Shown here piece by piece: positions 1 through 64,000 of a DNA stretch of 64,000 nucleotides. Made by a program: the position numbers and the translations under genes. This stretch comes from Candidatus Nitrosacidococcus sp. I8 (GTDB lineage Bacteria > Pseudomonadota > Gammaproteobacteria > Nitrosococcales > Nitrosococcaceae). The notes beneath the pieces were generated by a model. It made no database searches and was not told where the DNA came from. It saw nothing but the letters and a program-made list of their open reading frames with translations. The DNA is taken from the NCBI RefSeq assembly GCF_945836005.1, contig NZ_OX241534.1, positions 1,054,001 to 1,118,000 on the forward strand, in the 5' to 3' direction. How positions within the stretch are numbered: the stretch's first letter is position 1; each line of letters starts with the position of its first letter.

Positions 1-305
1 TCATCAAAAAACTCAAACTCACTATCTGCTTCTAGTTTTTGCTCACCTGATTGATCAATAGTACGAAAATCAGTAAGTACTTTAGGTTCAAATAAGGTAG
101 TGATATCCTCTTCATCTATTTTTTGATGCAAAAAACGCTCTTCACGGCCTAAATCTTCCTTACTCATCCCTGCTTCAAGTACGGTATCTTTAAAAGGAAA
201 GTTCAGTACAACTTCCGTATCGTTGCTAATAAAGCCTCCTTTACTGTTACTAAATAACCCTATTTTGTTGCTATATTCTGTATATCTTCCTTTACTATCA
301 CTCAT
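1..305 (-). CDS. Type III-like DNA methyltransferase, N-terminal part (cut by window edge)
   Basis: The ATG at 303-305 opens a frame of 101 codons that runs off the left edge without a stop. The visible part reads MSDSKGRYTEYSNKIGLFSN, followed by NFPFKDTVLEAGMSKED and a segment ending in FEPKVLTD. I recognise this as the usual N-terminus of a family of site-specific adenine methyltransferases found with type III-like restriction systems. The catalytic DPPY and FxGxG motifs would lie outside the window, so activity cannot be judged. It is unlike the methyltransferase at 51466-53439, so the genome appears to hold at least two such enzymes. The DUF29 gene lies 17 bp upstream on the same strand. 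Confidence 0.7.
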   Translation of the reverse strand, partial: MSDSKGRYTEYSNKIGLFSNSKGGFISNDTEVVLNFPFKDTVLEAGMSKEDLGREERFLHQKIDEEDITTLFEPKVLTDFRTIDQSGEQKLEADSEFEFFD

Positions 306-322
306 GGATTCTCAAAGTATAG

Positions 323-760
323 TTATAGAGGATAAAACACATCATCTAATATTTGTTCTATTGTCCAGTTTGTTTGTTCAAAATGAGTAGGAAAGATTTC
401 TGCATCCAAATTAGTTTCAATAGACGCTTGCAATACTCCACTTTCGTAAGCCTCTATAATGGTTTCGTTTATTTTAGGTTTTAAACTGGGATTTTCTCTA
501 AGTAACCTACTAATCCTTAGTCTTTGATCTTTAATAGTACTTTTCCAGCTATTACTTCGATGTTCTGGTTGATACTGCCATTTAAGAAGATGAGCAATTA
601 ATACAATAAATCTATTTTTAAGTTCTCGCCATTCGCTTTTTCCCATATCTTCGACTTCTTCAATGAGGGCAGCTAGATCAATTTCATTAAATCGTTGTTG
701 TCTTAGTAATTGAGCTGTTTCTTGGGTCCAGCCATAAAAATCGGATTCGTAGGTACTCAT
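323..760 (-). CDS. DUF29 family protein
   Basis: This 145-residue protein has the DUF29 signature: an N-terminal YESDFYGWTQETAQLLRQ, then DLAALIEEVEDMGKSEWREL, then a helical region with HLLKWQYQPEHRSNSW. The length is normal for the family. DUF29 proteins are small, all-helical and of unknown function; they are common in cyanobacteria and proteobacteria, often in many copies. It lies 17 bp upstream of the methyltransferase start on the same strand, so the two may be co-transcribed, but I infer no functional link. The start at 760 is supported by the conserved N-terminus. Confidence 0.85.
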   Translation of the reverse strand: MSTYESDFYGWTQETAQLLRQQRFNEIDLAALIEEVEDMGKSEWRELKNRFIVLIAHLLKWQYQPEHRSNSWKSTIKDQRLRISRLLRENPSLKPKINETIIEAYESGVLQASIETNLDAEIFPTHFEQTNWTIEQILDDVFYPL

Positions 761-769
761 AGTTTCATT

Positions 770-797
770 CTCTGATCATGACACTCTGATCATGACA
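770..797. repeat. 14-bp perfect tandem duplication
   Basis: The unit ctctgatcatgaca occurs twice back to back, 770-783 and 784-797, just upstream of the DUF29 start and just after the stop of the Tyr/Gly-rich protein gene. It looks like a recent slippage duplication. It lies outside coding sequence, so it may only change the DUF29 leader. Confidence 0.8.
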
Positions 798-803
798 TCT
801 CAT

Positions 804-1139
804 TTAAAAATCACCATCTCCGCCATCACCACCCATATCAGCACCATTCATATCAGCACCATTCATATCAGCACCATTCATATCAGCACCATTCATATCA
901 TTGCCGTTGTCTGGATATTGCCCATTATCAGGGTACTGTCCATTGCCTGGATAGTAACCATAATAGTATGGGTAGTATGGATAGTAATACGGAAAGCTAT
1001 CAAAGTAACCACCAGAAAACCCAAACCAATATGGGTAACTATACATTTCTGAAGTAGGAATGCTAGTTTGAGTATAAGCACAGGTGGAGAGAAGCAGATC
1101 TAGACTTACAATGATAAATAACGTTTTATGTTTTATCAT
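804..1139 (-). CDS. Small secreted Tyr/Gly/Asn-rich repeat protein
   Basis: The 111-residue product starts with a hydrophobic signal segment (MIKHKTLFIIVSLDLLLS) followed by a Cys in LLSTC. That could be an atypical lipobox, but Thr at -1 is unusual. The mature part is Tyr/Pro/Gly-rich (residues about 33-70), with PDNGQ and PGNGQ motifs, and ends with four exact NGADM pentapeptides and a Gly/Asp tail. The composition suggests an exported, disordered envelope protein. No family recognised. The pentapeptides come from the perfect 15-bp DNA repeat at 837-896; since 15 is a multiple of three, copy changes would alter length without breaking the frame. Confidence 0.6.
   Translation of the reverse strand: MIKHKTLFIIVSLDLLLSTCAYTQTSIPTSEMYSYPYWFGFSGGYFDSFPYYYPYYPYYYGYYPGNGQYPDNGQYPDNGNDMNGADMNGADMNGADMNGADMGGDGGDGDF
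837..896. repeat. 15-bp minisatellite, four perfect copies
   Basis: The unit atcagcaccattcat is present four times without a mismatch, inside the 3' part of the Tyr/Gly-rich protein gene. On the minus strand it encodes the pentapeptide NGADM. Perfect identity between units implies recent expansion. Confidence 0.95.
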
Positions 1140-1284
1140 AAAAACACCTTATTAATTGTCATTCTCTATCTTTTAAAGGATAGATCACTAGTTTAATAGT
1201 GTGGGTAATAAAAATGAGGGTACACAATATAGCTATGATGGTGCTGCATAAAAGAGGCAGCACCAAAAACAGTAATAAGAGATT

Positions 1285-3975
1285 TTAATGAATGGTATGG
1301 GTTGCTTGTTCCAATAAGTGATTTAATTTCTCAATGGGATTTTTACTGCCTAAATTAAATTTATTAAGTCTTAAAAACCGATAACCATACCCTTCTAAAA
1401 TTTTCTGGCGGTAAATATCCGCTTCTTTAAGGTAGCTACCATAATTCACCTTATTCACTTCCTCTCGATGAATAAAGTGTTCTTTAAACCCATCATACTC
1501 AATCACTAGTTTTTGTTTACCCAAGGTGAGCAGAAAATCTACGGTGTATTTAGGATGTTGATAGTTATGATCTAGGGCTTTTAAATACTGACCAATCGGA
1601 AACTGGGGGATCAGATCTACGGAGTCTTTATGTGCTTTATAAAAAGCTGTGCTATAAAAATATTCCTGTACTAGGGTTTCCATAGGGGATTTTTTATCGG
1701 TACCACCTAGGTGATAGTTGCTAGTTTTTAAAATATTTTGGTAGTGAAGTAAGGCAATTTTCACCTCTCCCCAGTAATTCTCGATAGGTTTACTTAAAAC
1801 AAAATGAATGGTTTCTTTCCCTCGACTAAACCCAACATTAAGTCGTTGTTCCCTAGTACCAAATTCTTTACCTCCTTGGCGAGATTCTGCCATGGATTTT
1901 GGAAATACACCCCAATGTTTATCGTTTTCAAGGGTAGCTACCATGCTATAAAAGATATAATCCCGCTCTTCTCCTTGGCAGGTATCAAAGGTCATGATTT
2001 TTAGTTTTCGCTCCGTAAGCCAATCCATGATAGGAGACTCATGAGCTTTATTCACCAGCAATGTAACTTGCTCACCGTGAGGGGAGATAATCCCTACAGT
2101 GCCTTGATAGTTTTGTTCCTTGAGCTTTACCAACTCATCAAAGATAAAAGCAGCTTCTGCTGTATTAGTAAGCTGATATTTATTGAGTACAGGCTCTACT
2201 TGGGTAAATTTGATGACTTCGCCAATAGGTAATGCTCTGACTTTCATACATTGAAGCCGGTCATTATAAAAGTATTTATTAGAGTAACTAATAATCTCTA
2301 GATAACAGCGAAAATGCTTTTTCAGCATCACTTGATAGTTGGTAATAAAGTGACAAAAATCTAAAATGGATTTTTTAATATCAAAATTACTAATTTTCTC
2401 TAGGTAAACTTGTTGCATATCCCCTGATTGATGACCAATAGCTGCTTTAAAAGCATTGGTAATATTGCTTTTATATTTATGGTTGGTATCTGTGCTGGCA
2501 TTACCTGCTTTCACGTTACTAAATTGCTTTTCATCCCCAAGGACCACAATTTTCTTTCCTCGAATTAGAGCAGGTAAGGCTTGGGCAATACTCACTTGGG
2601 AGGCTTCATCAATAATCACTAGATCAAATAAATCCTTTTCTAAAGGGATATAAGCAGCGTAGTCTCGAACACCTGCCAAAATACAAGGAAATGCCTGTTT
2701 CAGTCCTTGGAATAAGGGTTTGGGGAATTTTTGTTTTTTCTTAAGGATGGATTTAATGGTTCTTACATCTGATCTGTAGTTATCTACATAAGTAACAATT
2801 CGATCATCTAGAATGTGCCCCATTTTGGTTGCATTTAATTGATAAAGATCCTTTAGCGTATGGGAAAAATTATCCATGGTGAGGGTTTCAAAATAGGCAG
2901 TAAGGTTTTGTGCTGATATTTTGGTAGCTAAATAATCTGTTAGGGATGCCTCATCCATTTGCAGGAATCTAGAGTCTATCTTATCCATTTGAGCTAACCC
3001 TTGGGATAAATTTAACCGATCGGCTACTTCTGGATAATGCTCAATAAATTGAGTAATGGTAGCTTGATGAGTGAGAATCTCCCCAAAGCTATGGGTGTCT
3101 GCTTTAAGTCGGCAAAGTTTTTTTAGCACTTCTTTAGGTTGGGTTAAACAATGGTTTAAATCAAATTTCTGGAATGCTGACTCATCTAGCATCAGTTGTT
3201 CAAACCCTAATTGCCACTCTATTTTTTGTGTTTGATGAGTTTGAATAAAGTAGAGTATATCGGCAAAATCTTGGAGTTTTTCTAGCTGTTTTTCAGGATT
3301 AACTAAATTAAAGTAAGGCAGTTTTCTTCTTGACTCCCTTGTTAAATTACTAATTTGCTTTTTCTTGCCTAGAAATCCAAACAATCCACTTTCGAGCTCA
3401 GAGAGCTGATTGACAAAATCAATAAAAGAATTACTCATTTCATCAATCTCTTGGGAATGGTTTATGGCTTGTTCGATAAGATCCGTAAAGTTTGTAATAT
3501 TAGGATTAAATTGTCTTATAGCAGCAGCTTGTTGCCGAGCTTGGTTAAATTGTTGAGCAGCCGCTAGAAAATCAGTGATATTCTGGATACTAGTTAAACT
3601 CTTTACTCCCCCATACTGGGTAGTAGATAGGGTATGAGCTATGTCACTTATATTGATATTTTCTAAGTTTTTTTGCAGGCTATTTTGTAAAGCAGAATCT
3701 AATTTCTGGTAAGCATTCAAAAATTCCTTAGTTTTTTCATATGAAAAATCCTGATCTATGCTTTGAGCAATAGGATCAATTGTTTCAATAGCTTGATTAA
3801 GGGATATAGCTAGATTGATAAGGAGTTCCTGATTATCTACTATAGGCAATAGATAAAGAGCAGGATTATTTTTACTGGCTAAAATAGCTTGGTGAGCTGC
3901 TTTAAGATCGGTGGCAAGATTTTCATTAATTTCATCACACCAATGAATATCTTGGTATTTCTCCTCAGCTAACAC
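1285..3975 (-). CDS. Superfamily I helicase with Vsr-like nuclease tail, C-terminal part (split gene)
   Basis: This 896-residue frame holds the second half of a large AAA_11/AAA_12-type helicase. Seen in order: a long helical insertion; the Walker B region DLVIIDEASQVSIAQALPAL; motif III-like VVLGDEKQFSNV; motif V-like TFDTCQGEERDYIFYS; the motif VI region LNVGFSRGKETIHFVLS; and a C-terminal nuclease-like domain with YTVDFLLTLGKQKLVIEYDG. It has no Walker A, which lies in the upstream gene at 4015-5751. The two share one frame and are separated only by TAA-GCA-GGA-TAA at 4006-4017. The coding frame continues upstream of the GTG at 3975 back to that stop, so the GTG is at best a re-initiation site. 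Either a recently broken gene or a two-polypeptide version. Related helicase-nucleases take part in DNA repair or phage defence; the role here is unproven. Confidence 0.75.
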   Translation of the reverse strand: MLAEEKYQDIHWCDEINENLATDLKAAHQAILASKNNPALYLLPIVDNQELLINLAISLNQAIETIDPIAQSIDQDFSYEKTKEFLNAYQKLDSALQNSLQKNLENINISDIAHTLSTTQYGGVKSLTSIQNITDFLAAAQQFNQARQQAAAIRQFNPNITNFTDLIEQAINHSQEIDEMSNSFIDFVNQLSELESGLFGFLGKKKQISNLTRESRRKLPYFNLVNPEKQLEKLQDFADILYFIQTHQTQKIEWQLGFEQLMLDESAFQKFDLNHCLTQPKEVLKKLCRLKADTHSFGEILTHQATITQFIEHYPEVADRLNLSQGLAQMDKIDSRFLQMDEASLTDYLATKISAQNLTAYFETLTMDNFSHTLKDLYQLNATKMGHILDDRIVTYVDNYRSDVRTIKSILKKKQKFPKPLFQGLKQAFPCILAGVRDYAAYIPLEKDLFDLVIIDEASQVSIAQALPALIRGKKIVVLGDEKQFSNVKAGNASTDTNHKYKSNITNAFKAAIGHQSGDMQQVYLEKISNFDIKKSILDFCHFITNYQVMLKKHFRCYLEIISYSNKYFYNDRLQCMKVRALPIGEVIKFTQVEPVLNKYQLTNTAEAAFIFDELVKLKEQNYQGTVGIISPHGEQVTLLVNKAHESPIMDWLTERKLKIMTFDTCQGEERDYIFYSMVATLENDKHWGVFPKSMAESRQGGKEFGTREQRLNVGFSRGKETIHFVLSKPIENYWGEVKIALLHYQNILKTSNYHLGGTDKKSPMETLVQEYFYSTAFYKAHKDSVDLIPQFPIGQYLKALDHNYQHPKYTVDFLLTLGKQKLVIEYDGFKEHFIHREEVNKVNYGSYLKEADIYRQKILEGYGYRFLRLNKFNLGSKNPIEKLNHLLEQATHTIH

Positions 3976-4014
3976 TACCGCTTTGACTTGAGCAAGATCA
4001 ATACTTTATCCTGC

Positions 4015-5751
4015 TTAAATAGTTTGTTTCAGGATAGATTTTGCCCAAGTTAGGGTTGCCTCCTCCCTATGGGTGAACTCTGTTTCTTGACTACGAAAAG
4101 TCTGCAGTTGAGTACGCAATATCTCTATGGATTGGGATTGCAGGATTTTAGCTAAGTTTTTACTGGTTTTACCTAAACGAAGAATGGGATTTTGAAATAC
4201 CCCATCATGGGTATTTTTTAGGGTATCGGTGATTTTATCTTGCACTACATCTAAGGCTTCTTCCTTATCAGAAAGCACCAATACAGACTGATTTTCTAAT
4301 AGTGCCTTACAGATAATTGCCGTAATGGTATAGCTTTTTCCGGTACCGGGTGGTCCTTCTACAATTGTTACTCGGCAATCTGGTTTTTGTAACGCAATGA
4401 GAGCTTGTTTTTGTTCCTCGTTAAGGGCAATGGGACTATTAATAATGAGCTTATCTTGGGTAGTTCTTTTCTGCCATTCTTGATTTACTTCTTCAATGAC
4501 ATTAGCTGGGTTCTTGGTAATAAATGAGCCAATCAGATCTGTAAAAGATTCAGTAAGCAATCCCTCGTTATTAATAATTTCTTCATAGTCATTGAGGAGT
4601 GCTTCATCGGCTTTATCAAATAAAAAGAGCTGTAAATGGTTAGAGATACTTACGTTTACAGTATTTTTAATCTTTTGAATTGCTAGATTTGATAGTTCAA
4701 TCGTTTGGTTAATCCCAAGTGTTTCTCTGCACTGGTTAATCACATCTTCTAATTGAGGTAAAAGATTCTGCTCTTCTTCAACGTAGATAATCCGATTAAA
4801 GCATCCTGCTACGCTTTCTTTACGATTGGTAAGTTCATTATATTTTTGAACAATAAACTCAATAGCTTTAATATTGACAAATACTAGGCTATCAAAAGTA
4901 ATCTCAAGCGTGCTTTTTTCTCGTGCCACGGAAATAGGGGTATAAAATAACGGAAAAGAATAGTCTTCAATGCCAATTTCCCCAAAATAAAGATAAAGCT
5001 CGGTTTTATCCAACATATCTTTATTGCGATTAAGCTGGAGGATTTCACTGTAGGCATCTCTAGGAATGATCTCTAGGGATTCGTCTAAAATCTCTTGAAT
5101 AGACTGAGTATTGAAAAGGCTGCCTAAAGCAGTAGAGAGATCACTTAGATCGCTCCTGTCTACCTGTAGATTCTCATATAGAATATAAAATGCTTCACGG
5201 TCTATTGCTTTAAAAAACGCCTCTAGAATATTGGGTAAGATCTCTTCGGCAAGATGATAGATTTTATCGGTAATATCGGTGTTTAATTGTTCAAGGTTAT
5301 CTTTTTTACTTGATTGCTTAAGCAAAGATTCCACAAAATCGGCAAGTTTAGCCCTGATGAGGTCTGTAGTAGTTTCATAAAAACGAGAAAAATCTTCTGA
5401 ACTATCCCATTTCGTTTCATAAGCTCCCATTACTATTGTTTTTATTAACCCCTGAAGTGTTTTGTCTTCTATCTGAATAGTAGAGCTATTCGTTTGAGCT
5501 TTAGCTAAATATTGTTCAGGTTGAATTTTTATGCTTTGAGGAAATCCTGCAATAAAATTTTTATACAGAATCTTATAAAGATCTGGGTAAGGATCCAGAT
5601 AAAGTCCAATGGTGTGGCCTTTATTGACTCGAGTAGTTAAATTTCGTTTCGGTTGCTGGCGTTTCTTGAAATCGGTTTCCAAGAAATCCATAAAATATTT
5701 TGCTACATCGGTAATAAAACTAGGGCTAACAATATTAGCTTCCTGATCCAT
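4015..5751 (-). CDS. Superfamily I helicase, N-terminal part with Walker A (split gene)
   Basis: The 578-residue product carries an N-terminal region of unknown fold (residues 1-430) and then the helicase motor start: LNEEQKQALIALQ (Q-motif-like) and the Walker A segment VEGPPGTGKSYTITAIICKA, followed by a motif Ia region VLVLSDKEEALDVVQDKI. It ends at TAA 4015-4017 in the middle of a helical stretch after ILKQTI. The downstream gene (1285-3975) continues in the same frame with Walker B. If both TAA codons are read as CAA the junction becomes KQTIQAGQSIDLAQVKAVV, a smooth helix. Alone, this half has no Walker B and should not hydrolyse ATP as a helicase. Confidence 0.75.
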   Translation of the reverse strand: MDQEANIVSPSFITDVAKYFMDFLETDFKKRQQPKRNLTTRVNKGHTIGLYLDPYPDLYKILYKNFIAGFPQSIKIQPEQYLAKAQTNSSTIQIEDKTLQGLIKTIVMGAYETKWDSSEDFSRFYETTTDLIRAKLADFVESLLKQSSKKDNLEQLNTDITDKIYHLAEEILPNILEAFFKAIDREAFYILYENLQVDRSDLSDLSTALGSLFNTQSIQEILDESLEIIPRDAYSEILQLNRNKDMLDKTELYLYFGEIGIEDYSFPLFYTPISVAREKSTLEITFDSLVFVNIKAIEFIVQKYNELTNRKESVAGCFNRIIYVEEEQNLLPQLEDVINQCRETLGINQTIELSNLAIQKIKNTVNVSISNHLQLFLFDKADEALLNDYEEIINNEGLLTESFTDLIGSFITKNPANVIEEVNQEWQKRTTQDKLIINSPIALNEEQKQALIALQKPDCRVTIVEGPPGTGKSYTITAIICKALLENQSVLVLSDKEEALDVVQDKITDTLKNTHDGVFQNPILRLGKTSKNLAKILQSQSIEILRTQLQTFRSQETEFTHREEATLTWAKSILKQTI

Positions 5752-5850
5752 ATTGGCGTACTCCCATATTTGATAAGTGATTTAATTTGCTAGTTATAAA
5801 TTTTTATTAATATTAACAAATCAAAGAGATATATGAATCATGGGCAGTAT

Positions 5851-5882
5851 AAAAAAGCCCCATTGTTAATAAACAATGGGGC
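5851..5882 (-). terminator. Rho-independent terminator
   Basis: An 11-bp perfect stem, gccccattgtt with loop aata and its complement (5857-5882), is followed on the minus strand by six T residues (5856-5851). It lies downstream of the phosphoethanolamine transferase remnant and upstream of the helicase gene, so it separates their transcripts. Confidence 0.85.
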
Positions 5883-5959
5883 AATTAAGTTTTTTAGGTC
5901 TTAAACAACTAGGATCAATAAATCCTAGCCTCTAGAGGGGCTAAAGAGAAAAAACGAGA

Positions 5960-7395
5960 TTAAAAATCCTGCACTACTACTTGCTCCCACTGATATACTT
6001 TGCCATTAGCGTGCAGTACTTGATCGGATTTAAGCTCTGCATCAATATAGTTTCTATCCACTTCGATCCCAAGCATCTCTAGTAATACAAACTTATTGGC
6101 TATTCCGTTTAAATAGCCATTATCAGAACGTAAGGATTCTATATAACCGCACAGATTAGTATTGTGAGAAACAATAAAATAAGGGATTAAATACTGCTGA
6201 GGACCACCATAAAGCATCCCATGTCCTTGCCCAATTAACTCTCCATGATCAGAGGCAAAGAATAAACTGTAGCGATAGGGTTGGGTATCCAATATATCTA
6301 CTATTTCTTTAATAACCCTATCTGTTTTATGCACTGACCAATCATACTCATCAGCATTAGGTAGAGATTTTCTATCTATCGAATCATATTTATCCCCATA
6401 GGGGATATGGCTACCTATCATATGAAGTACAATGAATTTTTTATGATGACTGTTATCTGCAAGTGCCTTGTTCAATAAGGAAGGTAATTTATTATCTTGA
6501 AACTCTGTAAATTCGATAATTTGGCTAGATTGAGCAAGAAATCCATAGCGGGTATCGTGTAATCCCTCTAATTGTTGCGATGATAACCAGTAGGTTTGGT
6601 AGCCACTATCATTGGCAACATCGATCACTGATTTTTCTTTAAATAAAGGCAAGGCATTTTCTGGGGTGTGAAATGATAAGGTCATGGCAACAGAATCCCG
6701 AGTCATAGGAGCAGAAGAATGAACTTTATCAATGATGCCGCTTTATTATGCTTTGCCATCTTTAAAAGATAAGGCGTAGTATTTGTATCATAGCCATATA
6801 AGCTATAGTGGGTAGCTACCGAACTTTCTCCTTGAATAAAAACCACGATATCACTATGCTGGAATTTAAAACTTTATGTGTAGGGGTTTTATATTTTGCA
6901 GTCGTTAAATAACTGGTCACTAAAACCGATAAATCCCCAAAGACTAAATTATTGTATTGATAATAAAAGTTTCCAAATGCTTCAGGGTAAATTTTTATGC
7001 TATGTAAGAATTGATGATTATGTTTTACTTCGTAGTAAAGCATATTCCCTGTATAGAAAAGAGCTGAAATTAAGCACACTCTTTTTATGATCTATGATCT
7101 ATGATCTATGATCTATGATCTATGATCTATGATCTGTAGCTAATTTGAAATAATTAGCAATCCATATATAGATAGTAAATGAAATAATAGCCCAAAAAGC
7201 CAGTGGTAACAGGGTTGAGATCATAGAAAATATTTCTCCGCTGTTAGTATCGGCTAAGGATTTTAGTACGGAAATACTAATACGCTCATCAAATTGAGCT
7301 CGATAACCTATTTCCAGCGCAACAATAAACGTTAGTAGATAGTGGATAAATTGCCCCAATTTTCCTAAATAGGAACAGAGAATAAAAATACTCAC
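5960..7395 (-). pseudogene. Phosphoethanolamine transferase (EptA/sulfatase superfamily), broken
   Basis: Intact relatives are inner-membrane enzymes that add phosphoethanolamine to lipid A or core sugars, with an N-terminal membrane domain and a periplasmic sulfatase-fold domain. Pieces remain in three frames. 7120-7395 encodes membrane segments. 6860-7079 continues to HKVLNSSIV. About 6721-6860, in another frame, reads VVFIQGESSVATHYSLYGYD with the catalytic-Thr region of the family. 5960-6720 reads SSAPMTRDSVAMTLSF to the end, with HMIGSHIPYG, ASDHGELIGQGHGM and the C-terminus. There are at least two frameshifts (near 6860 and near 6721), and a heptamer repeat at 7086-7134 closes every frame. 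The Met at 6706 is an internal residue, not a real start. Non-functional with high likelihood. Confidence 0.85.
7086..7134. repeat. Heptanucleotide microsatellite, seven perfect copies
   Basis: TATGATC is repeated exactly seven times inside the transferase remnant. On the minus strand the array reads GATCATA and contains a TAG every 7 bp, so three or more units stop all three frames. Heptamers are typical contingency-locus units, but at this length the gene cannot be on in any copy number that keeps several repeats. Confidence 0.95.
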
Positions 7396-7491
7396 TAGTA
7401 AAAAACTTAATAAGTTACACTATTTTTGTGTATATAGAAAAATAGGTAATATTTAATTAAAAACTTAGGCAGGAAAAATTAAGATACAAAC

Positions 7492-7518
7492 AAAAAAACC
7501 ACCCTAAGAAGGTGGTTT
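7492..7518 (-). terminator. Rho-independent terminator after tRNA-Asn
   Basis: The perfect 8-bp stem aaaccacc/ggtggttt (7496-7503 with 7511-7518) is followed on the minus strand by a run of T. It lies about 33 bp past the CCA end of tRNA-Asn. Confidence 0.85.
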
Positions 7519-7550
7519 ATTGAGTGGTAAGAATCTTTGTAGTTCTTATA

Positions 7551-7626
7551 TGGCTCCCCGGGACGGGCTCGAACCGCCGACCTAGTGGTTAACAGCCACC
7601 CGCTCTACCGACTGAGCTACCGGGGA
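7551..7626 (-). tRNA. tRNA-Asn (anticodon GTT)
   Basis: A 76-nt cloverleaf reads from TCCCCGGTAGCTCAG to CGGGGAGCCA. The acceptor stem TCCCCGG pairs with CCGGGGA, the D arm is GCTCAGTCGGTAGAGC, the anticodon loop is CTGTTAACC with GTT, and the T arm contains GGTTCGAGCCC. CCA is encoded. It has its own promoter upstream and a terminator downstream. Confidence 0.97.
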
Positions 7627-7637
7627 ATATCCAAGCT

Positions 7638-7666
7638 ATTTTAAGAGGGGTTGTCCTTTTCGTCAA
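7638..7666 (-). promoter_or_regulatory. Sigma-70 promoter of tRNA-Asn
   Basis: On the minus strand a -35 TTGACG (7666-7661), a 17-bp spacer and a -10 TAAAAT (7643-7638) lie just upstream of the tRNA. The spacing is ideal and initiation would fall about 5 nt before the mature 5' end. Confidence 0.75.
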
Positions 7667-7701
7667 CCACTCTTGGCAGAATAATATTTATTTTTGGTTA
7701 A

Positions 7702-8322
7702 TTATTCATCATGAATATAGGCAGCTGCATAATCTTCCATGGCTGCTTGTACTACTTGGAAGGCGTGAGTACGACCGTAAGTTTTACCTAGAGTCACTGG
7801 AGAGAGCTGATCAGGTACCATTTTATAAGTGGCAAAATAATGGCGAAGTCGCTCTACATAAATAGGAGGTAAGTCTGTAACATCTTTTACAGAATCTAAG
7901 GCACTATCCCCTTTTAATACGGCAATCATTTTATCATCTACCTCTCCCCTATCAATAGTTTGAATCCCACCGATGACTCGAGCATCTAACAGAATATCTG
8001 AACGATTCACAGGTCGTTCAGTTATCACACAAATATCCAATGGGTCTCCATCTCCTCGATCTGCCCCATCACATAAGCTTGCTACTTTATCTGCTGAGTA
8101 AGTACGAGGAATTAAGCCATAGAGACTGGGAGGTAACGAAGAACCATGTTGTGGACGATCTACCCGTAGGCATCCCGTAGCCTTATCTAATTCATACTTA
8201 ATAGGATCAAAAGGAGTAATTTCGATATAAGCGTGGACAAACTCTGGGGGATTAGCCCCTGTCTCTGCTCCATGCCAAGGGTGAAGACGATATTTGGGGA
8301 AATCTCGGGTAGCGGTCATCAT
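7702..8322 (-). CDS. ppa: Inorganic pyrophosphatase
   Basis: Soluble family I enzyme that splits pyrophosphate to two phosphates and pulls biosynthetic reactions forward. The 206-residue protein has the signature region GDGDPLDICVI with its metal-binding aspartates, preceded by YGLIPRTYSADKV and followed by DDKMIAVLKGD and the C-terminal YKMVPD motif. It is somewhat longer than the E. coli enzyme (176) because of N-terminal and C-terminal extensions, as in several plant-like and proteobacterial forms. It lies 57 bp downstream of the 406-residue gene on the same strand and may share its transcript. Confidence 0.93.
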   Translation of the reverse strand: MMTATRDFPKYRLHPWHGAETGANPPEFVHAYIEITPFDPIKYELDKATGCLRVDRPQHGSSLPPSLYGLIPRTYSADKVASLCDGADRGDGDPLDICVITERPVNRSDILLDARVIGGIQTIDRGEVDDKMIAVLKGDSALDSVKDVTDLPPIYVERLRHYFATYKMVPDQLSPVTLGKTYGRTHAFQVVQAAMEDYAAAYIHDE

Positions 8323-8379
8323 TACTCCTAGTTATTTTTTGGTTATTTCAATATAAGTAAATAGTATATTCTAATTTTT

Positions 8380-9600
8380 TTATGTGTTATTCACATAGGT
8401 AGGCACCCAACCACCGGGAAGTGATAAATCCATGCCATCTGCACGAGTAGAGGCTCTGCCAGATAGTGCTAAAATCTCTCCTTGATAAGCCCATACTCGG
8501 AGATCCACCCATAAATCCATAGGCTTTCCATTTTTATCACTCAGCTGGCTTTTTGGCGTTTTCTTTTGAGCGACATAACCTCGATGATCTTTCAGCAAGC
8601 GACGCAGACGAGAGCGCCCTACTTGGCGATTATCAAGTAATCCTTGAGCCGCAAACCCTTGGGCAGGTTTAAAAATAAATTCCTCTTTTCGCTCTGCAAT
8701 GAGATCTAAATTTTCTTCTCGTAAAATATGTGTCTCTGGAATATGGGTATTTAATATTTTTCGCTCATCAGGGCTAATTCCTAGTTTTTCATCCCAATCA
8801 GGTAAAGAAAGTGGTTCTAATAGTCCTTTGTAACTTCGAGTGCCATAAGTAAAAGGGTTAGGAGCAATATAACAGGATTGATCAGCGAGATAAGCGGTAC
8901 GAATACTTGAGAAGCTCTCTGTTTTCCAGAGAAAATCTGTCGTGCGGTTAATAATAAATATTACCGGTTTATCTTGCCATAACAATTGCCCATTGCGATA
9001 GCTGGTTTCTTCAGGGCTACCTATCGCAGTTTCATAGCCTTGGTCTTGGAGAAGTTTTTGTAATAAATACAGCTCTTCTTTGAATTTACTATGCTGAAGA
9101 ATTTCAGCTTGTTCTAGTATTAGGAATACTCCTTGAGGTTGAGTTTTAAAAAAATGATGAAGCTCTTGCTCAATGCAGGCAAGGATTTTATCTTTTAACC
9201 GAGTAAAAGATAGAGCTGATTTAATACCTACCGCTTGATCTGGGTGAAAAGCTAAATGATATTGCTCATTGATAATTCCTGCATAAAATAATCCTGATCC
9301 ATTGTCATTAAACTCAATGATTTGAGGTTTCTCACCGGGAGGAATATGAAAATCCCACGCACTGAAAAAACAAGATTCTAATCGCCTGTGTTGAGCAATT
9401 TCTGGCATGGTTTGGGTAACTCCAGCCTGCCAGCTTGGTCGAGTGGTGACTTGCTCAAATACCTTAACAACCGTTTTAATTTCTTCAAATGCTTGCCAAG
9501 AGATAATTTGGGCTTCAGAAACGACAGAGAAATCATCAGGAACAGAAGGCATTCCTGCTGCTTTAAGGGCTATGAAAAACTGATCTATAGCGGTAGGCAT
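8380..9600 (-). CDS. Conserved hypothetical protein, ATP-grasp-like
   Basis: The 406-residue product is soluble, with no signal peptide. Visible blocks: KPQIIEFNDNGSGLFYAGII near residue 95, a central region with IIFIINRTTDFLW-like sequence, the C-terminal block EEFIFKPAQGFAAQGLL (about 295-311), and DLWVDLRVWAYQGEILALSG with RASTRADGMDLSLPGG at the end. The FKPxxGFAAxG block and the D-R pattern near the C-terminus resemble the nucleotide and metal sites of ATP-grasp ligases of the glutathionylspermidine-synthase or circularly permuted type, but I cannot assign a substrate. Its start abuts the stop of the LOG-family gene (no gap), so the two are translationally coupled. Confidence 0.6.
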   Translation of the reverse strand: MPTAIDQFFIALKAAGMPSVPDDFSVVSEAQIISWQAFEEIKTVVKVFEQVTTRPSWQAGVTQTMPEIAQHRRLESCFFSAWDFHIPPGEKPQIIEFNDNGSGLFYAGIINEQYHLAFHPDQAVGIKSALSFTRLKDKILACIEQELHHFFKTQPQGVFLILEQAEILQHSKFKEELYLLQKLLQDQGYETAIGSPEETSYRNGQLLWQDKPVIFIINRTTDFLWKTESFSSIRTAYLADQSCYIAPNPFTYGTRSYKGLLEPLSLPDWDEKLGISPDERKILNTHIPETHILREENLDLIAERKEEFIFKPAQGFAAQGLLDNRQVGRSRLRRLLKDHRGYVAQKKTPKSQLSDKNGKPMDLWVDLRVWAYQGEILALSGRASTRADGMDLSLPGGWVPTYVNNT

Positions 9601-10320
9601 CTAGGTTGTTGCTTGCTGGATAATATTCACTGCTTCTTCTGTTTTATCTACGATCTGTAGCACCTCAATATCTTTAGGGCTAATAGTCCCTTCTTTTACC
9701 ATGGTCTCATGGGCAAAATGAATCAAATGCTGCCAAAAAGCCTTATCCATCGCAATCACAGGGAATTGTTCTAACTTTCCTGTTTGAATCAGGGTAGTAA
9801 TTTCGAATACTTCATTCAAGGTACCAAATCCACCGGGCATAATGATAAAAGCAGTAGAGTATTTTACCAGCATTAATTTACGGACAAAAAAATGCTCAAA
9901 CTCAATAAATTTATCAAGATAAGGATTAGGGCTTTGTTCATGACCTTCAGGTAAGAGGATATTACATCCCAAGCTTAAACCCCCAGATTCTTTTGCGCCC
10001 CGATTAGCCGCTTCCATCACTCCGGGACCTCCTCCGGTAATAACTCCATAACCTGCGGTGGCTAATGCTTTACCAAGTTCTCTTGCTAATTGGTAATAAC
10101 GATGCCCTTCTGCAAAACGAGCCGAACCAAATACAGTTACACAGGGTTGGCGTAAATCTTTAAAACTCTCAAAACCACGTAGAAACTCTAAAAAATAAAT
10201 CACCGCATTTTCAAGATCTGAATGACTATGGCAATGCCTGCCTGAGAAAAATTTCTTTTCTGATCCAGCCACTTTTTCAAGCAAGGAAGAATATGCAGCG
10301 TTAATTACATCACTTTTCAT
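9601..10320 (-). CDS. LOG family (TIGR00730) nucleotide phosphoribohydrolase-like protein
   Basis: The 239-residue protein shows the two LOG signatures: GVITGGGPGVMEAANRGA (about 92-109) and IIMPGGFGTLNEVFE (about 158-172), after VTVFGSARFAEGHRYYQ. LOG enzymes (formerly annotated as lysine decarboxylases) cleave cytokinin riboside monophosphates or other nucleoside monophosphates; in most bacteria the true substrate is unknown. Its N-terminal extension of about 60 residues is typical of the longer subgroup. The first 39 codons and about 100 bp of leader are duplicated at 13880-14095. It is directly followed by the ATP-grasp-like gene. Confidence 0.85.
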   Translation of the reverse strand: MKSDVINAAYSSLLEKVAGSEKKFFSGRHCHSHSDLENAVIYFLEFLRGFESFKDLRQPCVTVFGSARFAEGHRYYQLARELGKALATAGYGVITGGGPGVMEAANRGAKESGGLSLGCNILLPEGHEQSPNPYLDKFIEFEHFFVRKLMLVKYSTAFIIMPGGFGTLNEVFEITTLIQTGKLEQFPVIAMDKAFWQHLIHFAHETMVKEGTISPKDIEVLQIVDKTEEAVNIIQQATT

Positions 10321-10497
10321 AGGAAATTTTTAACATAACTTTGAAGTACCTTTTACAATAAATAGCTAAGCACTATCATACCGTAGCCCATAGAGATTTA
10401 TTAGAGTTTAAGAAAATCCTTTAGCTAGTTAAACAAAATAACCATCTTAATTTTAATATTCATCATGATGAATGCACTACACTAAACGATCTCTGGC

Positions 10498-11226
10498 TTA
10501 GTGTGTGCTTTGATTAACCCGGCGTGAAACTGCCTCTGCACTCTCAACCCGTTCTGAATAACGATCAGTAAGATAAGTGGTACGACTACGTATAAGCCAA
10601 ATGAACTTCACTAATTCCTCACATACATCGACAATGCGTAGATACAGCGGTGATGGTTTCATGCGACCTGCGTCGTCGAACTCCACAAATGCTTTAGGTA
10701 CCGAAGACTGGTTAGGAATAGTGATCATTCGCATCCAACGACCAAGAATCCGTAATTGGTTGACTGCGTTGAAGCTCTGACTACCACCGGATACTTCCAT
10801 AACAGCAAGTGTTTTGCCCTGAGTGGGGCGAACACCACCCAATGCTAATGGTATCCAATCAATTTGAGTTTTCATAACGCCAGTCATAGCACCATGGCGT
10901 TCTGGGGTTACCCACATCATACCATCCGACCATTCGACTAAACTACGTAACTCTCTGACTTTGGGATGATCAGATTCTGCATCATCTGGTAGTGGTAACC
11001 CAGAAGGATTGAAGGTACGTACATCACACCCATACCAACGCAGTAGTTTACTAGCTTCCTCTGAAGCCAAACGAGAATAGGAGCGTTTTCTAAGAGAACC
11101 ATAGAGTACAAGGATTTTTGGGGGATGGCGAGATGCTCCCGGTGCAATTAATCTATCGATATCAATCGGATGTAATTGCTTCGGATCGATATTAGGAAGA
11201 CTGTCAATGGTAGTAATATCGCTCAT
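10498..11226 (-). CDS. arsH: Arsenical resistance flavoprotein ArsH
   Basis: ArsH is an NADPH-dependent FMN reductase of the flavodoxin fold; characterised members oxidise trivalent organoarsenicals to the less toxic pentavalent form. The 242-residue protein has the FMN phosphate loop [15 protein letters not shown] (about 38-52), the [19 protein letters not shown] block that is characteristic of ArsH, and [19 protein letters not shown]. Length matches the family. It lies 108 bp behind arsR on the same strand and is presumably under ArsR control. No arsenite pump or arsenate reductase is present in the window. The gene pair sits inside a disrupted ybjQ copy, which implies insertion. Confidence 0.93.
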
Positions 11227-11334
11227 TGTTTATCTTGCTTTAGCGTAATACATAATTTTATTCTTTATTGGTTTTACTGGAGATTTCAATCATCTATTCG
11301 AGTCTGCAGTAAATTAGCGATTCTATAAATAACC

Positions 11335-11685
11335 TTATTTCTCATCTTGGGTTTCGAGACAACTACACTGCGGAACCATAAATGACTCACAGATCTCCGG
11401 ATGATTCGCACAACAATCATGCACAAGAAACTGTATCGTCTCGTTCATGTGCTTCAAATTTGCATGATAGATAATTGATCGACTCCGTCGCTGCGAAACT
11501 ACCCAACCTGATCGCAAAAGTACTGAAAGATGAGCAGACATTGTATTATGTGGTACGGATAATCGGCGTGCGATCTCACCGGCGGCAAGCCCTTGAGGCT
11601 CTTCACGCACAAGAAGACGGAGTGCTTTCAAGCGAGTTTCTTGTGAGAGGGCAGCAAAACTATCAATAGCATTATATATGTCCAT
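11335..11685 (-). CDS. arsR: ArsR-family metalloregulator
   Basis: Winged-helix repressor of 116 residues: MDIYNAIDSFAALSQETRLK, the recognition helix region LSVPHNTMSAHLSVLLRSG (about 41-59), and a wing with QRRSRSIIYHA. The C-terminus is Cys-rich (DCCANHPEIC and later CSC), which suits arsenite sensing through a C-terminal Cys cluster as in the Acidithiobacillus-type ArsR proteins. It should repress itself and arsH. The start at 11685 is supported by the conserved N-terminus; the promoter -10 box ends only 7 nt before it, so the transcript is predicted to be leaderless. Confidence 0.9.
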   Translation of the reverse strand: MDIYNAIDSFAALSQETRLKALRLLVREEPQGLAAGEIARRLSVPHNTMSAHLSVLLRSGWVVSQRRSRSIIYHANLKHMNETIQFLVHDCCANHPEICESFMVPQCSCLETQDEK

Positions 11686-11692
11686 ATGTCAT

Positions 11693-11721
11693 ATATTATT
11701 GACATAATACATATATGTCAA
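11693..11721 (-). promoter_or_regulatory. arsR promoter with overlapping operator-like inverted repeats
   Basis: Minus strand: -35 TTGACA (11721-11716), 17-bp spacer, -10 TAATAT (11698-11693), a near-consensus promoter. TGACATATATGT and ATATGACATATGGACATAT around it form repeated, partly palindromic TGACATA elements suitable for a dimeric repressor. The ATG of arsR follows the -10 box after 7 nt, leaving no room for a ribosome binding site. Confidence 0.75.
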
Positions 11722-11751
11722 TTTTTGTGACGCCTGGTCAGTCATTAGATT

Positions 11752-11901
11752 GAGATCAAGCGTTCCAAAGAATGATAAAAGATGCCAAAATGCTTAAAGC
11801 AGACCATTATTAATGTTTGATTTAACACCAGCATGATTATGGCAGGTGCCTCAGAGGTGAGGACCTATGGTACTGCAGTTAAAGTAATTGATGTGCTTTG
11901 A
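11752..11901 (+). pseudogene. ybjQ fragment (copy 1), 3' part only
   Basis: From gcgttccaaagaatgataaa onward this stretch follows the last half of the intact ybjQ copy at 14355-14511. It has point changes and small deletions: a 2-bp loss near 11805 and loss of the KLKI codons near the end. No start codon or N-terminal half remains; the arsR promoter region abuts it. It marks the right edge of the arsRH insertion. Confidence 0.85.
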
Positions 11902-11927
11902 ATATTGTCTCTCTAGCATCTAAACTT

Positions 11928-12062
11928 ATGGATTTAATCTCCAAACTCATTGCCATCATAGAAATTGTCATTCTTCTTAGTATTCCGATTATTCTTATTT
12001 TTTTGGTTAGACAACGAATGGAAGATAAGAAAAAAGAAACCTTTGAGGATCGGGACTGGTAA
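11928..12062 (+). CDS. 44-aa single-pass membrane protein (copy 1)
   Basis: The frame encodes MDLISKLIAIIEIVILLSIP, a further hydrophobic run, then a basic/acidic tail MEDKKKETFEDRDW. This gives one transmembrane helix of about 22 residues and a charged C-terminal tail. The same 135 bp recur exactly at 14538-14672. It sits between ybjQ and the ICMT-like gene in both copies. No strong Shine-Dalgarno is visible before the ATG, so translation may be coupled to ybjQ. Family not recognised. Confidence 0.5.
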   Translation: MDLISKLIAIIEIVILLSIPIILIFLVRQRMEDKKKETFEDRDW

Positions 12063-12119
12063 AGGTACGGTAACACTTTATCCTAAATAGGATTTAGACT
12101 AAATAGAGTATTTTAGCAA

Positions 12120-12217
12120 TGAACCAAATATTAGTTATTTTACAACTTCTTGCCATATCCCTTTGTGTTCTCCCGTTTGATAATACTCCGGGTATCCACT
12201 TAGGTTTATATTTATAA
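12120..12217 (+). pseudogene. ICMT-like methyltransferase fragment (copy 1), N-terminal 32 codons
   Basis: The sequence from the ATG at 12120 follows the intact gene at 14729 through GIHLGLYL with one silent difference, then jumps directly into the leader of the following membrane protein gene (aaagtaattctctatatc, found at 15181 in copy 2). About 350 bp carrying the catalytic domain are deleted. Confidence 0.85.
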
Positions 12218-12254
12218 AGTAATTCTCTATATCTATGAAAATATTATAACTAAC

Positions 12255-13802
12255 ATGATTACAAATCTGTTTAAAGTATTTTTACTGGCTACTTGGACTA
12301 TTGGGATAGCTGTCATTCTTCTGTTTAGTCTTAAATTGTCTGAAGGGTACTTGATATACACTTCAGATGCACCCTATATTCATATGTCGGTAGCAAATAA
12401 TATTTTGCACGGTAGTTATGGAATCAATTCAGGTGAGTTCTCCTCTCCTTCATCTTCTATCTTATGGCCTTGGTTACTTACTATTCCTGAAGTTATAGGA
12501 TTAGGAACATATTACCCTTTAGTATTAAATTTAATTTTTACAGCAATCACCCTCATTATTGCCAGTAATTTTATTGTTAAGGAAAATATTATCCAAAATA
12601 CATCTATTATTACGCAAATGGCAATCAGTATATTACTGATTATATGCACCAGTAGTCTGGCACTACCTTTTACTGGCATGGAGCATTCATTACATGTTTT
12701 ATTGACCGTGGCAATTTTCACTGGTTTAGTAAGCGTATCAAATGATAAATCTTGTTGGTATCTTATTCCTGCTATCATCTTAGTACCTCTAATTCGCTTT
12801 GAAGGTTATGCATTATCAGGTACTGCTATTTTATATTTGTTTTTTACTAATCGTAGAAAAGAGGCGATGATTGCTGGAGGTCTAGTATTTACTGCAACTC
12901 TTGTATACGCTATTTACATGGTCACTAAAGATCTGCCCATCTTGCCAAGTTCTGTTTTATATAAATCTGAAGCAATAACCGCTCTAGCAGAAAATGCTAA
13001 AAATAGCCACTCTATCATTGCTCAATTTAAAGAAAATATTGCTACTATAAAAGGCAATTTTTTCCTAATTACAATAGGATTATTATTTGCTTACTCTTTC
13101 TTAATGTGGAAAGATTACAGGAATCGTTCCCTAATGTGTATTGCAGTAGCTATGACTATTACTGCTCATCTGTTTTTAGGTCAAATTATTTGGTCCTCCC
13201 GATACGAAGCATACTGCACTACAATATCATGCTTATCTATACTATTTCTTATTAGCAGCCATAAGGAATTAGAGTGTAATGAAATATCTAAATTAGTCAT
13301 TGTAGCACTGCTACTACTTCCTACGATTACTTATCTAAAACCTGCTTTTTTAGCACCTAGTGTTAGCAGAGATATTTACGATCAATTGTACCAAATGCGG
13401 CGCTTTACCCTTGATTTCTATCGCAAACCCATTGTTGCAAATGATTTAGGATTGGTAAGTTATAAAAATCCAAGCTATGTACTAGATTTGTGGGGCTTAG
13501 GATTGGAAGAAGCAAGAAAATTAAGATTGGGGAATACGTATGATATTGATGCGATGAATCAACTTGTTGTCAATCACCATATAGGTCTTTTGATGATCTA
13601 TGAACATTGGCTTAAGGAAATACCAGAATCATGGGTGCCAATCGCAAAATTATCTATCCCAAAAAGAAGTTATAGAAGTAATAAAAGTAGCATAATTTTT
13701 TATGCGACTCCTGAAGCAAATCAGACTAAGCTTTTTGAAGATTTAAAAGAATTTAAAGACACCCTACCTGATCGAGTCACGCTGGAAATTTTTAATCGTT
13801 AA
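12255..13802 (+). CDS. GT-C-like polytopic membrane protein (paralog 1)
   Basis: A 515-residue protein with roughly ten hydrophobic segments and a soluble C-terminal domain of about 130 residues. After the first membrane helix comes TSDAPYIHMSVANNILHGSYG and SPSSSILWPWLLTIPEV. An acidic pair followed by YIH and a conserved loop at this position is the layout of GT-C glycosyltransferases, which use an Asp in the first periplasmic loop and a polyprenyl-phosphate sugar donor. That assignment is inference. In paralog 2 the same loop reads LDDPYIH, so here the second Asp is Ala. Blocks of identical DNA alternate with diverged blocks between the two paralogs. Confidence 0.7.
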   Translation: MITNLFKVFLLATWTIGIAVILLFSLKLSEGYLIYTSDAPYIHMSVANNILHGSYGINSGEFSSPSSSILWPWLLTIPEVIGLGTYYPLVLNLIFTAITLIIASNFIVKENIIQNTSIITQMAISILLIICTSSLALPFTGMEHSLHVLLTVAIFTGLVSVSNDKSCWYLIPAIILVPLIRFEGYALSGTAILYLFFTNRRKEAMIAGGLVFTATLVYAIYMVTKDLPILPSSVLYKSEAITALAENAKNSHSIIAQFKENIATIKGNFFLITIGLLFAYSFLMWKDYRNRSLMCIAVAMTITAHLFLGQIIWSSRYEAYCTTISCLSILFLISSHKELECNEISKLVIVALLLLPTITYLKPAFLAPSVSRDIYDQLYQMRRFTLDFYRKPIVANDLGLVSYKNPSYVLDLWGLGLEEARKLRLGNTYDIDAMNQLVVNHHIGLLMIYEHWLKEIPESWVPIAKLSIPKRSYRSNKSSIIFYATPEANQTKLFEDLKEFKDTLPDRVTLEIFNR

Positions 13803-13821
13803 GTAAGTTTATAGCTATTAG

Positions 13822-13882
13822 CAGTTATCTATTTAAAGCTATTCATTTAAGAACTAAATGAATAGCTTTAAATAGATAACTG
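13822..13882. repeat. 27-bp perfect inverted repeat at duplication junction
   Basis: The arms at 13822-13848 and 13856-13882 are perfect complements with a 7-nt loop. The left arm belongs to the tail of the membrane protein gene (a diverged version follows paralog 2 near 16830). The right arm runs straight into the duplicated LOG 5' end. The stem could work as a terminator but has no T tract. Confidence 0.9.
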
Positions 13883-13997
13883 CATTTTCAAGGTCTGAAT
13901 GGCTATGGCGATGCCTGCCGGAGAAAAATTTTTTCTCTGATCCAGCAACTTTTTCAAGTAGGGAAGAATATGCAGCGTTAATTACATCACTTTTCAT
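13881..13997 (-). pseudogene. LOG-family gene 5' fragment
   Basis: The first 39 codons of the LOG gene are repeated here with a handful of substitutions, including the ATG at 13995-13997 and the upstream leader to about 14095. The fragment ends at the duplication junction. Confidence 0.85.
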
Positions 13998-14166
13998 AGG
14001 AAATTTTTAACATAACTTCTAAGTACATTTAACAATAGTTAAGCACTATCATACCGTAGCCCATAGAGATTTATTAGAGTTTAAGAAAATCCTTTTACTT
14101 TTTTTCAAAAAAACGATACATTACAGTAAGTTAATTAATATAACCATCTTAATTTAAATACTAATA

Positions 14167-14511
14167 ATGAATGAACTCATTATCACCACTACTGATTTTA
14201 TTCCTGGCAGAGAAATCATTGAAATTCTCGGGGTTGCTAGAGGAAGCACGGTCAGAGCAAGAAATGTGGGACGGGATATTATCGCAGGGTTAAAAACCCT
14301 GATTGGCGGAGAAATCTCTGAATATACTAAACTACAAGCAAACTCTCGGGATCAGGCGTTCCAAAGAATGATAAAAGATGCCAAAGTACTTAAAGCAGAT
14401 GCCATTATTAATGTTAGATTTAACACCAGTATGATTATGGCAGGTGCCTCAGAGGTGATGGCCTATGGCACTGCAGTTAAATTAAAAATTAAAGTGATTG
14501 ATGTGCTTTGA
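14167..14511 (+). CDS. ybjQ: YbjQ family protein (DUF74, heavy-metal-binding-like)
   Basis: The 114-residue product has the family pattern ITTTDFIPGREIIEILGVAR, GSTVRARNVGRDIIAGLKTL, GGEISEYTKLQANSRDQAF and ADAIINVRFNTSMIMAGASE. YbjQ proteins form pentamers of ferredoxin-like subunits; the name heavy-metal-binding is a prediction and the true role is unknown. Upstream is the duplicated LOG promoter region reading the other way. The 44-aa membrane protein gene follows after 26 bp, so a ybjQ-sORF-methyltransferase-membrane protein operon is likely. Confidence 0.88.
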   Translation: MNELIITTTDFIPGREIIEILGVARGSTVRARNVGRDIIAGLKTLIGGEISEYTKLQANSRDQAFQRMIKDAKVLKADAIINVRFNTSMIMAGASEVMAYGTAVKLKIKVIDVL

Positions 14512-14537
14512 GTCTCATCTCTCTAGCATCTAAACTT

Positions 14538-14672
14538 ATGGATTTAATCTCCAAACTCATTGCCATCATAGAAATTGTCATTCTTCTTAGTATTCCGATT
14601 ATTCTTATTTTTTTGGTTAGACAACGAATGGAAGATAAGAAAAAAGAAACCTTTGAGGATCGGGACTGGTAA
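14538..14672 (+). CDS. 44-aa single-pass membrane protein (copy 2)
   Basis: Same 44-residue product as 11928-12062: one hydrophobic helix of about 22 residues, then MEDKKKETFEDRDW. It lies 26 bp after ybjQ and 56 bp before the ICMT-like gene. Conservation of the frame in both copies is weak evidence because the DNA is identical. Function unknown. Confidence 0.55.
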   Translation: MDLISKLIAIIEIVILLSIPIILIFLVRQRMEDKKKETFEDRDW

Positions 14673-14728
14673 AGGTACGGTAACACTTTATCCTAAATAG
14701 GATTTAGACTAAATAGAGTATTTTAGCA

Positions 14729-15154
14729 ATGAACCAAATATTAGTTATTTTACAACTTCTTGCTATATCCCTTTGTGTTCTCCCGTTTGATAATACTCCG
14801 GGTATCCACTTAGGTTTATATTTATTTGTAATAGGCATTTTTCTTGGCTGTATTACTTTATATTTTAATCGCCCCGGCAATTTTAGTGTTTATCCTGAAA
14901 TCAAGGATCATGCCCAACTTATCACCACGGGAATATATGGATATATTCGCCATCCTATGTATATTAGCCTCTTTACTGCTATGTTAGGAATAGCAGTTTA
15001 TAACAGTGGCTTTTTTAATTTTTTAGGGTTAGTTCTGCTGGCTATAGTGCTGATCGGTAAAGCTTATAAAGAAGAGAAGTTATTATTAGAAAAATTTCCA
15101 GAATACAAGAAATATATGATGAGCACAAAACAGTTTATTCCCTATATTTTCTAG
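14729..15154 (+). CDS. Isoprenylcysteine carboxyl methyltransferase-like (ICMT/PEMT) membrane methyltransferase
   Basis: A 141-residue protein with four hydrophobic helices. The C-terminal half carries the ICMT/PEMT signature LITTGIYGYIRHPMYISL (RHPxY motif, SAM binding) and the terminal KAYKEEKLLLEKFPEYKKYM (E-E pattern). Bacterial members are integral membrane methyltransferases; their substrates are mostly unknown. The copy 1 version is reduced to its first 32 codons. It precedes the GT-C-like gene by 100 bp. Confidence 0.85.
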   Translation: MNQILVILQLLAISLCVLPFDNTPGIHLGLYLFVIGIFLGCITLYFNRPGNFSVYPEIKDHAQLITTGIYGYIRHPMYISLFTAMLGIAVYNSGFFNFLGLVLLAIVLIGKAYKEEKLLLEKFPEYKKYMMSTKQFIPYIF

Positions 15155-15254
15155 CCCTCCTAGAATTTTTTTCCTTCAATAAAGTAATTCTCTATATCGT
15201 AAATTACGATTCTTTTCTCTAAAATTTCATATCTATAAGAATTATCACGCTAGT

Positions 15255-16808
15255 ATGCTCAATATTACTCATCCATTTAAAGTATTTTTACTGGCTACTT
15301 GGGCCACCGGTATTACTATTATCCTTTTTTTCTGCCTTAAGCTAACCGATGGGTATCTAATTTATTCCCTAGATGATCCTTATATTCATATGGCAGTGGC
15401 AGATAATATTCTGCATGGTAATTATGGAATTAATCTAGGCGAATATGCTTCTCCTTCATCTTCTATCTTATGGCCTTGGTTACTTACTATTCCTGAAGTT
15501 ATAGGATTAGGTATGTCTGGACCTTTAATATTAAATCTTATATTTACTGCAACAACGCTTTATATTGCTAGTGATTTTATTATTAAAGAAGGTTTAATTA
15601 GAAAGACTTCTATAATTACTCAAGCAGTTATTGGTCTATCACTTATTGCTTTTACCAGTAGTCTGGCACTACCTTTTACTGGCATGGAGCATTCATTACA
15701 CGTTTTATTGACTGTGGCAGTTTTTATTGGGCTAGTAAATACTACTAGTGATGGCAGAAATAGTTGGTATTTAATACCTGCGATTGTTTTATTACCTCTA
15801 ATTCGGTTCGAGGGCTATGCTTTATCAGGTACTGCTATTTTATATTTGTTTTTTATAAAACAAAGAAAAGAAGCAATTATCACCGGAGCTTTAATCCTAA
15901 CGGCAACGATTGCATATGTTGTTTATATGGTAACGAAAGATCTTCCTATACTGCCAAGCTCCGTCTTAATGAAATCACAAGCAGTAACCTCCTTAATGGT
16001 GGATACTAAAATCAACCATGCAATTATTGATCAATTTAAAGAAAATATTGCTACTATAAAAGGCAATTTTTTCCTAGCTACTACAGGATTATTGTTTATT
16101 CATGCTCTATTAATGTGGAAAGATTACAGGAATCGTTCCCTAATATGTATTGCAGTAGCTATGACTATTACTGCCCATTTATTCTTAGGAAGGGAGGGGT
16201 GGTTTGCTCGATATGAAGTATATTGTATAACACTATCATGTTTATCTATTCTATTTATAATTAGTGATAAAAGATCAGATAATAGTGAAATGTCTAAGTT
16301 AGCAGTAATAATGCTAATGTTATCGCTCATCATATCTTCTTATATAAAGATAGCATTTGTAACCCCTTATGCCAGTAGAGCAATCTACGAACAACAATAT
16401 CAAATGCGGCGATTTGCTCAAGACTTTTATCACCAACCTATTGGCGTGAATGATTTAGGGTTAGTAAGCTACAAAAACCCAAACTATGTGTTAGATCTTT
16501 GGGGCTTAGGATCGGAGGAAGTGCGAAGACTAAAGCTAGAACACGAATATAACATAGATGCAATGGAACACCTTCTAACAAATCACCATGTGGGTCTTAT
16601 CATGATATATGATCGTTGGTTTCCGCAAGTACCAAAATCATGGAAGCCTATCGCAAACCTCATTAACCAAGATCGATATACTACTGGAGGAAATACGGTA
16701 ACTCTTTACGTTACTCCTGAAGCAGATCAGGCTAAACTCTTTGAGGATTTAGAAAAATTTAAAAATACCCTACCTAAGCGAGTCGCTTTAGAGATTTTTA
16801 ATAATTAA
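15255..16808 (+). CDS. GT-C-like polytopic membrane protein (paralog 2)
   Basis: A 517-residue paralog of 12255-13802 with the same layout: first helix, loop with LDDPYIHMAVADNILHGNYG, SPSSSILWPWLLTIPEV, many membrane segments, LPFTGMEHSLHVLLTVA, and a soluble C-terminal part with GVNDLGLVSYKNPNYVLDLW. It keeps both Asp residues in the loop, so it is the more likely active member if this is a GT-C glycosyltransferase. The C-terminal NDLGLVSYKN and DLWGLG motifs are conserved in both paralogs. Cellular role unknown; envelope glycan or lipid modification is a guess from the fold and the methyltransferase neighbour. Confidence 0.7.
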   Translation: MLNITHPFKVFLLATWATGITIILFFCLKLTDGYLIYSLDDPYIHMAVADNILHGNYGINLGEYASPSSSILWPWLLTIPEVIGLGMSGPLILNLIFTATTLYIASDFIIKEGLIRKTSIITQAVIGLSLIAFTSSLALPFTGMEHSLHVLLTVAVFIGLVNTTSDGRNSWYLIPAIVLLPLIRFEGYALSGTAILYLFFIKQRKEAIITGALILTATIAYVVYMVTKDLPILPSSVLMKSQAVTSLMVDTKINHAIIDQFKENIATIKGNFFLATTGLLFIHALLMWKDYRNRSLICIAVAMTITAHLFLGREGWFARYEVYCITLSCLSILFIISDKRSDNSEMSKLAVIMLMLSLIISSYIKIAFVTPYASRAIYEQQYQMRRFAQDFYHQPIGVNDLGLVSYKNPNYVLDLWGLGSEEVRRLKLEHEYNIDAMEHLLTNHHVGLIMIYDRWFPQVPKSWKPIANLINQDRYTTGGNTVTLYVTPEADQAKLFEDLEKFKNTLPKRVALEIFNN

Positions 16809-16884
16809 TTGAATTTATAGTTATTAGTGGTTACCTATCAAAGCTATTCATTACTTGATTAGCATCCTTTAAAGCACGTTACCA

Positions 16885-17211
16885 ATGCAGTCACGTTTAC
16901 ATCATCCTTTTTGGAATAAAGTCGTTTCCCATGGAAAATCAGCAGGAATTGAGGTAATAGAAACAGCGCTTAAGCTTTATTATGCTTCCCGAGACGATCA
17001 AACCCCGAAGTGGGCAAAAAGAATAGTGTATGGGGCTTTAATCTACTTTATTTCCCCTATTGATGCGATACCTGATATTTTACCTTTTGCTGGGTATAGC
17101 GATGACTTAGCCACATTAGTAGCTGCTGCGGCAACTATTTCTGCCCATATTAAAGAAGAACACGGGGTACAGGCTAAAATTAAAGTTCAAGAGTGGTTTT
17201 CAACAGGCTAG
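16885..17211 (+). CDS. YkvA family protein (DUF1232)
   Basis: The 108-residue protein has the DUF1232 core WAKRIVYGALIYFISPIDAI followed by PDILPFAGYSDDLATLVAAA, a short amphipathic-to-hydrophobic hairpin ending in the DD pair that is conserved in the family. Probably membrane-associated; function unknown. The next gene starts 3 bp after its stop. Confidence 0.88.
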   Translation: MQSRLHHPFWNKVVSHGKSAGIEVIETALKLYYASRDDQTPKWAKRIVYGALIYFISPIDAIPDILPFAGYSDDLATLVAAAATISAHIKEEHGVQAKIKVQEWFSTG

Positions 17212-17214
17212 TTT

Positions 17215-17622
17215 ATGGATAAAAAAAATATGAGTAAGCCAATTAAGGTTTACTACAATAGTGCTTGCCCTGTTTGCAATGCAGGAATTGAGTATCAAAA
17301 AGCAAAAATGCCTAATAAAGGTGTCATTTGGCATGATGTGCATACCCAAACAAGGGTTTATCATGATGTTTCTTATAATCTTGAGCTAGTACGAAAGAAA
17401 CTCCATGTGATTGATCAGAAGGGAGAAATAAAAATAGGTATTGATGCTTTTGCAGAAATCTGGAAACACTCTCCTAAAGAAGTTTGGAAGAGTAAATTAA
17501 TTACCCAACCTGTCATTAAACAGATTGCTGCATTAGGTTATAATTTATTTGCCGAAGGATTATATCGCTGGAATTTATGGAAAAACCATTGGCAACCTAG
17601 CACATATCAATCTAAAGACTAG
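17215..17622 (+). CDS. DUF393 (DCC family) thiol-disulfide oxidoreductase-like protein
   Basis: A 135-residue product with the DCC-family N-terminus VYYNSACPVCNAGIEYQK; the CPVC pair (about residues 19-22) is a thioredoxin-like redox motif. Later blocks GIDAFAEIW and LYRWNLW match the family. DCC proteins are predicted thiol-disulfide oxidoreductases of unknown substrate. A second in-frame ATG at 17230 could be the real start. It is coupled to the YkvA gene (3-bp gap) and converges on the MBL-fold gene with 2 bp between the stops. Confidence 0.85.
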   Translation: MDKKNMSKPIKVYYNSACPVCNAGIEYQKAKMPNKGVIWHDVHTQTRVYHDVSYNLELVRKKLHVIDQKGEIKIGIDAFAEIWKHSPKEVWKSKLITQPVIKQIAALGYNLFAEGLYRWNLWKNHWQPSTYQSKD

Positions 17623-17624
17623 TT

Positions 17625-18263
17625 TTAAATATTTTTTCCTACAAAGGGATTAGTTTCTCGCTCTAGCCCAAAGGTAGACATGGGACCATGACCCGGCACA
17701 AACTGTACTTCATCCCCTAGAGGGAATAGTTTTTCCCGAATAGAGCGAACCAGATCTTCGTAATTTCCTCGGGGAAAATCTGTCCGTCCAATAGATCCTT
17801 TAAATAATACATCCCCTACTAAAGCTAACTTACTTTGGGGATGAAAAAATACCACATGACCCGGGGTATGCCCTGGACAATGATATACCTCTAAAGCAAT
17901 CTCCCCAAAAGAAATTTGATCCCCTTGAACAAGCCATCGATCTGGGTTAAATCCTTGGGCAGGTGGAAAACTAAACATTTCACTTTGGGTGGATAGCATT
18001 TGAAGCCAAGCCTTATCTTCAATATGAGGACCTTCAATAGGAAGGCTTAACTGATCGGCAAGTGCTTGTGCTCCTCCCACATGATCAATATGACCATGGG
18101 TTAAAAATATTTTCTCAAGAGTAACTTCATACTCTTTTACTTTAGCTAAAATATTCTCAATATCCCCTCCCGGATCCACCACTGCTGCTTTTTTCGTCTT
18201 TTTACATATCAGTAAAGTACAGTTTTGATGAAACTTGGTGACAGGAATAATTTTAAAATCCAT
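17625..18263 (-). CDS. MBL-fold hydrolase, glyoxalase II-like (YcbL type)
   Basis: The 212-residue protein has the metallo-beta-lactamase motif THGHIDHVGG (HxHxDH, residues about 56-61), a second metal His in CPGHTPGHVVF, the bridging Asp in ALVGDVLFKGSIGRTDFPRG and a final His in VPGHGPMSTFG. The GRTDF block and length match YcbL/GloB-like short glyoxalase II enzymes, which hydrolyse thioesters such as S-lactoylglutathione. Full GloB has an extra C-terminal helical domain, absent here. It is 16 bp downstream of the FemAB-like gene and probably co-transcribed. Confidence 0.9.
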   Translation of the reverse strand: MDFKIIPVTKFHQNCTLLICKKTKKAAVVDPGGDIENILAKVKEYEVTLEKIFLTHGHIDHVGGAQALADQLSLPIEGPHIEDKAWLQMLSTQSEMFSFPPAQGFNPDRWLVQGDQISFGEIALEVYHCPGHTPGHVVFFHPQSKLALVGDVLFKGSIGRTDFPRGNYEDLVRSIREKLFPLGDEVQFVPGHGPMSTFGLERETNPFVGKNI

Positions 18264-18279
18264 AGTTAAAGTACAAAAC

Positions 18280-19437
18280 TTATGACTGTTTATAGGGGCT
18301 GTGTTTTGATAATTCTGCCATATCTTGTATCACTGCTTTACGCTCTTTAATAAAAAATTGAGCGACTAAATTTTGAAATTCAGGGTGGCTGAACCAATGG
18401 GCGGACCAAGTGGAGGTAGGCAAAAACCCACGACTAATTTTATGCTCACCTTGAGCTCCCGGCTCAAAGGCATGAATTTTATGGTCAATACAATAATTAA
18501 TCCCCTGATAGTAGCACAGCTCAAAATGTAGCCCGGGAACATTTTCCATACATCCCCAATAACGACCATAAAGGGTGGTATGGCTACGTAAATAAAAAGC
18601 CCCTGCAATCCAATTTTGTTGTGAATTTTTTGCCAACATCAAAATAACGGAATCTCCCATAGATTCCCCAAGGGATTTAAAAAAATCCAAACTTAATGCT
18701 GGATAATTACCTTTTTCTTCAAAAGTAGCTAAATAAAACTGATACATGGCTTGCCAGTGGGATTCAGTGACTTCGTTACCGTGAATAATAGAAATGGTAA
18801 TACCTTGTTCTTGTACTTGTTTTCGCTCCCGTCGTACTTCCTTACGCCGTTTAGAAGTAAGCGTTTCTAAAAATTCATCGAAATTATGATAGCCTTGATT
18901 ATGCCAGTGAAATTGATAGCCTAACCGTTGTACATACCCACCTTGAGTAAGGGAAGAGAGTTCCTGTTCTGGTGGAAACAACCAATGAAGAGAGGAAACG
19001 CCCCATTTTTTTGCCAAGATGATTACCTGTTGAACAAAAGATTGGGCAACTTCTCCTCTCACATCAGAACGTAAAAGCAAGCGAGCCCCAGTTACTGGAC
19101 TAAAGGGTATAGCCACTACCAGCTTAGGATAATAGCGTCCTACCATCTGTTCCCACGCTTCAATCCAAGGATAGTCAAACACAAACTCTCCAAAGGAATT
19201 AGTTTTTAGAAACAAAGGAGCTGCTCCAATTAAATTATCCTCTAGATCTTTACCTAAAAGATATTGGGGAAACCAGCCTATATGAGACCCAAGACAATTG
19301 CCTACTTCAAGGGCAATAAAGAACTCATAACGAAGAAACGGGTTATCCGTGCCTACTAATTCATTCCATTGGTTAGCAGCAACGGATTGAATAGATTGGG
19401 TGATAATAAACGTTAAATTTAAATTAGAATCAGGCAA
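18280..19437 (-). CDS. FemAB-like GNAT acyltransferase (DUF482)
   Basis: A 385-residue protein of the PF04339 family (peptidogalycan biosynthesis/FemAB-like, GNAT fold). Seen: NPFLRYEFFIALE near the N-terminus, GAAPLFLKTNSFGEFVFDYPWI, SLHWLFPPEQELSSL, KRRKEVRRERKQV, and the C-terminal FEPGAQGEHKISRGFLP block that is characteristic of the family. The substrate is unknown; family members are thought to transfer acyl or aminoacyl groups. It is the first gene of a two-gene unit with the YcbL-like hydrolase. Confidence 0.87.
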   Translation of the reverse strand: MPDSNLNLTFIITQSIQSVAANQWNELVGTDNPFLRYEFFIALEVGNCLGSHIGWFPQYLLGKDLEDNLIGAAPLFLKTNSFGEFVFDYPWIEAWEQMVGRYYPKLVVAIPFSPVTGARLLLRSDVRGEVAQSFVQQVIILAKKWGVSSLHWLFPPEQELSSLTQGGYVQRLGYQFHWHNQGYHNFDEFLETLTSKRRKEVRRERKQVQEQGITISIIHGNEVTESHWQAMYQFYLATFEEKGNYPALSLDFFKSLGESMGDSVILMLAKNSQQNWIAGAFYLRSHTTLYGRYWGCMENVPGLHFELCYYQGINYCIDHKIHAFEPGAQGEHKISRGFLPTSTWSAHWFSHPEFQNLVAQFFIKERKAVIQDMAELSKHSPYKQS

Positions 19438-19659
19438 ATAAGCCTCCTAAATTATAGCCTATCTTAAATCTATTTGAATCTGGGAGATTTTCTAAAATAA
19501 GAATGAGCTATGTTTTCCTTATCTTTTATCAGTTTAATTATATTAAAATTAATTTTATTATTAAATTCAATATGTTATTTATTATTTTAGTTTAGTAGAA
19601 TTTAACTTATAGTCCATACTTACTAAACATAAGGAGCACAAAAAATTAATAAATTTAAA

Positions 19660-20028
19660 ATGTTAATTAGCATTCTAGGAATATTTTTTTCCAGTGCCTA
19701 TGGAGATACTTATTTAGGTCAATTTAGCACAAATCCTTTTAACCCTAACTCAACTGAAAATCCCTACGGATCTGGTAATCCATATAATCCTAACAGTATT
19801 AATAACCCCTATGGGCAATATGGTAATCCCTACTCTAACCGCAGTACGCAAAACCCTTATGCCACTGATGCACCTAAACTCTATGATAACCAAGGAAACT
19901 ATCGAGGGAAATTAAGTAGTAATCCCTATGATCCAGATTCTGTCTCTAACCCCTATGGACGCTATGGTAATCGATTCTCCCCTGACAGTATCAATAATCC
20001 CTACGGAGTAGGAATCCCTACGGAGTAG
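19660..20028 (+). CDS. Exported NPY-repeat protein, truncated by a 17-bp duplication
   Basis: The product starts with a signal peptide (LISILGIFFSSAYG) and then consists of NPYGxxGNPYxxxS repeats. The open frame stops at 20028, but removing one copy of the 17-bp tandem repeat at 19996-20029 extends it to the TAA at 20094-20096 with INNPYGVGNPYRIDSPNNPY and the end GQGLSIFGE. So the present product has lost its C-terminus. The only good Shine-Dalgarno, AAGGAG at 19631-19636, is 23 nt before the ATG at 19660 but 8 nt before an in-frame ATT at 19645; starting there would give the basic n-region NKFK expected of a signal peptide. Short repeat proteins of this type are common in gammaproteobacteria; function unknown. 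Confidence 0.7.
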   Translation: MLISILGIFFSSAYGDTYLGQFSTNPFNPNSTENPYGSGNPYNPNSINNPYGQYGNPYSNRSTQNPYATDAPKLYDNQGNYRGKLSSNPYDPDSVSNPYGRYGNRFSPDSINNPYGVGIPTE

Positions 20029-20029
20029 G
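19996..20029. repeat. 17-bp perfect tandem duplication (frameshifting)
   Basis: The unit aatccctacggagtagg occurs twice without mismatch. Because 17 is not a multiple of three, it shifts the NPY-repeat frame to an early TAG. Confidence 0.95.
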
Positions 20030-20286
20030 CAACCCCTATCGGATAGATAGCCCTAACAATCCTTATGGGCAAGGGTTAAGTATTTTCGGGGAATAAGCAT
20101 TAATTATTAAAATTTTATAAGGAAAAGATATGGTGGAAAAACGAATGAAACAAACGATGCAAGCAATGGTCGAAAGGTTTAATACATGAAAATTGAAATC
20201 TAAAATTTCAATCCACTTGTAATTTCTGGATTCGTCCCCATAACACAATAAAACAGATTATTTTAATCACTGGAGCACAATAAAAT

Positions 20287-20862
20287 ATGGAAAAAATAAC
20301 CAAAAAAACTGAAGAAACCTATACTATAAAAAATTGGTGGACTCATTTAGTTGTAGGTATTCTTTTTATTATTGGCGGATTTTGGGTCATTAAAACCCCA
20401 ATGGCAAGCTACTTGGCATTGAGTGTATTTTTTAGTGTCATGATGTTTGTCTCGGGAGTATCAGGAATTTCTTTTGCTCTTTCTAATAAAAAAGAAATTC
20501 ATGGCTGGGGGTGGCACTTAGCCGGAGGGATCATAGATCTTATTCTTGGTATTATCTTAATGATTTATCCTCAGATCACCATGATAATTCTACCCATATT
20601 ATTTGCCTTTTGGGTGATGTTTAGAGGTTTTTGGTCAATTGGAGTTGCGATAGAATTACAAAAATTTAAGGTAAAGTATTGGTGGGTTTCACTTATCCTT
20701 GGGATATTAAGTCTCATCCTTTCCTTTATCCTGATTGACAATCCACTGTTTGCAGGTATTAGCATTGTCTTTTTGACTTCCTTTACTTTTTTCAGTTTTG
20801 GACTTACCCAAATATTCCTAGCCTTTGATCTAAAGAGCTTATCCACAGTACTGAAAGCGTAA
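20287..20862 (+). CDS. HdeD-family membrane protein (DUF308)
   Basis: The 191-residue protein has six hydrophobic segments in three repeated helix pairs and short loops. GWGWHLAGGIIDLILGIILM and the preceding KNWWTHLVVGILFIIGGFW are typical of DUF308/HdeD. E. coli HdeD contributes to acid resistance at high cell density; the mechanism is unknown. The leader contains GGAGCACAATAAAAT before the ATG. The gene stands alone on the plus strand. Confidence 0.87.
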   Translation: MEKITKKTEETYTIKNWWTHLVVGILFIIGGFWVIKTPMASYLALSVFFSVMMFVSGVSGISFALSNKKEIHGWGWHLAGGIIDLILGIILMIYPQITMIILPILFAFWVMFRGFWSIGVAIELQKFKVKYWWVSLILGILSLILSFILIDNPLFAGISIVFLTSFTFFSFGLTQIFLAFDLKSLSTVLKA

Positions 20863-21066
20863 TCAAAAATAGAGCCTAGAAATAGGCTATCCCCGTCTTA
20901 TAAAAAATATTATTTATAGCGATCTCTATTTTAATAAAGATCGCTATGCGTTTAGATCTCTCCTATTCTTCTCTGCTAAAAGCTCTTTTATATAGAGTCC
21001 TAAAAACAGGCACATTATTGAAAAAAAATAGTAAAATCAGAAAAATTATTTGTATAAAAACTAAAG

Positions 21067-21112
21067 CTGCTATTTAGGTAAGGTTTTTACTTAAAATTTA
21101 CCTAAATAGCAG
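21067..21112. repeat. 15-bp perfect inverted repeat upstream of PLD gene
   Basis: ctgctatttaggtaa (21067-21081) pairs perfectly with ttacctaaatagcag (21098-21112) across a 16-nt loop rich in T. It lies 40 bp before the PLD-like gene. It could be an operator, an RNA hairpin in the leader, or a terminator for the HdeD gene; no T tract follows. A shorter hairpin (agcgatct/agatcgct) lies at about 20918-20946. I see no gene in 20863-21151. Confidence 0.7.
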
Positions 21113-21151
21113 GTGATAAACCTTTACCAATCACTTTAGGATATCTAAAAT

Positions 21152-21880
21152 ATGGCAAAATTTTTAGACACTACAGGCGTTTCTTATCACCTTCAGCAAC
21201 TGATTAATAAAGCGAATGAAAAGTTAGTATTAATTAGCCCTTACTTAAAAATCAATGATCGGATTAAACAATCCCTCGAAGATAAGAATAGGCTAAAAAT
21301 AGATATTAGAGTGGTGTACGGTAAAAATGAGTTACAGCCTGAAGAAAATAATTGGCTTAAATCCATGACAAGCATTCGTTCTAGCTTTTGTAAAGATTTA
21401 CATGCCAAATGTTATTTAAACGAAAATGAAGCCATTATTACCTCTATGAATTTATATGAATTTTCTCAAGTTAATAACAATGAAATGGGTATTTATATTG
21501 AGAAAAATAGTGACCCAGAATTGTATAAAGATATTTATGAAGAGGCTCAAAGATTAATTCGAATCAGTGATGAAATCATTGTTTCGGTAGAAAAGGCAGA
21601 AAAAACACCTACTCAAGAAAAGCAGTCTTCAAAAAATGAAACAAAAACAGCAGATTCAAAGCAAAATGGTTTTTGCATTCGAACAGGTACGGAAATCCCT
21701 TTCAATCTTGAAAAGCCATTAAGCTACGATGCTTATAAAAAATGGAGCGAGTTTAGTAATCCTGAATATCCTGAAAAATTTTGCCATTTCTCTGGTGATC
21801 CTTCTAATGGTGAAACGAGTGTAAGTAAGCCCATTCTTAAGAAACATTGGAAAAAAGCGAAAGAAATTCTCAACCTGTAA
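21152..21880 (+). CDS. Phospholipase D-like domain protein
   Basis: The 242-residue protein starts with a single PLD-fold domain (residues 1-145): VSYHLQQLINKANEKLVLIS, then DLHAKCYLNENEAIITSMNL, which holds the HxK of a degenerate HKD motif (LHAKCYLNE with S-MNL following), and NNNEMGIYI. A Lys/Glu/Thr-rich linker (about 150-180) leads to a C-terminal module with CIRTGTEIPFNLEKPLSYDA and FCHFSGDPSNGETSVSKPIL, a short zinc-ribbon-like tail with few Cys. Single-HKD proteins dimerise to form a nuclease or lipase site. It is followed by a second nuclease-like gene after 26 bp, suggesting a DNA-processing unit. Confidence 0.75.
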   Translation: MAKFLDTTGVSYHLQQLINKANEKLVLISPYLKINDRIKQSLEDKNRLKIDIRVVYGKNELQPEENNWLKSMTSIRSSFCKDLHAKCYLNENEAIITSMNLYEFSQVNNNEMGIYIEKNSDPELYKDIYEEAQRLIRISDEIIVSVEKAEKTPTQEKQSSKNETKTADSKQNGFCIRTGTEIPFNLEKPLSYDAYKKWSEFSNPEYPEKFCHFSGDPSNGETSVSKPILKKHWKKAKEILNL

Positions 21881-21906
21881 GATCATAAGAGAAATAATAA
21901 ATTCTT

Positions 21907-22812
21907 ATGGCACTATTCAATATCAATCACACTAAACTTGATCAAATAAAAGAGGATCCTTTTAAGCTAGAAAAGGAAATTCAAGAAATAACAGAGCAAA
22001 ATTTAGAAATAATTTTTAGGTTTTATTTTGTACGATCTGAATTTTCTTTACACAATTTTAGAATTGATACTCTAGCTTTTGATAAGAAGAGTACTTGCTT
22101 TGTTATCATTGAGTATAAACGGGATAAAAACTTTAGTGTAATTGATCAAGGTTATACCTATCTTTCTTTAATGCTAAATAATAAAGCAGATTTTATCCTT
22201 GAGTATAACGAGAGATGCAAAGGTACATTAAGGAAAGATGATATAGACTGGTCTCAGTCAAAAGTAATTTTTGTTTCACCAAGTTTCACTCCCTACCAAA
22301 AAGAAGCTATTAACTTTAAAGATTTACCTATAGAACTATGGGAGATAAAAAGATACGACAACAACACAGTAAGATATAGACAGCTACCATCCTATGGAGC
22401 TCAAGAAAGTATAAAAACCATTAGTAACCGAAATGATACGACTAATATAGTAGCTCAGGAAATTAAAGTATATACGGAAGAGGAACATTTAGCTAAAGCT
22501 ACTGAAGAGATTAAAGAACTTTATAGAAAAATTAAGGAAGCTATACTCTATCTAGATTCTTTGGAAGTAAAAGCTAGAAAAAAATATATCGCATTTCTCA
22601 ATCCAGCCAATTTAGTAGATATTCAAATCCGAGAAAGTAGTTTAGTAATATGGATAAATTTATCTATTGGAAGACTTGATGATCCAAAAGGTTTATGCCG
22701 TAATGTTTCAAACAAAGGGCATCATGGAAATGGTGATTACGAGCTACAAATAAAAAATGATGATGATCTAGAATATATTATGAGCTTAGTAAAACAAGCC
22801 ATTAAGAATTAA
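21907..22812 (+). CDS. DUF5655 protein with PD-(D/E)XK nuclease-like N-terminus
   Basis: A 301-residue protein. Residues 1-150 look like a restriction-endonuclease-like fold: NFRIDTLAFDKKSTCFVIIEYKRDKNFSVIDQG contains D...EYK spaced as in PD-(D/E)XK enzymes (given here in parts: IDTLAFD, VIIEYKRDK). The C-terminal part (KARKKYIAFLNPANLVDIQI, WINLSIGRLDDPKGLCRNV, GHHGNGDYELQIKNDDDLEY) is DUF5655, which is usually fused to such nucleases. Function in cells unknown; often found near restriction or defence genes. It is 26 bp downstream of the PLD-like gene. Confidence 0.75.
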   Translation: MALFNINHTKLDQIKEDPFKLEKEIQEITEQNLEIIFRFYFVRSEFSLHNFRIDTLAFDKKSTCFVIIEYKRDKNFSVIDQGYTYLSLMLNNKADFILEYNERCKGTLRKDDIDWSQSKVIFVSPSFTPYQKEAINFKDLPIELWEIKRYDNNTVRYRQLPSYGAQESIKTISNRNDTTNIVAQEIKVYTEEEHLAKATEEIKELYRKIKEAILYLDSLEVKARKKYIAFLNPANLVDIQIRESSLVIWINLSIGRLDDPKGLCRNVSNKGHHGNGDYELQIKNDDDLEYIMSLVKQAIKN

Positions 22813-22826
22813 GAATAGTAGATAAA

Positions 22827-22867
22827 CAAAACCCTAGTTAAGCCCATTTAAGTAGGCCTAACTAGGG
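22827..22867 (-). terminator. Rho-independent terminator
   Basis: Stem ccctagttaagcc/ggcctaactaggg (22832-22867, one mismatch) followed on the minus strand by TTTTG. It serves the minus-strand gene at 22918-23427 and may also stop the converging nuclease transcript. Confidence 0.75.
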
Positions 22868-22917
22868 ATAGTATGGAGAAATCAATTAAATACTCGCTAA
22901 TCTCATAACTACATTTC

Positions 22918-23427
22918 TCATGGAAAAGCAGGAACCGCAGGTTCAGCACCATGAGCCTTTACTTTAGGACGATCCTTTCCTATAAGATGGTTTATCCTCT
23001 CTACATCCTTGGCAGGAATATCTACCATCATCAAAATATTCCCCTGATTAACAGCTTCTTCAAATTTCTTCACTTGGGTATTGGGTACACCTACGCCTAT
23101 CATAGATGAAGCCCAGCTTCCAATGCCTACCCCTGCAAGCGCGGTGACAAGTATTGCTCCTCCTGCAATAATGCCTGTATCTGCCATAAAATGAGATGCA
23201 ATTATCCCAGCAATAATGCCCACAGCCCCTCCGATGACGATACCTTTTTCAAGTGATGGGATAAAATCACTTTTCTCTAGAAACCCTGCTATCGGCAATC
23301 CTTCTAAGGCAGTCTCTTCCTTGGCCATAACATGAATGTGACGCTCTTCTACATGGGAGAGTAAAAGCTCATTAACAACCCTCCTAGTATCTTCAACATC
23401 TTGGATTAAAAAATAAAGTCTTTTCAT
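22918..23427 (-). CDS. DUF1269-like membrane protein with glycine-rich hairpin
   Basis: The 169-residue protein has a small ferredoxin-like N-terminal part (MKRLYFLIQDVEDTRRVVNE, LLLSHVEERHIHVMAKE), a central hydrophobic glycine-zipper-like hairpin (IVIGGAVGIIAGIIASHFMA and IIAGGAILVTALAGVGIGSW), and a C-terminal domain VPNTQVKKFEEAVNQGNILM with MVDIPAKDVERIN. This order is typical of DUF1269-type stress-related proteins of unknown function. A strong AGGAGG lies upstream of the ATG and a terminator downstream, so it is monocistronic. Confidence 0.75.
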   Translation of the reverse strand: MKRLYFLIQDVEDTRRVVNELLLSHVEERHIHVMAKEETALEGLPIAGFLEKSDFIPSLEKGIVIGGAVGIIAGIIASHFMADTGIIAGGAILVTALAGVGIGSWASSMIGVGVPNTQVKKFEEAVNQGNILMMVDIPAKDVERINHLIGKDRPKVKAHGAEPAVPAFP

Positions 23428-23704
23428 TTTTATATCCTCCTAATATCTGCATCTACAAGTAAGTTCCCTACTTAGGTAGTCCTCCTACTTTTATGAAAGA
23501 ATTTCCTTATTCTGCTATTAGGTATAGTCCAAAATTCTCTATTGTCTATAGAAGTTTAAAAATAAATTTAATAGAATTAAAGATTTATATCAAATATATC
23601 TTTAAAAATATTAGAGCTTATCTTTTTAGGAATGAAATTAAGGATTAAAAAATTGATAAAAATAGTAGGCTAGAATTTAATACAAAACTAAAAAAACCAT
23701 CAGT

Positions 23705-24705
23705 ATGACAACAGAAATAAAAACGTGGGAAATAATAAACGGTGAGCTAGTCGAAATAGATACCTCTCTTACAAAACAAGGTAGAAAAGAAAAAGATGAT
23801 TTAGAAAAATGGATCAAAACAAGCCCAAAAATCCTTGGAGAAGATATTTTACTCATAGGCGAACAAGTATGGAGAAAATCAGGTCCTTTAGATTACTTAG
23901 GTATTGATAATCAAGGCAACCTTGTCATTATTGAGTTAAAGAGAGATAAGCTACCTCGTGAAGTTCTTGCTCAAGCTATTGACTATGCTTCAGACGTTGC
24001 AGATTGGGATATGGATAGACTTAATGAAATTTGCCTTAACCTTAAAAGTATTCAGGAAACTCTTTAGAGGATTACATCACAGATAGTTTTGGGAATATTG
24101 GTGATATAGATGATTTGATTATCAACAATACTCAAAGACTGCTTCTTGTGGGTTTTTCTATCGATGAATCCTTAAACCGAATGATAGCGTGGCTATCTTC
24201 AAAGTATGATTTAGCGATTAATGCCATTATACTCAGTTATATCAAGACTTCATCAGGAAATGAACTGCTTTCTAAAACTGTTATTATCTCTGAAGAAATA
24301 GAAAAGGAAAAAACTAATAAAAAGAAGTTTATTATCCCCATGTCGGATAATCCTGGGGAGTATGAGGAAGATAAGTTAAAAGAGTTGCTCAAAAGTTATC
24401 TAAAAAACAAGCAATGGTCATCTAAAAGAATCAAAGATATTATGCTCCCTCTGCTTTTGAGAAAAGATGAGATTACCAGAGAGCAGCTAAAAAGAGAATT
24501 TGTTCGAATGAAGGAAGCATCTGATGAGAATAAAGCTGGGCTTTACATAGCGCTCATTTCTAATCAACTTGGGCAAGCTAAAAAGGATTTTTTAAGACAA
24601 ATCATTCATTATGAATATCCAAAGGGACGAGAAAAGGATAATTTTAGTATCAAAGCGGAATATAAAGAGTTTGTGAAGGAGCTATTAGAAAAAATAAAAG
24701 ATTAG
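23705..24705 (+). pseudogene. NucS/DUF91-like endonuclease gene, frameshifted
   Basis: The first 120 codons (23705-24067) encode the nuclease fold: DLEKWIKTSPKILGEDILLI, then SGPLDYLGIDNQGNLVIIEL with KRDK, a D...E.K site as in NucS-like and DUF91 enzymes. The frame ends at TAG just after SIQETL. In the +1 frame, N-S-L-E-D-YITDSFGNIGDIDDLI continues directly into the second part (24115-24705, NNTQRLLLVGFSIDESLNRM). One small indel near 24050-24062 therefore splits a single gene of about 330 codons. The nuclease half alone might still fold. It lies close to two other nuclease-like genes. Confidence 0.8.
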
Positions 24706-24777
24706 AAAATACCTAAATCATAGGCAGATTCGTCTACCCCCATGCAACAGTGGGGGTAGATCTTAAACTAAACTTAC

Positions 24778-26766
24778 TTATATCCGAAAAGCGTAGGAAG
24801 AAAGCAAGCGATTAAGTCGCTTGGCAAAAGCAGCAGGTTCTTCTAGTTTTCCACCTTCAGTGATTAAAGCCTGTTCAAATAATAAATTAGCCCAATCATC
24901 AAATTTTTCTTTAGATTCCTCTAATTTTAACCGCATCACGATGGGATGAGTTGGGTTAAGTTCCAAAGTAGGCTGTACTTCAGGAGCCTGTTGTCCTGCT
25001 TCTTTAAGAAGTCGCCCTAGATAACTGCTCATATCATGCTCCCCCACTACAAGGCAGGAAGGAGAATCGGTGAGGCGATGAGTCAATCGTACTTCTTTGA
25101 CTTTATTCCCTAGAGTTTCTTTAACCCGTACGGTTAAATCCTTAAACTTCTCTTCTGATTCTTTTTGTTGTTGTTTTTCTTGCTCATCTTCCATATCCCC
25201 TAAATCAAGTTCTCCTTTGGTCACCGATTGTAGGGATTTGCCATCAAATTCTGGCAAGGAAGCAATCAACCATTCATCTACCCGATCAAAGAGAACGAGC
25301 ACTTCTACCCCTTTTTTAGCAAACACTTCTAAATGAGGGCTACTTTTAGCAGCGAGGAAACTATCGGCAGTAATGTAGTAAATTTTCTCCTGCTTTTCTC
25401 TCATCCGAGAAATATAATCAGTTAACGAGATATTTTGAACATCACTATCATTATGGGTAGAGGCAAACCGCAGTAATTTGCCTAATTGTTCCCGATTAGC
25501 GTAATCCTCTCCAGGACCTTCTTTAATCACTTGCCCAAATTCTTTCCAGAAGGTTTGGTATTTCTCTGGCTCTTTTTCTGCCATATCTTCCAGAACACCC
25601 AGAATTTTCTTCACTGATCCGCCCCGGATGGTATCGATAATTTTGTTGTTCTGAAGAATTTCTCGGGAGATATTCAAGGGTAAATCATTAGAGTCCACTA
25701 CCCCTTTAATAAACCGTAAATAACGGGGCATGAGCTGCTCTGCATCGTCCATAATAAAGGTGCGTTGGACATAGAGCTTAATCCCGTGGCGTTGATCCCG
25801 ATCCCAAAGATCAAAAGGGGCACGGGCAGGAATAAATAGCAGTGAAGTATATTCTAATTTTCCTTCTACCCGATTATGGGTCCAGCCCATAGGATCTTCA
25901 AAATCATGGGAAATATGTTTATAAAAAGCTTTATATTCATCTTCTTTAATTTCGTTTTTAGATAAAGTCCACAGGGCAGTGGCTTTATTAACTTGTTCCC
26001 ATTCTTCTTTTATCTCTTTAACTTCCTTTTCTTCTTTTTTATCCTCATCTCCATGATCGTGATCGCTATCGTGGTCGTGACTATGGTCATGATCATGGCT
26101 ATGATCGTGATCATGCACTTCTTTAATCATTTCAATAGGGACATCAATATGATCAGAGTAGTTGGTAATAATGGTTCTTAATCGCCAACTATTTAAAAAC
26201 TCATCTTCTCCTTCTTTTAGGTGCAAGGTAATAGTGGTACCTCGGGTAGGTCTATCAATGGATTCAATGGTAAACTCCCCTGCCCCTTCTGACTCCCAGC
26301 GAACCCCTTGATTAGTATCTAAGCCAGCCTTACGGGTTTCTAAAGTGACTTTATCAGCCACAATAAAGGCAGAATAAAACCCTACCCCAAACTGCCCAAT
26401 TAAGTGCATGTCCTTTTTCTTGTCCCCGGAGAGGTTTTCTAAAAAGGCACGAGTCCCAGATTTTGCGATGGTACCAATATTATCAATCACCTCTTGTCGC
26501 TCCATCCCAACCCCATTATCGGTGATAGTAATGGTGCGTTGATCTTTATTAAAAGCAATCTGAATTTTTAGATTACTATCATCTTCAAACAGGGCATTAT
26601 TAGTGAGGGCTTCAAAGCGAAGTTTATCTGAAGCATCGGCAGCATTAGAAATTAGCTCCCGTAAAAAAATTTCCTTATTGCTATATAGAGAATGAATCAT
26701 TAGATGAAGCAGTTGCTTCACTTCTGTTTGAAAGCCTAGGGTTTCCTTAGGGCTAGGGGTGGTCAT
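24778..26766 (-). CDS. htpG: Molecular chaperone HtpG (Hsp90) with His/Asp-rich linker
   Basis: Homodimeric ATP-dependent cytosolic chaperone. The 662-residue protein has the GHKL ATPase site: NAADASDKL (Asn/Asp, about 41-50), [15 protein letters not shown] and [11 protein letters not shown]; the middle domain with [19 protein letters not shown]; and the C-terminal dimer domain, ending [12 protein letters not shown]. The linker between the N and middle domains (about 218-238) carries alternating His/Asp/Ser ([17 protein letters not shown] then DHDH) followed by a Glu/Lys run. E. coli HtpG has a much shorter charged linker with no His. The start at 26766 is preceded by AAGGAG and a sigma-32-like promoter. 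Confidence 0.95.
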
Positions 26767-26814
26767 GTACTAAAATCTCCTTTTTTTATAATCAATAAAA
26801 TTACTTACCCTAAC

Positions 26815-26844
26815 ATATGGGCATTTTTTAAATAATCAAGGGGG
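26815..26844 (-). promoter_or_regulatory. Sigma-32-type heat-shock promoter of htpG
   Basis: Minus strand: CCCCCTTGAT (26844-26835), a 13-bp spacer, then CCCATAT (26821-26815). This agrees well with the RpoH consensus (CTTGAA, 13-17 bp, CCCCATnT). It lies about 50 bp upstream of the htpG start, as expected for this heat-shock gene. Confidence 0.7.
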
Positions 26845-26907
26845 TAATTAGCTACAAATTCGTCAAAATTAGACTATACTTTAGTTGCGATAATCTCATC
26901 AGTTGCT

Positions 26908-26956
26908 GGAGATGGCATTCTCCATAACCGTGGTTTAGCCACTAATAACGCCTACC
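26908..26956 (+). ncRNA. Fluoride riboswitch (crcB motif)
   Basis: The sequence GGAGATGGCATTCTCCATAA followed by CCGTGGTTTAGCCACTAATAACGCCTACC (49 nt) has the conserved features of the crcB RNA: the GGnGATGG...CTCC stem with ATAACC, a second hairpin (GTGG/CCAC), then CTAATAACGCCTAC, where consensus has CTAATGACGCCTAC. It lies directly upstream of crcB on the same strand, 38 bp before the ATG. A -10-like TATACT is at 26875-26880. It should activate crcB when fluoride is bound. Confidence 0.93.
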
Positions 26957-26994
26957 AATTTTTATTGATTAAAATATAAATGGAGAGTGATATT

Positions 26995-27375
26995 ATGTGG
27001 TCTTCTATATTTTCTATTGCTATCGGTGCGATTATTGGTGCCTTACTACGCTGGCAACTAGGTAGGATTGATACCCTATTCATTGCAAAAATCTCTGTTG
27101 GTACACTCACTGCTAACCTATTGGGTGGTTATCTTATCGGGGTAGCGGCTGCTATATTTATCAAAGTACCCCAAGCCTCTCAAGAATGGCGTTTGCTTAT
27201 CATGACAGGATTTCTTGGATCTTTTACTACATTTTCTTCATTTTCATTAGAAATGATTACTATGCTTCAGCAAGGTAGGATTCTGTGGGCGTTTACCGGT
27301 ATTACTTTACATATGCTAGGTACTCTAATGATGACTGTGCTTGGTTTTAGTACTATTGAATTTTTAGAAAATTAA
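26995..27375 (+). CDS. crcB: Fluoride channel/exporter CrcB (Fluc)
   Basis: Fluc channels are dual-topology dimers that export fluoride. The protein has four membrane helices and the family motifs GAIIGALLRW (N-terminal helix), LTANLLGGYLIG (with the conserved Asn) and TGFLGSFTTFSSFSLE (the TxFSTFS region that lines the pore). An ATG at 26980 is in frame five codons upstream, but GGAGA at 26982-26986 lies 8 nt before the ATG at 26995, and homologues begin MW, so 26995 is preferred (126 aa). The fluoride riboswitch directly upstream confirms the function. Confidence 0.93.
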   Translation: MWSSIFSIAIGAIIGALLRWQLGRIDTLFIAKISVGTLTANLLGGYLIGVAAAIFIKVPQASQEWRLLIMTGFLGSFTTFSSFSLEMITMLQQGRILWAFTGITLHMLGTLMMTVLGFSTIEFLEN

Positions 27376-27397
27376 ATTCTGTTATGCTTAGGTTTAA

Positions 27398-29062
<1,665 letters not shown>

Positions 29063-29163
29063 TCTGCTTATCTTCCATTATTTTAAATTAGAAGGAGAGA
29101 GCAGATAATAAGCAAGATATATTCTGAATCATAACCATCTTACTTACTTAATAAATTAAACTT

Positions 29164-29805
29164 ATGCTTAATTTGGTAAACATTGCCATTCAGTTTTGGT
29201 GGGTTTGGCTCTTATTAATAGTAATTTTATATGTAAAATCAAAGCCAAAATCACCTCAATTTAAAGGATCCATAGGCGAGAAAATCATAAAACAGTCAGT
29301 TATCTGGCAGTTACCTAAAGATCTATACATATCCTTACATGATATTTATATTAAAGATAGCCTAGGTACTACCCAAATTGATCATCTGATTGTTTCTCCT
29401 TACGGTTTATTTGTCATCGAAACCAAGCACATGAAAGGCTGGATTTTCGGTAAAGCTGAAGATAAGTCTTGGACTCAAAAACTATACAAGCAAAGCCATA
29501 CTTTCCAAAATCCTCTACGACAAAACTACCGCCATCAAAAAGCATTAGCAGAAACATTGAACCTTAATCTAAATTCAATTTATTCCGTAATTGTGTTTAC
29601 TGGAGATTGCCAGCTGAAAGGAGAGATGCCACCTAATGTGTTTCAAGGTATGAGTTATATAAAATACATTCGCTCGTTTGAAAAACGAGTATTTACAGAG
29701 CATGAAAAAGATAAATTAGTGGAGCTGATTAAGACAGAGCGACTACCTAATACACGAGCTATCCGTAAGGAACATCTCAGAGAACTACAGAAAAAATATT
29801 CTTAA
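29164..29805 (+). CDS. NERD-domain protein (nuclease-related), membrane anchored
   Basis: The 213-residue protein starts with a membrane helix (IQFWWVWLLLIVILYV) and then a NERD domain: KGSIGEKIIKQSVIW, IDHLIVSPYGLFVIETKHMK (the D...E.K core of the PD-(D/E)XK-like fold) and GWIFGKAEDKSWTQ. The C-terminal region has YSVIVFTGDCQLKGEMPPNV. NERD proteins resemble restriction nucleases but activity is mostly unshown. It is a single gene with no clear operon partner. Confidence 0.85.
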   Translation: MLNLVNIAIQFWWVWLLLIVILYVKSKPKSPQFKGSIGEKIIKQSVIWQLPKDLYISLHDIYIKDSLGTTQIDHLIVSPYGLFVIETKHMKGWIFGKAEDKSWTQKLYKQSHTFQNPLRQNYRHQKALAETLNLNLNSIYSVIVFTGDCQLKGEMPPNVFQGMSYIKYIRSFEKRVFTEHEKDKLVELIKTERLPNTRAIRKEHLRELQKKYS

Positions 29806-30037
29806 ATACATTAATAAGTTATTTCTATTTATTTCTTAGATAGGTGATTTTTTAATTATTTACCTTCTTACAAAATTTTTATTAAGTAAATACCATCAGA
29901 ATAATTAGATACTTAACCATCTTAGTAAGTATCTGTTTTCTCTTATTCTTCAATAAGATAATATCTTATTATGCTTAACCAGCATCTAGGTTAATTGCCT
30001 AGCATTTATATACAAAACAATAACGGAAAACCATCTG

Positions 30038-30811
30038 ATGATTTTTATGAAACACGCCAAGAATATTATTATAAATATAGTTTTTATACTATTAATTCCT
30101 AGTTTATCTAAGGCAGATAATCAGGATTCTATTGATCCATCTATTAATATTCCAGTCACCATAGAAGATTTAAATTTTGCGATGCATACTCTATGGCAAC
30201 AGCACATGGAGTGGACGAATGCAGCCGTAGCTGCCTTTAATTCTAACCCACCAGCAGTGACCGCTATTGCAAATCGGTTAATACAAAATCAAGTCGATAT
30301 AGGTAATTTTATGAAACCTTACTATGGAGAGAGTAATGGTAATAATCTGACTGATTTACTAAAACAGCATATCAGTGATGTGGTTGCTATTATGACTGCA
30401 GCACAAGCAGGAGATGCTACAACATTAAACCAAGCTGAATCAGATACATTTGCTAATGCTCAGGATATTGCCGATTTTCTAGCAAGTTTAAATCCTAACT
30501 GGTCTTAAAATATATTACGATTTATCTGGCAGACTCATATTAATCAAACTATTAATTATGCTACTTTTAATCTGCAAAAAAATTATGTAGATGAAATAAC
30601 TCAATATGATGAGGCAGAAAAAAATATGCTTAATTTAAGTAAGATATTAAGCTTAGGCATTGCCGATTATTTTCAATATATGTTTTCTTCTAATTCTAGT
30701 CATTGCCAAAACACTACATTAGCCCAATATGAGCTAGCATTAAGTATATCGGCAGCTCCGGATGATCCTCGAATTAACATCCCTCAAAATAATACAATTA
30801 AGTGTAGTTAG
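30038..30811 (+). pseudogene. Two-lobe exported helical protein interrupted by in-frame TAA
   Basis: An exported protein with signal peptide (NIVFILLIPSLSKA) and the pattern LWQQHMEWTNAAVAAFNSN, KPYYGESNGNNLTDLLKQHI, AQDIADFLASLNPNWS. At TAA 30506-30508 translation would stop, but the same frame continues for 101 codons with IWQTHINQTINYATFNLQKN, TQYDEAEKNMLNLSKILSLG and IADYF. That is the expected second half of this family: a second W-x-x-H helix bundle after NPNW, ending with YD...HML-like and M-T-G-I-like motifs. A single substitution (CAA to TAA) would explain the break. Function of the family unknown. The current product is the first 156 residues. Confidence 0.75.
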
Positions 30812-30830
30812 ATATATTTCTTTCTAAATA

Positions 30831-30869
30831 AGAAAGGGAGTAACTGTTATTTCAAGTTACTCCCTTTCT
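30831..30869. terminator. Bidirectional-type terminator hairpin
   Basis: A perfect 15-bp stem, agaaagggagtaact at 30831-30845 and its complement at 30855-30869, lies between convergent remnants. Only a short T-rich stretch (atgttttc) follows on the plus strand. Confidence 0.7.
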
Positions 30870-30928
30870 ATGTTTTCAGATTCTCTATTTTTTCATCAAA
30901 AGATCATAAATAGGATAAAAATAACCAA

Positions 30929-31518
30929 TTAAATAGCAGTTACCTCTCTTCTCGCTCTTATTCCAAATAAACTAATCATACCAATACCAAAAAGAAATAT
31001 AGTAGTTGGTTCTGGTAAATCTGGACCCATATGTTCTGCATCAAATGTAATAGTCTTTGGACTGCCACCTCCACCATAAATCACCTTAACTATATACATA
31101 TCAAAATGATTATGACCCTCATGCTTTGCTAGACCAAAAAAAACAAGGTTATTGAGAATTAAACCATCTTCATCAGTACGATAGCCATTTGAAAATTCCT
31201 GAGCTTCTGGTATCCATATTTCTGCATCTTTTTCACCAGGATGTGGATTTCCTTCATGATGTCCTTTTACACTCACAGTCCAAGTGTCGCTTTTACCTAC
31301 TACTGGTTGTAACCTACATACATCCACCAACTGGTCTCATCTATATCATTATTACGGGTCTCAATATGAAAACTACTTTGTGCCGGTCCATTTAATCCGT
31401 ATCAATCCCATTTCCAGTTATCTTGATTGTCAAGAGTAATACTATCTGCTTGAACGACTCCCGATAACACAATAGTAAACAATCCAGCTGCTAAAATCTT
31501 ATACAGTAGTTTTTTCAT
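30929..31518 (-). pseudogene. PEP-CTERM sorting-domain protein, broken
   Basis: The ATG at 31516-31518 opens a signal peptide (MKKLLYKILAAGLFTIVLSG) and the start of a mature domain (DSITLDNQDNWKWD), stopped by TGA at 31402-31404. The frame then continues YGLNGPAQSSFHIETRNNDI, shifts near 31310-31325 and runs to the C-terminus LPEPTTIFLFGIGMISLFGI followed by RARR, a classic PEP-CTERM tripartite tail (motif, helix, basic end). So one nonsense change (CGA to TGA would fit) and one frameshift. PEP-CTERM proteins are sorted by exosortase to the outer surface; no exosortase is in the window. Confidence 0.75.
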
Positions 31519-31684
31519 TTTTCTTTACCTTAATTTAATTATATTTTGTGCTCCATTGCATCGGTTAAACTCTAACTAAAGTGTTTAGCTGATACGTTTA
31601 TAATTATAAAGTAGTGTTTTTTATACTAAAAACAGTATTTTACATACATTTTTATATCGATATAATATATAGAAATATAAAACT

Positions 31685-32892
31685 ATGCCCTATGAAGTAA
31701 TGACAGGGGAAAAATTCCTTATTAAGTTATGGACAAAAGGGGTTTTTATTGAGGATAAGGGGCCAAACAACAGCCACAAAATTTAGCCTCTCTACCCTTT
31801 ATTTATAAGCATCTGGCAGCTATGCCTGATGTCCATTGGGGATTAGGTGCAGCAGTAGGTAGTGTGATTGCCACTAAAGGAGCCATTATCCCTGCTGCAG
31901 TAGGAGTAGATATTGGTTGTGGGATGATGGCACAGCGTACTTCCCTTACTGCAATTGATTTACCTGACAATCTCCATAGATTGCGTACAGAGATAGAAAA
32001 ACGTATTCCCCACGGGCGTACCGATAGAGGTGGATTAAATGATCGTGGTGCATGGGGAGAAGATCGGGAGTTACCTACCCCTGATCTTGCTTTAGGTTTA
32101 AAAGCCATTGTAGCAAAACATCCTATTCTAGAAAAAGCGACTAAGCGGGCTTCTCGCCATGTGGGTACTTTAGGTACTGGGAATCATTTTATTGAAATCT
32201 GCCTAGATGAATCTCAAAAGGTGTGGATTATGCTCCATTCAGGTAGTCGAGGGATTGGTAACCGTATTGGTGCTTATTTTATTGAAAAAGCAAAAGAGGA
32301 GAAGCAACGGTATTTTATTCACTTACCTGATGTAGATCTTGCTTATTTGCCTGAAGGGTCGACTCTGTTTTCTGATTATGTAGAAGCGGTGCATTGGACA
32401 CAGGAATTTGCTTACCGGAATCGAATTACCATAATGGAGGCTACAAAAAAAGCATTAGCAACGATTGCCCACTTTAAAACTGATCTTGAAGCTGTAAACT
32501 GCCACCATAACTATGTAGCTCAAGAAAATCACTTTGGAGCAAATGTTTGGGTAACTCGTAAAGGAGCAGTACGGGCAAGAAAAGATGATTTAGGAATTAT
32601 TCCCGGAAGTATGGGGGCTAAATCCTTTATTGTTAAAGGAAAAGGTAATGAAGATTCTTTTTGTTCCTGTTCTCATGGAGCTGGGCGTATCATGAGTCGC
32701 TCACAGGCTAAAAAGCGTTTCACTATTGCTGATCATAAAATAGCTACCCAAGGGACAGAATGCCGAAAAGATGTAGAAGTGATTGATGAGACCCCTGCCG
32801 CTTACAAAGATATTGATGCAGTAATGGCAGCTCAGTCGGATTTAGTTGAAATTGCACACATCCTAAAACAGATAGTATGTGTTAAGGGGTAA
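31685..32892 (+). pseudogene. rtcB: RtcB-family RNA ligase, frameshifted near the N-terminus
   Basis: RtcB joins 2',3'-cyclic phosphate or 3'-phosphate RNA ends to 5'-OH ends using GTP and Mn. From the ATG at 31685 the frame reads MPYEVMTGEKFLIKLWTKGV, FIEDK and breaks. The continuation A-K-Q-Q-P-Q-NLASLPFIYKHLAAMPDV is in another frame, so an indel lies at the G-run near 31757-31762. The remaining 356 codons (from 31822) keep the metal and catalytic residues: GVDIGCGMMA, GTLGTGNHFIE, LHSGSRGIG, NCHHNYVAQE and the guanylation-site region HGAGRIMSRSQA. Initiation at 31822 would lack the first 46 residues and has no Shine-Dalgarno. Confidence 0.8.
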
Positions 32893-32915
32893 TAGAATGG
32901 TAATTATTTATTGCT

Positions 32916-32955
32916 AAAAAAACGCAGAGGAACCCATCTCAAACTTTCCTCTGCG
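32916..32955 (-). terminator. Rho-independent terminator of the Sel1 gene
   Basis: Stem cgcagaggaa/ttcctctgcg (32923-32955, 10 bp) followed on the minus strand by seven T. It lies 90 bp after the Sel1-repeat gene stop and close to the rtcB remnant stop. Confidence 0.85.
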
Positions 32956-33044
32956 GATAAATAATAACCATTTTACAGAAGTAAGGATAGAACGAATAAC
33001 GAAAAAAGCAAGAATAAATTTAATAAATCTTAATTTTATAAATA

Positions 33045-33686
33045 TTATCCTTTTTTACTCTCAGTTTCACTCTGAAAATAAGCATCTAAAGCTTTAAGCA
33101 AATTTCCGGGTTGGCTCATTTTCTGGCTTAGAGTCTGAGCCATTGTAATTTCTTCATAGGTCATAAGCTTAGTAAGCTCTGTTCTTAAATCCCGAGCTCC
33201 CGATAAGGTAGTTGCCGCTGTATTCCAAAAAGCATAGGCAACAATATAATTTTGATTTACTCCTTTGCCTTTTTGATACATCATCCCAAGACCATACTGA
33301 GCATCTGAATCTCCTTGATCTGCTGCTCGATAAAGCCATTCGATTGCTTTTCTAAAATCCTGAGGAACCCCTTGTCCATTGGCGTAGAGTAGACCTAAAT
33401 TATATTGAGCATAGGGATCTCCTTGTTTCGCTGATTTTTCATACCATAGGGCAGCTTTAGTAAAATCTCGAGGTACTAAAACGCCTTGGGCATAGGTCAG
33501 CCCTAACATATACTGAGCATCTTTATTACCCCCTTGGGCAGCTTGGGTGATTTGTGCTAACTGCTCTTCAGGGGTGGGAGGAAAAACACTTTCAGCCTTT
33601 GCCCACCCTAACTGAATAGATCCTAAAAAAATAACGATAAAAAAATAAAATCTAGGGATTAACATAAATTGTTTCATAGGTATCAT
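33045..33686 (-). CDS. Exported Sel1-repeat protein
   Basis: The 213-residue protein has a signal peptide (FYFFIVIFLGSIQLGWA) and three Sel1/TPR-like repeats: AQYMLGLTYAQGVLVPRDFT, then AALWYEKSAKQGDPYAQYNLGL with YANGQGVPQDF, then AIEWLYRAADQGDSDAQYGL with GMMYQKGKGVNQNY. A C-terminal helical part follows. Sel1 proteins act as adaptors in protein-protein interaction. A second Met (MKQF, residue 4) is also a possible start. Single gene with its own terminator. Confidence 0.87.
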   Translation of the reverse strand: MIPMKQFMLIPRFYFFIVIFLGSIQLGWAKAESVFPPTPEEQLAQITQAAQGGNKDAQYMLGLTYAQGVLVPRDFTKAALWYEKSAKQGDPYAQYNLGLLYANGQGVPQDFRKAIEWLYRAADQGDSDAQYGLGMMYQKGKGVNQNYIVAYAFWNTAATTLSGARDLRTELTKLMTYEEITMAQTLSQKMSQPGNLLKALDAYFQSETESKKG

Positions 33687-33764
33687 ATAGCTTACATAGA
33701 TGATGTAAATATAAATAATTCTTTGGTTTGTTGCTAGGTATAGTGATCATAAAAAAGTTATTTC

Positions 33765-34361
33765 ATGGCAATTTTTAATGCTTATCCCCCGTTAATATTA
33801 GCTTCTAGTTCTCCCTATCGAGCGGCACTACTAAAACGTTTAAATATTCCTTTTAAGTGTTATTCACCACATATTGATGAAACCCCTTTACCACAAGAAA
33901 CACCACAACAGCTATCAGGTCGACTTGCTCAGCAAAAAGCTCAAGTGGTGAGAGAGCAATTCCCACAAGGACTCATTATTGGATCTGATCAAGTAGCAAG
34001 TATAGATGAAAAAATATTAGGTAAACCAGAGACTCATGAGCGAGCAGTTACTCAACTCAAAGCAGCTACCGGGAAAAAAATGATTTTCTATACGGGATTA
34101 TGTTTACTGAATGGGAAAACTGGTCAGATGGAACTTATCATAGAACCATTTTGTGTATATTTTCGTTCGCTTACTCAAGAGCAAATAGAAAACTATCTTC
34201 AACAGGAACAACCCTATGATTGTGCGGGAAGTTTTAAAGCAGAGGGACTAGGAATTGCCTTGTTTGATCGACTTGAGGGATCTGATCCTAATGCTTTAAT
34301 TGGATTACCCCTAATTCAATTGGTCACATTACTAAATAAAATGGGCTATCCAATTTTATAA
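33765..34361 (+). CDS. yceF: Maf-family nucleotide pyrophosphatase, YceF type
   Basis: Maf proteins hydrolyse nucleoside triphosphates; the YceF subfamily prefers m7GTP. The 198-residue protein has the N-terminal LILASSSPYRAALLKRLN, the HIDETPLPQE motif, LIIGSDQVASIDEKILGKP (catalytic Asp) and the YceF-type end CAGSFKAEGLGIALFDRLEG followed by SDPNALIGLPL. Length is normal. It converges on rsmA, overlapping by 6 bp at the stops. Confidence 0.92.
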   Translation: MAIFNAYPPLILASSSPYRAALLKRLNIPFKCYSPHIDETPLPQETPQQLSGRLAQQKAQVVREQFPQGLIIGSDQVASIDEKILGKPETHERAVTQLKAATGKKMIFYTGLCLLNGKTGQMELIIEPFCVYFRSLTQEQIENYLQQEQPYDCAGSFKAEGLGIALFDRLEGSDPNALIGLPLIQLVTLLNKMGYPIL

Positions 34362-35150
34362 ATCAGTTGTTTTTTTCTGCCAGTAGTGAGCTAAGGTGAG
34401 GTATTGTGTTAAAGAAAGAGCCTCAGGCCGTAGTCTAGGATCGATATTTAATTCTGTAAGCTCTTCAGCATTTATCCATCCTTTTAAACTATTGGCTAGA
34501 GTTTTACGCCGTTGTGAAAAAGCTTGAGTGACTATTTGATTGAGTACTCTAGGGGAAAGATCAGGGGCTAAAGAAATTTTTCTGGGGATAAGACGAACTA
34601 CCATAGAGTCTACTTTAGGTGGTGGCAGAAAAGCACCAGGTTTTACGGGAAATAGCCTAATGACCGTGCAATAGAATTGAGTCATCACACTTAATCGACC
34701 ATAATCCTTACTATTGGGTGCTGCTCCCATTCTAAGTACAATTTCCCGTTGGAGCATAAAATGGCAATCTTTAATGTTATCTGCTTGAGTAAATAGATGA
34801 AATAGTAAGGCAGTAGAGATATTATAAGGTAAATTACCTACAATTCTTAAAGGTTGCTGATCTCCTAATTTACTAAAATCAAAGCGTAATGCATCTTGAT
34901 TATATAAAATAAGTTTACCTTTAATAGAATCAGAGGAACACCCCTGAGTAAGATAGCTAGCAAGATCTCGATCTAACTCAATAGCATAAAGCTGAGGTAT
35001 CTTCCTTAACAAAGGAAAGGTAAGTGCCCCTTGCCCAGGGCCAATCTCCACAATAGCATCATTAGGTTGTGGGCAAATAGCCTCTATAATTTGGCATATA
35101 ATATAAGGGTCATGGAGAAAGTGTTGGCCAAAGCGCTTTTTAGGCTGCAT
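34356..35150 (-). CDS. rsmA: 16S rRNA dimethyladenosine transferase
   Basis: RsmA (KsgA) dimethylates A1518 and A1519 in 16S rRNA helix 45. The 264-residue protein has KKRFGQHFLHDPYIICQI at the N-terminus, the SAM-binding IVEIGPGQGALTFPLL, the NLPYNISTALLF catalytic motif (NLPY) and the C-terminal FSQRRKTLANSLKG block. Last gene of the lptD-surA-pdxA-rsmA cluster; it starts 1 bp after the pdxA stop, so translation is coupled. Confidence 0.96.
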   Translation of the reverse strand: MQPKKRFGQHFLHDPYIICQIIEAICPQPNDAIVEIGPGQGALTFPLLRKIPQLYAIELDRDLASYLTQGCSSDSIKGKLILYNQDALRFDFSKLGDQQPLRIVGNLPYNISTALLFHLFTQADNIKDCHFMLQREIVLRMGAAPNSKDYGRLSVMTQFYCTVIRLFPVKPGAFLPPPKVDSMVVRLIPRKISLAPDLSPRVLNQIVTQAFSQRRKTLANSLKGWINAEELTELNIDPRLRPEALSLTQYLTLAHYWQKKTTDL

Positions 35151-35151
35151 T

Positions 35152-36159
35152 TTAATGGATATTCCTATACTGCTGGCGATTTTTAGCCATATAGAGTGCA
35201 GTTTTGATTGCAGTATCTAAACTGCCTATATTCACCTTTCCTGTACCTGCTAGCTCTAAGGCTGTGCCATGGTCTACTGAAGTGCGAATTATAGGTAATC
35301 CTAAAGTAATGTTTACTGCTTGACCAAAACCTAAGTGCTTGAGTACAGGTAATCCTTGATCGTGGTACATAGCGAGTACCGCATCCGCTTGTTCTAAGTA
35401 TTTAGGTACAAATAAGGTATCAGCAGGTAGAGGACCAATTAAATTCATTCCTCTAGCCTGCAATTTCTCCAAAACGGGGATAATGGTTTTTATTTCCTCA
35501 TCGCCTAAGTATCCGCCCTCTCCTGCATGGGGATTAAGGCCGCATATTAAAATTTTAGGATGGCTAATACCAAAATCTTGCTGCAAGCTATCATGTAAAA
35601 TTTCTATAGTATTTATTAATCCTTCATAAGTAATAGCTTGACTAACCTGACTCAAAGGTAAATGGGTAGTTGCCAATGCTACTCTAAGCCCAGAAGTAGC
35701 AAGCATCATGACTACTTGTGAGGTATTACAAGCTTGAGCTAAAAACTCCGTATGTCCGGTAAAAGCAATTCCTGCTTGATTAATCACTTCTTTGTGAATA
35801 GGTCCGGTCACTAGAGCTGAAAATTCTTTATTTAAACACCCTATAACTCCTCGTTGTAAGCAATTCAGGATATAAGCAACATTATTAGGATTCAATTGCC
35901 CAGGGATTACTGGAGTAGTCGTTGATAACGGCAACACTTTGAGAGTACCTACTTTGCCAGATTCTACAGAGCATGCAGAATTATAAGGAATAATTTGTAA
36001 AGATTGTCCTCGCTGCTTTGCTCGGCTGAGAAGAACATCAGGATCAGCAATGACTACTAGATCATATTCTCTATATTGTTGAGCAAATTCAATAACTATA
36101 TCTGGACCAATGCCAGCAGGTTCTCCGGGAGTCAATGCGATTTGTATCGGTGTAGACAC
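35152..36159 (-). CDS. pdxA: 4-hydroxythreonine-4-phosphate dehydrogenase
   Basis: PdxA oxidises 4-phosphohydroxy-L-threonine in pyridoxal phosphate synthesis. The 335-residue protein starts ALTPGEPAGIGPDIVIEFA, then TGPIHKEVINQAGIAFTGHT (metal-binding His), CGLNPHAGEGGYLGDEE (second metal His) and AMYHDQGLPVLKHLGFG (third metal site), ending RTSVDHGTALELAGTGK. Length is normal. It overlaps the surA stop by 1 bp. Confidence 0.96.
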   Translation of the reverse strand: MSTPIQIALTPGEPAGIGPDIVIEFAQQYREYDLVVIADPDVLLSRAKQRGQSLQIIPYNSACSVESGKVGTLKVLPLSTTTPVIPGQLNPNNVAYILNCLQRGVIGCLNKEFSALVTGPIHKEVINQAGIAFTGHTEFLAQACNTSQVVMMLATSGLRVALATTHLPLSQVSQAITYEGLINTIEILHDSLQQDFGISHPKILICGLNPHAGEGGYLGDEEIKTIIPVLEKLQARGMNLIGPLPADTLFVPKYLEQADAVLAMYHDQGLPVLKHLGFGQAVNITLGLPIIRTSVDHGTALELAGTGKVNIGSLDTAIKTALYMAKNRQQYRNIH

Positions 36160-37475
36160 TAAATTTCCCCATTAAAGCTATCTAAGCGGTATTCTACATA
36201 GGCCTCGTCTCGAAGTTGGCGCATCCAATCCTCTAAATTCTCCTCTGCTTTTCTTGCATGAAGCTCTTGCTTTGCCTTATTACGACTATAGGAATCGGTC
36301 ATATTTTTCTCTCTTTTAGCCACTACTTGGGCAATATGCCAGCCAAATTGGGTTTTAAAAGGCTCGCTAATTTCATCTGGGTTTAAGGAATAAATTACCT
36401 GCTCAAATTGAGGTACCATCTCACCAGGGCTAACCCAGCCTAAATCTCCTCCCTTGATTGCACTACCCTTGTCTTCTGAGTGAGCACGGGCTAGCTCCGT
36501 AAATTTCTCTCCTAATAAAGCCCGTTGTCTAAGCTCACTGAGACGTAATTCTATCTCCTCATCCCCCTTTAATTCATCGGTACGGATAAGAATATGGCGA
36601 GCATGGACTTGGGGTACTAATTTCTCTCCTACATCATCGCCTTTAACTTCTAATAACTTTACAATGTGAAAACCACTTGGGCTACGAATAGGATTACTTA
36701 GTTCTCCTACTTTAAGTTTAGGTATTTCATCTACAAATAAAGTAGGTAATTGGGATAATTTGCGCCAACCTAAATCTCCTCCTTCTAAAGCCTGATGGCC
36801 ATCGGAATAACTCATGGCTACTTTTTGAAAATCTGCACCACTACGCAATTTTTCTATAATTTGTTGTGCCTGTTTTTTTGCTTTTTGAATCTCCTCAGGG
36901 GAGGAAGCCTCTGGTATTGCAACTAAAATATGGGCAATATGATATTGAGCATCTTGGTTGCCCTGCTTTTTTTGAGTAGCAATAAAGTTGTCTAGCTCCG
37001 CATCGCTGATCGTGATTCGATCTTCTATTTCCCTTTTGTGAAGCTGGGAGATAGTAATCTCTTCCCGAACGTTTTCTCGAAATGCTGAAAAAGGAATACT
37101 ACTTTCTTTTAATTTATCTCGAAACTCGCTTAAGGTTAAGTTGTTGTGTTGAGCAATATTTTTTAGGGCTTCATTGAGCATATCATCACTCACTCTAATA
37201 CCTACTCGTTCAGCAAGTTGTAACTGCAGATGTTGCATCACAAGTCGCTCTAATACTTGTTTTTCTAAAATATCTGTCGGCGGCATAGGACCGCCTTTAG
37301 CCTCTAATTGTGCTTCAATATTTTGGCTAGTTTGCTCTAGCTCACTTTCTAAAATAGCCTCATCATTGACTACTGCTACAATCCGATCTAAAAACAAATT
37401 ACCTGCCCCATAGCTATGGATAATCCAAAACAGGCTAAAAAGAATAAAAACTACTCTCATAAAATTAGCTACCAT
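36159..37475 (-). CDS. surA: Periplasmic chaperone / peptidyl-prolyl isomerase SurA
   Basis: SurA carries unfolded outer-membrane proteins through the periplasm to the BAM complex and includes LptD among its clients. The 438-residue protein has a signal peptide (FILFSLFWIIHSYG), a chaperone N-terminal module (FLDRIVAVVNDEAILESELE), two parvulin domains (about 177-280 with ARHILVA-like AHILVAIPEA and GGDLGWRKLSQLP; about 290-390 with HARHILIRTDE and GGDLGWVSPGEMVPQFEQ) and a C-terminal helix. A Met at residue 6 is an alternative start. It begins 5 bp after lptD. Confidence 0.95.
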   Translation of the reverse strand: MVANFMRVVFILFSLFWIIHSYGAGNLFLDRIVAVVNDEAILESELEQTSQNIEAQLEAKGGPMPPTDILEKQVLERLVMQHLQLQLAERVGIRVSDDMLNEALKNIAQHNNLTLSEFRDKLKESSIPFSAFRENVREEITISQLHKREIEDRITISDAELDNFIATQKKQGNQDAQYHIAHILVAIPEASSPEEIQKAKKQAQQIIEKLRSGADFQKVAMSYSDGHQALEGGDLGWRKLSQLPTLFVDEIPKLKVGELSNPIRSPSGFHIVKLLEVKGDDVGEKLVPQVHARHILIRTDELKGDEEIELRLSELRQRALLGEKFTELARAHSEDKGSAIKGGDLGWVSPGEMVPQFEQVIYSLNPDEISEPFKTQFGWHIAQVVAKREKNMTDSYSRNKAKQELHARKAEENLEDWMRQLRDEAYVEYRLDSFNGEI

Positions 37476-37480
37476 TAAAG

Positions 37481-39811
37481 TTAGAACTGAGAACTATAGC
37501 CAGCGATACTTCGATCAAGTAGGGTATCTATTTTTTGTCCTATACTACCTAAGCCTTTTAATTCCATTTGGACCATAATGGATTTATTCATATCCCCTTG
37601 AAAATTAGTGACATAATCACGCCCTAATACACGAAGTGTCCAACAACAGCTGTCATACTCAAATCCACCTAGCACTTCAAGGGTTCTAGCATTTTTAATA
37701 TCATGGTACCAACGTCCAATAAGGTTCCACCTTTTCCCTATAGGAAGTACGCCAGAAAAATCCATTTGTTCTAATACTTGGCGACGAAAACGATAATCGG
37801 CATTGAATATAATGCCACTTTTTTTACTATGATATCGAGCACCAATAGATCCAAGATCAATTTGATCATGAACTGGATCATAGCGAAGCTCTTCTGTGGT
37901 GGACCAATTTTCAGAAATTCGAGCAGCAAATTCTGAAACAATCTGGGAACCATACCCTGTCTGGGGCAAGAAGCCGGGCATCGTAACTCTTGGATCTTGG
38001 AAAAATTCAATTTGCCCGATAGAAGCCCGCATTACTTCATTGCCTGTAGTAGAACTCAGTAAGCGGCTAGTTAAGGCAAAAGTGATCTGATTAGCATCAT
38101 TCATCCGATCAGCACCGGTAAACTGATTAGGCTGAAACAATCGAGCAAAGTAAAAATCTAAAGGAGCACTATCAAAGATAGGGAAATCACTTTGATCTTG
38201 ATAAGGAACGTAGAGATAGTAAGCGCGAGGTTCTAAAGTTTGTCGAAGTCCATGACCAAATAAACTAATTTCCCGATCAAAGGTAGTACCCATATCAAAA
38301 CTAAGTACTGGAAGTACTCGACTTAAAAAAGAACTATTAGCACTACCCCCAAACTGAGCTAATCCTGGAGATCCTAGCCCGAGTAAGTCTGGATTCTGTA
38401 TGATATTAGAATTAGGTATATTCCCTTCTGCTCCAGGAATAGACTCATTATTTCTTACCCAATATTGAGTATCTCTTATCCCAACACTTGGGATAAAATG
38501 AACTCCATGACGTTCAAAAGGTAAACTTACCGTAGGCCAAAAATCTAGTCGTACAGCACTAGATGAAAAAGTACGCTGAAAGTTAACTGCTTCTCCATGA
38601 AATTTAAGATCCAATCCCATAAAACGATTAGGTAAAAACCCATCCACCAATAATTGAGGTAATCTTCGAGCTGGCAATGCGGCATCTGGAATCGCAGGAT
38701 CAATATTTTTAAAAGCCTGTACCCGCCCAGTTGCATTCCAACCATTACCCACATAAATAAGGTCAAATTCATTATTCAGTATGGAGGTACTAGAAACGCT
38801 TAGGGTATTACTAAAATTTTCAAAGTAGGTTTTATCTGAAACATAATTCACATCAATATTTGTAATTAACCGGGGAGTCAGAGTACCAAAGTGTTGATAG
38901 AAAAATGCTCCTCGAGAGCTACCCCCATGTTTTGGATCATCGGGTAAAAAAGCAGCCCGTACCTGACCTTGATTGTTGGGATTTAAATAACGAAATTCTC
39001 CTTCAAGCATTAACCCACGTTCGGCGTAATAATGGGGAATTAGAGTGGCATCTCGATTAGGGGCAATATTCCAATAATAAGGAATATAAAAATTAGCTCC
39101 CGTATTACTAGAGCTCCCCCCCGAAGGTCTTAAAAATCCAGATTTACGCCGATCATCGATAGGAAAACGTATCCTAGGAAAATATAGAATGGGGAAATCC
39201 TTAACCCTAAAAGTGACTCCCTTTGCCCAGCCTACCCCTTGTTCATGATCTAAATCTATTTTTTTTGCCCTAAGCTCCCATGCATTACTCCCAACATCGC
39301 AGGTGGTAAAAGTGGCATTTCTTAAAAAAGTTTTAGCGGTTCCTTCACGTCTCATCCTATAAGCAGTGCCTCGACCATGGGTATCTCTTAAAAAATAACG
39401 GGCATGATGCATTTCCTTATGATCAATTTGTAGATCCATAGTAGTATCATCTCCAATGATATCTATTCCTGAATCTTGATAACGTACATCTCCAAATGCT
39501 TTTATCGTCTGACCTGGTCTATCATAGAATACCTCATCTGCATCAAGCCACTGCCCCATTCGTCTGAGCTTAACATCTCCAAGAAAAGTAGAAACCCCCT
39601 CTTTTTCTAACTTGGCACTCTCAGCGGTAATATCAGCAGGGCCACTTGGCGGGGCAAGCACATCTTTTGAAGCAGGTTCAATCATAGGACCGCATTTTTC
39701 CCACTGATATAATTGTCCTTGAGCACTTAAAGCTAAATTGTTTACTCCTAACCACAAAAAAAATAAGGAAAAAACCCAAGCTAGAAAGGCAGTATTTTTT
39801 TTTAGTTTCAC
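37481..39811 (-). CDS. lptD: LPS-assembly outer membrane protein LptD
   Basis: LptD forms with LptE the outer-membrane translocon that inserts lipopolysaccharide. The 776-residue protein has a signal peptide (ending about residue 30), an OstA-type jellyroll (DITAESAKLEKEGVSTFLGD to about 190) and a long beta-barrel domain. Four Cys match the E. coli disulfide set: Cys40, Cys171 (FTTCDVGSN) and the adjacent pair Cys722-Cys723 (DSCCWTL). First gene of the cluster; surA follows after 5 bp. Confidence 0.96.
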   Translation of the reverse strand: MKLKKNTAFLAWVFSLFFLWLGVNNLALSAQGQLYQWEKCGPMIEPASKDVLAPPSGPADITAESAKLEKEGVSTFLGDVKLRRMGQWLDADEVFYDRPGQTIKAFGDVRYQDSGIDIIGDDTTMDLQIDHKEMHHARYFLRDTHGRGTAYRMRREGTAKTFLRNATFTTCDVGSNAWELRAKKIDLDHEQGVGWAKGVTFRVKDFPILYFPRIRFPIDDRRKSGFLRPSGGSSSNTGANFYIPYYWNIAPNRDATLIPHYYAERGLMLEGEFRYLNPNNQGQVRAAFLPDDPKHGGSSRGAFFYQHFGTLTPRLITNIDVNYVSDKTYFENFSNTLSVSSTSILNNEFDLIYVGNGWNATGRVQAFKNIDPAIPDAALPARRLPQLLVDGFLPNRFMGLDLKFHGEAVNFQRTFSSSAVRLDFWPTVSLPFERHGVHFIPSVGIRDTQYWVRNNESIPGAEGNIPNSNIIQNPDLLGLGSPGLAQFGGSANSSFLSRVLPVLSFDMGTTFDREISLFGHGLRQTLEPRAYYLYVPYQDQSDFPIFDSAPLDFYFARLFQPNQFTGADRMNDANQITFALTSRLLSSTTGNEVMRASIGQIEFFQDPRVTMPGFLPQTGYGSQIVSEFAARISENWSTTEELRYDPVHDQIDLGSIGARYHSKKSGIIFNADYRFRRQVLEQMDFSGVLPIGKRWNLIGRWYHDIKNARTLEVLGGFEYDSCCWTLRVLGRDYVTNFQGDMNKSIMVQMELKGLGSIGQKIDTLLDRSIAGYSSQF

Positions 39812-39893
39812 CCAGTTTTGAAATAAACAGCACCGAAAAATGAATAGAATCTATATATTCTTAACATTCATTCAATGACAAAAAAATAAATTC

Positions 39894-39922
39894 TTGATAT
39901 ATTAATAGGAATTACGTAAAAT
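39894..39922 (+). promoter_or_regulatory. Promoter of the tRNA-Ala/tRNA-Glu unit
   Basis: -35 TTGATA (39894-39899), 17-bp spacer, -10 TAAAAT (39917-39922), 13 nt before tRNA-Ala. No GC-rich discriminator is obvious beyond tgcttatttttt. The promoter of the divergent lptD must lie in the same 124-bp gap. Confidence 0.7.
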
Positions 39923-39935
39923 GCTTATTTTTTGC

Positions 39936-40011
39936 GGGGCCATAGCTCAGCTGGGAGAGCACTTGCATGGCATGCAAGGGGTCGGCGGTTCGATCCCGCC
40001 TGGCTCCACCA
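39936..40011 (+). tRNA. tRNA-Ala (anticodon GGC)
   Basis: A 76-nt cloverleaf starting GGGGCCATAGCTCAGC and ending TGGCTCCACCA. The anticodon arm is TTGCATGGCATGCAA with GGC; the T arm is GGCGGTTCGATCCCGCC. The 5' acceptor strand GGGGCCA pairs with TGGCTCC. CCA is encoded. It is 13 bp upstream of tRNA-Glu. Confidence 0.97.
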
Positions 40012-40024
40012 AATAAAATGTCCT

Positions 40025-40101
40025 GTCCCCATCGTCTAGTCGGCCTAGGACATCGCCCTTTCACGGCGGTAACAGGGGTTCGAATCCCCTTGGGGACGCC
40101 A
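40025..40101 (+). tRNA. tRNA-Glu (anticodon TTC)
   Basis: A 77-nt cloverleaf starting GTCCCCATCGTCTAGTC and ending GGGGACGCCA. The anticodon loop is CCCTTTCACGG with TTC; the T arm is AGGGGTTCGAATCCCCT. CCA is encoded. It follows tRNA-Ala in one transcript and converges with the end of sbcC, 19 bp away. Confidence 0.97.
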
Positions 40102-40120
40102 CCTTTTTCATAGGTGCTTG

Positions 40121-42979
40121 TCATAAAGCGTTAAAAACAAAACGCTTATCCATCCGACTGTATCCTAATCCCTCTCCTTTCTTAATATAAATTTGATTAG
40201 GGATTCGCTCTTTAAGTGCTTCAATATGAGAAATTACCCCAATGGTTTTTCCTCTAGCATGTAAACTATCTAACACACCTAACACCATCTCTAAGCTCTC
40301 TTCATCCAGGGTACCAAACCCTTCATCTAAAAATAGAGAATCAATACTCATTTTATGGCTCACTAAATCTGACAATGCTAATGCCAGAGCAAGACTTACA
40401 ATAAAAGTCTCTCCTCCCGATAAAGTCCGGGTATCCCGAAAATTATCTCCTTGCCAAGTGTCTATAATCTCCAATCTTAGTTCCTGATCTCCTGATGATC
40501 GCCGGAGTTGATAGCGGTTATGAAATTTTTCTAGCTGTTGATTTGCTAACTCAATCAGGTGATCTAAAGTGAGACCTTGGACAAAGCGGCGAAATTTATC
40601 CCCTTCCTTGGAACCGATTAGACTGTTTAACTGTGCCCAAAGTTTATAATTTTTTTCTTGTTTTTGAATAATAATCAAACTATCCTGCTGTTTTCTTTGT
40701 TCAGCTATATTGCTTGTGAGTTTTTGCTGAATTTCACCTTGTTGTTGCAGAATGAAATCTCGGCTTGATTGACGATCTATCGCTTGATTGTTGATTGTAT
40801 TAATCGCCTCTTTTTCTTTAAGTTGAGGATTACTTTCGGCTAGCTCTGTTTTTTCTTGGGCAATTTTACGTTTTTCCTCCTCAAGCCAGCTTTGCTTTTC
40901 TTGTGCTTGCTTAAGCTCACTTTTCTTTAATTCATATTCCTTTTGTTTCCCTTGGTAGGCTTTCCATCGGGATTGTTGCATTGCAAGCCAATCATTTTGC
41001 TGCACTAGTAAGGGCAGATCTAAAGAAAATCCTTTTAAAAATTTAATCAGTTGCTGCTCTAAGTTTTTGTATTCTTGTGCCAGCTCTATCAGATGTATTT
41101 TCAAGTGGGTGCTAGTTTGATGGTGGTTATTATTCTCTTGGATTGCCAGATCTCGTTTATGCTTTTTTTCTTCAATTTGCTGCTCTATTTTTCCTTGCTG
41201 TTCTTTCTTTTGCTCTAGCCCGAGATTAATAGAATTTAATTGTTTATTTATTTCGTCTAAATCAGAAATTTTTTGCTTAATTTCTTTAAATAAGATATTA
41301 AACTCTTGTGTCTGTTCAATTTTTAGAGAAATATTTAATCCGCTCGCTGCTTCAAGCCACTTATTATTTAGCTCCTGTCGTGCTTTAATATTTTCTATTA
41401 GATCTTTTTTGCTTTGATTATATAGACCTTCTAATTTAGCCAAAGCAATTTGTTGTTTTTTATGCTCCTCTTGTAGCTCTCTTAGCTTTTCTATTTGATC
41501 CTGAAGTTTTTGCTCTGTTTCTGAAAGATTAATTTCTTTATATTGAGTAATCTTAGGATGCTCCGTAGCACCACACAAAGGACAAGGCATATCTGGTTGG
41601 AGTTTTGCCCGATACTGTGCAAGATCCACAATTTCTCGTTCTCGATCTCGCAGCTGAGATAGGATATTTAAGTGTTCTTGAACTTGGTCAAATTGCTGTT
41701 TAATCTCTTTTATTTGCTGATTTGTTTGCTCTAAATTAATCTGGCATGCTTCAAGAGATCTTTCATTTTCCTTGTATTGTGTTTGCTTTGTTTGAAATCC
41801 TTGCTGCCAATCAGCTAATCGCTCATAATCTCCAATCTGCTTTAAATGCTGATCCCGATCTAGTCTCCAGTCAGATTCCGAAATTCCAGCTAGTAAGCTC
41901 TCTTTTCCTTGGCTAAATTTAGTGAGTTGTGCTTCATAGAATTTTAATTCTTGCCCTAAATCGGCAATAGTTTTATCTTGTTCTGCAATTTGCACAACCC
42001 CTAGTGCTATTTTTTGCTGAAGCTGGTTAATCTCTCCTGCTATTTTTTGCTGCCGATCATAGATCTGTACTCGTTGCTTAAACTGATCTTCCCATTTGGG
42101 TAGATACTCTCCTAAGTTTTCTTTACCCTTATAGTGCTTTAAATTAGCTTCAATACTATTCAAGGCAACTTCCAGTTGTCTTTGATGATTCTGATTTTCT
42201 AAAATTTCTTGGGTTTTCGCTTGGTATTGTTTTTGGTAGTTTTGAATCTGATCGTAAATTTGTTGCTGCCGAGTTAATGCCTTTAACTCATTATCATATT
42301 GATTTTGTTGTATTTTTAAATTTTCTTTTATTTGGTTTAATTCAATTACTTCTTCTGGTGTGAGTAATTTTATATTTTCAGCACTGGTTTTCAGAAGATG
42401 TAAATCTATCTCATGTTGACGATAGGATTCAAACACTCTTCGAGAAATTTCCCCATAAATTTCCGTACCGGTCAGCTCTTCTAATAATGCTGCCTTCTCA
42501 TTGGCACTGGCATTTAGAAAAGCAGCAAAGCCCCCTTGAGCGAGGAGCATCGCTTTAGTAAAGCGAGCAAAATCCAGCCCAGTAATCTGCTCAATTTGAT
42601 TGAGTTTTTCCCTCACTTGGCTGGCAATAATTTTTCCATTACCCTTTGCTAATTCCACCTTAGCCGATTGTGGTTTACCCTCAATTTTATTGCGAGCCAG
42701 TTTTTGAGACCAAAAAGCCCGATAAACCTCATCGCCCACTTGAAATTCCACTTCAGCCAAAGATTCACTGGTATAGCGAGTTATAATCTTATAAGTATCA
42801 GATAATCGTGGAGTTTGATGGTATAAAGCTAAACAAATCCCATCGAGTAAGGTAGATTTCCCAGCCCCGGTAGCACCGATAATTGCAAACAAGCCATTAA
42901 ATTTGGGATCTCTAAAATCAATTCTCCATTCTCCCTTAAGGGAGTTAAGGTTTTTTAGCCGAAGACTGAGGATTTTCAT
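40121..42979 (-). CDS. sbcC: Exonuclease subunit SbcC
   Basis: SbcC is the SMC-like ATPase of the SbcCD complex, which opens hairpins and protein-blocked DNA ends. The 952-residue protein has Walker A GATGAGKSTLLDGICLAL (about 35-52), two very long coiled coils, a zinc-hook CPLCGATEH near residue 465, and the C-terminal ABC signature TLSGGETFIVSLALALALSD with Walker B DSLFLDEGFGTLDEES. Length is slightly shorter than the E. coli protein (1048). Its ATG overlaps the sbcD stop by 4 bp. Confidence 0.96.
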   Translation of the reverse strand: MKILSLRLKNLNSLKGEWRIDFRDPKFNGLFAIIGATGAGKSTLLDGICLALYHQTPRLSDTYKIITRYTSESLAEVEFQVGDEVYRAFWSQKLARNKIEGKPQSAKVELAKGNGKIIASQVREKLNQIEQITGLDFARFTKAMLLAQGGFAAFLNASANEKAALLEELTGTEIYGEISRRVFESYRQHEIDLHLLKTSAENIKLLTPEEVIELNQIKENLKIQQNQYDNELKALTRQQQIYDQIQNYQKQYQAKTQEILENQNHQRQLEVALNSIEANLKHYKGKENLGEYLPKWEDQFKQRVQIYDRQQKIAGEINQLQQKIALGVVQIAEQDKTIADLGQELKFYEAQLTKFSQGKESLLAGISESDWRLDRDQHLKQIGDYERLADWQQGFQTKQTQYKENERSLEACQINLEQTNQQIKEIKQQFDQVQEHLNILSQLRDREREIVDLAQYRAKLQPDMPCPLCGATEHPKITQYKEINLSETEQKLQDQIEKLRELQEEHKKQQIALAKLEGLYNQSKKDLIENIKARQELNNKWLEAASGLNISLKIEQTQEFNILFKEIKQKISDLDEINKQLNSINLGLEQKKEQQGKIEQQIEEKKHKRDLAIQENNNHHQTSTHLKIHLIELAQEYKNLEQQLIKFLKGFSLDLPLLVQQNDWLAMQQSRWKAYQGKQKEYELKKSELKQAQEKQSWLEEEKRKIAQEKTELAESNPQLKEKEAINTINNQAIDRQSSRDFILQQQGEIQQKLTSNIAEQRKQQDSLIIIQKQEKNYKLWAQLNSLIGSKEGDKFRRFVQGLTLDHLIELANQQLEKFHNRYQLRRSSGDQELRLEIIDTWQGDNFRDTRTLSGGETFIVSLALALALSDLVSHKMSIDSLFLDEGFGTLDEESLEMVLGVLDSLHARGKTIGVISHIEALKERIPNQIYIKKGEGLGYSRMDKRFVFNAL

Positions 42980-44202
42980 GTTTCTTCTGATAGGGTGGTA
43001 ATAATTTCTTTAAATAATTGGGTCAGTTGTTCTTGTTCTGTGTCATCTTCAAATGTTTCTAGCTGGAGTCGACGTTGAAACACTTCTTCTACCGTAAGTT
43101 CAGATAGCGACTCTTTAAGCTCTCTTCTTAGCTCTGGTATATTTTGCTGCAGTCGTTTGATTCGTAACACTTCAACAGGGTAATTTTCCCATAGAGGTTG
43201 AAGTTGACTTTGAATATTATTCAAATAATCATTGTCTTGAATTTCTACCTCTAACCAACTAGGTTTTAGGGAGGAATCTAACATTTCCGATTGGGTAAAT
43301 GTTTTAAACTGGCTTTCAATCTCAGAAATTTTCCCCCTAATCGTTGCTAGTTTTCGAAATATAGGAATACTTAGGGACTTAATTTCAATTGGCTGGTTAG
43401 GATTAGCCTCTACTAATAATACTTGCTTGATTTGCTTAGTTTCATCAAAACTTAAGGGAATCGGTGAGCCAGAATAACGAATATGATCCTGTTTTCCTGC
43501 AATTTGCCCTCGATGAAGATGACCCAATGCTAAATAATCCATAGGAGGAAAAGCTTGAGCTGGAAATCCCTCTAAAGTACCAATATAAATATCTCGCACT
43601 GACTCAGAGGATTGCCCTCCTAAAACCATTAAATGACCTGTTCCGATGATAGGTAAATTTTTACCTAGTTCCTGCCGTTTCTCACAAGCAAGATCATAAA
43701 GATTGGTATAGTGCTGTTTAATAGCTTGGCTTAAACCCTGTGCTTTATCATCGCTATTTTCCCCAGCTTGGCTAGTGACTAGTTCTTGAGGACGAAGATA
43801 AGGCACAGCACATAAAATAGCTCCGGGCTGACCTTGCTTGTCATGGAGAATATGAATCTGCTCTGCTAGATTTTCCCTAATTCCTCCCACCACTAAGCAA
43901 TTTAGGCAGCAGAGTAATTCACGGGATTCATGAAGAGTGGCTACCGAATCATGATTACCACCAATAATGACTAACTGACAGCCTAAAGGCAGTAAGGCTA
44001 CGATAAAATCGTTATATAACTTGCGTGCATAGCTAGGTGGTGTTCCTGTATCGAAAATATCCCCTGCCACAATTAAAGCGTTTACTTCATGGATTTTGAT
44101 TTGATCCAGTAGCCACGCTAAAAATGCCTGATGCTCTAGCTCTCTACTTTTGCCCATAAAGTGCTGCCCAAGGTGCCAATCGGAGGTATGAATAATTTTC
44201 AT
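42976..44202 (-). CDS. sbcD: Exonuclease subunit SbcD
   Basis: Mn-dependent nuclease subunit of SbcCD. The 408-residue protein shows the calcineurin-like phosphoesterase motifs in order: IIHTSDWHLGQHF (residues 3-15), VAGDIFDTGTPPS, VIIGGNHDSVATLHESREL, GTGHLMVLGGQ and ALGHLHRGQ. The C-terminal part provides the SbcC-binding region. Divergent from the UvrD-like helicase gene with an 89-bp AT-rich gap that must hold both promoters. Confidence 0.96.
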   Translation of the reverse strand: MKIIHTSDWHLGQHFMGKSRELEHQAFLAWLLDQIKIHEVNALIVAGDIFDTGTPPSYARKLYNDFIVALLPLGCQLVIIGGNHDSVATLHESRELLCCLNCLVVGGIRENLAEQIHILHDKQGQPGAILCAVPYLRPQELVTSQAGENSDDKAQGLSQAIKQHYTNLYDLACEKRQELGKNLPIIGTGHLMVLGGQSSESVRDIYIGTLEGFPAQAFPPMDYLALGHLHRGQIAGKQDHIRYSGSPIPLSFDETKQIKQVLLVEANPNQPIEIKSLSIPIFRKLATIRGKISEIESQFKTFTQSEMLDSSLKPSWLEVEIQDNDYLNNIQSQLQPLWENYPVEVLRIKRLQQNIPELRRELKESLSELTVEEVFQRRLQLETFEDDTEQEQLTQLFKEIITTLSEET

Positions 44203-44291
44203 TGGTTTCTAATTTTTATCTAAACTAATTATATTATTCAATGATTAAAAATAATTATCCAATCAAATAAAAGTAGATAAAACAAAAACAA

Positions 44292-46106
44292 ATGAATCTT
44301 ACTGAAGAGCAAAGAAAAATTATTCAAGCCAAAGGGAATCTTAAAATTAATGCAGTGGCTGGTTCTGGGAAAACGGCTACCATTATTGGGTACGCAAAAT
44401 CTCGCCCTAAAGAGAGCAGGATTTTATATCTCGCTTTTAATAAAACGGTGCAACAAGAAGCAAAAGAGAAATTTCAACAAGCAGGGCTATCCAATGCCCA
44501 TGCCTACACTGCCCATGGGCTTGCTTATGGCTATATTATGCGAAACAAGCAATATCAGATAAAAAGAAATAATTATAAAACCTATGAAATTTCCGAATTA
44601 TTAAATATAGATAACGGAATTTTAAATAATTTTAAGAAAGAAAAGAATAAAGATAAATACTTACACTATATCCTTGCTAACCATATTTATAGATATATGG
44701 TGTATTTCTGTAATAGCAGTGAGATGAATTTAAAGGCACTAGATTATTTAAATGCTCTAAGAGTAGCTAAACTTCCTGCCAGCGTTTATACCATCGTCCA
44801 TCAGTATTACCCATTAATTGCAACTAAGGCAGAGGAATTTTTCAAGAAAATGGAGGATGGAGCAATAGAGATTACTCATGATTTTTATCTGAAAAAATTT
44901 CAGCTCTCTGAACCTAAGCTACCCTACGATTATATTTTGTTTGATGAGGGGCAAGATGCCTCGGAGGTTATGTTGGATGTCTTTTTAAAGCAAAATGCCA
45001 CAAAAGTCATTGTGGGCGATGCTCATCAGCAAATTTATGGCTGGCGATATGCCATTAATTCTTTAGAAAAAGTAGACTATGACACCTATCATTTAACCAA
45101 TAGTTTTAGATTTCCTCAAAACATTGCTCATTTAAGCGCGCATATCCTGCAATTTAAAAATATATTTAATACTCCTATTGCACCAACCATTACCGGTACA
45201 GGAAAATCCCAATCTCTTATTTCAAAAGCAGTGCTTGCCCGAGGCAATATTGCCCTACTGAGCAAAGCCATTGAGTTAGTTATTGAACGGAAATCAGCCA
45301 ATAAAATTTATTTTGAAGGGAACATTAACTCCTATACCTATGCAGATACAGGAGGTTCTCTCTACGATGTGTTAAATCTATACCATCATAATCATTGGAA
45401 AATTAGGGATGCGCTTATCAAAAAAATGGAGAGCTTTGCCGACATAAAGAAATATGCTGAAGACTCAGGAGATAACGAGCTACAAATGCTCATTGATTTA
45501 GTTGAGAAATACAAAAATAATCTTCCTGATATGATTCAAACACTTAAAGGTAATCATGTGGAAAATAAACAAGATGCTGAGATCATATTTTCTACCGTCC
45601 ATCGAAGCAAAGGGATGGAATATGATCAGGTGGAAATCACCGAAGATTTTATTGATATTAACACTCTAAAAAAGAATGTAAATAATGAGCTATTAACTCA
45701 TTTCATAGATATTAGGAAAAATAATGGTGACCAAGAAAATGAAATCGCCCATACCTTATTTTCTATCTTGAATTACGCTAATACTACCCACAAAAATAGC
45801 TTTGATAAAAACTATATAAACCTGGAAAGCTTTAATCAGGCTAAACTAAGCAAATCACTCAATGAAATTATTCAAGAACTAAAATCAGAGTTACTAAACT
45901 TACATTTTGAAAACTTAGTAAACCTCCTGCTCCCCTGCCTCACAGGTAAAGATCAAGGGTTAATCAAAAATATTGCACACGCCCTAAAGACTAGAGCCAT
46001 TGAGGAAATCAACGTGCTTTATGTAGCAGTTACCAGAACAAAAAATAAACTATTTATACCCAGTAAATATCTGCCAGAAGCACTAAAAGAGGCAAAACAG
46101 TTTTAG
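44292..46106 (+). CDS. UvrD/FBH1-like superfamily I helicase
   Basis: The 604-residue protein has the SF1A motor motifs in order: motif I NAVAGSGKTATIIGYA (about 18-33), Ia ILYLAFNKTVQQEA, motif II YILFDEGQDASEVML, motif III VIVGDAHQQIYGWRYA, motif IV YHLTNSFRFPQNIA, motif V FSTVHRSKGMEYDQVEI and motif VI INVLYVAVTRTKNKLFIP. The HAYTAHGLAYGYI block is like eukaryotic FBH1 helicases, which dismantle recombinase filaments. It is about 100 residues shorter than UvrD and lacks the UvrD C-terminal tail. It stands alone, divergent from sbcDC. Confidence 0.87.
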   Translation: MNLTEEQRKIIQAKGNLKINAVAGSGKTATIIGYAKSRPKESRILYLAFNKTVQQEAKEKFQQAGLSNAHAYTAHGLAYGYIMRNKQYQIKRNNYKTYEISELLNIDNGILNNFKKEKNKDKYLHYILANHIYRYMVYFCNSSEMNLKALDYLNALRVAKLPASVYTIVHQYYPLIATKAEEFFKKMEDGAIEITHDFYLKKFQLSEPKLPYDYILFDEGQDASEVMLDVFLKQNATKVIVGDAHQQIYGWRYAINSLEKVDYDTYHLTNSFRFPQNIAHLSAHILQFKNIFNTPIAPTITGTGKSQSLISKAVLARGNIALLSKAIELVIERKSANKIYFEGNINSYTYADTGGSLYDVLNLYHHNHWKIRDALIKKMESFADIKKYAEDSGDNELQMLIDLVEKYKNNLPDMIQTLKGNHVENKQDAEIIFSTVHRSKGMEYDQVEITEDFIDINTLKKNVNNELLTHFIDIRKNNGDQENEIAHTLFSILNYANTTHKNSFDKNYINLESFNQAKLSKSLNEIIQELKSELLNLHFENLVNLLLPCLTGKDQGLIKNIAHALKTRAIEEINVLYVAVTRTKNKLFIPSKYLPEALKEAKQF

Positions 46107-46119
46107 TGATTTATTAAAT

Positions 46120-46461
46120 TCAATCTTTAAAAATAAAATAGACTGCCCCTAAAATACACAGCCCCGCCCATAGATAATTCATTTTTAAGGGGGCATGAAA
46201 ATAAATCACGGCAAAAGGAACAAATACAGTTAGGCTAATCGCCTCTTGTAGTATTTTAAGCTGACCTACAGTTAATACCGTATATCCAATACGATTGGCA
46301 GGCACTTGAAGTAGATATTCAAACAACGCAATGCCCCAACTAATAAAAGCAGCAATAAACCAAGGCTGGCTACTCAATCCTTTCAAATGCCCATACCAAG
46401 CAAAGGTCATAAATAAATTACTCAAACAAAGTAAACCAACGGTGGCAATAATGGGTTTCAT
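46120..46461 (-). CDS. DMT-like membrane protein (DUF486)
   Basis: The 113-residue protein has four hydrophobic helices with the DUF486 pattern MTFAWYGHLKGL, WGIALFEYLLQVPANRIGYT and LKILQEAISLTVFVPFAVIY. It looks like half of a drug/metabolite transporter and would act as a dimer if it transports anything. Function unknown. It converges on the helicase gene. Confidence 0.85.
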   Translation of the reverse strand: MKPIIATVGLLCLSNLFMTFAWYGHLKGLSSQPWFIAAFISWGIALFEYLLQVPANRIGYTVLTVGQLKILQEAISLTVFVPFAVIYFHAPLKMNYLWAGLCILGAVYFIFKD

Positions 46462-46578
46462 TTAAGATGCTCCTTAAATTATTAAATTTCTTATATAGCA
46501 TATCTTGATTTAAACTATCTCCTTGCGATAAGTGGATAAATCAAATTCTCAAACTAAACTTAATAGTTTGAGGAGAAA

Positions 46579-47292
46579 ATGATGCGTAATATAATCATCA
46601 AGAATCTTTTTGCCATGGGAATCGTTGCTTTTTCTACCCATGTTTTTTCCCAGAATCCACCACCTCAATCACCTACTGGTACTGCACCTCCTGCCCCACC
46701 TAGGGTAGCTCCTATGTATAACCCTGAACAATTACCTGTTTATTCAGGAACAATTCAGCAATATCTTCTTAGTCCCAAGGGGGATATTGACGGTCTATTT
46801 ATGAACGATGGGACAGAAATCAAAACTCCTCCCCATCTTTCATCTGTAGTTGCTTATTTTGTGCATCCCAGTGATAAAGTTACGATTCACGGTTTAAAGG
46901 CAATGAATCTTCCTTTGATAGAAGCATTTTCAATCACTAACGAAGCCACCGGAAAAACAATTACAGATTTTGGTCCCAAAAAAGGCAGATTTAACTATAT
47001 AGAAACAGAAGGAGAAGTGCGTACCGCTTTACATGGACCTCAAGGAGAGATCAATGGAATTCTACTTCAAGATGGCACCATATTGCATTTTCCACCCCCA
47101 GAATCCTACCGATTCTCTGAACTTACTCATCAAGGGCAACACTTATTTATTGAAGGAAATGAAACCAATAATGTGCTAGGCCGGGTAATTGAAGTAAATC
47201 GTATGGGTATTTCTAAAGATCAGTTAATTTCAGTAGAAAGACCAGGGTTGGGACCAAGATCAGGAAAAAGACCTCCTCCACCACCACGTTAA
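46579..47292 (+). CDS. Exported proline-rich protein with two similar domains
   Basis: The 237-residue protein has a signal peptide (NLFAMGIVAFSTHVFS), a Pro-rich linker (residues 27-50), and two related beta-rich blocks: GTIQQYLLSPKGDIDGLFMN with DGTEIKTPPH, and GEVRTALHGPQGEINGILLQ with DGTILHFPPP. Both follow the pattern G-x-I-x-x-x-x-x-x-P-x-G-x-I-x-G-x-x-x-x-D-G-T-x-x-x-x-P. It ends with RPPPPPR. An SD (TTGAGGAG) precedes the ATG. No family name recognised; the adjacent MFS gene starts 40 bp downstream. Confidence 0.65.
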   Translation: MMRNIIIKNLFAMGIVAFSTHVFSQNPPPQSPTGTAPPAPPRVAPMYNPEQLPVYSGTIQQYLLSPKGDIDGLFMNDGTEIKTPPHLSSVVAYFVHPSDKVTIHGLKAMNLPLIEAFSITNEATGKTITDFGPKKGRFNYIETEGEVRTALHGPQGEINGILLQDGTILHFPPPESYRFSELTHQGQHLFIEGNETNNVLGRVIEVNRMGISKDQLISVERPGLGPRSGKRPPPPPR

Positions 47293-47332
47293 TCACCAAA
47301 TAAAATTCAAAGAAGAAAATATATAAATAATA

Positions 47333-48538
47333 ATGAAACAATATCCTGCCCTAGATTGGCTTAATTTCTTTATTGCCGATGTAAAAGATGGGCTAGGTCC
47401 TTTTTTAGCCATTTACCTTGCTAGCCAGCACTGGAGCACCAGCAACATTGGTATTGTGATGGCGATTTTAGGGGTAGCAACTGTTCTTGCTCGTATTCCA
47501 ATGGGAGGACTTGTCGATCAAGTTGTCCGAAAGCGAGAACTCATTGCGGTTTCTGCAGGAATCGTTGCCATCTGTTCCGTCATCACCACTTATCTTTCTG
47601 GATTTTGGTCGATTGCCATTACCCAAACAGTGATTGGCATTTTTGATACGGTATTTCCCCCTGCTATTGCCGCTATTTCTCTTGGGATTGTGGGAGCTAG
47701 TAAATTTACCCGACAAGTGAGTCGCAATGAAGCCTTTAACCATGGCGGCAATATTCTTTCTGCCCTCTTGGCTGGGGTGGCTGGCTGGTGGATCAATCCC
47801 GGTGCGGTATTATGGTTTGTTGCGTTTATGGCTATTTTTAGTATCGGTACCGTATTAAAAATTGATAGTAAAATCATTGATTACAAAGCAGCAAGAGGGG
47901 CAACTAAAGATCAGCAAGCTCCGATGAGTTTTACAGAACTATTTAAATATCCACCATTGTTAATTTTTACCACCGCAATCACCCTCTTCCATTTTGCTAA
48001 TGCTGCCATGCTACCTTTAATAGGGCAAAAAGTAGCACAAGATCATCCTAATGAAGCAAGTTTAGTGATGGGGGCTTGTATTATTGTTGCCCAAGTCATT
48101 ATGATCCCCATGGCGATCTATGTGGGTCGCAAAGCAGACATTATAGGGAGAAAGCCTATTTTTTTAGTGGGTTTTTTAGTATTACCCATTCGAGGATTTC
48201 TCTATACCCTTTCTGACAATTCCTATTATCTGGTCTCTGTTCAACTGCTGGATGGGATTGGAGCAGGAATTTTTGGAGCTTTATTCTACATTGTGATTGC
48301 TGATCTTACTCGAGGAACGGGGCGTTATAATTTAACCCTAGGTGCTGCCTCTGCCTGTTGGGGGTTAGGGGCAGCACTGAGTAATTTAGTTGCAGGTTAT
48401 ATTGCAGATCATTTAGGTTACAACACAGCATTTTTATTCCTCTCTGGCATGGGCATCATAGCCTTACTATTGCTCTGGCTTGCCATGCCAGAGACTTTAC
48501 ACTTAAATAGATCTAATCAAATAATGAGTCACACCTAG
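47333..48538 (+). CDS. Major facilitator superfamily transporter
   Basis: The 401-residue protein has twelve hydrophobic segments and the MFS loop 2-3 motif in the form GGLVDQVVRKRELIA (about 63-77), with a second copy YVGRKADIIGRKPIFLVGF in the middle of the second half (about 261-279). Substrate not predictable; the family position resembles drug-efflux and sugar-phosphate exporters. It is 40 bp behind the exported proline-rich gene and may share its transcript. Confidence 0.85.
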   Translation: MKQYPALDWLNFFIADVKDGLGPFLAIYLASQHWSTSNIGIVMAILGVATVLARIPMGGLVDQVVRKRELIAVSAGIVAICSVITTYLSGFWSIAITQTVIGIFDTVFPPAIAAISLGIVGASKFTRQVSRNEAFNHGGNILSALLAGVAGWWINPGAVLWFVAFMAIFSIGTVLKIDSKIIDYKAARGATKDQQAPMSFTELFKYPPLLIFTTAITLFHFANAAMLPLIGQKVAQDHPNEASLVMGACIIVAQVIMIPMAIYVGRKADIIGRKPIFLVGFLVLPIRGFLYTLSDNSYYLVSVQLLDGIGAGIFGALFYIVIADLTRGTGRYNLTLGAASACWGLGAALSNLVAGYIADHLGYNTAFLFLSGMGIIALLLLWLAMPETLHLNRSNQIMSHT

Positions 48539-48566
48539 GGCAGAGAAGTAAAAAATTAAATAAACA

Positions 48567-49427
48567 CTAATGACACTGGCTACGAATCTCTTCAATCAGA
48601 TCAATCATTTTATTCTGACTAAATTGGGTTTTAAATTGAATATCAATGCTTTTGCCAAAAAACCTTCTCGCATGATCAATCTTGGCTTTTTCTACTGCTC
48701 TTAATTCTTCATCACTCTCTATCCCTTTGCTTTCAATAATAAAGTTAAGTTTTTTCTTGCCATCAGTATATTCAATCACATAAGCGAAATCAGGAGAATA
48801 AGTAGTACCGCCAGCCACTGGAATTCTGATTGAATTCTTAGGAATTTTGGTAAACACAATCACCTCTTTGATATGAGCTTGAATATTCTCTTTTTCTAGC
48901 TCGGAATCGTAGTACAACTCTTCAAAAAAATAATTGTCTGCCACGGCTTCATCCTCACAGCATATGCCAATATCTGCTCCATTGATTTCTTTTAGCACAT
49001 TACCTTGGCAATCCGTCAATTTAGTCGGATGAATTTGATTGGAGATTTGCTGATAATCAATACTAAACTTGTCGATGGCATGAGTCATCAGATAAGTATT
49101 AAACTGCCCCTTAATCGCTCGTAAGGTGGTGGCATTTAAATATTGATTGATATTTAACTCTGCCATGGCTTCCCCCATAGCTTGATGCAAGGTGATTCTA
49201 TTGATACTCAAAGACGTTGCTAGCTGAGTTAAAAACTGGCTATAGCTCAGGGTGGTTATTTTGGTAGCATGCCCATCGCTTACGGATTCAATAGGATGAC
49301 TACTCGCTTGATTATTTTTAACCTCAATCTTTGCTTGGCGTATTTTCAGATAATCCTCTTTAAGCTGTTTTTCTAAACCATCGCTTTTAAAAAAAACTAA
49401 TAAGCAATGCCTTAAATTCCGCTTCAT
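48567..49427 (-). pseudogene. Type III restriction enzyme Res, C-terminal nuclease part (separated by frameshift)
   Basis: This frame carries the C-terminal 286 codons of the res gene, including the endonuclease-like region (PVAGGTTYSPDFAYVIEYTD, then LNFIIESKGIESDEELRAVE: a PD...ESK pattern). Its apparent start overlaps the end of the preceding frame. The join is a run of eight T on the minus strand (49389-49396): with seven T the two frames fuse as FKALLISFFKSDGLEKQLKE. So it is not a separate gene. Confidence 0.8.
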
Positions 49428-51462
49428 TCTTAAATTGATACTCTAGAATCACTTTCTCATTGAGTTTTTCCCACAGGGTTTTAAGTTCATGATAGCGTTC
49501 AGTACGCACCGTAATTTTATTTGCTTTTTTATCACTACGCTTAACTACGCCTTCTTTTAGTTTTTGGAAAATATCGGGATAAAGCGTTTTAAGTTTTTCA
49601 AAGCCATCTACTTTAAAAGTTTTGTTAAACTCAATGATCTGATCTTCTTCAATAAGCTGCTTGAGTAACTGATTTTCATCATGAGCAAATTGACTATAAC
49701 CTCCCAATAAAGCTTTGATCATCCCATTGGTTAATTTTTCTGGTGGTGTATTTTCTATCCCCGATTGCTCATTGATTTCATTCACTAACTGATCAATAAA
49801 TTCACTCTCTGAAAAATCTACAAAATAATTTAAATAAAATTGTTCTTCTTTAACCCGATTGCCATATTCATTGACAGGTAGGCGTAACCCTCGCCCTACT
49901 TCTTGTAGTTTTGATATTTCACTGCCACTACTGCGTAATTTGCAAATCTGAAATACATTGGGATTATCCCAACCCTCACGCAAAGTCCATTTTGAAAAAA
50001 TAAATCGCCTTGGATTATTTAGATCCAATAGTGCTTGTTTATCATGAAGGATTTCATTGACTTCCTGTGCAATGTCTTCATCTTTTTCTGCGTTGTCCTT
50101 TGAAAAATATCCTCCATGGGTTTGGGATAAATCCTCTAAAGTTCGTTCAAGATATTCCCGATACCGCAAATCCTGCTCTGTTGCTAATAATGTTTTGACT
50201 TCAGATTGCACGCACTGCTCTAGGGTTTTGCTTAAATAACCCTCCTCATTACGGTATTCTTCTATCTGATCAATAAAAAATAAGGTGAGTGGTTTAATCC
50301 GTATCTCACGAGTCAGGAGCTGTTTTTCTAACTGAAAATGCTCATGGACTGCGGTTTGTATCATTTTTTCTTGTACTGTTTGCGCATAAGAATAAGGATT
50401 GATCTTATTTCCCCGTTCTAGCTCCAACCCATTGGAAAGCACTACTACAGTTTTATTTAACCCTTCTATAGTTAAGCCCGTCATAGCAGGATGAATCCGG
50501 CTTAAAGACTCCCATTTAGTTAATTTGACAGATTGATGAGATTTACCTTCCGTAAGCTTAAAACTTGCTTCACGCCCATCAGTACTGACTAGCTTTACTA
50601 AAGCATTTTTACCTGCGTCAAACTCGGCAATATAACCATTAATCCCTTTCACCAACCCACGATTAAAGGATTCAATGGCAGTGAGGCGATAAACTAGGTT
50701 TTCATGTTTTTTAAAAGTCGCTCCATAGCGTAAAACAAACTGGGGTCTTATTTTTTGAATATTCTCCCATGTTTTTTTATCCTGATTAAACTTGTGGGGT
50801 TCATCAATAATCATAAAAGCGTTAGTGGCTGCCAAGGCTTCCATGGGCGTGTTATAGCGATCAAATAAGGTTTTATCAAACGACCGTGTCATGGTCTCGG
50901 AATTAATCATTCCAGAGTTAATCACTAATACCTGAATATGATTTTTATCAAAATTACCTGCCTCTACAAAATGACTAGCCGCTAGAGGAAAACTAGGCTT
51001 TTTACGCTTCTTTTGGTTTTGGCTCTCTACACTATGTAACTCAAGGGTTTTTTGATATTGATGATGAAAATGACGGCGACAACTCTCGGATTTTAAAAAA
51101 CTAATGGTTCCTGCCTTGATGGGTAAGGTAGGTACCACCACAATAAATTTAAAAATTCCATAGGCTTTATTGAGTTCAAAAATAGTTTTGGTGTAAGTAT
51201 AGGTTTTCCCTGTGCCAGTTTCCATCATCACATCAATGATAGAACCATCTTTTTTTATCTCCTCGATAATCCCAAAGCTTTGTTGAATCTTACGGATATT
51301 GTCATAATAAATAGGTTGATTTTGATATTGAAATACAGGATTAATACCATCGCTTTATACTCCTGATATTTTTTCTATAGGCAGATCGGCAAATACGCCA
51401 ACCACACTTTCCACTGCCTTGGTTTGATGATCAAGATCATTTTCAAAGTTAAACTCTGCCAT
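49387..51462 (-). pseudogene. Type III restriction enzyme Res, helicase part (in-frame stop and frameshift)
   Basis: Res subunits combine a superfamily II translocase with a nuclease and cut DNA only together with Mod. The frame begins at ATG 51460-51462 (MAEFNFENDLDHQTKAVESV), has TAA at 51355-51357 and continues in the same frame SDGINPVFQYQNQPIYYDNI up to Walker A MMETGTGKTYTYTK, DEAH-like IDEPHKFNQD, and SKWTLREGWDNPNVFQICKL (motif V) with EVGRGLRLPV (motif VI). It ends in TAA at 49387 because of a T8 run; the nuclease part follows in another frame. Two independent lesions make restriction activity unlikely. It lies 3 bp after mod. Confidence 0.85.
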
Positions 51463-51465
51463 GGC

Positions 51466-53439
51466 TTAATACCTAATTTCTAGCTTAATCTGGCTAAGTT
51501 TTTTATTATTCTCTGGCTTTAAACTCTCTGCCAGCTCACGCAAACTTTTACTATCAAAATAATAACCAAAACACACCACCACAGTAGGACTAAATTCCCT
51601 ATCCCCATCCATGGTTTGTAATAGGCTAATTAGATGATAGGTAGTAAATCCTTGATTCATAAGATAGAGATAATTCCCCCCAGTATGGCTCCCATAATAA
51701 GCATCATAGCCTGCTAAATCTTTAGCAATTAAGGCTTGAGTAAGCAGAAACCCATCATAGGTTTTCCAAGTGGTGAGCAAAGTTTGCATATCTTCAGGGG
51801 TAAGGGTACTGTGATTAAATAGCTGATACTGCTCCTGCTCCTCTGCTTCTTGATGATAATTTTCCCAAATAGGGGTAGTTTCAAATACTTTAAAGCCTAG
51901 ATCCCCTGTATATTCTGGTTTTTCTTTCTTAATTTTATTACCAGCTCGAATCAGCCGTTCTTTGGTAATCTCAAAAATAGTAGGATTTTTTACTCCTAGC
52001 TCATCCTTCACAAAATCATAAGCAGTTTTATTTTTCTTGGGATCAATAGCTTCATTTAGCTGCACCAGAATATATTTTCTGTTTCCCCCATCTTCTGCAT
52101 TGAGTTGCATTACTGCATCCCCAGTCGTGCCAGAACCAGCAAAGAAATCGAGGATTATGTCATCCTCCTGTGTATTACCAATTTGTAATAAGCACTTAAT
52201 TAATACTGTTGGTTTTGGAAAATTAAATACCTTAATAAGGGTATCAAACAATGTCCCTACTTCTTCACTTCCACGTGCTGTGTTTTTAGCGTAGTCGATC
52301 CAAGTAGAAAATTTTTTTGTATTGTATTCGCCTTCTAACGGTTGATATATCTTTTCATAAACTATATAAGTTCCAGACTCTTCATCTTTAAGAAATTCTA
52401 TATTCCCTTGTTGTATTTCATCTAACATTTTTTGTTTTTTCCACCTCCAACGTCCATCTTCTCCTTGTGGTAACATAGGATACACAGTTGCTCCATCTGG
52501 AGCAGAGATGGAATAGAATAGATTAGGTCTATCTAATCTACGGCTATTTGCTCCCCATTTTCTGGCAAGTTGAGTTTTATAGAATCTTTTTTTGCCACCG
52601 TCGTATTTTGGAAATTTTTCATCCTTCTTAATTTGTTCCCCAATAGTGAATCTACTTTTTGAATACATACAAATGTATTCATGTGCAACTATCAAAAATT
52701 TATTATCAGCTCCACCTCCTTTTCCTTTCCATGGAATTTGGGCAATACTGTTTTCTTCCCCAAATACATCATCCATGAGCATTTTGAGTTGAGCCACTTC
52801 ATTATCATCAATGGAGATAAAAATCACCCCATCTTCCCGAAGCAGTTGTTTGGCAATATAAAGCCGAGGGTACATAAATGTGAGCCATGCACTATGGCTA
52901 TTACTCTTACTTTGGGTAAAGTTTAGAATGCGTTTGGCTTGTTCCTCGTCAATATCTAATATTTTCTGTAATTCTTCAGCACGGTATTTCCGATTGTCCT
53001 GATAGACAAAGCCATCATTGCCTGTGTTATAGGGCGGATCAATGTAAATCATTTTCACCTGTTCATGGTATGCACCAACTAAGTGCTTTAATACCTCAAG
53101 GTTATCGCCTTTAATCAACAGATTTTGGGATTGAGTATGTTCCAGTTGATTGTTATGGAGGGTGTCTTCTTTTAATAAAGTGGTGGCAGGATCGGTGGCA
53201 AGTAATCGGGCATAATTCTTACCCAACCAACCCATAGAATAGCTTTCTTCAGATATGTCAATTTCTTGCCTACCTAGGGCTTGAGTGAATTTATCGAGTA
53301 AAAACTGACCGCTTTTATCAAAATATTGAGAAAAATGAGTTTGTAATAAATCCAGCTCACTAGGAATATGAATATTATGGGTAATAGAATTTTGGGTGAA
53401 TTTTGATAAAGACTCCACCCTAGCATCAATACTGCTCAT
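51466..53439 (-). CDS. Type III DNA methyltransferase Mod (N6-adenine)
   Basis: The 657-residue enzyme has the beta-class order: motif IV MIYIDPPYNTGNDGFVYQDN (about 131-150), then a target-recognition region, then SAM-binding motif I ILDFFAGSGTTGDAVMQLN (about 420-440). A DNA-binding N-terminus and a C-terminal domain follow the usual Mod layout. It has no frame damage. Because res downstream is broken, it probably acts as an orphan methyltransferase. The stop is 3 bp before the res start, the normal mod-res operon arrangement. Confidence 0.92.
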   Translation of the reverse strand: MSSIDARVESLSKFTQNSITHNIHIPSELDLLQTHFSQYFDKSGQFLLDKFTQALGRQEIDISEESYSMGWLGKNYARLLATDPATTLLKEDTLHNNQLEHTQSQNLLIKGDNLEVLKHLVGAYHEQVKMIYIDPPYNTGNDGFVYQDNRKYRAEELQKILDIDEEQAKRILNFTQSKSNSHSAWLTFMYPRLYIAKQLLREDGVIFISIDDNEVAQLKMLMDDVFGEENSIAQIPWKGKGGGADNKFLIVAHEYICMYSKSRFTIGEQIKKDEKFPKYDGGKKRFYKTQLARKWGANSRRLDRPNLFYSISAPDGATVYPMLPQGEDGRWRWKKQKMLDEIQQGNIEFLKDEESGTYIVYEKIYQPLEGEYNTKKFSTWIDYAKNTARGSEEVGTLFDTLIKVFNFPKPTVLIKCLLQIGNTQEDDIILDFFAGSGTTGDAVMQLNAEDGGNRKYILVQLNEAIDPKKNKTAYDFVKDELGVKNPTIFEITKERLIRAGNKIKKEKPEYTGDLGFKVFETTPIWENYHQEAEEQEQYQLFNHSTLTPEDMQTLLTTWKTYDGFLLTQALIAKDLAGYDAYYGSHTGGNYLYLMNQGFTTYHLISLLQTMDGDREFSPTVVVCFGYYFDSKSLRELAESLKPENNKKLSQIKLEIRY

Positions 53440-53675
53440 TTTTATCTCCTAGATGGTTTTAAGTTAGTTATAGTTATTAATTTATTTTTATTATTTTATC
53501 ATTATCAATAAATACAAATAGATATTAATTATATTTAATCTAATATATTTGTATAATCAATAAACTGACTGTAAAGGATTGCTAAGAAGGATTGGATCTA
53601 AGTGGAGAGAAAAAAATATTTATGCTTTAGTAGAATAAAACTTAGGAAATAATAAATTAGGCTGTATTAAATATC

Positions 53676-53849
53676 ATGGAATCCAAAACAAACTTTTTAA
53701 AAGATAAAGCAATAACTGAGGAAAAGGATAATTCTAGTGCAGTGCTAAAAGCTGAACGTACGCCCGGACTTTCAAGAGGTAAAGGAATAATAGCCCATGA
53801 TTTTGATGCTCCCCTTCCTGAAGAGATTTTAAAAGAGTTTGAGAAGTGA
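53676..53849 (+). CDS. Orphan antitoxin-like small protein (DUF2281/VapB type)
   Basis: A 57-residue frame: MESKTNFLKDKAITEEKDNS then RTPGLSRGKGIIAHDFDAPL and PEEILKEFEK. The block PGL..GK......DFDAPLPEEILK-FE is the C-terminal half of DUF2281/VapB-like antitoxins, which normally overlap a PIN toxin gene. No toxin follows; the next 40 bp close in every frame. The N-terminal half is not the usual AbrB-like domain. Probably a leftover of a toxin-antitoxin pair. Confidence 0.5.
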   Translation: MESKTNFLKDKAITEEKDNSSAVLKAERTPGLSRGKGIIAHDFDAPLPEEILKEFEK

Positions 53850-53895
53850 GTTTAAATACTTGGTGAAAGGTTTAAAGTAACCAGTGATTAAACTT

Positions 53896-54204
53896 CTAAC
53901 CGCTGTAATTTTTCTTCAATGGCATCGATTTATGCCCCGATGCTAAAACTGCCTTACGGTGTAATTCTGGATTAATTCGTACATTAAATGTCCCTTTGAG
54001 GGGCTTATCCGGGATTTTATCCAATTCGGCACAGGATTCTAAATACTCATCCACGGATTGCTGAAAGGCTTGTTCTAATAGTTTTAAGGTTTCTCCTTCA
54101 TAGGTGACTAAATCTCGGATAAATTCTAGCTTACCAAATAATGCCCCTGTTTTAAGATCAGGTTCAATGGTACCTAAATAATCCTTATATTCTAAGTAAT
54201 TCAT
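53896..54204 (-). CDS. HicB-family antitoxin-like protein, C-terminus altered
   Basis: A 102-residue product with YKDYLGTIEPDLKTGALFGKLEF, (given in parts: YLGTIEPDLKTG, GKLEFIRDLVTYEGET) and QAFQQSVDEYLESCAELDK, then the start of an RHH-like DNA-binding region FNVRINPELHRKAVLASG. HicB proteins normally end with a conserved SLNxFV segment; here the end is HKSMPLKKNYSG, so the last helix is missing or frameshifted. No hicA toxin is next to it. The TnpB element begins directly upstream of its start, probably replacing its native promoter. RBS AAGGAA lies 5 nt before the ATG. Confidence 0.65.
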   Translation of the reverse strand: MNYLEYKDYLGTIEPDLKTGALFGKLEFIRDLVTYEGETLKLLEQAFQQSVDEYLESCAELDKIPDKPLKGTFNVRINPELHRKAVLASGHKSMPLKKNYSG

Positions 54205-54305
54205 CTTAAGTTCCTTGTGGCGTGTAAATCATGTACTTTAGGGCATGGAGGAAACGCCATATTAGTTGATTGGTTTATCACATTTTTAATGATAAAATGT
54301 GAGAC

Positions 54306-55424
54306 ATGAAACACCGTGCTTATAAATTCCGCTTTTACCCAACTGATGAACAAGCTAAATTGCTTGCTCAAACGTTCGGTTGCGTGCGGTTTGTCTATAA
54401 CACGATATTGCGTTGGCGCACTGATGAGTATTACCAAGGCAAAGCAAAAATAGGTTATATTCAAGCAAGTGCTAAACTCACTGAATTGAAAAAACAACCT
54501 GAATTTGCTTTTTTAAATGATGTGTCTTGCGTTCCCACTCAACAAGCCCTTAGACACCAACAAACAGCGTTTAAGAACTTCTTTGAGGGTCGCACCAAAT
54601 ATCCAACATTCAAAAAGAAAACTCATCGGCAATCGGCTGAATTTACCAAAAGTGCGTTCAAATACACGGACGGTAAAATATACATTGCCAAAAGCAAAGA
54701 ACCCCTTGATGTGCGTTGGTCTAGGCAACTGCCAAGTGAACCTAGCATTATTACTATTTCCAAAGACTGTGCAGGGCGGTATTTTGTATCGTGCCTGTGT
54801 GAATTTGAAAATCAAACCTTGCCAAAATCTGATACCAATATCGGTATCGACGTTGGTATTAAACACCTGTTTGTTACCGATAGTGGTATCAAAATCGATA
54901 ATCCTCGCCTGACAGCTCAATACGCCACCAAACTTGCCAAAGCCCAAAAAACCTTGAGCCGTAAAAAGCTCGGTTCGGCTAATCGTGCCAAAGCTAGATT
55001 GAAAGTGGCTCGTATTCACGCCAAAATCTCCGATTGTCGATTAGATAACTTACACAAGTTATCTCGCAAATTAGTAAACGAAAACCAAGTTATTTGTGTT
55101 GAATCGCTTCGTGTAAAAAACATGATTAAGCACCCCAAATTATCCAAAGCGATTGCTGATTGTAGTTGGGCTAACTTTTTGACCCAATTAAAATACAAGG
55201 CGGATTGGGCTGGACGAACAGTTGCCAAGATAGACCAGTTTTTCCCAAGTTCTAAACGCTGTTCTAATTGTGGTTTTACTTTACCTTTTTTAGCCCTTGA
55301 TACTCGCCATTGGGATTGCCCCGAATGCAAAACTACACATGATAGAGATATCAATGCTTCTAAAAACATACTAACCGCAGGACTTGCGGGGCTTGCCTTT
55401 GGAGAGAATGTAAGTCTTGTGTAG
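54306..55424 (+). CDS. tnpB: TnpB RNA-guided nuclease (OrfB)
   Basis: The 372-residue protein has the TnpB order: N-terminal helix-turn-helix MKHRAYKFRFYPTDEQAKLL, the RuvC-I Asp in NIGIDVGIKHLFVTDSG (about residue 182), RuvC-II Glu in VICVESLRVKNMIKH (about 266), zinc finger KRCSNCGFTLP...WDCPECKTTHD, and RuvC-III Asp in HDRDINASKNILTAG (about 346-348). All three acidic residues and four Cys are present, so it should be active as an omega-RNA-guided dsDNA nuclease. Length is normal. It lies divergent from the HicB-like gene. Confidence 0.92.
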   Translation: MKHRAYKFRFYPTDEQAKLLAQTFGCVRFVYNTILRWRTDEYYQGKAKIGYIQASAKLTELKKQPEFAFLNDVSCVPTQQALRHQQTAFKNFFEGRTKYPTFKKKTHRQSAEFTKSAFKYTDGKIYIAKSKEPLDVRWSRQLPSEPSIITISKDCAGRYFVSCLCEFENQTLPKSDTNIGIDVGIKHLFVTDSGIKIDNPRLTAQYATKLAKAQKTLSRKKLGSANRAKARLKVARIHAKISDCRLDNLHKLSRKLVNENQVICVESLRVKNMIKHPKLSKAIADCSWANFLTQLKYKADWAGRTVAKIDQFFPSSKRCSNCGFTLPFLALDTRHWDCPECKTTHDRDINASKNILTAGLAGLAFGENVSLV

Positions 55425-55512
55425 TTAGTCTGCATAAGCTAATCTCGTTGAATTAGGAAATACCCAGTAGCGATATTGGGAATCCCCTCACTTTAGGGAG
55501 GGGAGGATGTCA
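55425..55512 (+). ncRNA. Putative omega RNA (reRNA) scaffold at the right end of the TnpB element
   Basis: In this family the guide RNA comes from the 3' end of tnpB and the right end of the element, and the guide is the flanking DNA. Here the right-end hairpin ends at about 55503 with aggatgtcaa to 55512. If so, the guide would be the flank starting at about 55513 (tgtttatattcctcaataaa). The exact 5' start lies within tnpB and cannot be read from sequence alone. Confidence 0.45.
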
Positions 55513-55556
55513 ATGTTTATATTCCTCAATAAAATGGTTTATTGTTTTTAATTCAA

Positions 55557-55597
55557 TAAAAAAAAGAGGAATAAACCTTATAAGATCTATTCCTCTT
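55557..55597 (-). terminator. Rho-independent terminator
   Basis: The stem aagaggaata/tattcctctt (55564-55597) is followed on the minus strand by seven T. It lies 16 bp downstream of the secreted 302-residue protein gene. Confidence 0.85.
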
Positions 55598-55613
55598 CTT
55601 TGTGAAGGGTAGT

Positions 55614-56522
55614 TTAATTTTGTGGATTGCTATCGCTTATAGCATTTAAGCGTTCTAGCAATTCATTTGCCACTTCTGGGGTAATAAGATTTTGTGACGT
55701 TGCTAATTCTCCAGTTAAATTATCTAGATCGGCTGAGTTGGCTTCGTCTTTTACTGAAGCGGTTTTAACCGAAGCAGTATTCAATGCAGATGGATTTAAG
55801 CTAACTCGATTAGCTAAAAACATTGAACCATTACTTAGAGATAGATTTGCCATTTCCTCTGCTGTAAGAGGCCCCTTAGAATTACTAATTATACCTATCA
55901 TTTCATTCAACCCTCTTAGAGTAGCTACAAAAAATTGAGTATCTGAATCACCAAGCATGCCAAGATAAAGATTCTCTACCCCTGGATAAGGTCCTATTAT
56001 TACCATTGATGTCCTTAATGTTCCAATATAAGTTCCAGCGACTATAGGTTCACCACCTTCTAAAGTGTCTTTCTTGGTAAGATTTACTAGACCTCCCGTG
56101 CTAACTAGAAGATTTGCAGGTGTGTACGTTGTTGACCAAAATCCAATTAAGGAATATACCTTGTTTGGCCCATAATTATAGTTAAACCGATGAATCCTAA
56201 TTCCATTCACAGATAAATTACTTGAGCTATCCCAACGGTAAACATCGGTGTCCACAGGGGTAGAGGAATGATCTGGATTGGTTTTCACCATTTGGACTTG
56301 AGCCGTGTCATTATTGAAAATTCCATTGCCACTAGTCCAGGTGCCATCTAACTTGAATTTAGAGACAAAAAGCATATTATTTTGGGACTCAATATTAATG
56401 CCACTAAATTGATCGGTGGCCTGATCGGCCACATACCAACCATTTTCTGGTGCAAGTTGAGCTTGAGCATTTATAGATAATCCGAGTAAAAAAATACTAG
56501 TGAGTAAGTTTAGTTTTTTCAT
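55614..56522 (-). CDS. Exported protein of unknown function (302 aa)
   Basis: The product has a signal peptide (LTSIFLLGLSINAQA) and a mature region beginning APENGWYVADQATDQFSGIN. It is rich in beta-prone sequence (NNMLFVSKFKLDGTWTSGNG; VYRWDSSSNLSVNGIRIHRF) and ends with a helical Ala/Asn/Asp-rich segment with the heptad-like TASVKTASVKDEAN. No domain recognised; the GWYVADQ...SG...IESQNN pattern resembles small exported proteins of methanotrophs and Chromatiales. It has a terminator just downstream. Confidence 0.65.
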   Translation of the reverse strand: MKKLNLLTSIFLLGLSINAQAQLAPENGWYVADQATDQFSGINIESQNNMLFVSKFKLDGTWTSGNGIFNNDTAQVQMVKTNPDHSSTPVDTDVYRWDSSSNLSVNGIRIHRFNYNYGPNKVYSLIGFWSTTYTPANLLVSTGGLVNLTKKDTLEGGEPIVAGTYIGTLRTSMVIIGPYPGVENLYLGMLGDSDTQFFVATLRGLNEMIGIISNSKGPLTAEEMANLSLSNGSMFLANRVSLNPSALNTASVKTASVKDEANSADLDNLTGELATSQNLITPEVANELLERLNAISDSNPQN

Positions 56523-56656
56523 TGTTTTAATATTCCTAATAAAATGGTTTGTTTTTTATATTAAGCGGTTGTTTTAGTGCGGTATAGATACCAAACTAGT
56601 AATTGCTCATATCGTATATCTCATCTTCAACCACCATTTTGTAAAGATAGAGATTT

Positions 56657-56773
56657 TTACCTTTTACTTGCAATAATGGTATAGCCGACAAGGTCACTTA
56701 ACTCACCATTGGATATAGCATTTGCTGGTAAAGCGAAAAGTAATAGGAATGCACTAGAGATTATTCTCTTCAT
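56657..56773 (-). pseudogene. Remnant of a small exported protein (38 codons)
   Basis: The ATG at 56771-56773 opens a signal peptide (MKRIISSAFLLLFALPANA) and the start of a mature protein ISNGELSDLVGYTIIASKR, then TAA at 56657-56659. The following codons KSLSLQNGG stop again at TGA. A signal peptide followed by LVGYTII is typical of larger exported proteins, so this is probably a truncated gene and not a real peptide. Confidence 0.5.
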
Positions 56774-56811
56774 TTTTTTGATATTCCTTGTCTTTCAGAA
56801 GAGAAAACAGC

Positions 56812-57372
56812 TTAAAAGCTACATTCTTTACCTAGAGTTTGGCGGACTAATTCAATGCCGGTGAGATCAAAGGTATCGGTGATGCCATTGCCTTGGACAA
56901 AGAGGTACTTACCTTTTTTCTGTTCAATTTGTTTGAACATATCTTCGGGCCAATAGTGGCTACGACCGCCCATTAATTCTCCTCGGTAGGCTTCCATATT
57001 GGTTTCCAGATTGAGAACCATTTTTTCAATGTTGCCACTGTCAATGCGGTAGTTAAAATCATGTTCCGTAACTAGTCTTTGTCTTATTTTAGAATCACCG
57101 GTGGTAGTATTTAATAATGCCCAGTAGTAATTGTTATGTTTCTCTCTAGTTTCCGTTTCGGTCTGTATCCAAGGTTGTTTTAAGCGGGTGTTCAGAACAA
57201 GATCATTATTTCTACAGCTGAAGAAAAATTGATATTGCTCATTGGCACTGACACCCCACACGGTGGCACCCATAATCCCTGCGGTGGGATGAGTGATAGG
57301 ATCTAGCACTTCCCAGCCATAGCTAGCACTACTGGCAAGAAGGTAGACGATACTGACTATTATTTTTTTCAT
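56812..57372 (-). CDS. Exported protein of unknown function (186 aa), phase-variable promoter candidate
   Basis: The product has a signal peptide (IVSIVYLLASSASYG) and a mature domain with WEVLDPITHPTAGIMGATVW, NNDLVLNTRLKQPWI, a central NYYWALLNTTTGDSKIRQRL and a single C-terminal Cys pair context (GKECSF with CRNNDLV). The layout, a small beta-rich protein with two Cys, resembles periplasmic VasI-like proteins but I do not claim homology. GAGGAAC lies before the ATG. A run of ten G separates its candidate -35 and -10 boxes. Confidence 0.65.
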   Translation of the reverse strand: MKKIIVSIVYLLASSASYGWEVLDPITHPTAGIMGATVWGVSANEQYQFFFSCRNNDLVLNTRLKQPWIQTETETREKHNNYYWALLNTTTGDSKIRQRLVTEHDFNYRIDSGNIEKMVLNLETNMEAYRGELMGGRSHYWPEDMFKQIEQKKGKYLFVQGNGITDTFDLTGIELVRQTLGKECSF

Positions 57373-57461
57373 TTTGCAGTTCCTCAGTATTGAGTAAATA
57401 TGGTTTATTACTTATGGTTATTGAAGCATTAGCTTTTTAATAAAAGCTAAAAAAAACTAGC

Positions 57462-57492
57462 ATTTTACCCCCCCCCCGATGATAAATAACAA
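57462..57492 (-). promoter_or_regulatory. Candidate promoter with a poly-G spacer
   Basis: Minus strand: TTGTTA (57492-57487), 19-bp spacer that includes ten G (57477-57468), TAAAAT (57467-57462). Initiation would lie about 83 nt before the ATG at 57372. A spacer of 19 is too long; loss of two G would give 17. The rest of 57373-57717 holds a small hairpin (agctttttaataaaagct, 57431-57448) and no gene. Confidence 0.5.
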
Positions 57493-57717
57493 GCTGAATT
57501 TATTATAAAAATAAATATTCTTATAATCATTAGGGTAGAAAAAGATGAAACCTAAAAAGAGATTATTAATAAAGGATTTTATTAGAAGAAAGAGAAAAAT
57601 TGTTTTTAAGTGTTAGGAGGAATCAGTGGGTTATTTGGATAATAACTAAGAGAGATATTGGCTAGTATCCATTAGCAGAAAGCATTAAAATTTCAATTTT
57701 TTAAGTAGATTTTACCT

Positions 57718-58401
57718 ATGCCTGATCCCCAATATTCTAATTCTGCCATTCGTAGCTTTGTTCGTAGGGAAGGACGAATTACGGTTGCTCAAAAAAAAGC
57801 CTTAGAAGAATTATGGTCTAAGTATGGATTAACATTACAAAGTGATAGCTTAGAGTTAGCCAGTATTTTTCCTATCCAAACACCCATCGTGCTAGAAATT
57901 GGCTTTGGTAATGGGGATTCTTTAGCGAGGCAAGCCTTAGAGAATCCTGCAATCAATTTTCTTGGGGTAGAAGTCTATCGCCCGGGCATTGGTCATTTAC
58001 TCACCCAAATAGAATCTTTAGCTTTAACTAATTTGCAACTGATCAATGAAGATGGGGTTAAAGTGTTGACCAGCCTTGCTGATCAATCTTTAGCAGGGGT
58101 GCAGATTTTTTTTTCTGATCCTTGGCCCAAAAAACGCCATCACAAACGGCGATTAATTCAGCCTGCTTTTGTAGATTTACTCTGGCATAAAACAATACCT
58201 CAAGGTTGGGTGCATTTAGCTACAGATTGGGAAAATTATGCTATACACATGAATATGGTATTTGAACAATACGCAGGATTTTCTCCTTGCTTGCATGAAG
58301 AAATACCTAAACAAGCTCCTCAGCGACCGCTGACTAAGTTTGAGAATCGGGGGCAAAACTTAGGTCATGGTATCTGGGATTTGTGGTTTAGGCGAATTTA
58401 G
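57718..58401 (+). CDS. trmB: tRNA (guanine-N7-)-methyltransferase
   Basis: TrmB methylates G46 of the variable loop of tRNA. The 227-residue protein has the N-terminal IRSFVRREGRITVAQKKALE, SAM-binding VLEIGFGNGDSLARQALENP (about 58-77), the catalytic-loop FSDPWPKKRHHKRRLIQPAF and C-terminal RPLTKFENRGQNLGHGIWDL. Length is normal for gammaproteobacteria. It is monocistronic. Confidence 0.96.
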   Translation: MPDPQYSNSAIRSFVRREGRITVAQKKALEELWSKYGLTLQSDSLELASIFPIQTPIVLEIGFGNGDSLARQALENPAINFLGVEVYRPGIGHLLTQIESLALTNLQLINEDGVKVLTSLADQSLAGVQIFFSDPWPKKRHHKRRLIQPAFVDLLWHKTIPQGWVHLATDWENYAIHMNMVFEQYAGFSPCLHEEIPKQAPQRPLTKFENRGQNLGHGIWDLWFRRI

Positions 58402-58578
58402 TACCTTGATTAATAAAAAATTAATATTTTAATTTTATAATCAAAATATTACTATATTTATTTTAAATAAAATCAAATGATTAGTAGTATTAATTTGTAT
58501 CCATTCATAAAACTACTTTTTTATAATATAAAATTAACAAGTAACTAAAAATTCTTACCGAATACGAGGTATAAAAAA

Positions 58579-58893
58579 ATGAAAAAAATTAAGGGTATTC
58601 ACTTTATAGAAAAAGCCGATGAGTATCGGTGTATTGATAGGGATAATGATATATGGGAAAGCGGTGAATGGGAGATCTCACAAAATCAGATAGAACACCT
58701 TATAGGTGGCTATATTCTTTTACACAGAAACGAGGATGATCCTTCCTATCTTGGGGGGCGTATTAGTGATATTCGAAGTGGTACAAAAAAAGGGCGGGTA
58801 GTTTTCCAGTTTGCCTTTGATTATCGATGTATTGGTAGAAATACAGATAGTTCTGGGTGGATGAATGAAAAAAAATATGATTATTATGAGTGA
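58579..58893 (+). CDS. Hypothetical protein (104 aa), tryptophan/aspartate rich
   Basis: The product has no signal peptide. It starts KKIKGIHFIEKADEYRCIDR, continues WESGEWEISQNQIEHLIGGY with LHRNEDDPSYLGGRISDI, and ends FAFDYRCIGRNTDSSGWMNE. The G-G-R-I-S-D-I block with the final W resembles small proteins found beside restriction or mobile genes, but I cannot name a family. It has its own terminator and an AT-rich leader with a putative SD (CGAGGT). Confidence 0.55.
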   Translation: MKKIKGIHFIEKADEYRCIDRDNDIWESGEWEISQNQIEHLIGGYILLHRNEDDPSYLGGRISDIRSGTKKGRVVFQFAFDYRCIGRNTDSSGWMNEKKYDYYE

Positions 58894-58927
58894 TAGGTAA
58901 TTTTTTGAAATTATCCTAGCTAGATAG

Positions 58928-58964
58928 AATAAACCCCAAATAAGCTATTTATTTGGGGTTTATT
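58928..58964. terminator. Bidirectional terminator between convergent genes
   Basis: A perfect 15-bp stem, aataaaccccaaata (58928-58942) and tatttggggtttatt (58950-58964), lies between the 104-aa gene and folC. T-rich sequence follows on the plus strand. Confidence 0.8.
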
Positions 58965-58990
58965 ATTGTCTTTTGTTTACTAAATATAAA

Positions 58991-60298
58991 TTAAAAATCT
59001 TGCATTTTGTCTGTATCATTACCATCGGTAGCAAATCCTGCTTCTCGCATCGCCTCTTCCACCGTATGAAAAGATCCAAACACAAGTATCCGATCTCCGG
59101 GTCTTGCATGTCCTAGAGCTTGTAAGTAAGCCATTGGTATACTTGAGCATAAACTGATTTTTTGAGGATCAATAATAGAATTAATGCGCCAGAAAAGTGC
59201 ATCTTCTGTTAATCCTCGATCCCCCATTAATCCCCCTAAAAACCAAGTATGAATATGATTTTTAAGAATTGCTACTGTACCTTCAATATCCTTATCTGCC
59301 AGCATACTAAATACCCCGTAGGTTCTGCCTTGTATGGGGTATTGATCTAGAGATTGAGCGAGTAATTGTGCTCCTTGAGGATTATGGGATACATCAAAGA
59401 TTTGCTCTACTGTTCCTATGACTCGTTGAAATCTTCCCTGAAGAGTGATCGATTCTAACCCTTTGGGTATAGATTCTTTTGAAGTAGGAAATCGATCCTT
59501 GATTAGCTCAAGTGCCATTAATACCCCAGCGGCATTTTGATATTGATATATGCCTTTTAGGTTAGGATGTGGCAAATGGTCATGCTGGGTATGTTTGCTC
59601 TCCCAAGACCAATCCTGTTTAGTAAAATGATAGTGGTAATTTTCCCCTGCTTGATAAAAAGAAGTGTTGAGTTCTTTTGCGCGCTTAATAAGCGATTGAG
59701 GGGGATCAAAATCTCCGCAAATCGCAAATTGGTTAGGGCGAAAAATCCCTGCTTTTTCTAAACCAATAGCTTCTCGGGTGTTACCTAGAATGTGGGTATG
59801 ATCCAAATCTACCGTAGTAACTATGGCAATATCTGGATCTAGGGCATTGACCGCATCTAATCGTCCACCCAATCCTACTTCCAATAAGGCAATCTCTATT
59901 TTTTCTCTATGGAAAATATCTATTGCCGCTACAGTGCCAAATTCAAAATAACTAAGTGAAGTATTTTGGCGAGCTTTATCAATCCGATCAAATGAATCAC
60001 AAATAACTTCGTCAGTGACAGGGTTCCCCTGAAGTTTAATCCGTTCGTTGTAGCGAAATAGATGAGGTGAGGTATAACTCCCTACTTTATAACCGGCGAT
60101 AATTAAAATACTTTCAAGCATGGCGACGGTAGATCCTTTACCGTTAGTGCCTCCCACCGTAATGATAAGAAAGGGTGGCTGAGTTAATTCCATTTGCCGT
60201 AGCACAGTTCCTGATCGAACTAACCCCGGATCAATTCTAGGCCAGTGGGCATTTTCTTGCCAATCGAGCCAATCTTGAAGCTGGGAGAATCTAGCCAT
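58991..60298 (-). CDS. folC: Folylpolyglutamate / dihydrofolate synthase
   Basis: Bifunctional enzyme adding glutamates to folates and making dihydrofolate from dihydropteroate. The 435-residue protein has the P-loop ITVGGTNGKGSTVAMLESIL (about 45-64), the YTSPHLFRYNERI block, the EVGLGGRLDAVNAL omega loop, IVTTVDLDHTHILGNTREAI and the C-terminal domain with FDVSHNPQGAQLLA. Last gene of the trpF-trpB-trpA-accD-folC unit; it starts 14 bp after accD. Confidence 0.96.
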   Translation of the reverse strand: MARFSQLQDWLDWQENAHWPRIDPGLVRSGTVLRQMELTQPPFLIITVGGTNGKGSTVAMLESILIIAGYKVGSYTSPHLFRYNERIKLQGNPVTDEVICDSFDRIDKARQNTSLSYFEFGTVAAIDIFHREKIEIALLEVGLGGRLDAVNALDPDIAIVTTVDLDHTHILGNTREAIGLEKAGIFRPNQFAICGDFDPPQSLIKRAKELNTSFYQAGENYHYHFTKQDWSWESKHTQHDHLPHPNLKGIYQYQNAAGVLMALELIKDRFPTSKESIPKGLESITLQGRFQRVIGTVEQIFDVSHNPQGAQLLAQSLDQYPIQGRTYGVFSMLADKDIEGTVAILKNHIHTWFLGGLMGDRGLTEDALFWRINSIIDPQKISLCSSIPMAYLQALGHARPGDRILVFGSFHTVEEAMREAGFATDGNDTDKMQDF

Positions 60299-60312
60299 AA
60301 AAATTTAGATAA

Positions 60313-61179
60313 CTAAGTAGGTATTGCAGGCTGATGGGTTAGTATCGCAAGTAAACTGGCAATCCGCTTAGGTAATTCACGGCGATCTACAATCATATCA
60401 ATAGCACCATGCTCCAATAAAAACTCACTGCGTTGAAACCCTTTAGGTAATTTCTCTCGTACAGTTTGTTCAATGACTCTAGGCCCTGCAAAGCCAATTA
60501 AGGCACCGGGTTCAGCGATATTAATATTGCCTAACATGGCAAGACTAGCACTGACCCCTCCCATCGTAGGATCGGTCAATACAGAAATAAAAGGTAATCC
60601 AGCTTGATTGAGCTGCGCAAGTGCGGCACTGGTCTTACTCATTTGTAATAGGGAAAATAACCCCTCTTGCATTCTTGCACCACCGCTGGCAGAAAAGCAT
60701 ACCATAGGAATTTTATAGGAAATAGCGACCTCTGCCCCACGGACAAATCGTTCCCCTACTACCGATCCCATAGAGCCACCCATAAAATTAAATTCAAAGG
60801 CAGCAACGACTACAGATAGTCCTTGCACATGACCTTTGACTACAATAAGTGCATCATGTTCTCCTGCTGTCTTTTGAGCTTGGGTAATCCGATCTTTGTA
60901 TTTTTTAGTATCTTTAAATTTTAGGGTATCTACAGGCTGTAAATCAGTACCGACTTCCTCTTGCTCCCCTTGGTCAAGAAATAATGAAAGCCGCCGCCTA
61001 GCACCAATACGTTTGTGATCGTCACAATGAGGGCATACATCTAAATTACGCTCTAGCTCCATGTGATATAACACCGAATCGCAGGCACTACATTTGCGCC
61101 ATAATCCTTCAGGTACTGACTTACGTTTAGGACCTCGAGTCGTTACTTTGGAGGGGATAAGTTTTCTAAACCAATTCAT
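60313..61179 (-). CDS. accD: Acetyl-CoA carboxylase carboxyltransferase subunit beta
   Basis: AccD forms with AccA the carboxyltransferase that makes malonyl-CoA. The 288-residue protein has the four-Cys zinc ribbon (C30, C33, C49, C52; CSAC and CPHC), then [16 protein letters not shown], the crotonase-fold core with GVVAAFEF-like [40 protein letters not shown] and [20 protein letters not shown]. Starts inside the trpA stop (4-bp overlap). Confidence 0.97.
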
Positions 61180-61988
61180 AAGGTTACTTTATCTATTTCT
61201 ACTCTCATAGCATGGAGAACAGCACTTACTTCTTCTAAAATTTTCTCAGAATCGTTTTGATATTGTTCAATATATTTAATCAATGCAGTCCCTACCACTG
61301 CTGCATCGGCTACTGTAGCGATTTGTGCTGCTGAATGGGGATCATGAATTCCAAATCCTACCCCCACAGGAATAGAGGTATAGTGACGAATAGAGGCTAC
61401 CCGCTCTCCTACTTCCTTTATATCTAAAGCGTTAGATCCAGTCACCCCTTTTAGGGAAACATAATAAATAAAACCTTTTGCTAACTTGCACACTTGCTCA
61501 ATCCGTTTTGGCGTGCTGGTGGGCGCAAGTAAAAAAATAGGTTCTAATTGATGATCCGTATAAGCTTCAAGTAGTAGTTTTGCCTCTTCTGGAGGTACAT
61601 CTACCGTAAGTACTCCATCTACTCCATGAGCAGCGGCTTCTTTAGCAAAGCATTGATAACCCATGCTTTCAATCGGATTTAAATAACCCATGAGTACCAC
61701 TGGGGTATCTAAATCTTGTTGGCGGAATTCTTTTACCATAGCAAGGACTCTAGGCAAAGTAGTCCCTGCTTTCAAAGCCCGTTCGCAAGCCTTTTGAATT
61801 ACTTGACCATCTGCCATAGGATCAGAAAAAGGTACCCCAAGCTCTAAAATATCTGCTCCGGCTGCTACTAACCGATGCATTAGTGCAACGGTAATTTCTG
61901 GGCTAGGATCACCAGCAGTAATATAAGGGATTAGGGCTTTTTTCCCTTGCTGCTTCAAAGTATCAAAACGACACTCAATCCGACTCAT
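61176..61988 (-). CDS. trpA: Tryptophan synthase alpha subunit
   Basis: Cleaves indole-3-glycerol phosphate to indole. The 270-residue protein has [40 protein letters not shown] (catalytic Glu and Asp), [20 protein letters not shown] (second catalytic Asp), [11 protein letters not shown] and [16 protein letters not shown]. It overlaps the trpB stop by 4 bp and forms the channelled alpha2beta2 complex with TrpB. Confidence 0.97.
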
Positions 61989-63196
61989 AAGGACACTCCT
62001 TGAGCCTTAGCGATTGTGGCCATATCCTTATCTCCCCGACCAGATAAATTAACAATGATACTTTGATCGAAAGACATAGTGGGTGCCAATTTCATGGCAT
62101 AAGCCAGAGCATGGCTACTCTCTAAAGCAGGAATAATCCCTTCGTTTTTTACTAGAGCATAAAGCCCAGCAAGAGCTTCTTTATCCGTAATGGCTACATA
62201 ATTGGCTCGCCCTGTATCTTTAAGCCAAGCATGCTCTGGTCCAACTCCCGGATAATCTAACCCTGCTGAAATAGAATGAGTATCAATGATTTGCCCATGG
62301 CTATCTTCAATTAAATAAGTGCGATTACCATGAAGTACCCCCGGTCTACCGGCACATAGGGAAGCCGCATGACGGCCTGTTTCAATTCCATCGCCTGCAG
62401 CTTCTACCCCATAGAGAGCCACTTCTTTGTCTTGAATAAAGGGATAAAATAAGCCCATGGCATTAGAACCACCACCAATACAAGCGACCAGTGCATCGGG
62501 GAGTTTGCCCGTTTGTTCTAAAATCTGAGATCGGGCTTCTTGCCCGATAATGGCTTGAAAATCCCGTACCATGGTGGGATAAGGATGAGGACCTGCCACC
62601 GTACCAATAACATAAAAAGTATTATCCACTCGAGTGACCCAATCCCGCATGGCTTCGTTCAAAGCATCTTTTAGGGTGCGAGATCCGGAAGTGACCGAAA
62701 CCACTTCTGCCCCCAGTAACTTCATTCGATACACATTAGGGGCTTGTCGCTCTATATCTTCAGCCCCCATATACACAGTACATTCCATGCCTAAACGAGC
62801 AGCTACTGTAGCCGTGGCTACCCCATGTTGCCCTGCCCCCGTTTCTGCAATGAGGCGGGTTTTTCCCATCCGTTGTGCCAGTAAGGCTTGCCCTACCGTA
62901 TTATTAATTTTGTGCGCCCCGGTATGATTAAGATCTTCTCGCTTTAAGAAAATTTTAGCCCCACCCAGAGATTGACTCCATCGCTTAGCAAAGTATAAAG
63001 GAGTAGCCCTACCCACATATTGGATAAGATCGTGTTTTAACTCTGCTTGAAATTCTGGATCGTTACGGTAATGTTCATAGGCTTGACGAAGGGCTTCTAC
63101 TGGCTCCATTAAAGTTTCAGCAATGAAGCAGCCCCCGTAAGGACCAAAATGTCCCTGATCATCAGGCATCATTTGATAATTATCTTGAATCGGCAT
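61985..63196 (-). CDS. trpB: Tryptophan synthase beta subunit
   Basis: PLP enzyme that joins indole and serine. The 403-residue protein starts [20 protein letters not shown], has the Schiff-base Lys in [18 protein letters not shown] (about residue 92), the [16 protein letters not shown] loop, and the PLP-phosphate loop [15 protein letters not shown]. It overlaps the trpF end by 17 bp. No trpDC or leader peptide is in the window, as usual for the separated trpFBA cluster. Confidence 0.97.
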
Positions 63197-63806
63197 TGGC
63201 TACTCCCTTCATAAATGCTGCCATTTTTACTGTATCCTTGATTCCTTTACTCCGTTCAATTCCACCACTCACATCTACCCCATAAGGCTTCACTTGTCTA
63301 ATTCCTTGGGCTACATTCTCTGGAGTTAGTCCGCCAGCAAGGATAATTTCTTTAGTCAAATCTAATGGTATTTTATCCCAATTAAAAGTCTGTCCTGTCC
63401 CACCCGGTGTACCTTGCTGATAAGTATCGAGTAAAAGAGCAGCTGCTTCTTGATAAGTTTCTGCCATCTGAGGTAAGGAGATTCCTTCTTTCATGGAAAT
63501 GGCTTTAATATAGGGTTTATTATAACAGTTACATTGGGCTGGAGATTCATCTCCATGAAATTGGATGGTATCAATGGGTACCGCATGTAACACATCTTTG
63601 ATTTCCTGTTCCTGGGCGTTGACAAATAACCCTACGATGCTAATAAATGGAGGAAGGGTTTGGGTAATTTCTATGGCTTGGGAAATAGTCACAAATCGAG
63701 GACTTTTAGGATAAAACACTAACCCAATGGCGTCTGCCCCATGATGAATAGCAGCAAGGGCATCTTCACGGTGTGTGATACCACAAAATTTTACCCGGGT
63801 TCTCAT
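63180..63806 (-). CDS. trpF: Phosphoribosylanthranilate isomerase
   Basis: Amadori rearrangement step of tryptophan synthesis. The 208-residue TIM barrel begins [20 protein letters not shown] (catalytic Cys), then [49 protein letters not shown] (catalytic Asp) and [14 protein letters not shown] with [15 protein letters not shown]. First trp gene of the unit, 22 bp behind truA. Confidence 0.96.
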
Positions 63807-63826
63807 CGCTTAAAAATAATTATGCA

Positions 63827-64000
63827 TTAGAGGATTGCAGGATAGTTAGGTTTAGGTAAATCAAACTGTGCTGGATAATCCACACCTACCAAGTATAAGC
63901 CATCGGGCGGTGCAGTAACACCCCCCAACGCTCGAGAGCGTGCTTGAAGTACTTGATCTGCCCATTGGGGTGGTTGTTCGCCTTGACCAATAGTCATTAA
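63827..64000 (-). CDS. truA: tRNA pseudouridine synthase A, C-terminal part (cut by window edge)
   Basis: The last 57 codons and stop (TAG-free; TAA 63827-63829) of a gene that continues beyond the right edge. The residues IGQGEQPPQWADQVLQARSR, ALGGVTAPPDGLYLVGVDYP and the end AILP-type PNYPAIL match the conserved C-terminus of TruA, including the DGLYL-V-YP motif. TruA converts U38-40 to pseudouridine in tRNA. The truA-trpF order is common in gammaproteobacteria. Confidence 0.9.
   Translation of the reverse strand, partial: LMTIGQGEQPPQWADQVLQARSRALGGVTAPPDGLYLVGVDYPAQFDLPKPNYPAIL

Follow-up and report, generated by a model that had tools for sequence, protein, structure and literature searches.

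A run of ten G between promoter-like hexamers upstream of an exported-protein gene in Candidatus Nitrosacidococcus sp. I8: promoter switch or neutral repeat?

Is the longest G run in the genome of an ammonia-oxidizing bacterium a promoter switch, or a repeat whose length may vary without consequence? Simple-repeat phase variation is known mostly from host-associated bacteria. Nitrosacidococcus has been described as an acid-tolerant ammonia oxidiser with a genome of 1.8 Mb and 37% G+C, and the chromosome of strain RJ19 measures 1,811,369 bp (PMC8115276). For RJ19, which belongs to 'Ca. Nitrosacidococcus tergens', both stranded RNA-seq and PCR-free metagenomes are available (PMC13170337). The genome examined here is a single contig of 1,848,551 bases and encodes amoA or a close homologue (PF02461, E 1.6e-113). 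Positions below are those of the window, a stretch of 64,000 nucleotides of that contig with 37.1% G+C; numbers above 64,000 are positions on the contig.

The tract and its surroundings

The tract, ten C on the plus strand and ten G on the minus strand (57468-57477), lies in an intergenic region of 345 bp with 26.7% G+C. The layout is divergent, with a trmB-like tRNA methyltransferase gene (57718-58401, plus strand; PF02390, E 3.3e-51) on one side and the gene for a protein of 186 amino acids (56812-57372, minus strand) on the other. On the minus strand the G run is preceded by TTGTTA (57487-57492), a -35-like candidate hexamer agreeing with TTGACA at 4 of 6 positions, and directly followed by the -10-like candidate TAAAAT (57462-57467), which agrees with TATAAT at 5 of 6. 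The spacer between them is 19 bases and would be 17 with eight G, and the ATG of the 186-aa frame (57372) lies approximately 95 bp downstream of the tract. The initial annotation had described this arrangement, that is, ten C between the two hexamers, with the same spacer lengths and ahead of a gene for an exported protein, and it is borne out by the coordinates and by the signal-peptide-like start of the encoded protein, MKKIIVSIVYLLASSASYGWEV. An AT-rich hairpin, TTAGCTTTT / AAAAGCTAA, is found in the would-be leader (57431-57454, minus strand).

Several other roles for the tract were considered and rejected. An ATG frame of the minus strand, MIIRIFIFIINSACYLSSGGG, enters the G run and ends immediately behind it, but is only 21 codons long and shows no recognisable ribosome-binding site; on the plus strand the frame beside the tract is 9 codons long. 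The whole leader folds no better than shuffled sequences (z -1.0) and gave no credible match in Rfam, which argues against an RNA element, and neither an intrinsic terminator nor long repeats were found in the region.

The 186-aa protein appears to be specific to this lineage. It has no match in Pfam or NCBIfam, and no homologue was found in 58 relatives or by a scan of wider genome contigs; the closest relatives compared were five genomes, one of 2.0 Mb from another genus and four of 3.4-4.1 Mb from the same family. Within its own genome the protein belongs to a family of three paralogues, one at 462786-463319 with 48% identity and a weak third near 668115, and no G/C run of at least 8 was found near either of these two. 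A search of PDB profiles returned at best a hypothetical protein at E 0.04, and the predicted structure, built from two sequences, has a mean pLDDT of 48, too poor for a fold search. An orthologous intergenic region was not found in the genomes compared, in which trmB of the relatives is preceded by unrelated DNA; a trmB scan of wider genome contigs returned distant taxa only, and plasmid records gave no match.

Other genes for exported proteins lie nearby. A protein of 302 amino acids (55614-56522, minus strand) has three more homologues in the genome, two at 43-47% identity and one at 28%, and weak homologues in three related genomes, with no Pfam family above the cut-off. Between the two exported-protein genes a short frame (56660-56772, minus strand) has a clear signal peptide start (MKRIISSA...) and a stop after about 40 codons, and looks like the remnant of another such gene. 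A full-length TnpB of the IS200/IS605 type (54306-55424, plus strand; NF038281, E 6.7e-118) sits between the exported-protein genes and a type III restriction system, in which an intact mod gene (51466-53439) adjoins a res gene (48570-51354, minus strand) present as two overlapping frames, a ResIII/helicase part and an endonuclease part, split exactly at a run of eight T (49389-49396). Possible reasons for the split are a frameshift, phase variation or decay of res, and a miscounted homopolymer in the assembly.

Rarity of the tract and strength of the promoter match

Pattern searches of the complete genome returned ten G/C runs of at least 8: a single run of 10, two with exactly 9 bases and seven with exactly 8. 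Each was inspected in its sequence context, and nine lie inside open frames of at least 262 codons, so that the run of ten is the only intergenic one. Of the runs of 9, one (at 651306) encodes IPPPNV in what we take from the frame translation to be valyl-tRNA synthetase (valS), and the other (at 810931) FRGGD in a protein that by the same reading is presumably GlcE-like. For runs of at least 10, a first-order model derived from the window predicts genome-wide numbers of 1.3 in coding and approximately 0.07 in intergenic DNA, the intergenic value being slightly inflated because the tract itself was counted in the model. The model is rough and overpredicts coding runs of at least 8 (22 expected vs 9 observed), and the tract at its intergenic position is therefore mildly surprising, not astonishing.

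A phasome-like set of long G/C tracts, spread over multiple genes for surface or modification functions, was not seen in this genome, which has three tracts of at least 9. Two of these are inside valS and the GlcE-like gene, so that poly-G switching as a general feature of the genome is not indicated. Meningococcal genomes carry approximately 15 poly-G tracts each, and some commensal Neisseria carry 1-7 (PMC5953494). The published PhasomeIt screening rule asks for a poly-G/C tract of at least 9 within 200 bp of an ATG (PMC5953494), and by it the ten G about 95 bp before the start codon are long enough to be prone to slippage. The length cut-off is not specific in the present genome, however, because it also selects the runs inside valS and the GlcE-like gene.

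TTGTTA and TAAAAT together match the consensus at 9 of 12 positions, with a spacer of 19 bp, and no TG extension precedes TAAAAT. A spacer of this length is poor for sigma-70 promoters. On the minus strand of the 345-bp region there are three matches of 9/12 with spacers of 15-19, as against 2.4 expected from shuffles that preserve dinucleotide composition, and both strands have further promoter-like matches beside the tract. When a run of ten G was placed at random in sequence of the same dinucleotide make-up, it was enclosed by a pair matching at least 9/12 with a spacer of 16-21 in 8.5% of trials per strand, and with a spacer of 17-19 in 4.5% of trials. As the divergent layout makes both strands eligible, the framing of the tract by hexamers is not a rare coincidence. 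The candidate promoter spacer of the initial annotation thus stands as to its hexamers and their spacing; the match itself is weak and at chance level.

Neutral tract or promoter switch

On balance, and with confidence only about even, we regard the tract as most likely slippage-prone but neutral, and not as an evolved on/off switch. A single mutation-prone mononucleotide repeat would have grown in intergenic DNA that is AT-rich and under no coding constraint, and its length, to judge from the number of G alone, probably drifts by slippage. The pair TTGTTA/TAAAAT would then most likely be one promoter-like match among several that arose by chance or, alternatively, part of a weak promoter that has seen no selection for tract-dependent switching. 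This reading is favoured by the frequency of promoter-like matches, which equals that in shuffles, and by the ease with which a random run of ten G is framed as well as this one; by the counts of runs of 8, 9 and 10 (7, 2 and 1), which drop like a geometric tail; by the location of the two runs of 9, which indicates that long G runs are not gathered at switchable genes; and by the paralogues at 462786 and 668115, which lack a tract. The genes for MutS and MutL are present with open frames, which we also counted for the neutral reading. Mismatch repair is, however, compatible with contingency loci. Two points speak against neutrality. The tract is the longest run and the sole long intergenic one, with approximately 0.07 expected under the first-order model, and it lies where a spacer switch would be found, some 95 bp ahead of the gene for a lineage-specific exported protein and with an acceptable hexamer on either side.

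These last points are the ones that would be expected of a phase-variable promoter like that of porA or tp0126, in which slippage in the tract would set the spacer to 17 with eight G, 18 with nine and 19 with ten, so that the exported protein would be strongly expressed at eight or nine G and weakly at ten or more. We hold such a promoter to be a possibility of lesser weight, a chance repeat being somewhat more likely. The geometry of tract and hexamers fits it, no other long G run of the genome is intergenic, the product is exported and lineage-specific, the PhasomeIt rule is satisfied (PMC5953494), and the precedents porA and tp0126 are arranged alike, with a spacing of 17 best (PMC7864442). 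On the other hand, the hexamers match at chance level, the paralogues are without a tract, and the genome has no wider set of such tracts. Tract length might instead affect transcription of either divergent gene from upstream of, or inside, another promoter or a regulator site, as in opc or tprL; the promoter-like matches flanking the tract on both strands are consistent with this, but nothing points to any particular start site or regulator and we judge it improbable. It seems similarly improbable that the count of ten is in part an assembly error. The bases of a long homopolymer are difficult to count, and the res gene of the window is split at a run of eight T. A nanopore assembler was used for the one complete Nitrosacidococcus genome besides RJ19 for which a description was found, and which may be the present assembly; MiSeq reads were also made (PMC9574496). 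Apart from res, however, an overlap scan saw no homopolymer that breaks a frame of the window, which suggests a polished assembly.

If the tract were nevertheless a switch, simple-repeat phase variation would extend to an acid-tolerant nitrifier, and the exported protein would presumably be under fluctuating selection, for which phage or grazing can be offered as guesses. The mechanism is already well known, and what would be new is its host, an ammonia oxidiser; a limited literature search combining phase variation, homopolymers and ammonia-oxidizing bacteria found no paper. That a free-living gammaproteobacterial ammonia oxidiser switches a lineage-specific exported protein by slippage of the porA type is, in our estimate, rather unlikely, and at present the locus stands as one candidate tract.

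Comparison with known poly-G promoters

In porA and tp0126, slippage alters the spacing between -35 and -10, with the optimum at a total of 17 (PMC7864442). The present locus resembles porA of Neisseria meningitidis in having a G homopolymer in a promoter-like spacer before an exported-protein gene, where a change of two G reaches 17. In porA, however, the promoter, its start and length-dependent expression are established (PMC7864442), whereas the tract described here is known from sequence, in a free-living nitrifier. The likeness to tp0126 of Treponema pallidum lies in a poly-G run between -35 and -10 with an identical predicted optimum of 17; for the poly-G promoters of T. pallidum, variation in tract length within isolates and effects in reporters have been shown (PMC7864442), while the present tract is represented by a single assembly. 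The promoter region of opc in Neisseria, likewise that of an exported-protein gene, also contains a G/C homopolymer, a poly-C tract, but there the homopolymer extends over the -35 region (PMC7864442), whereas the ten G described here sit in the spacer.
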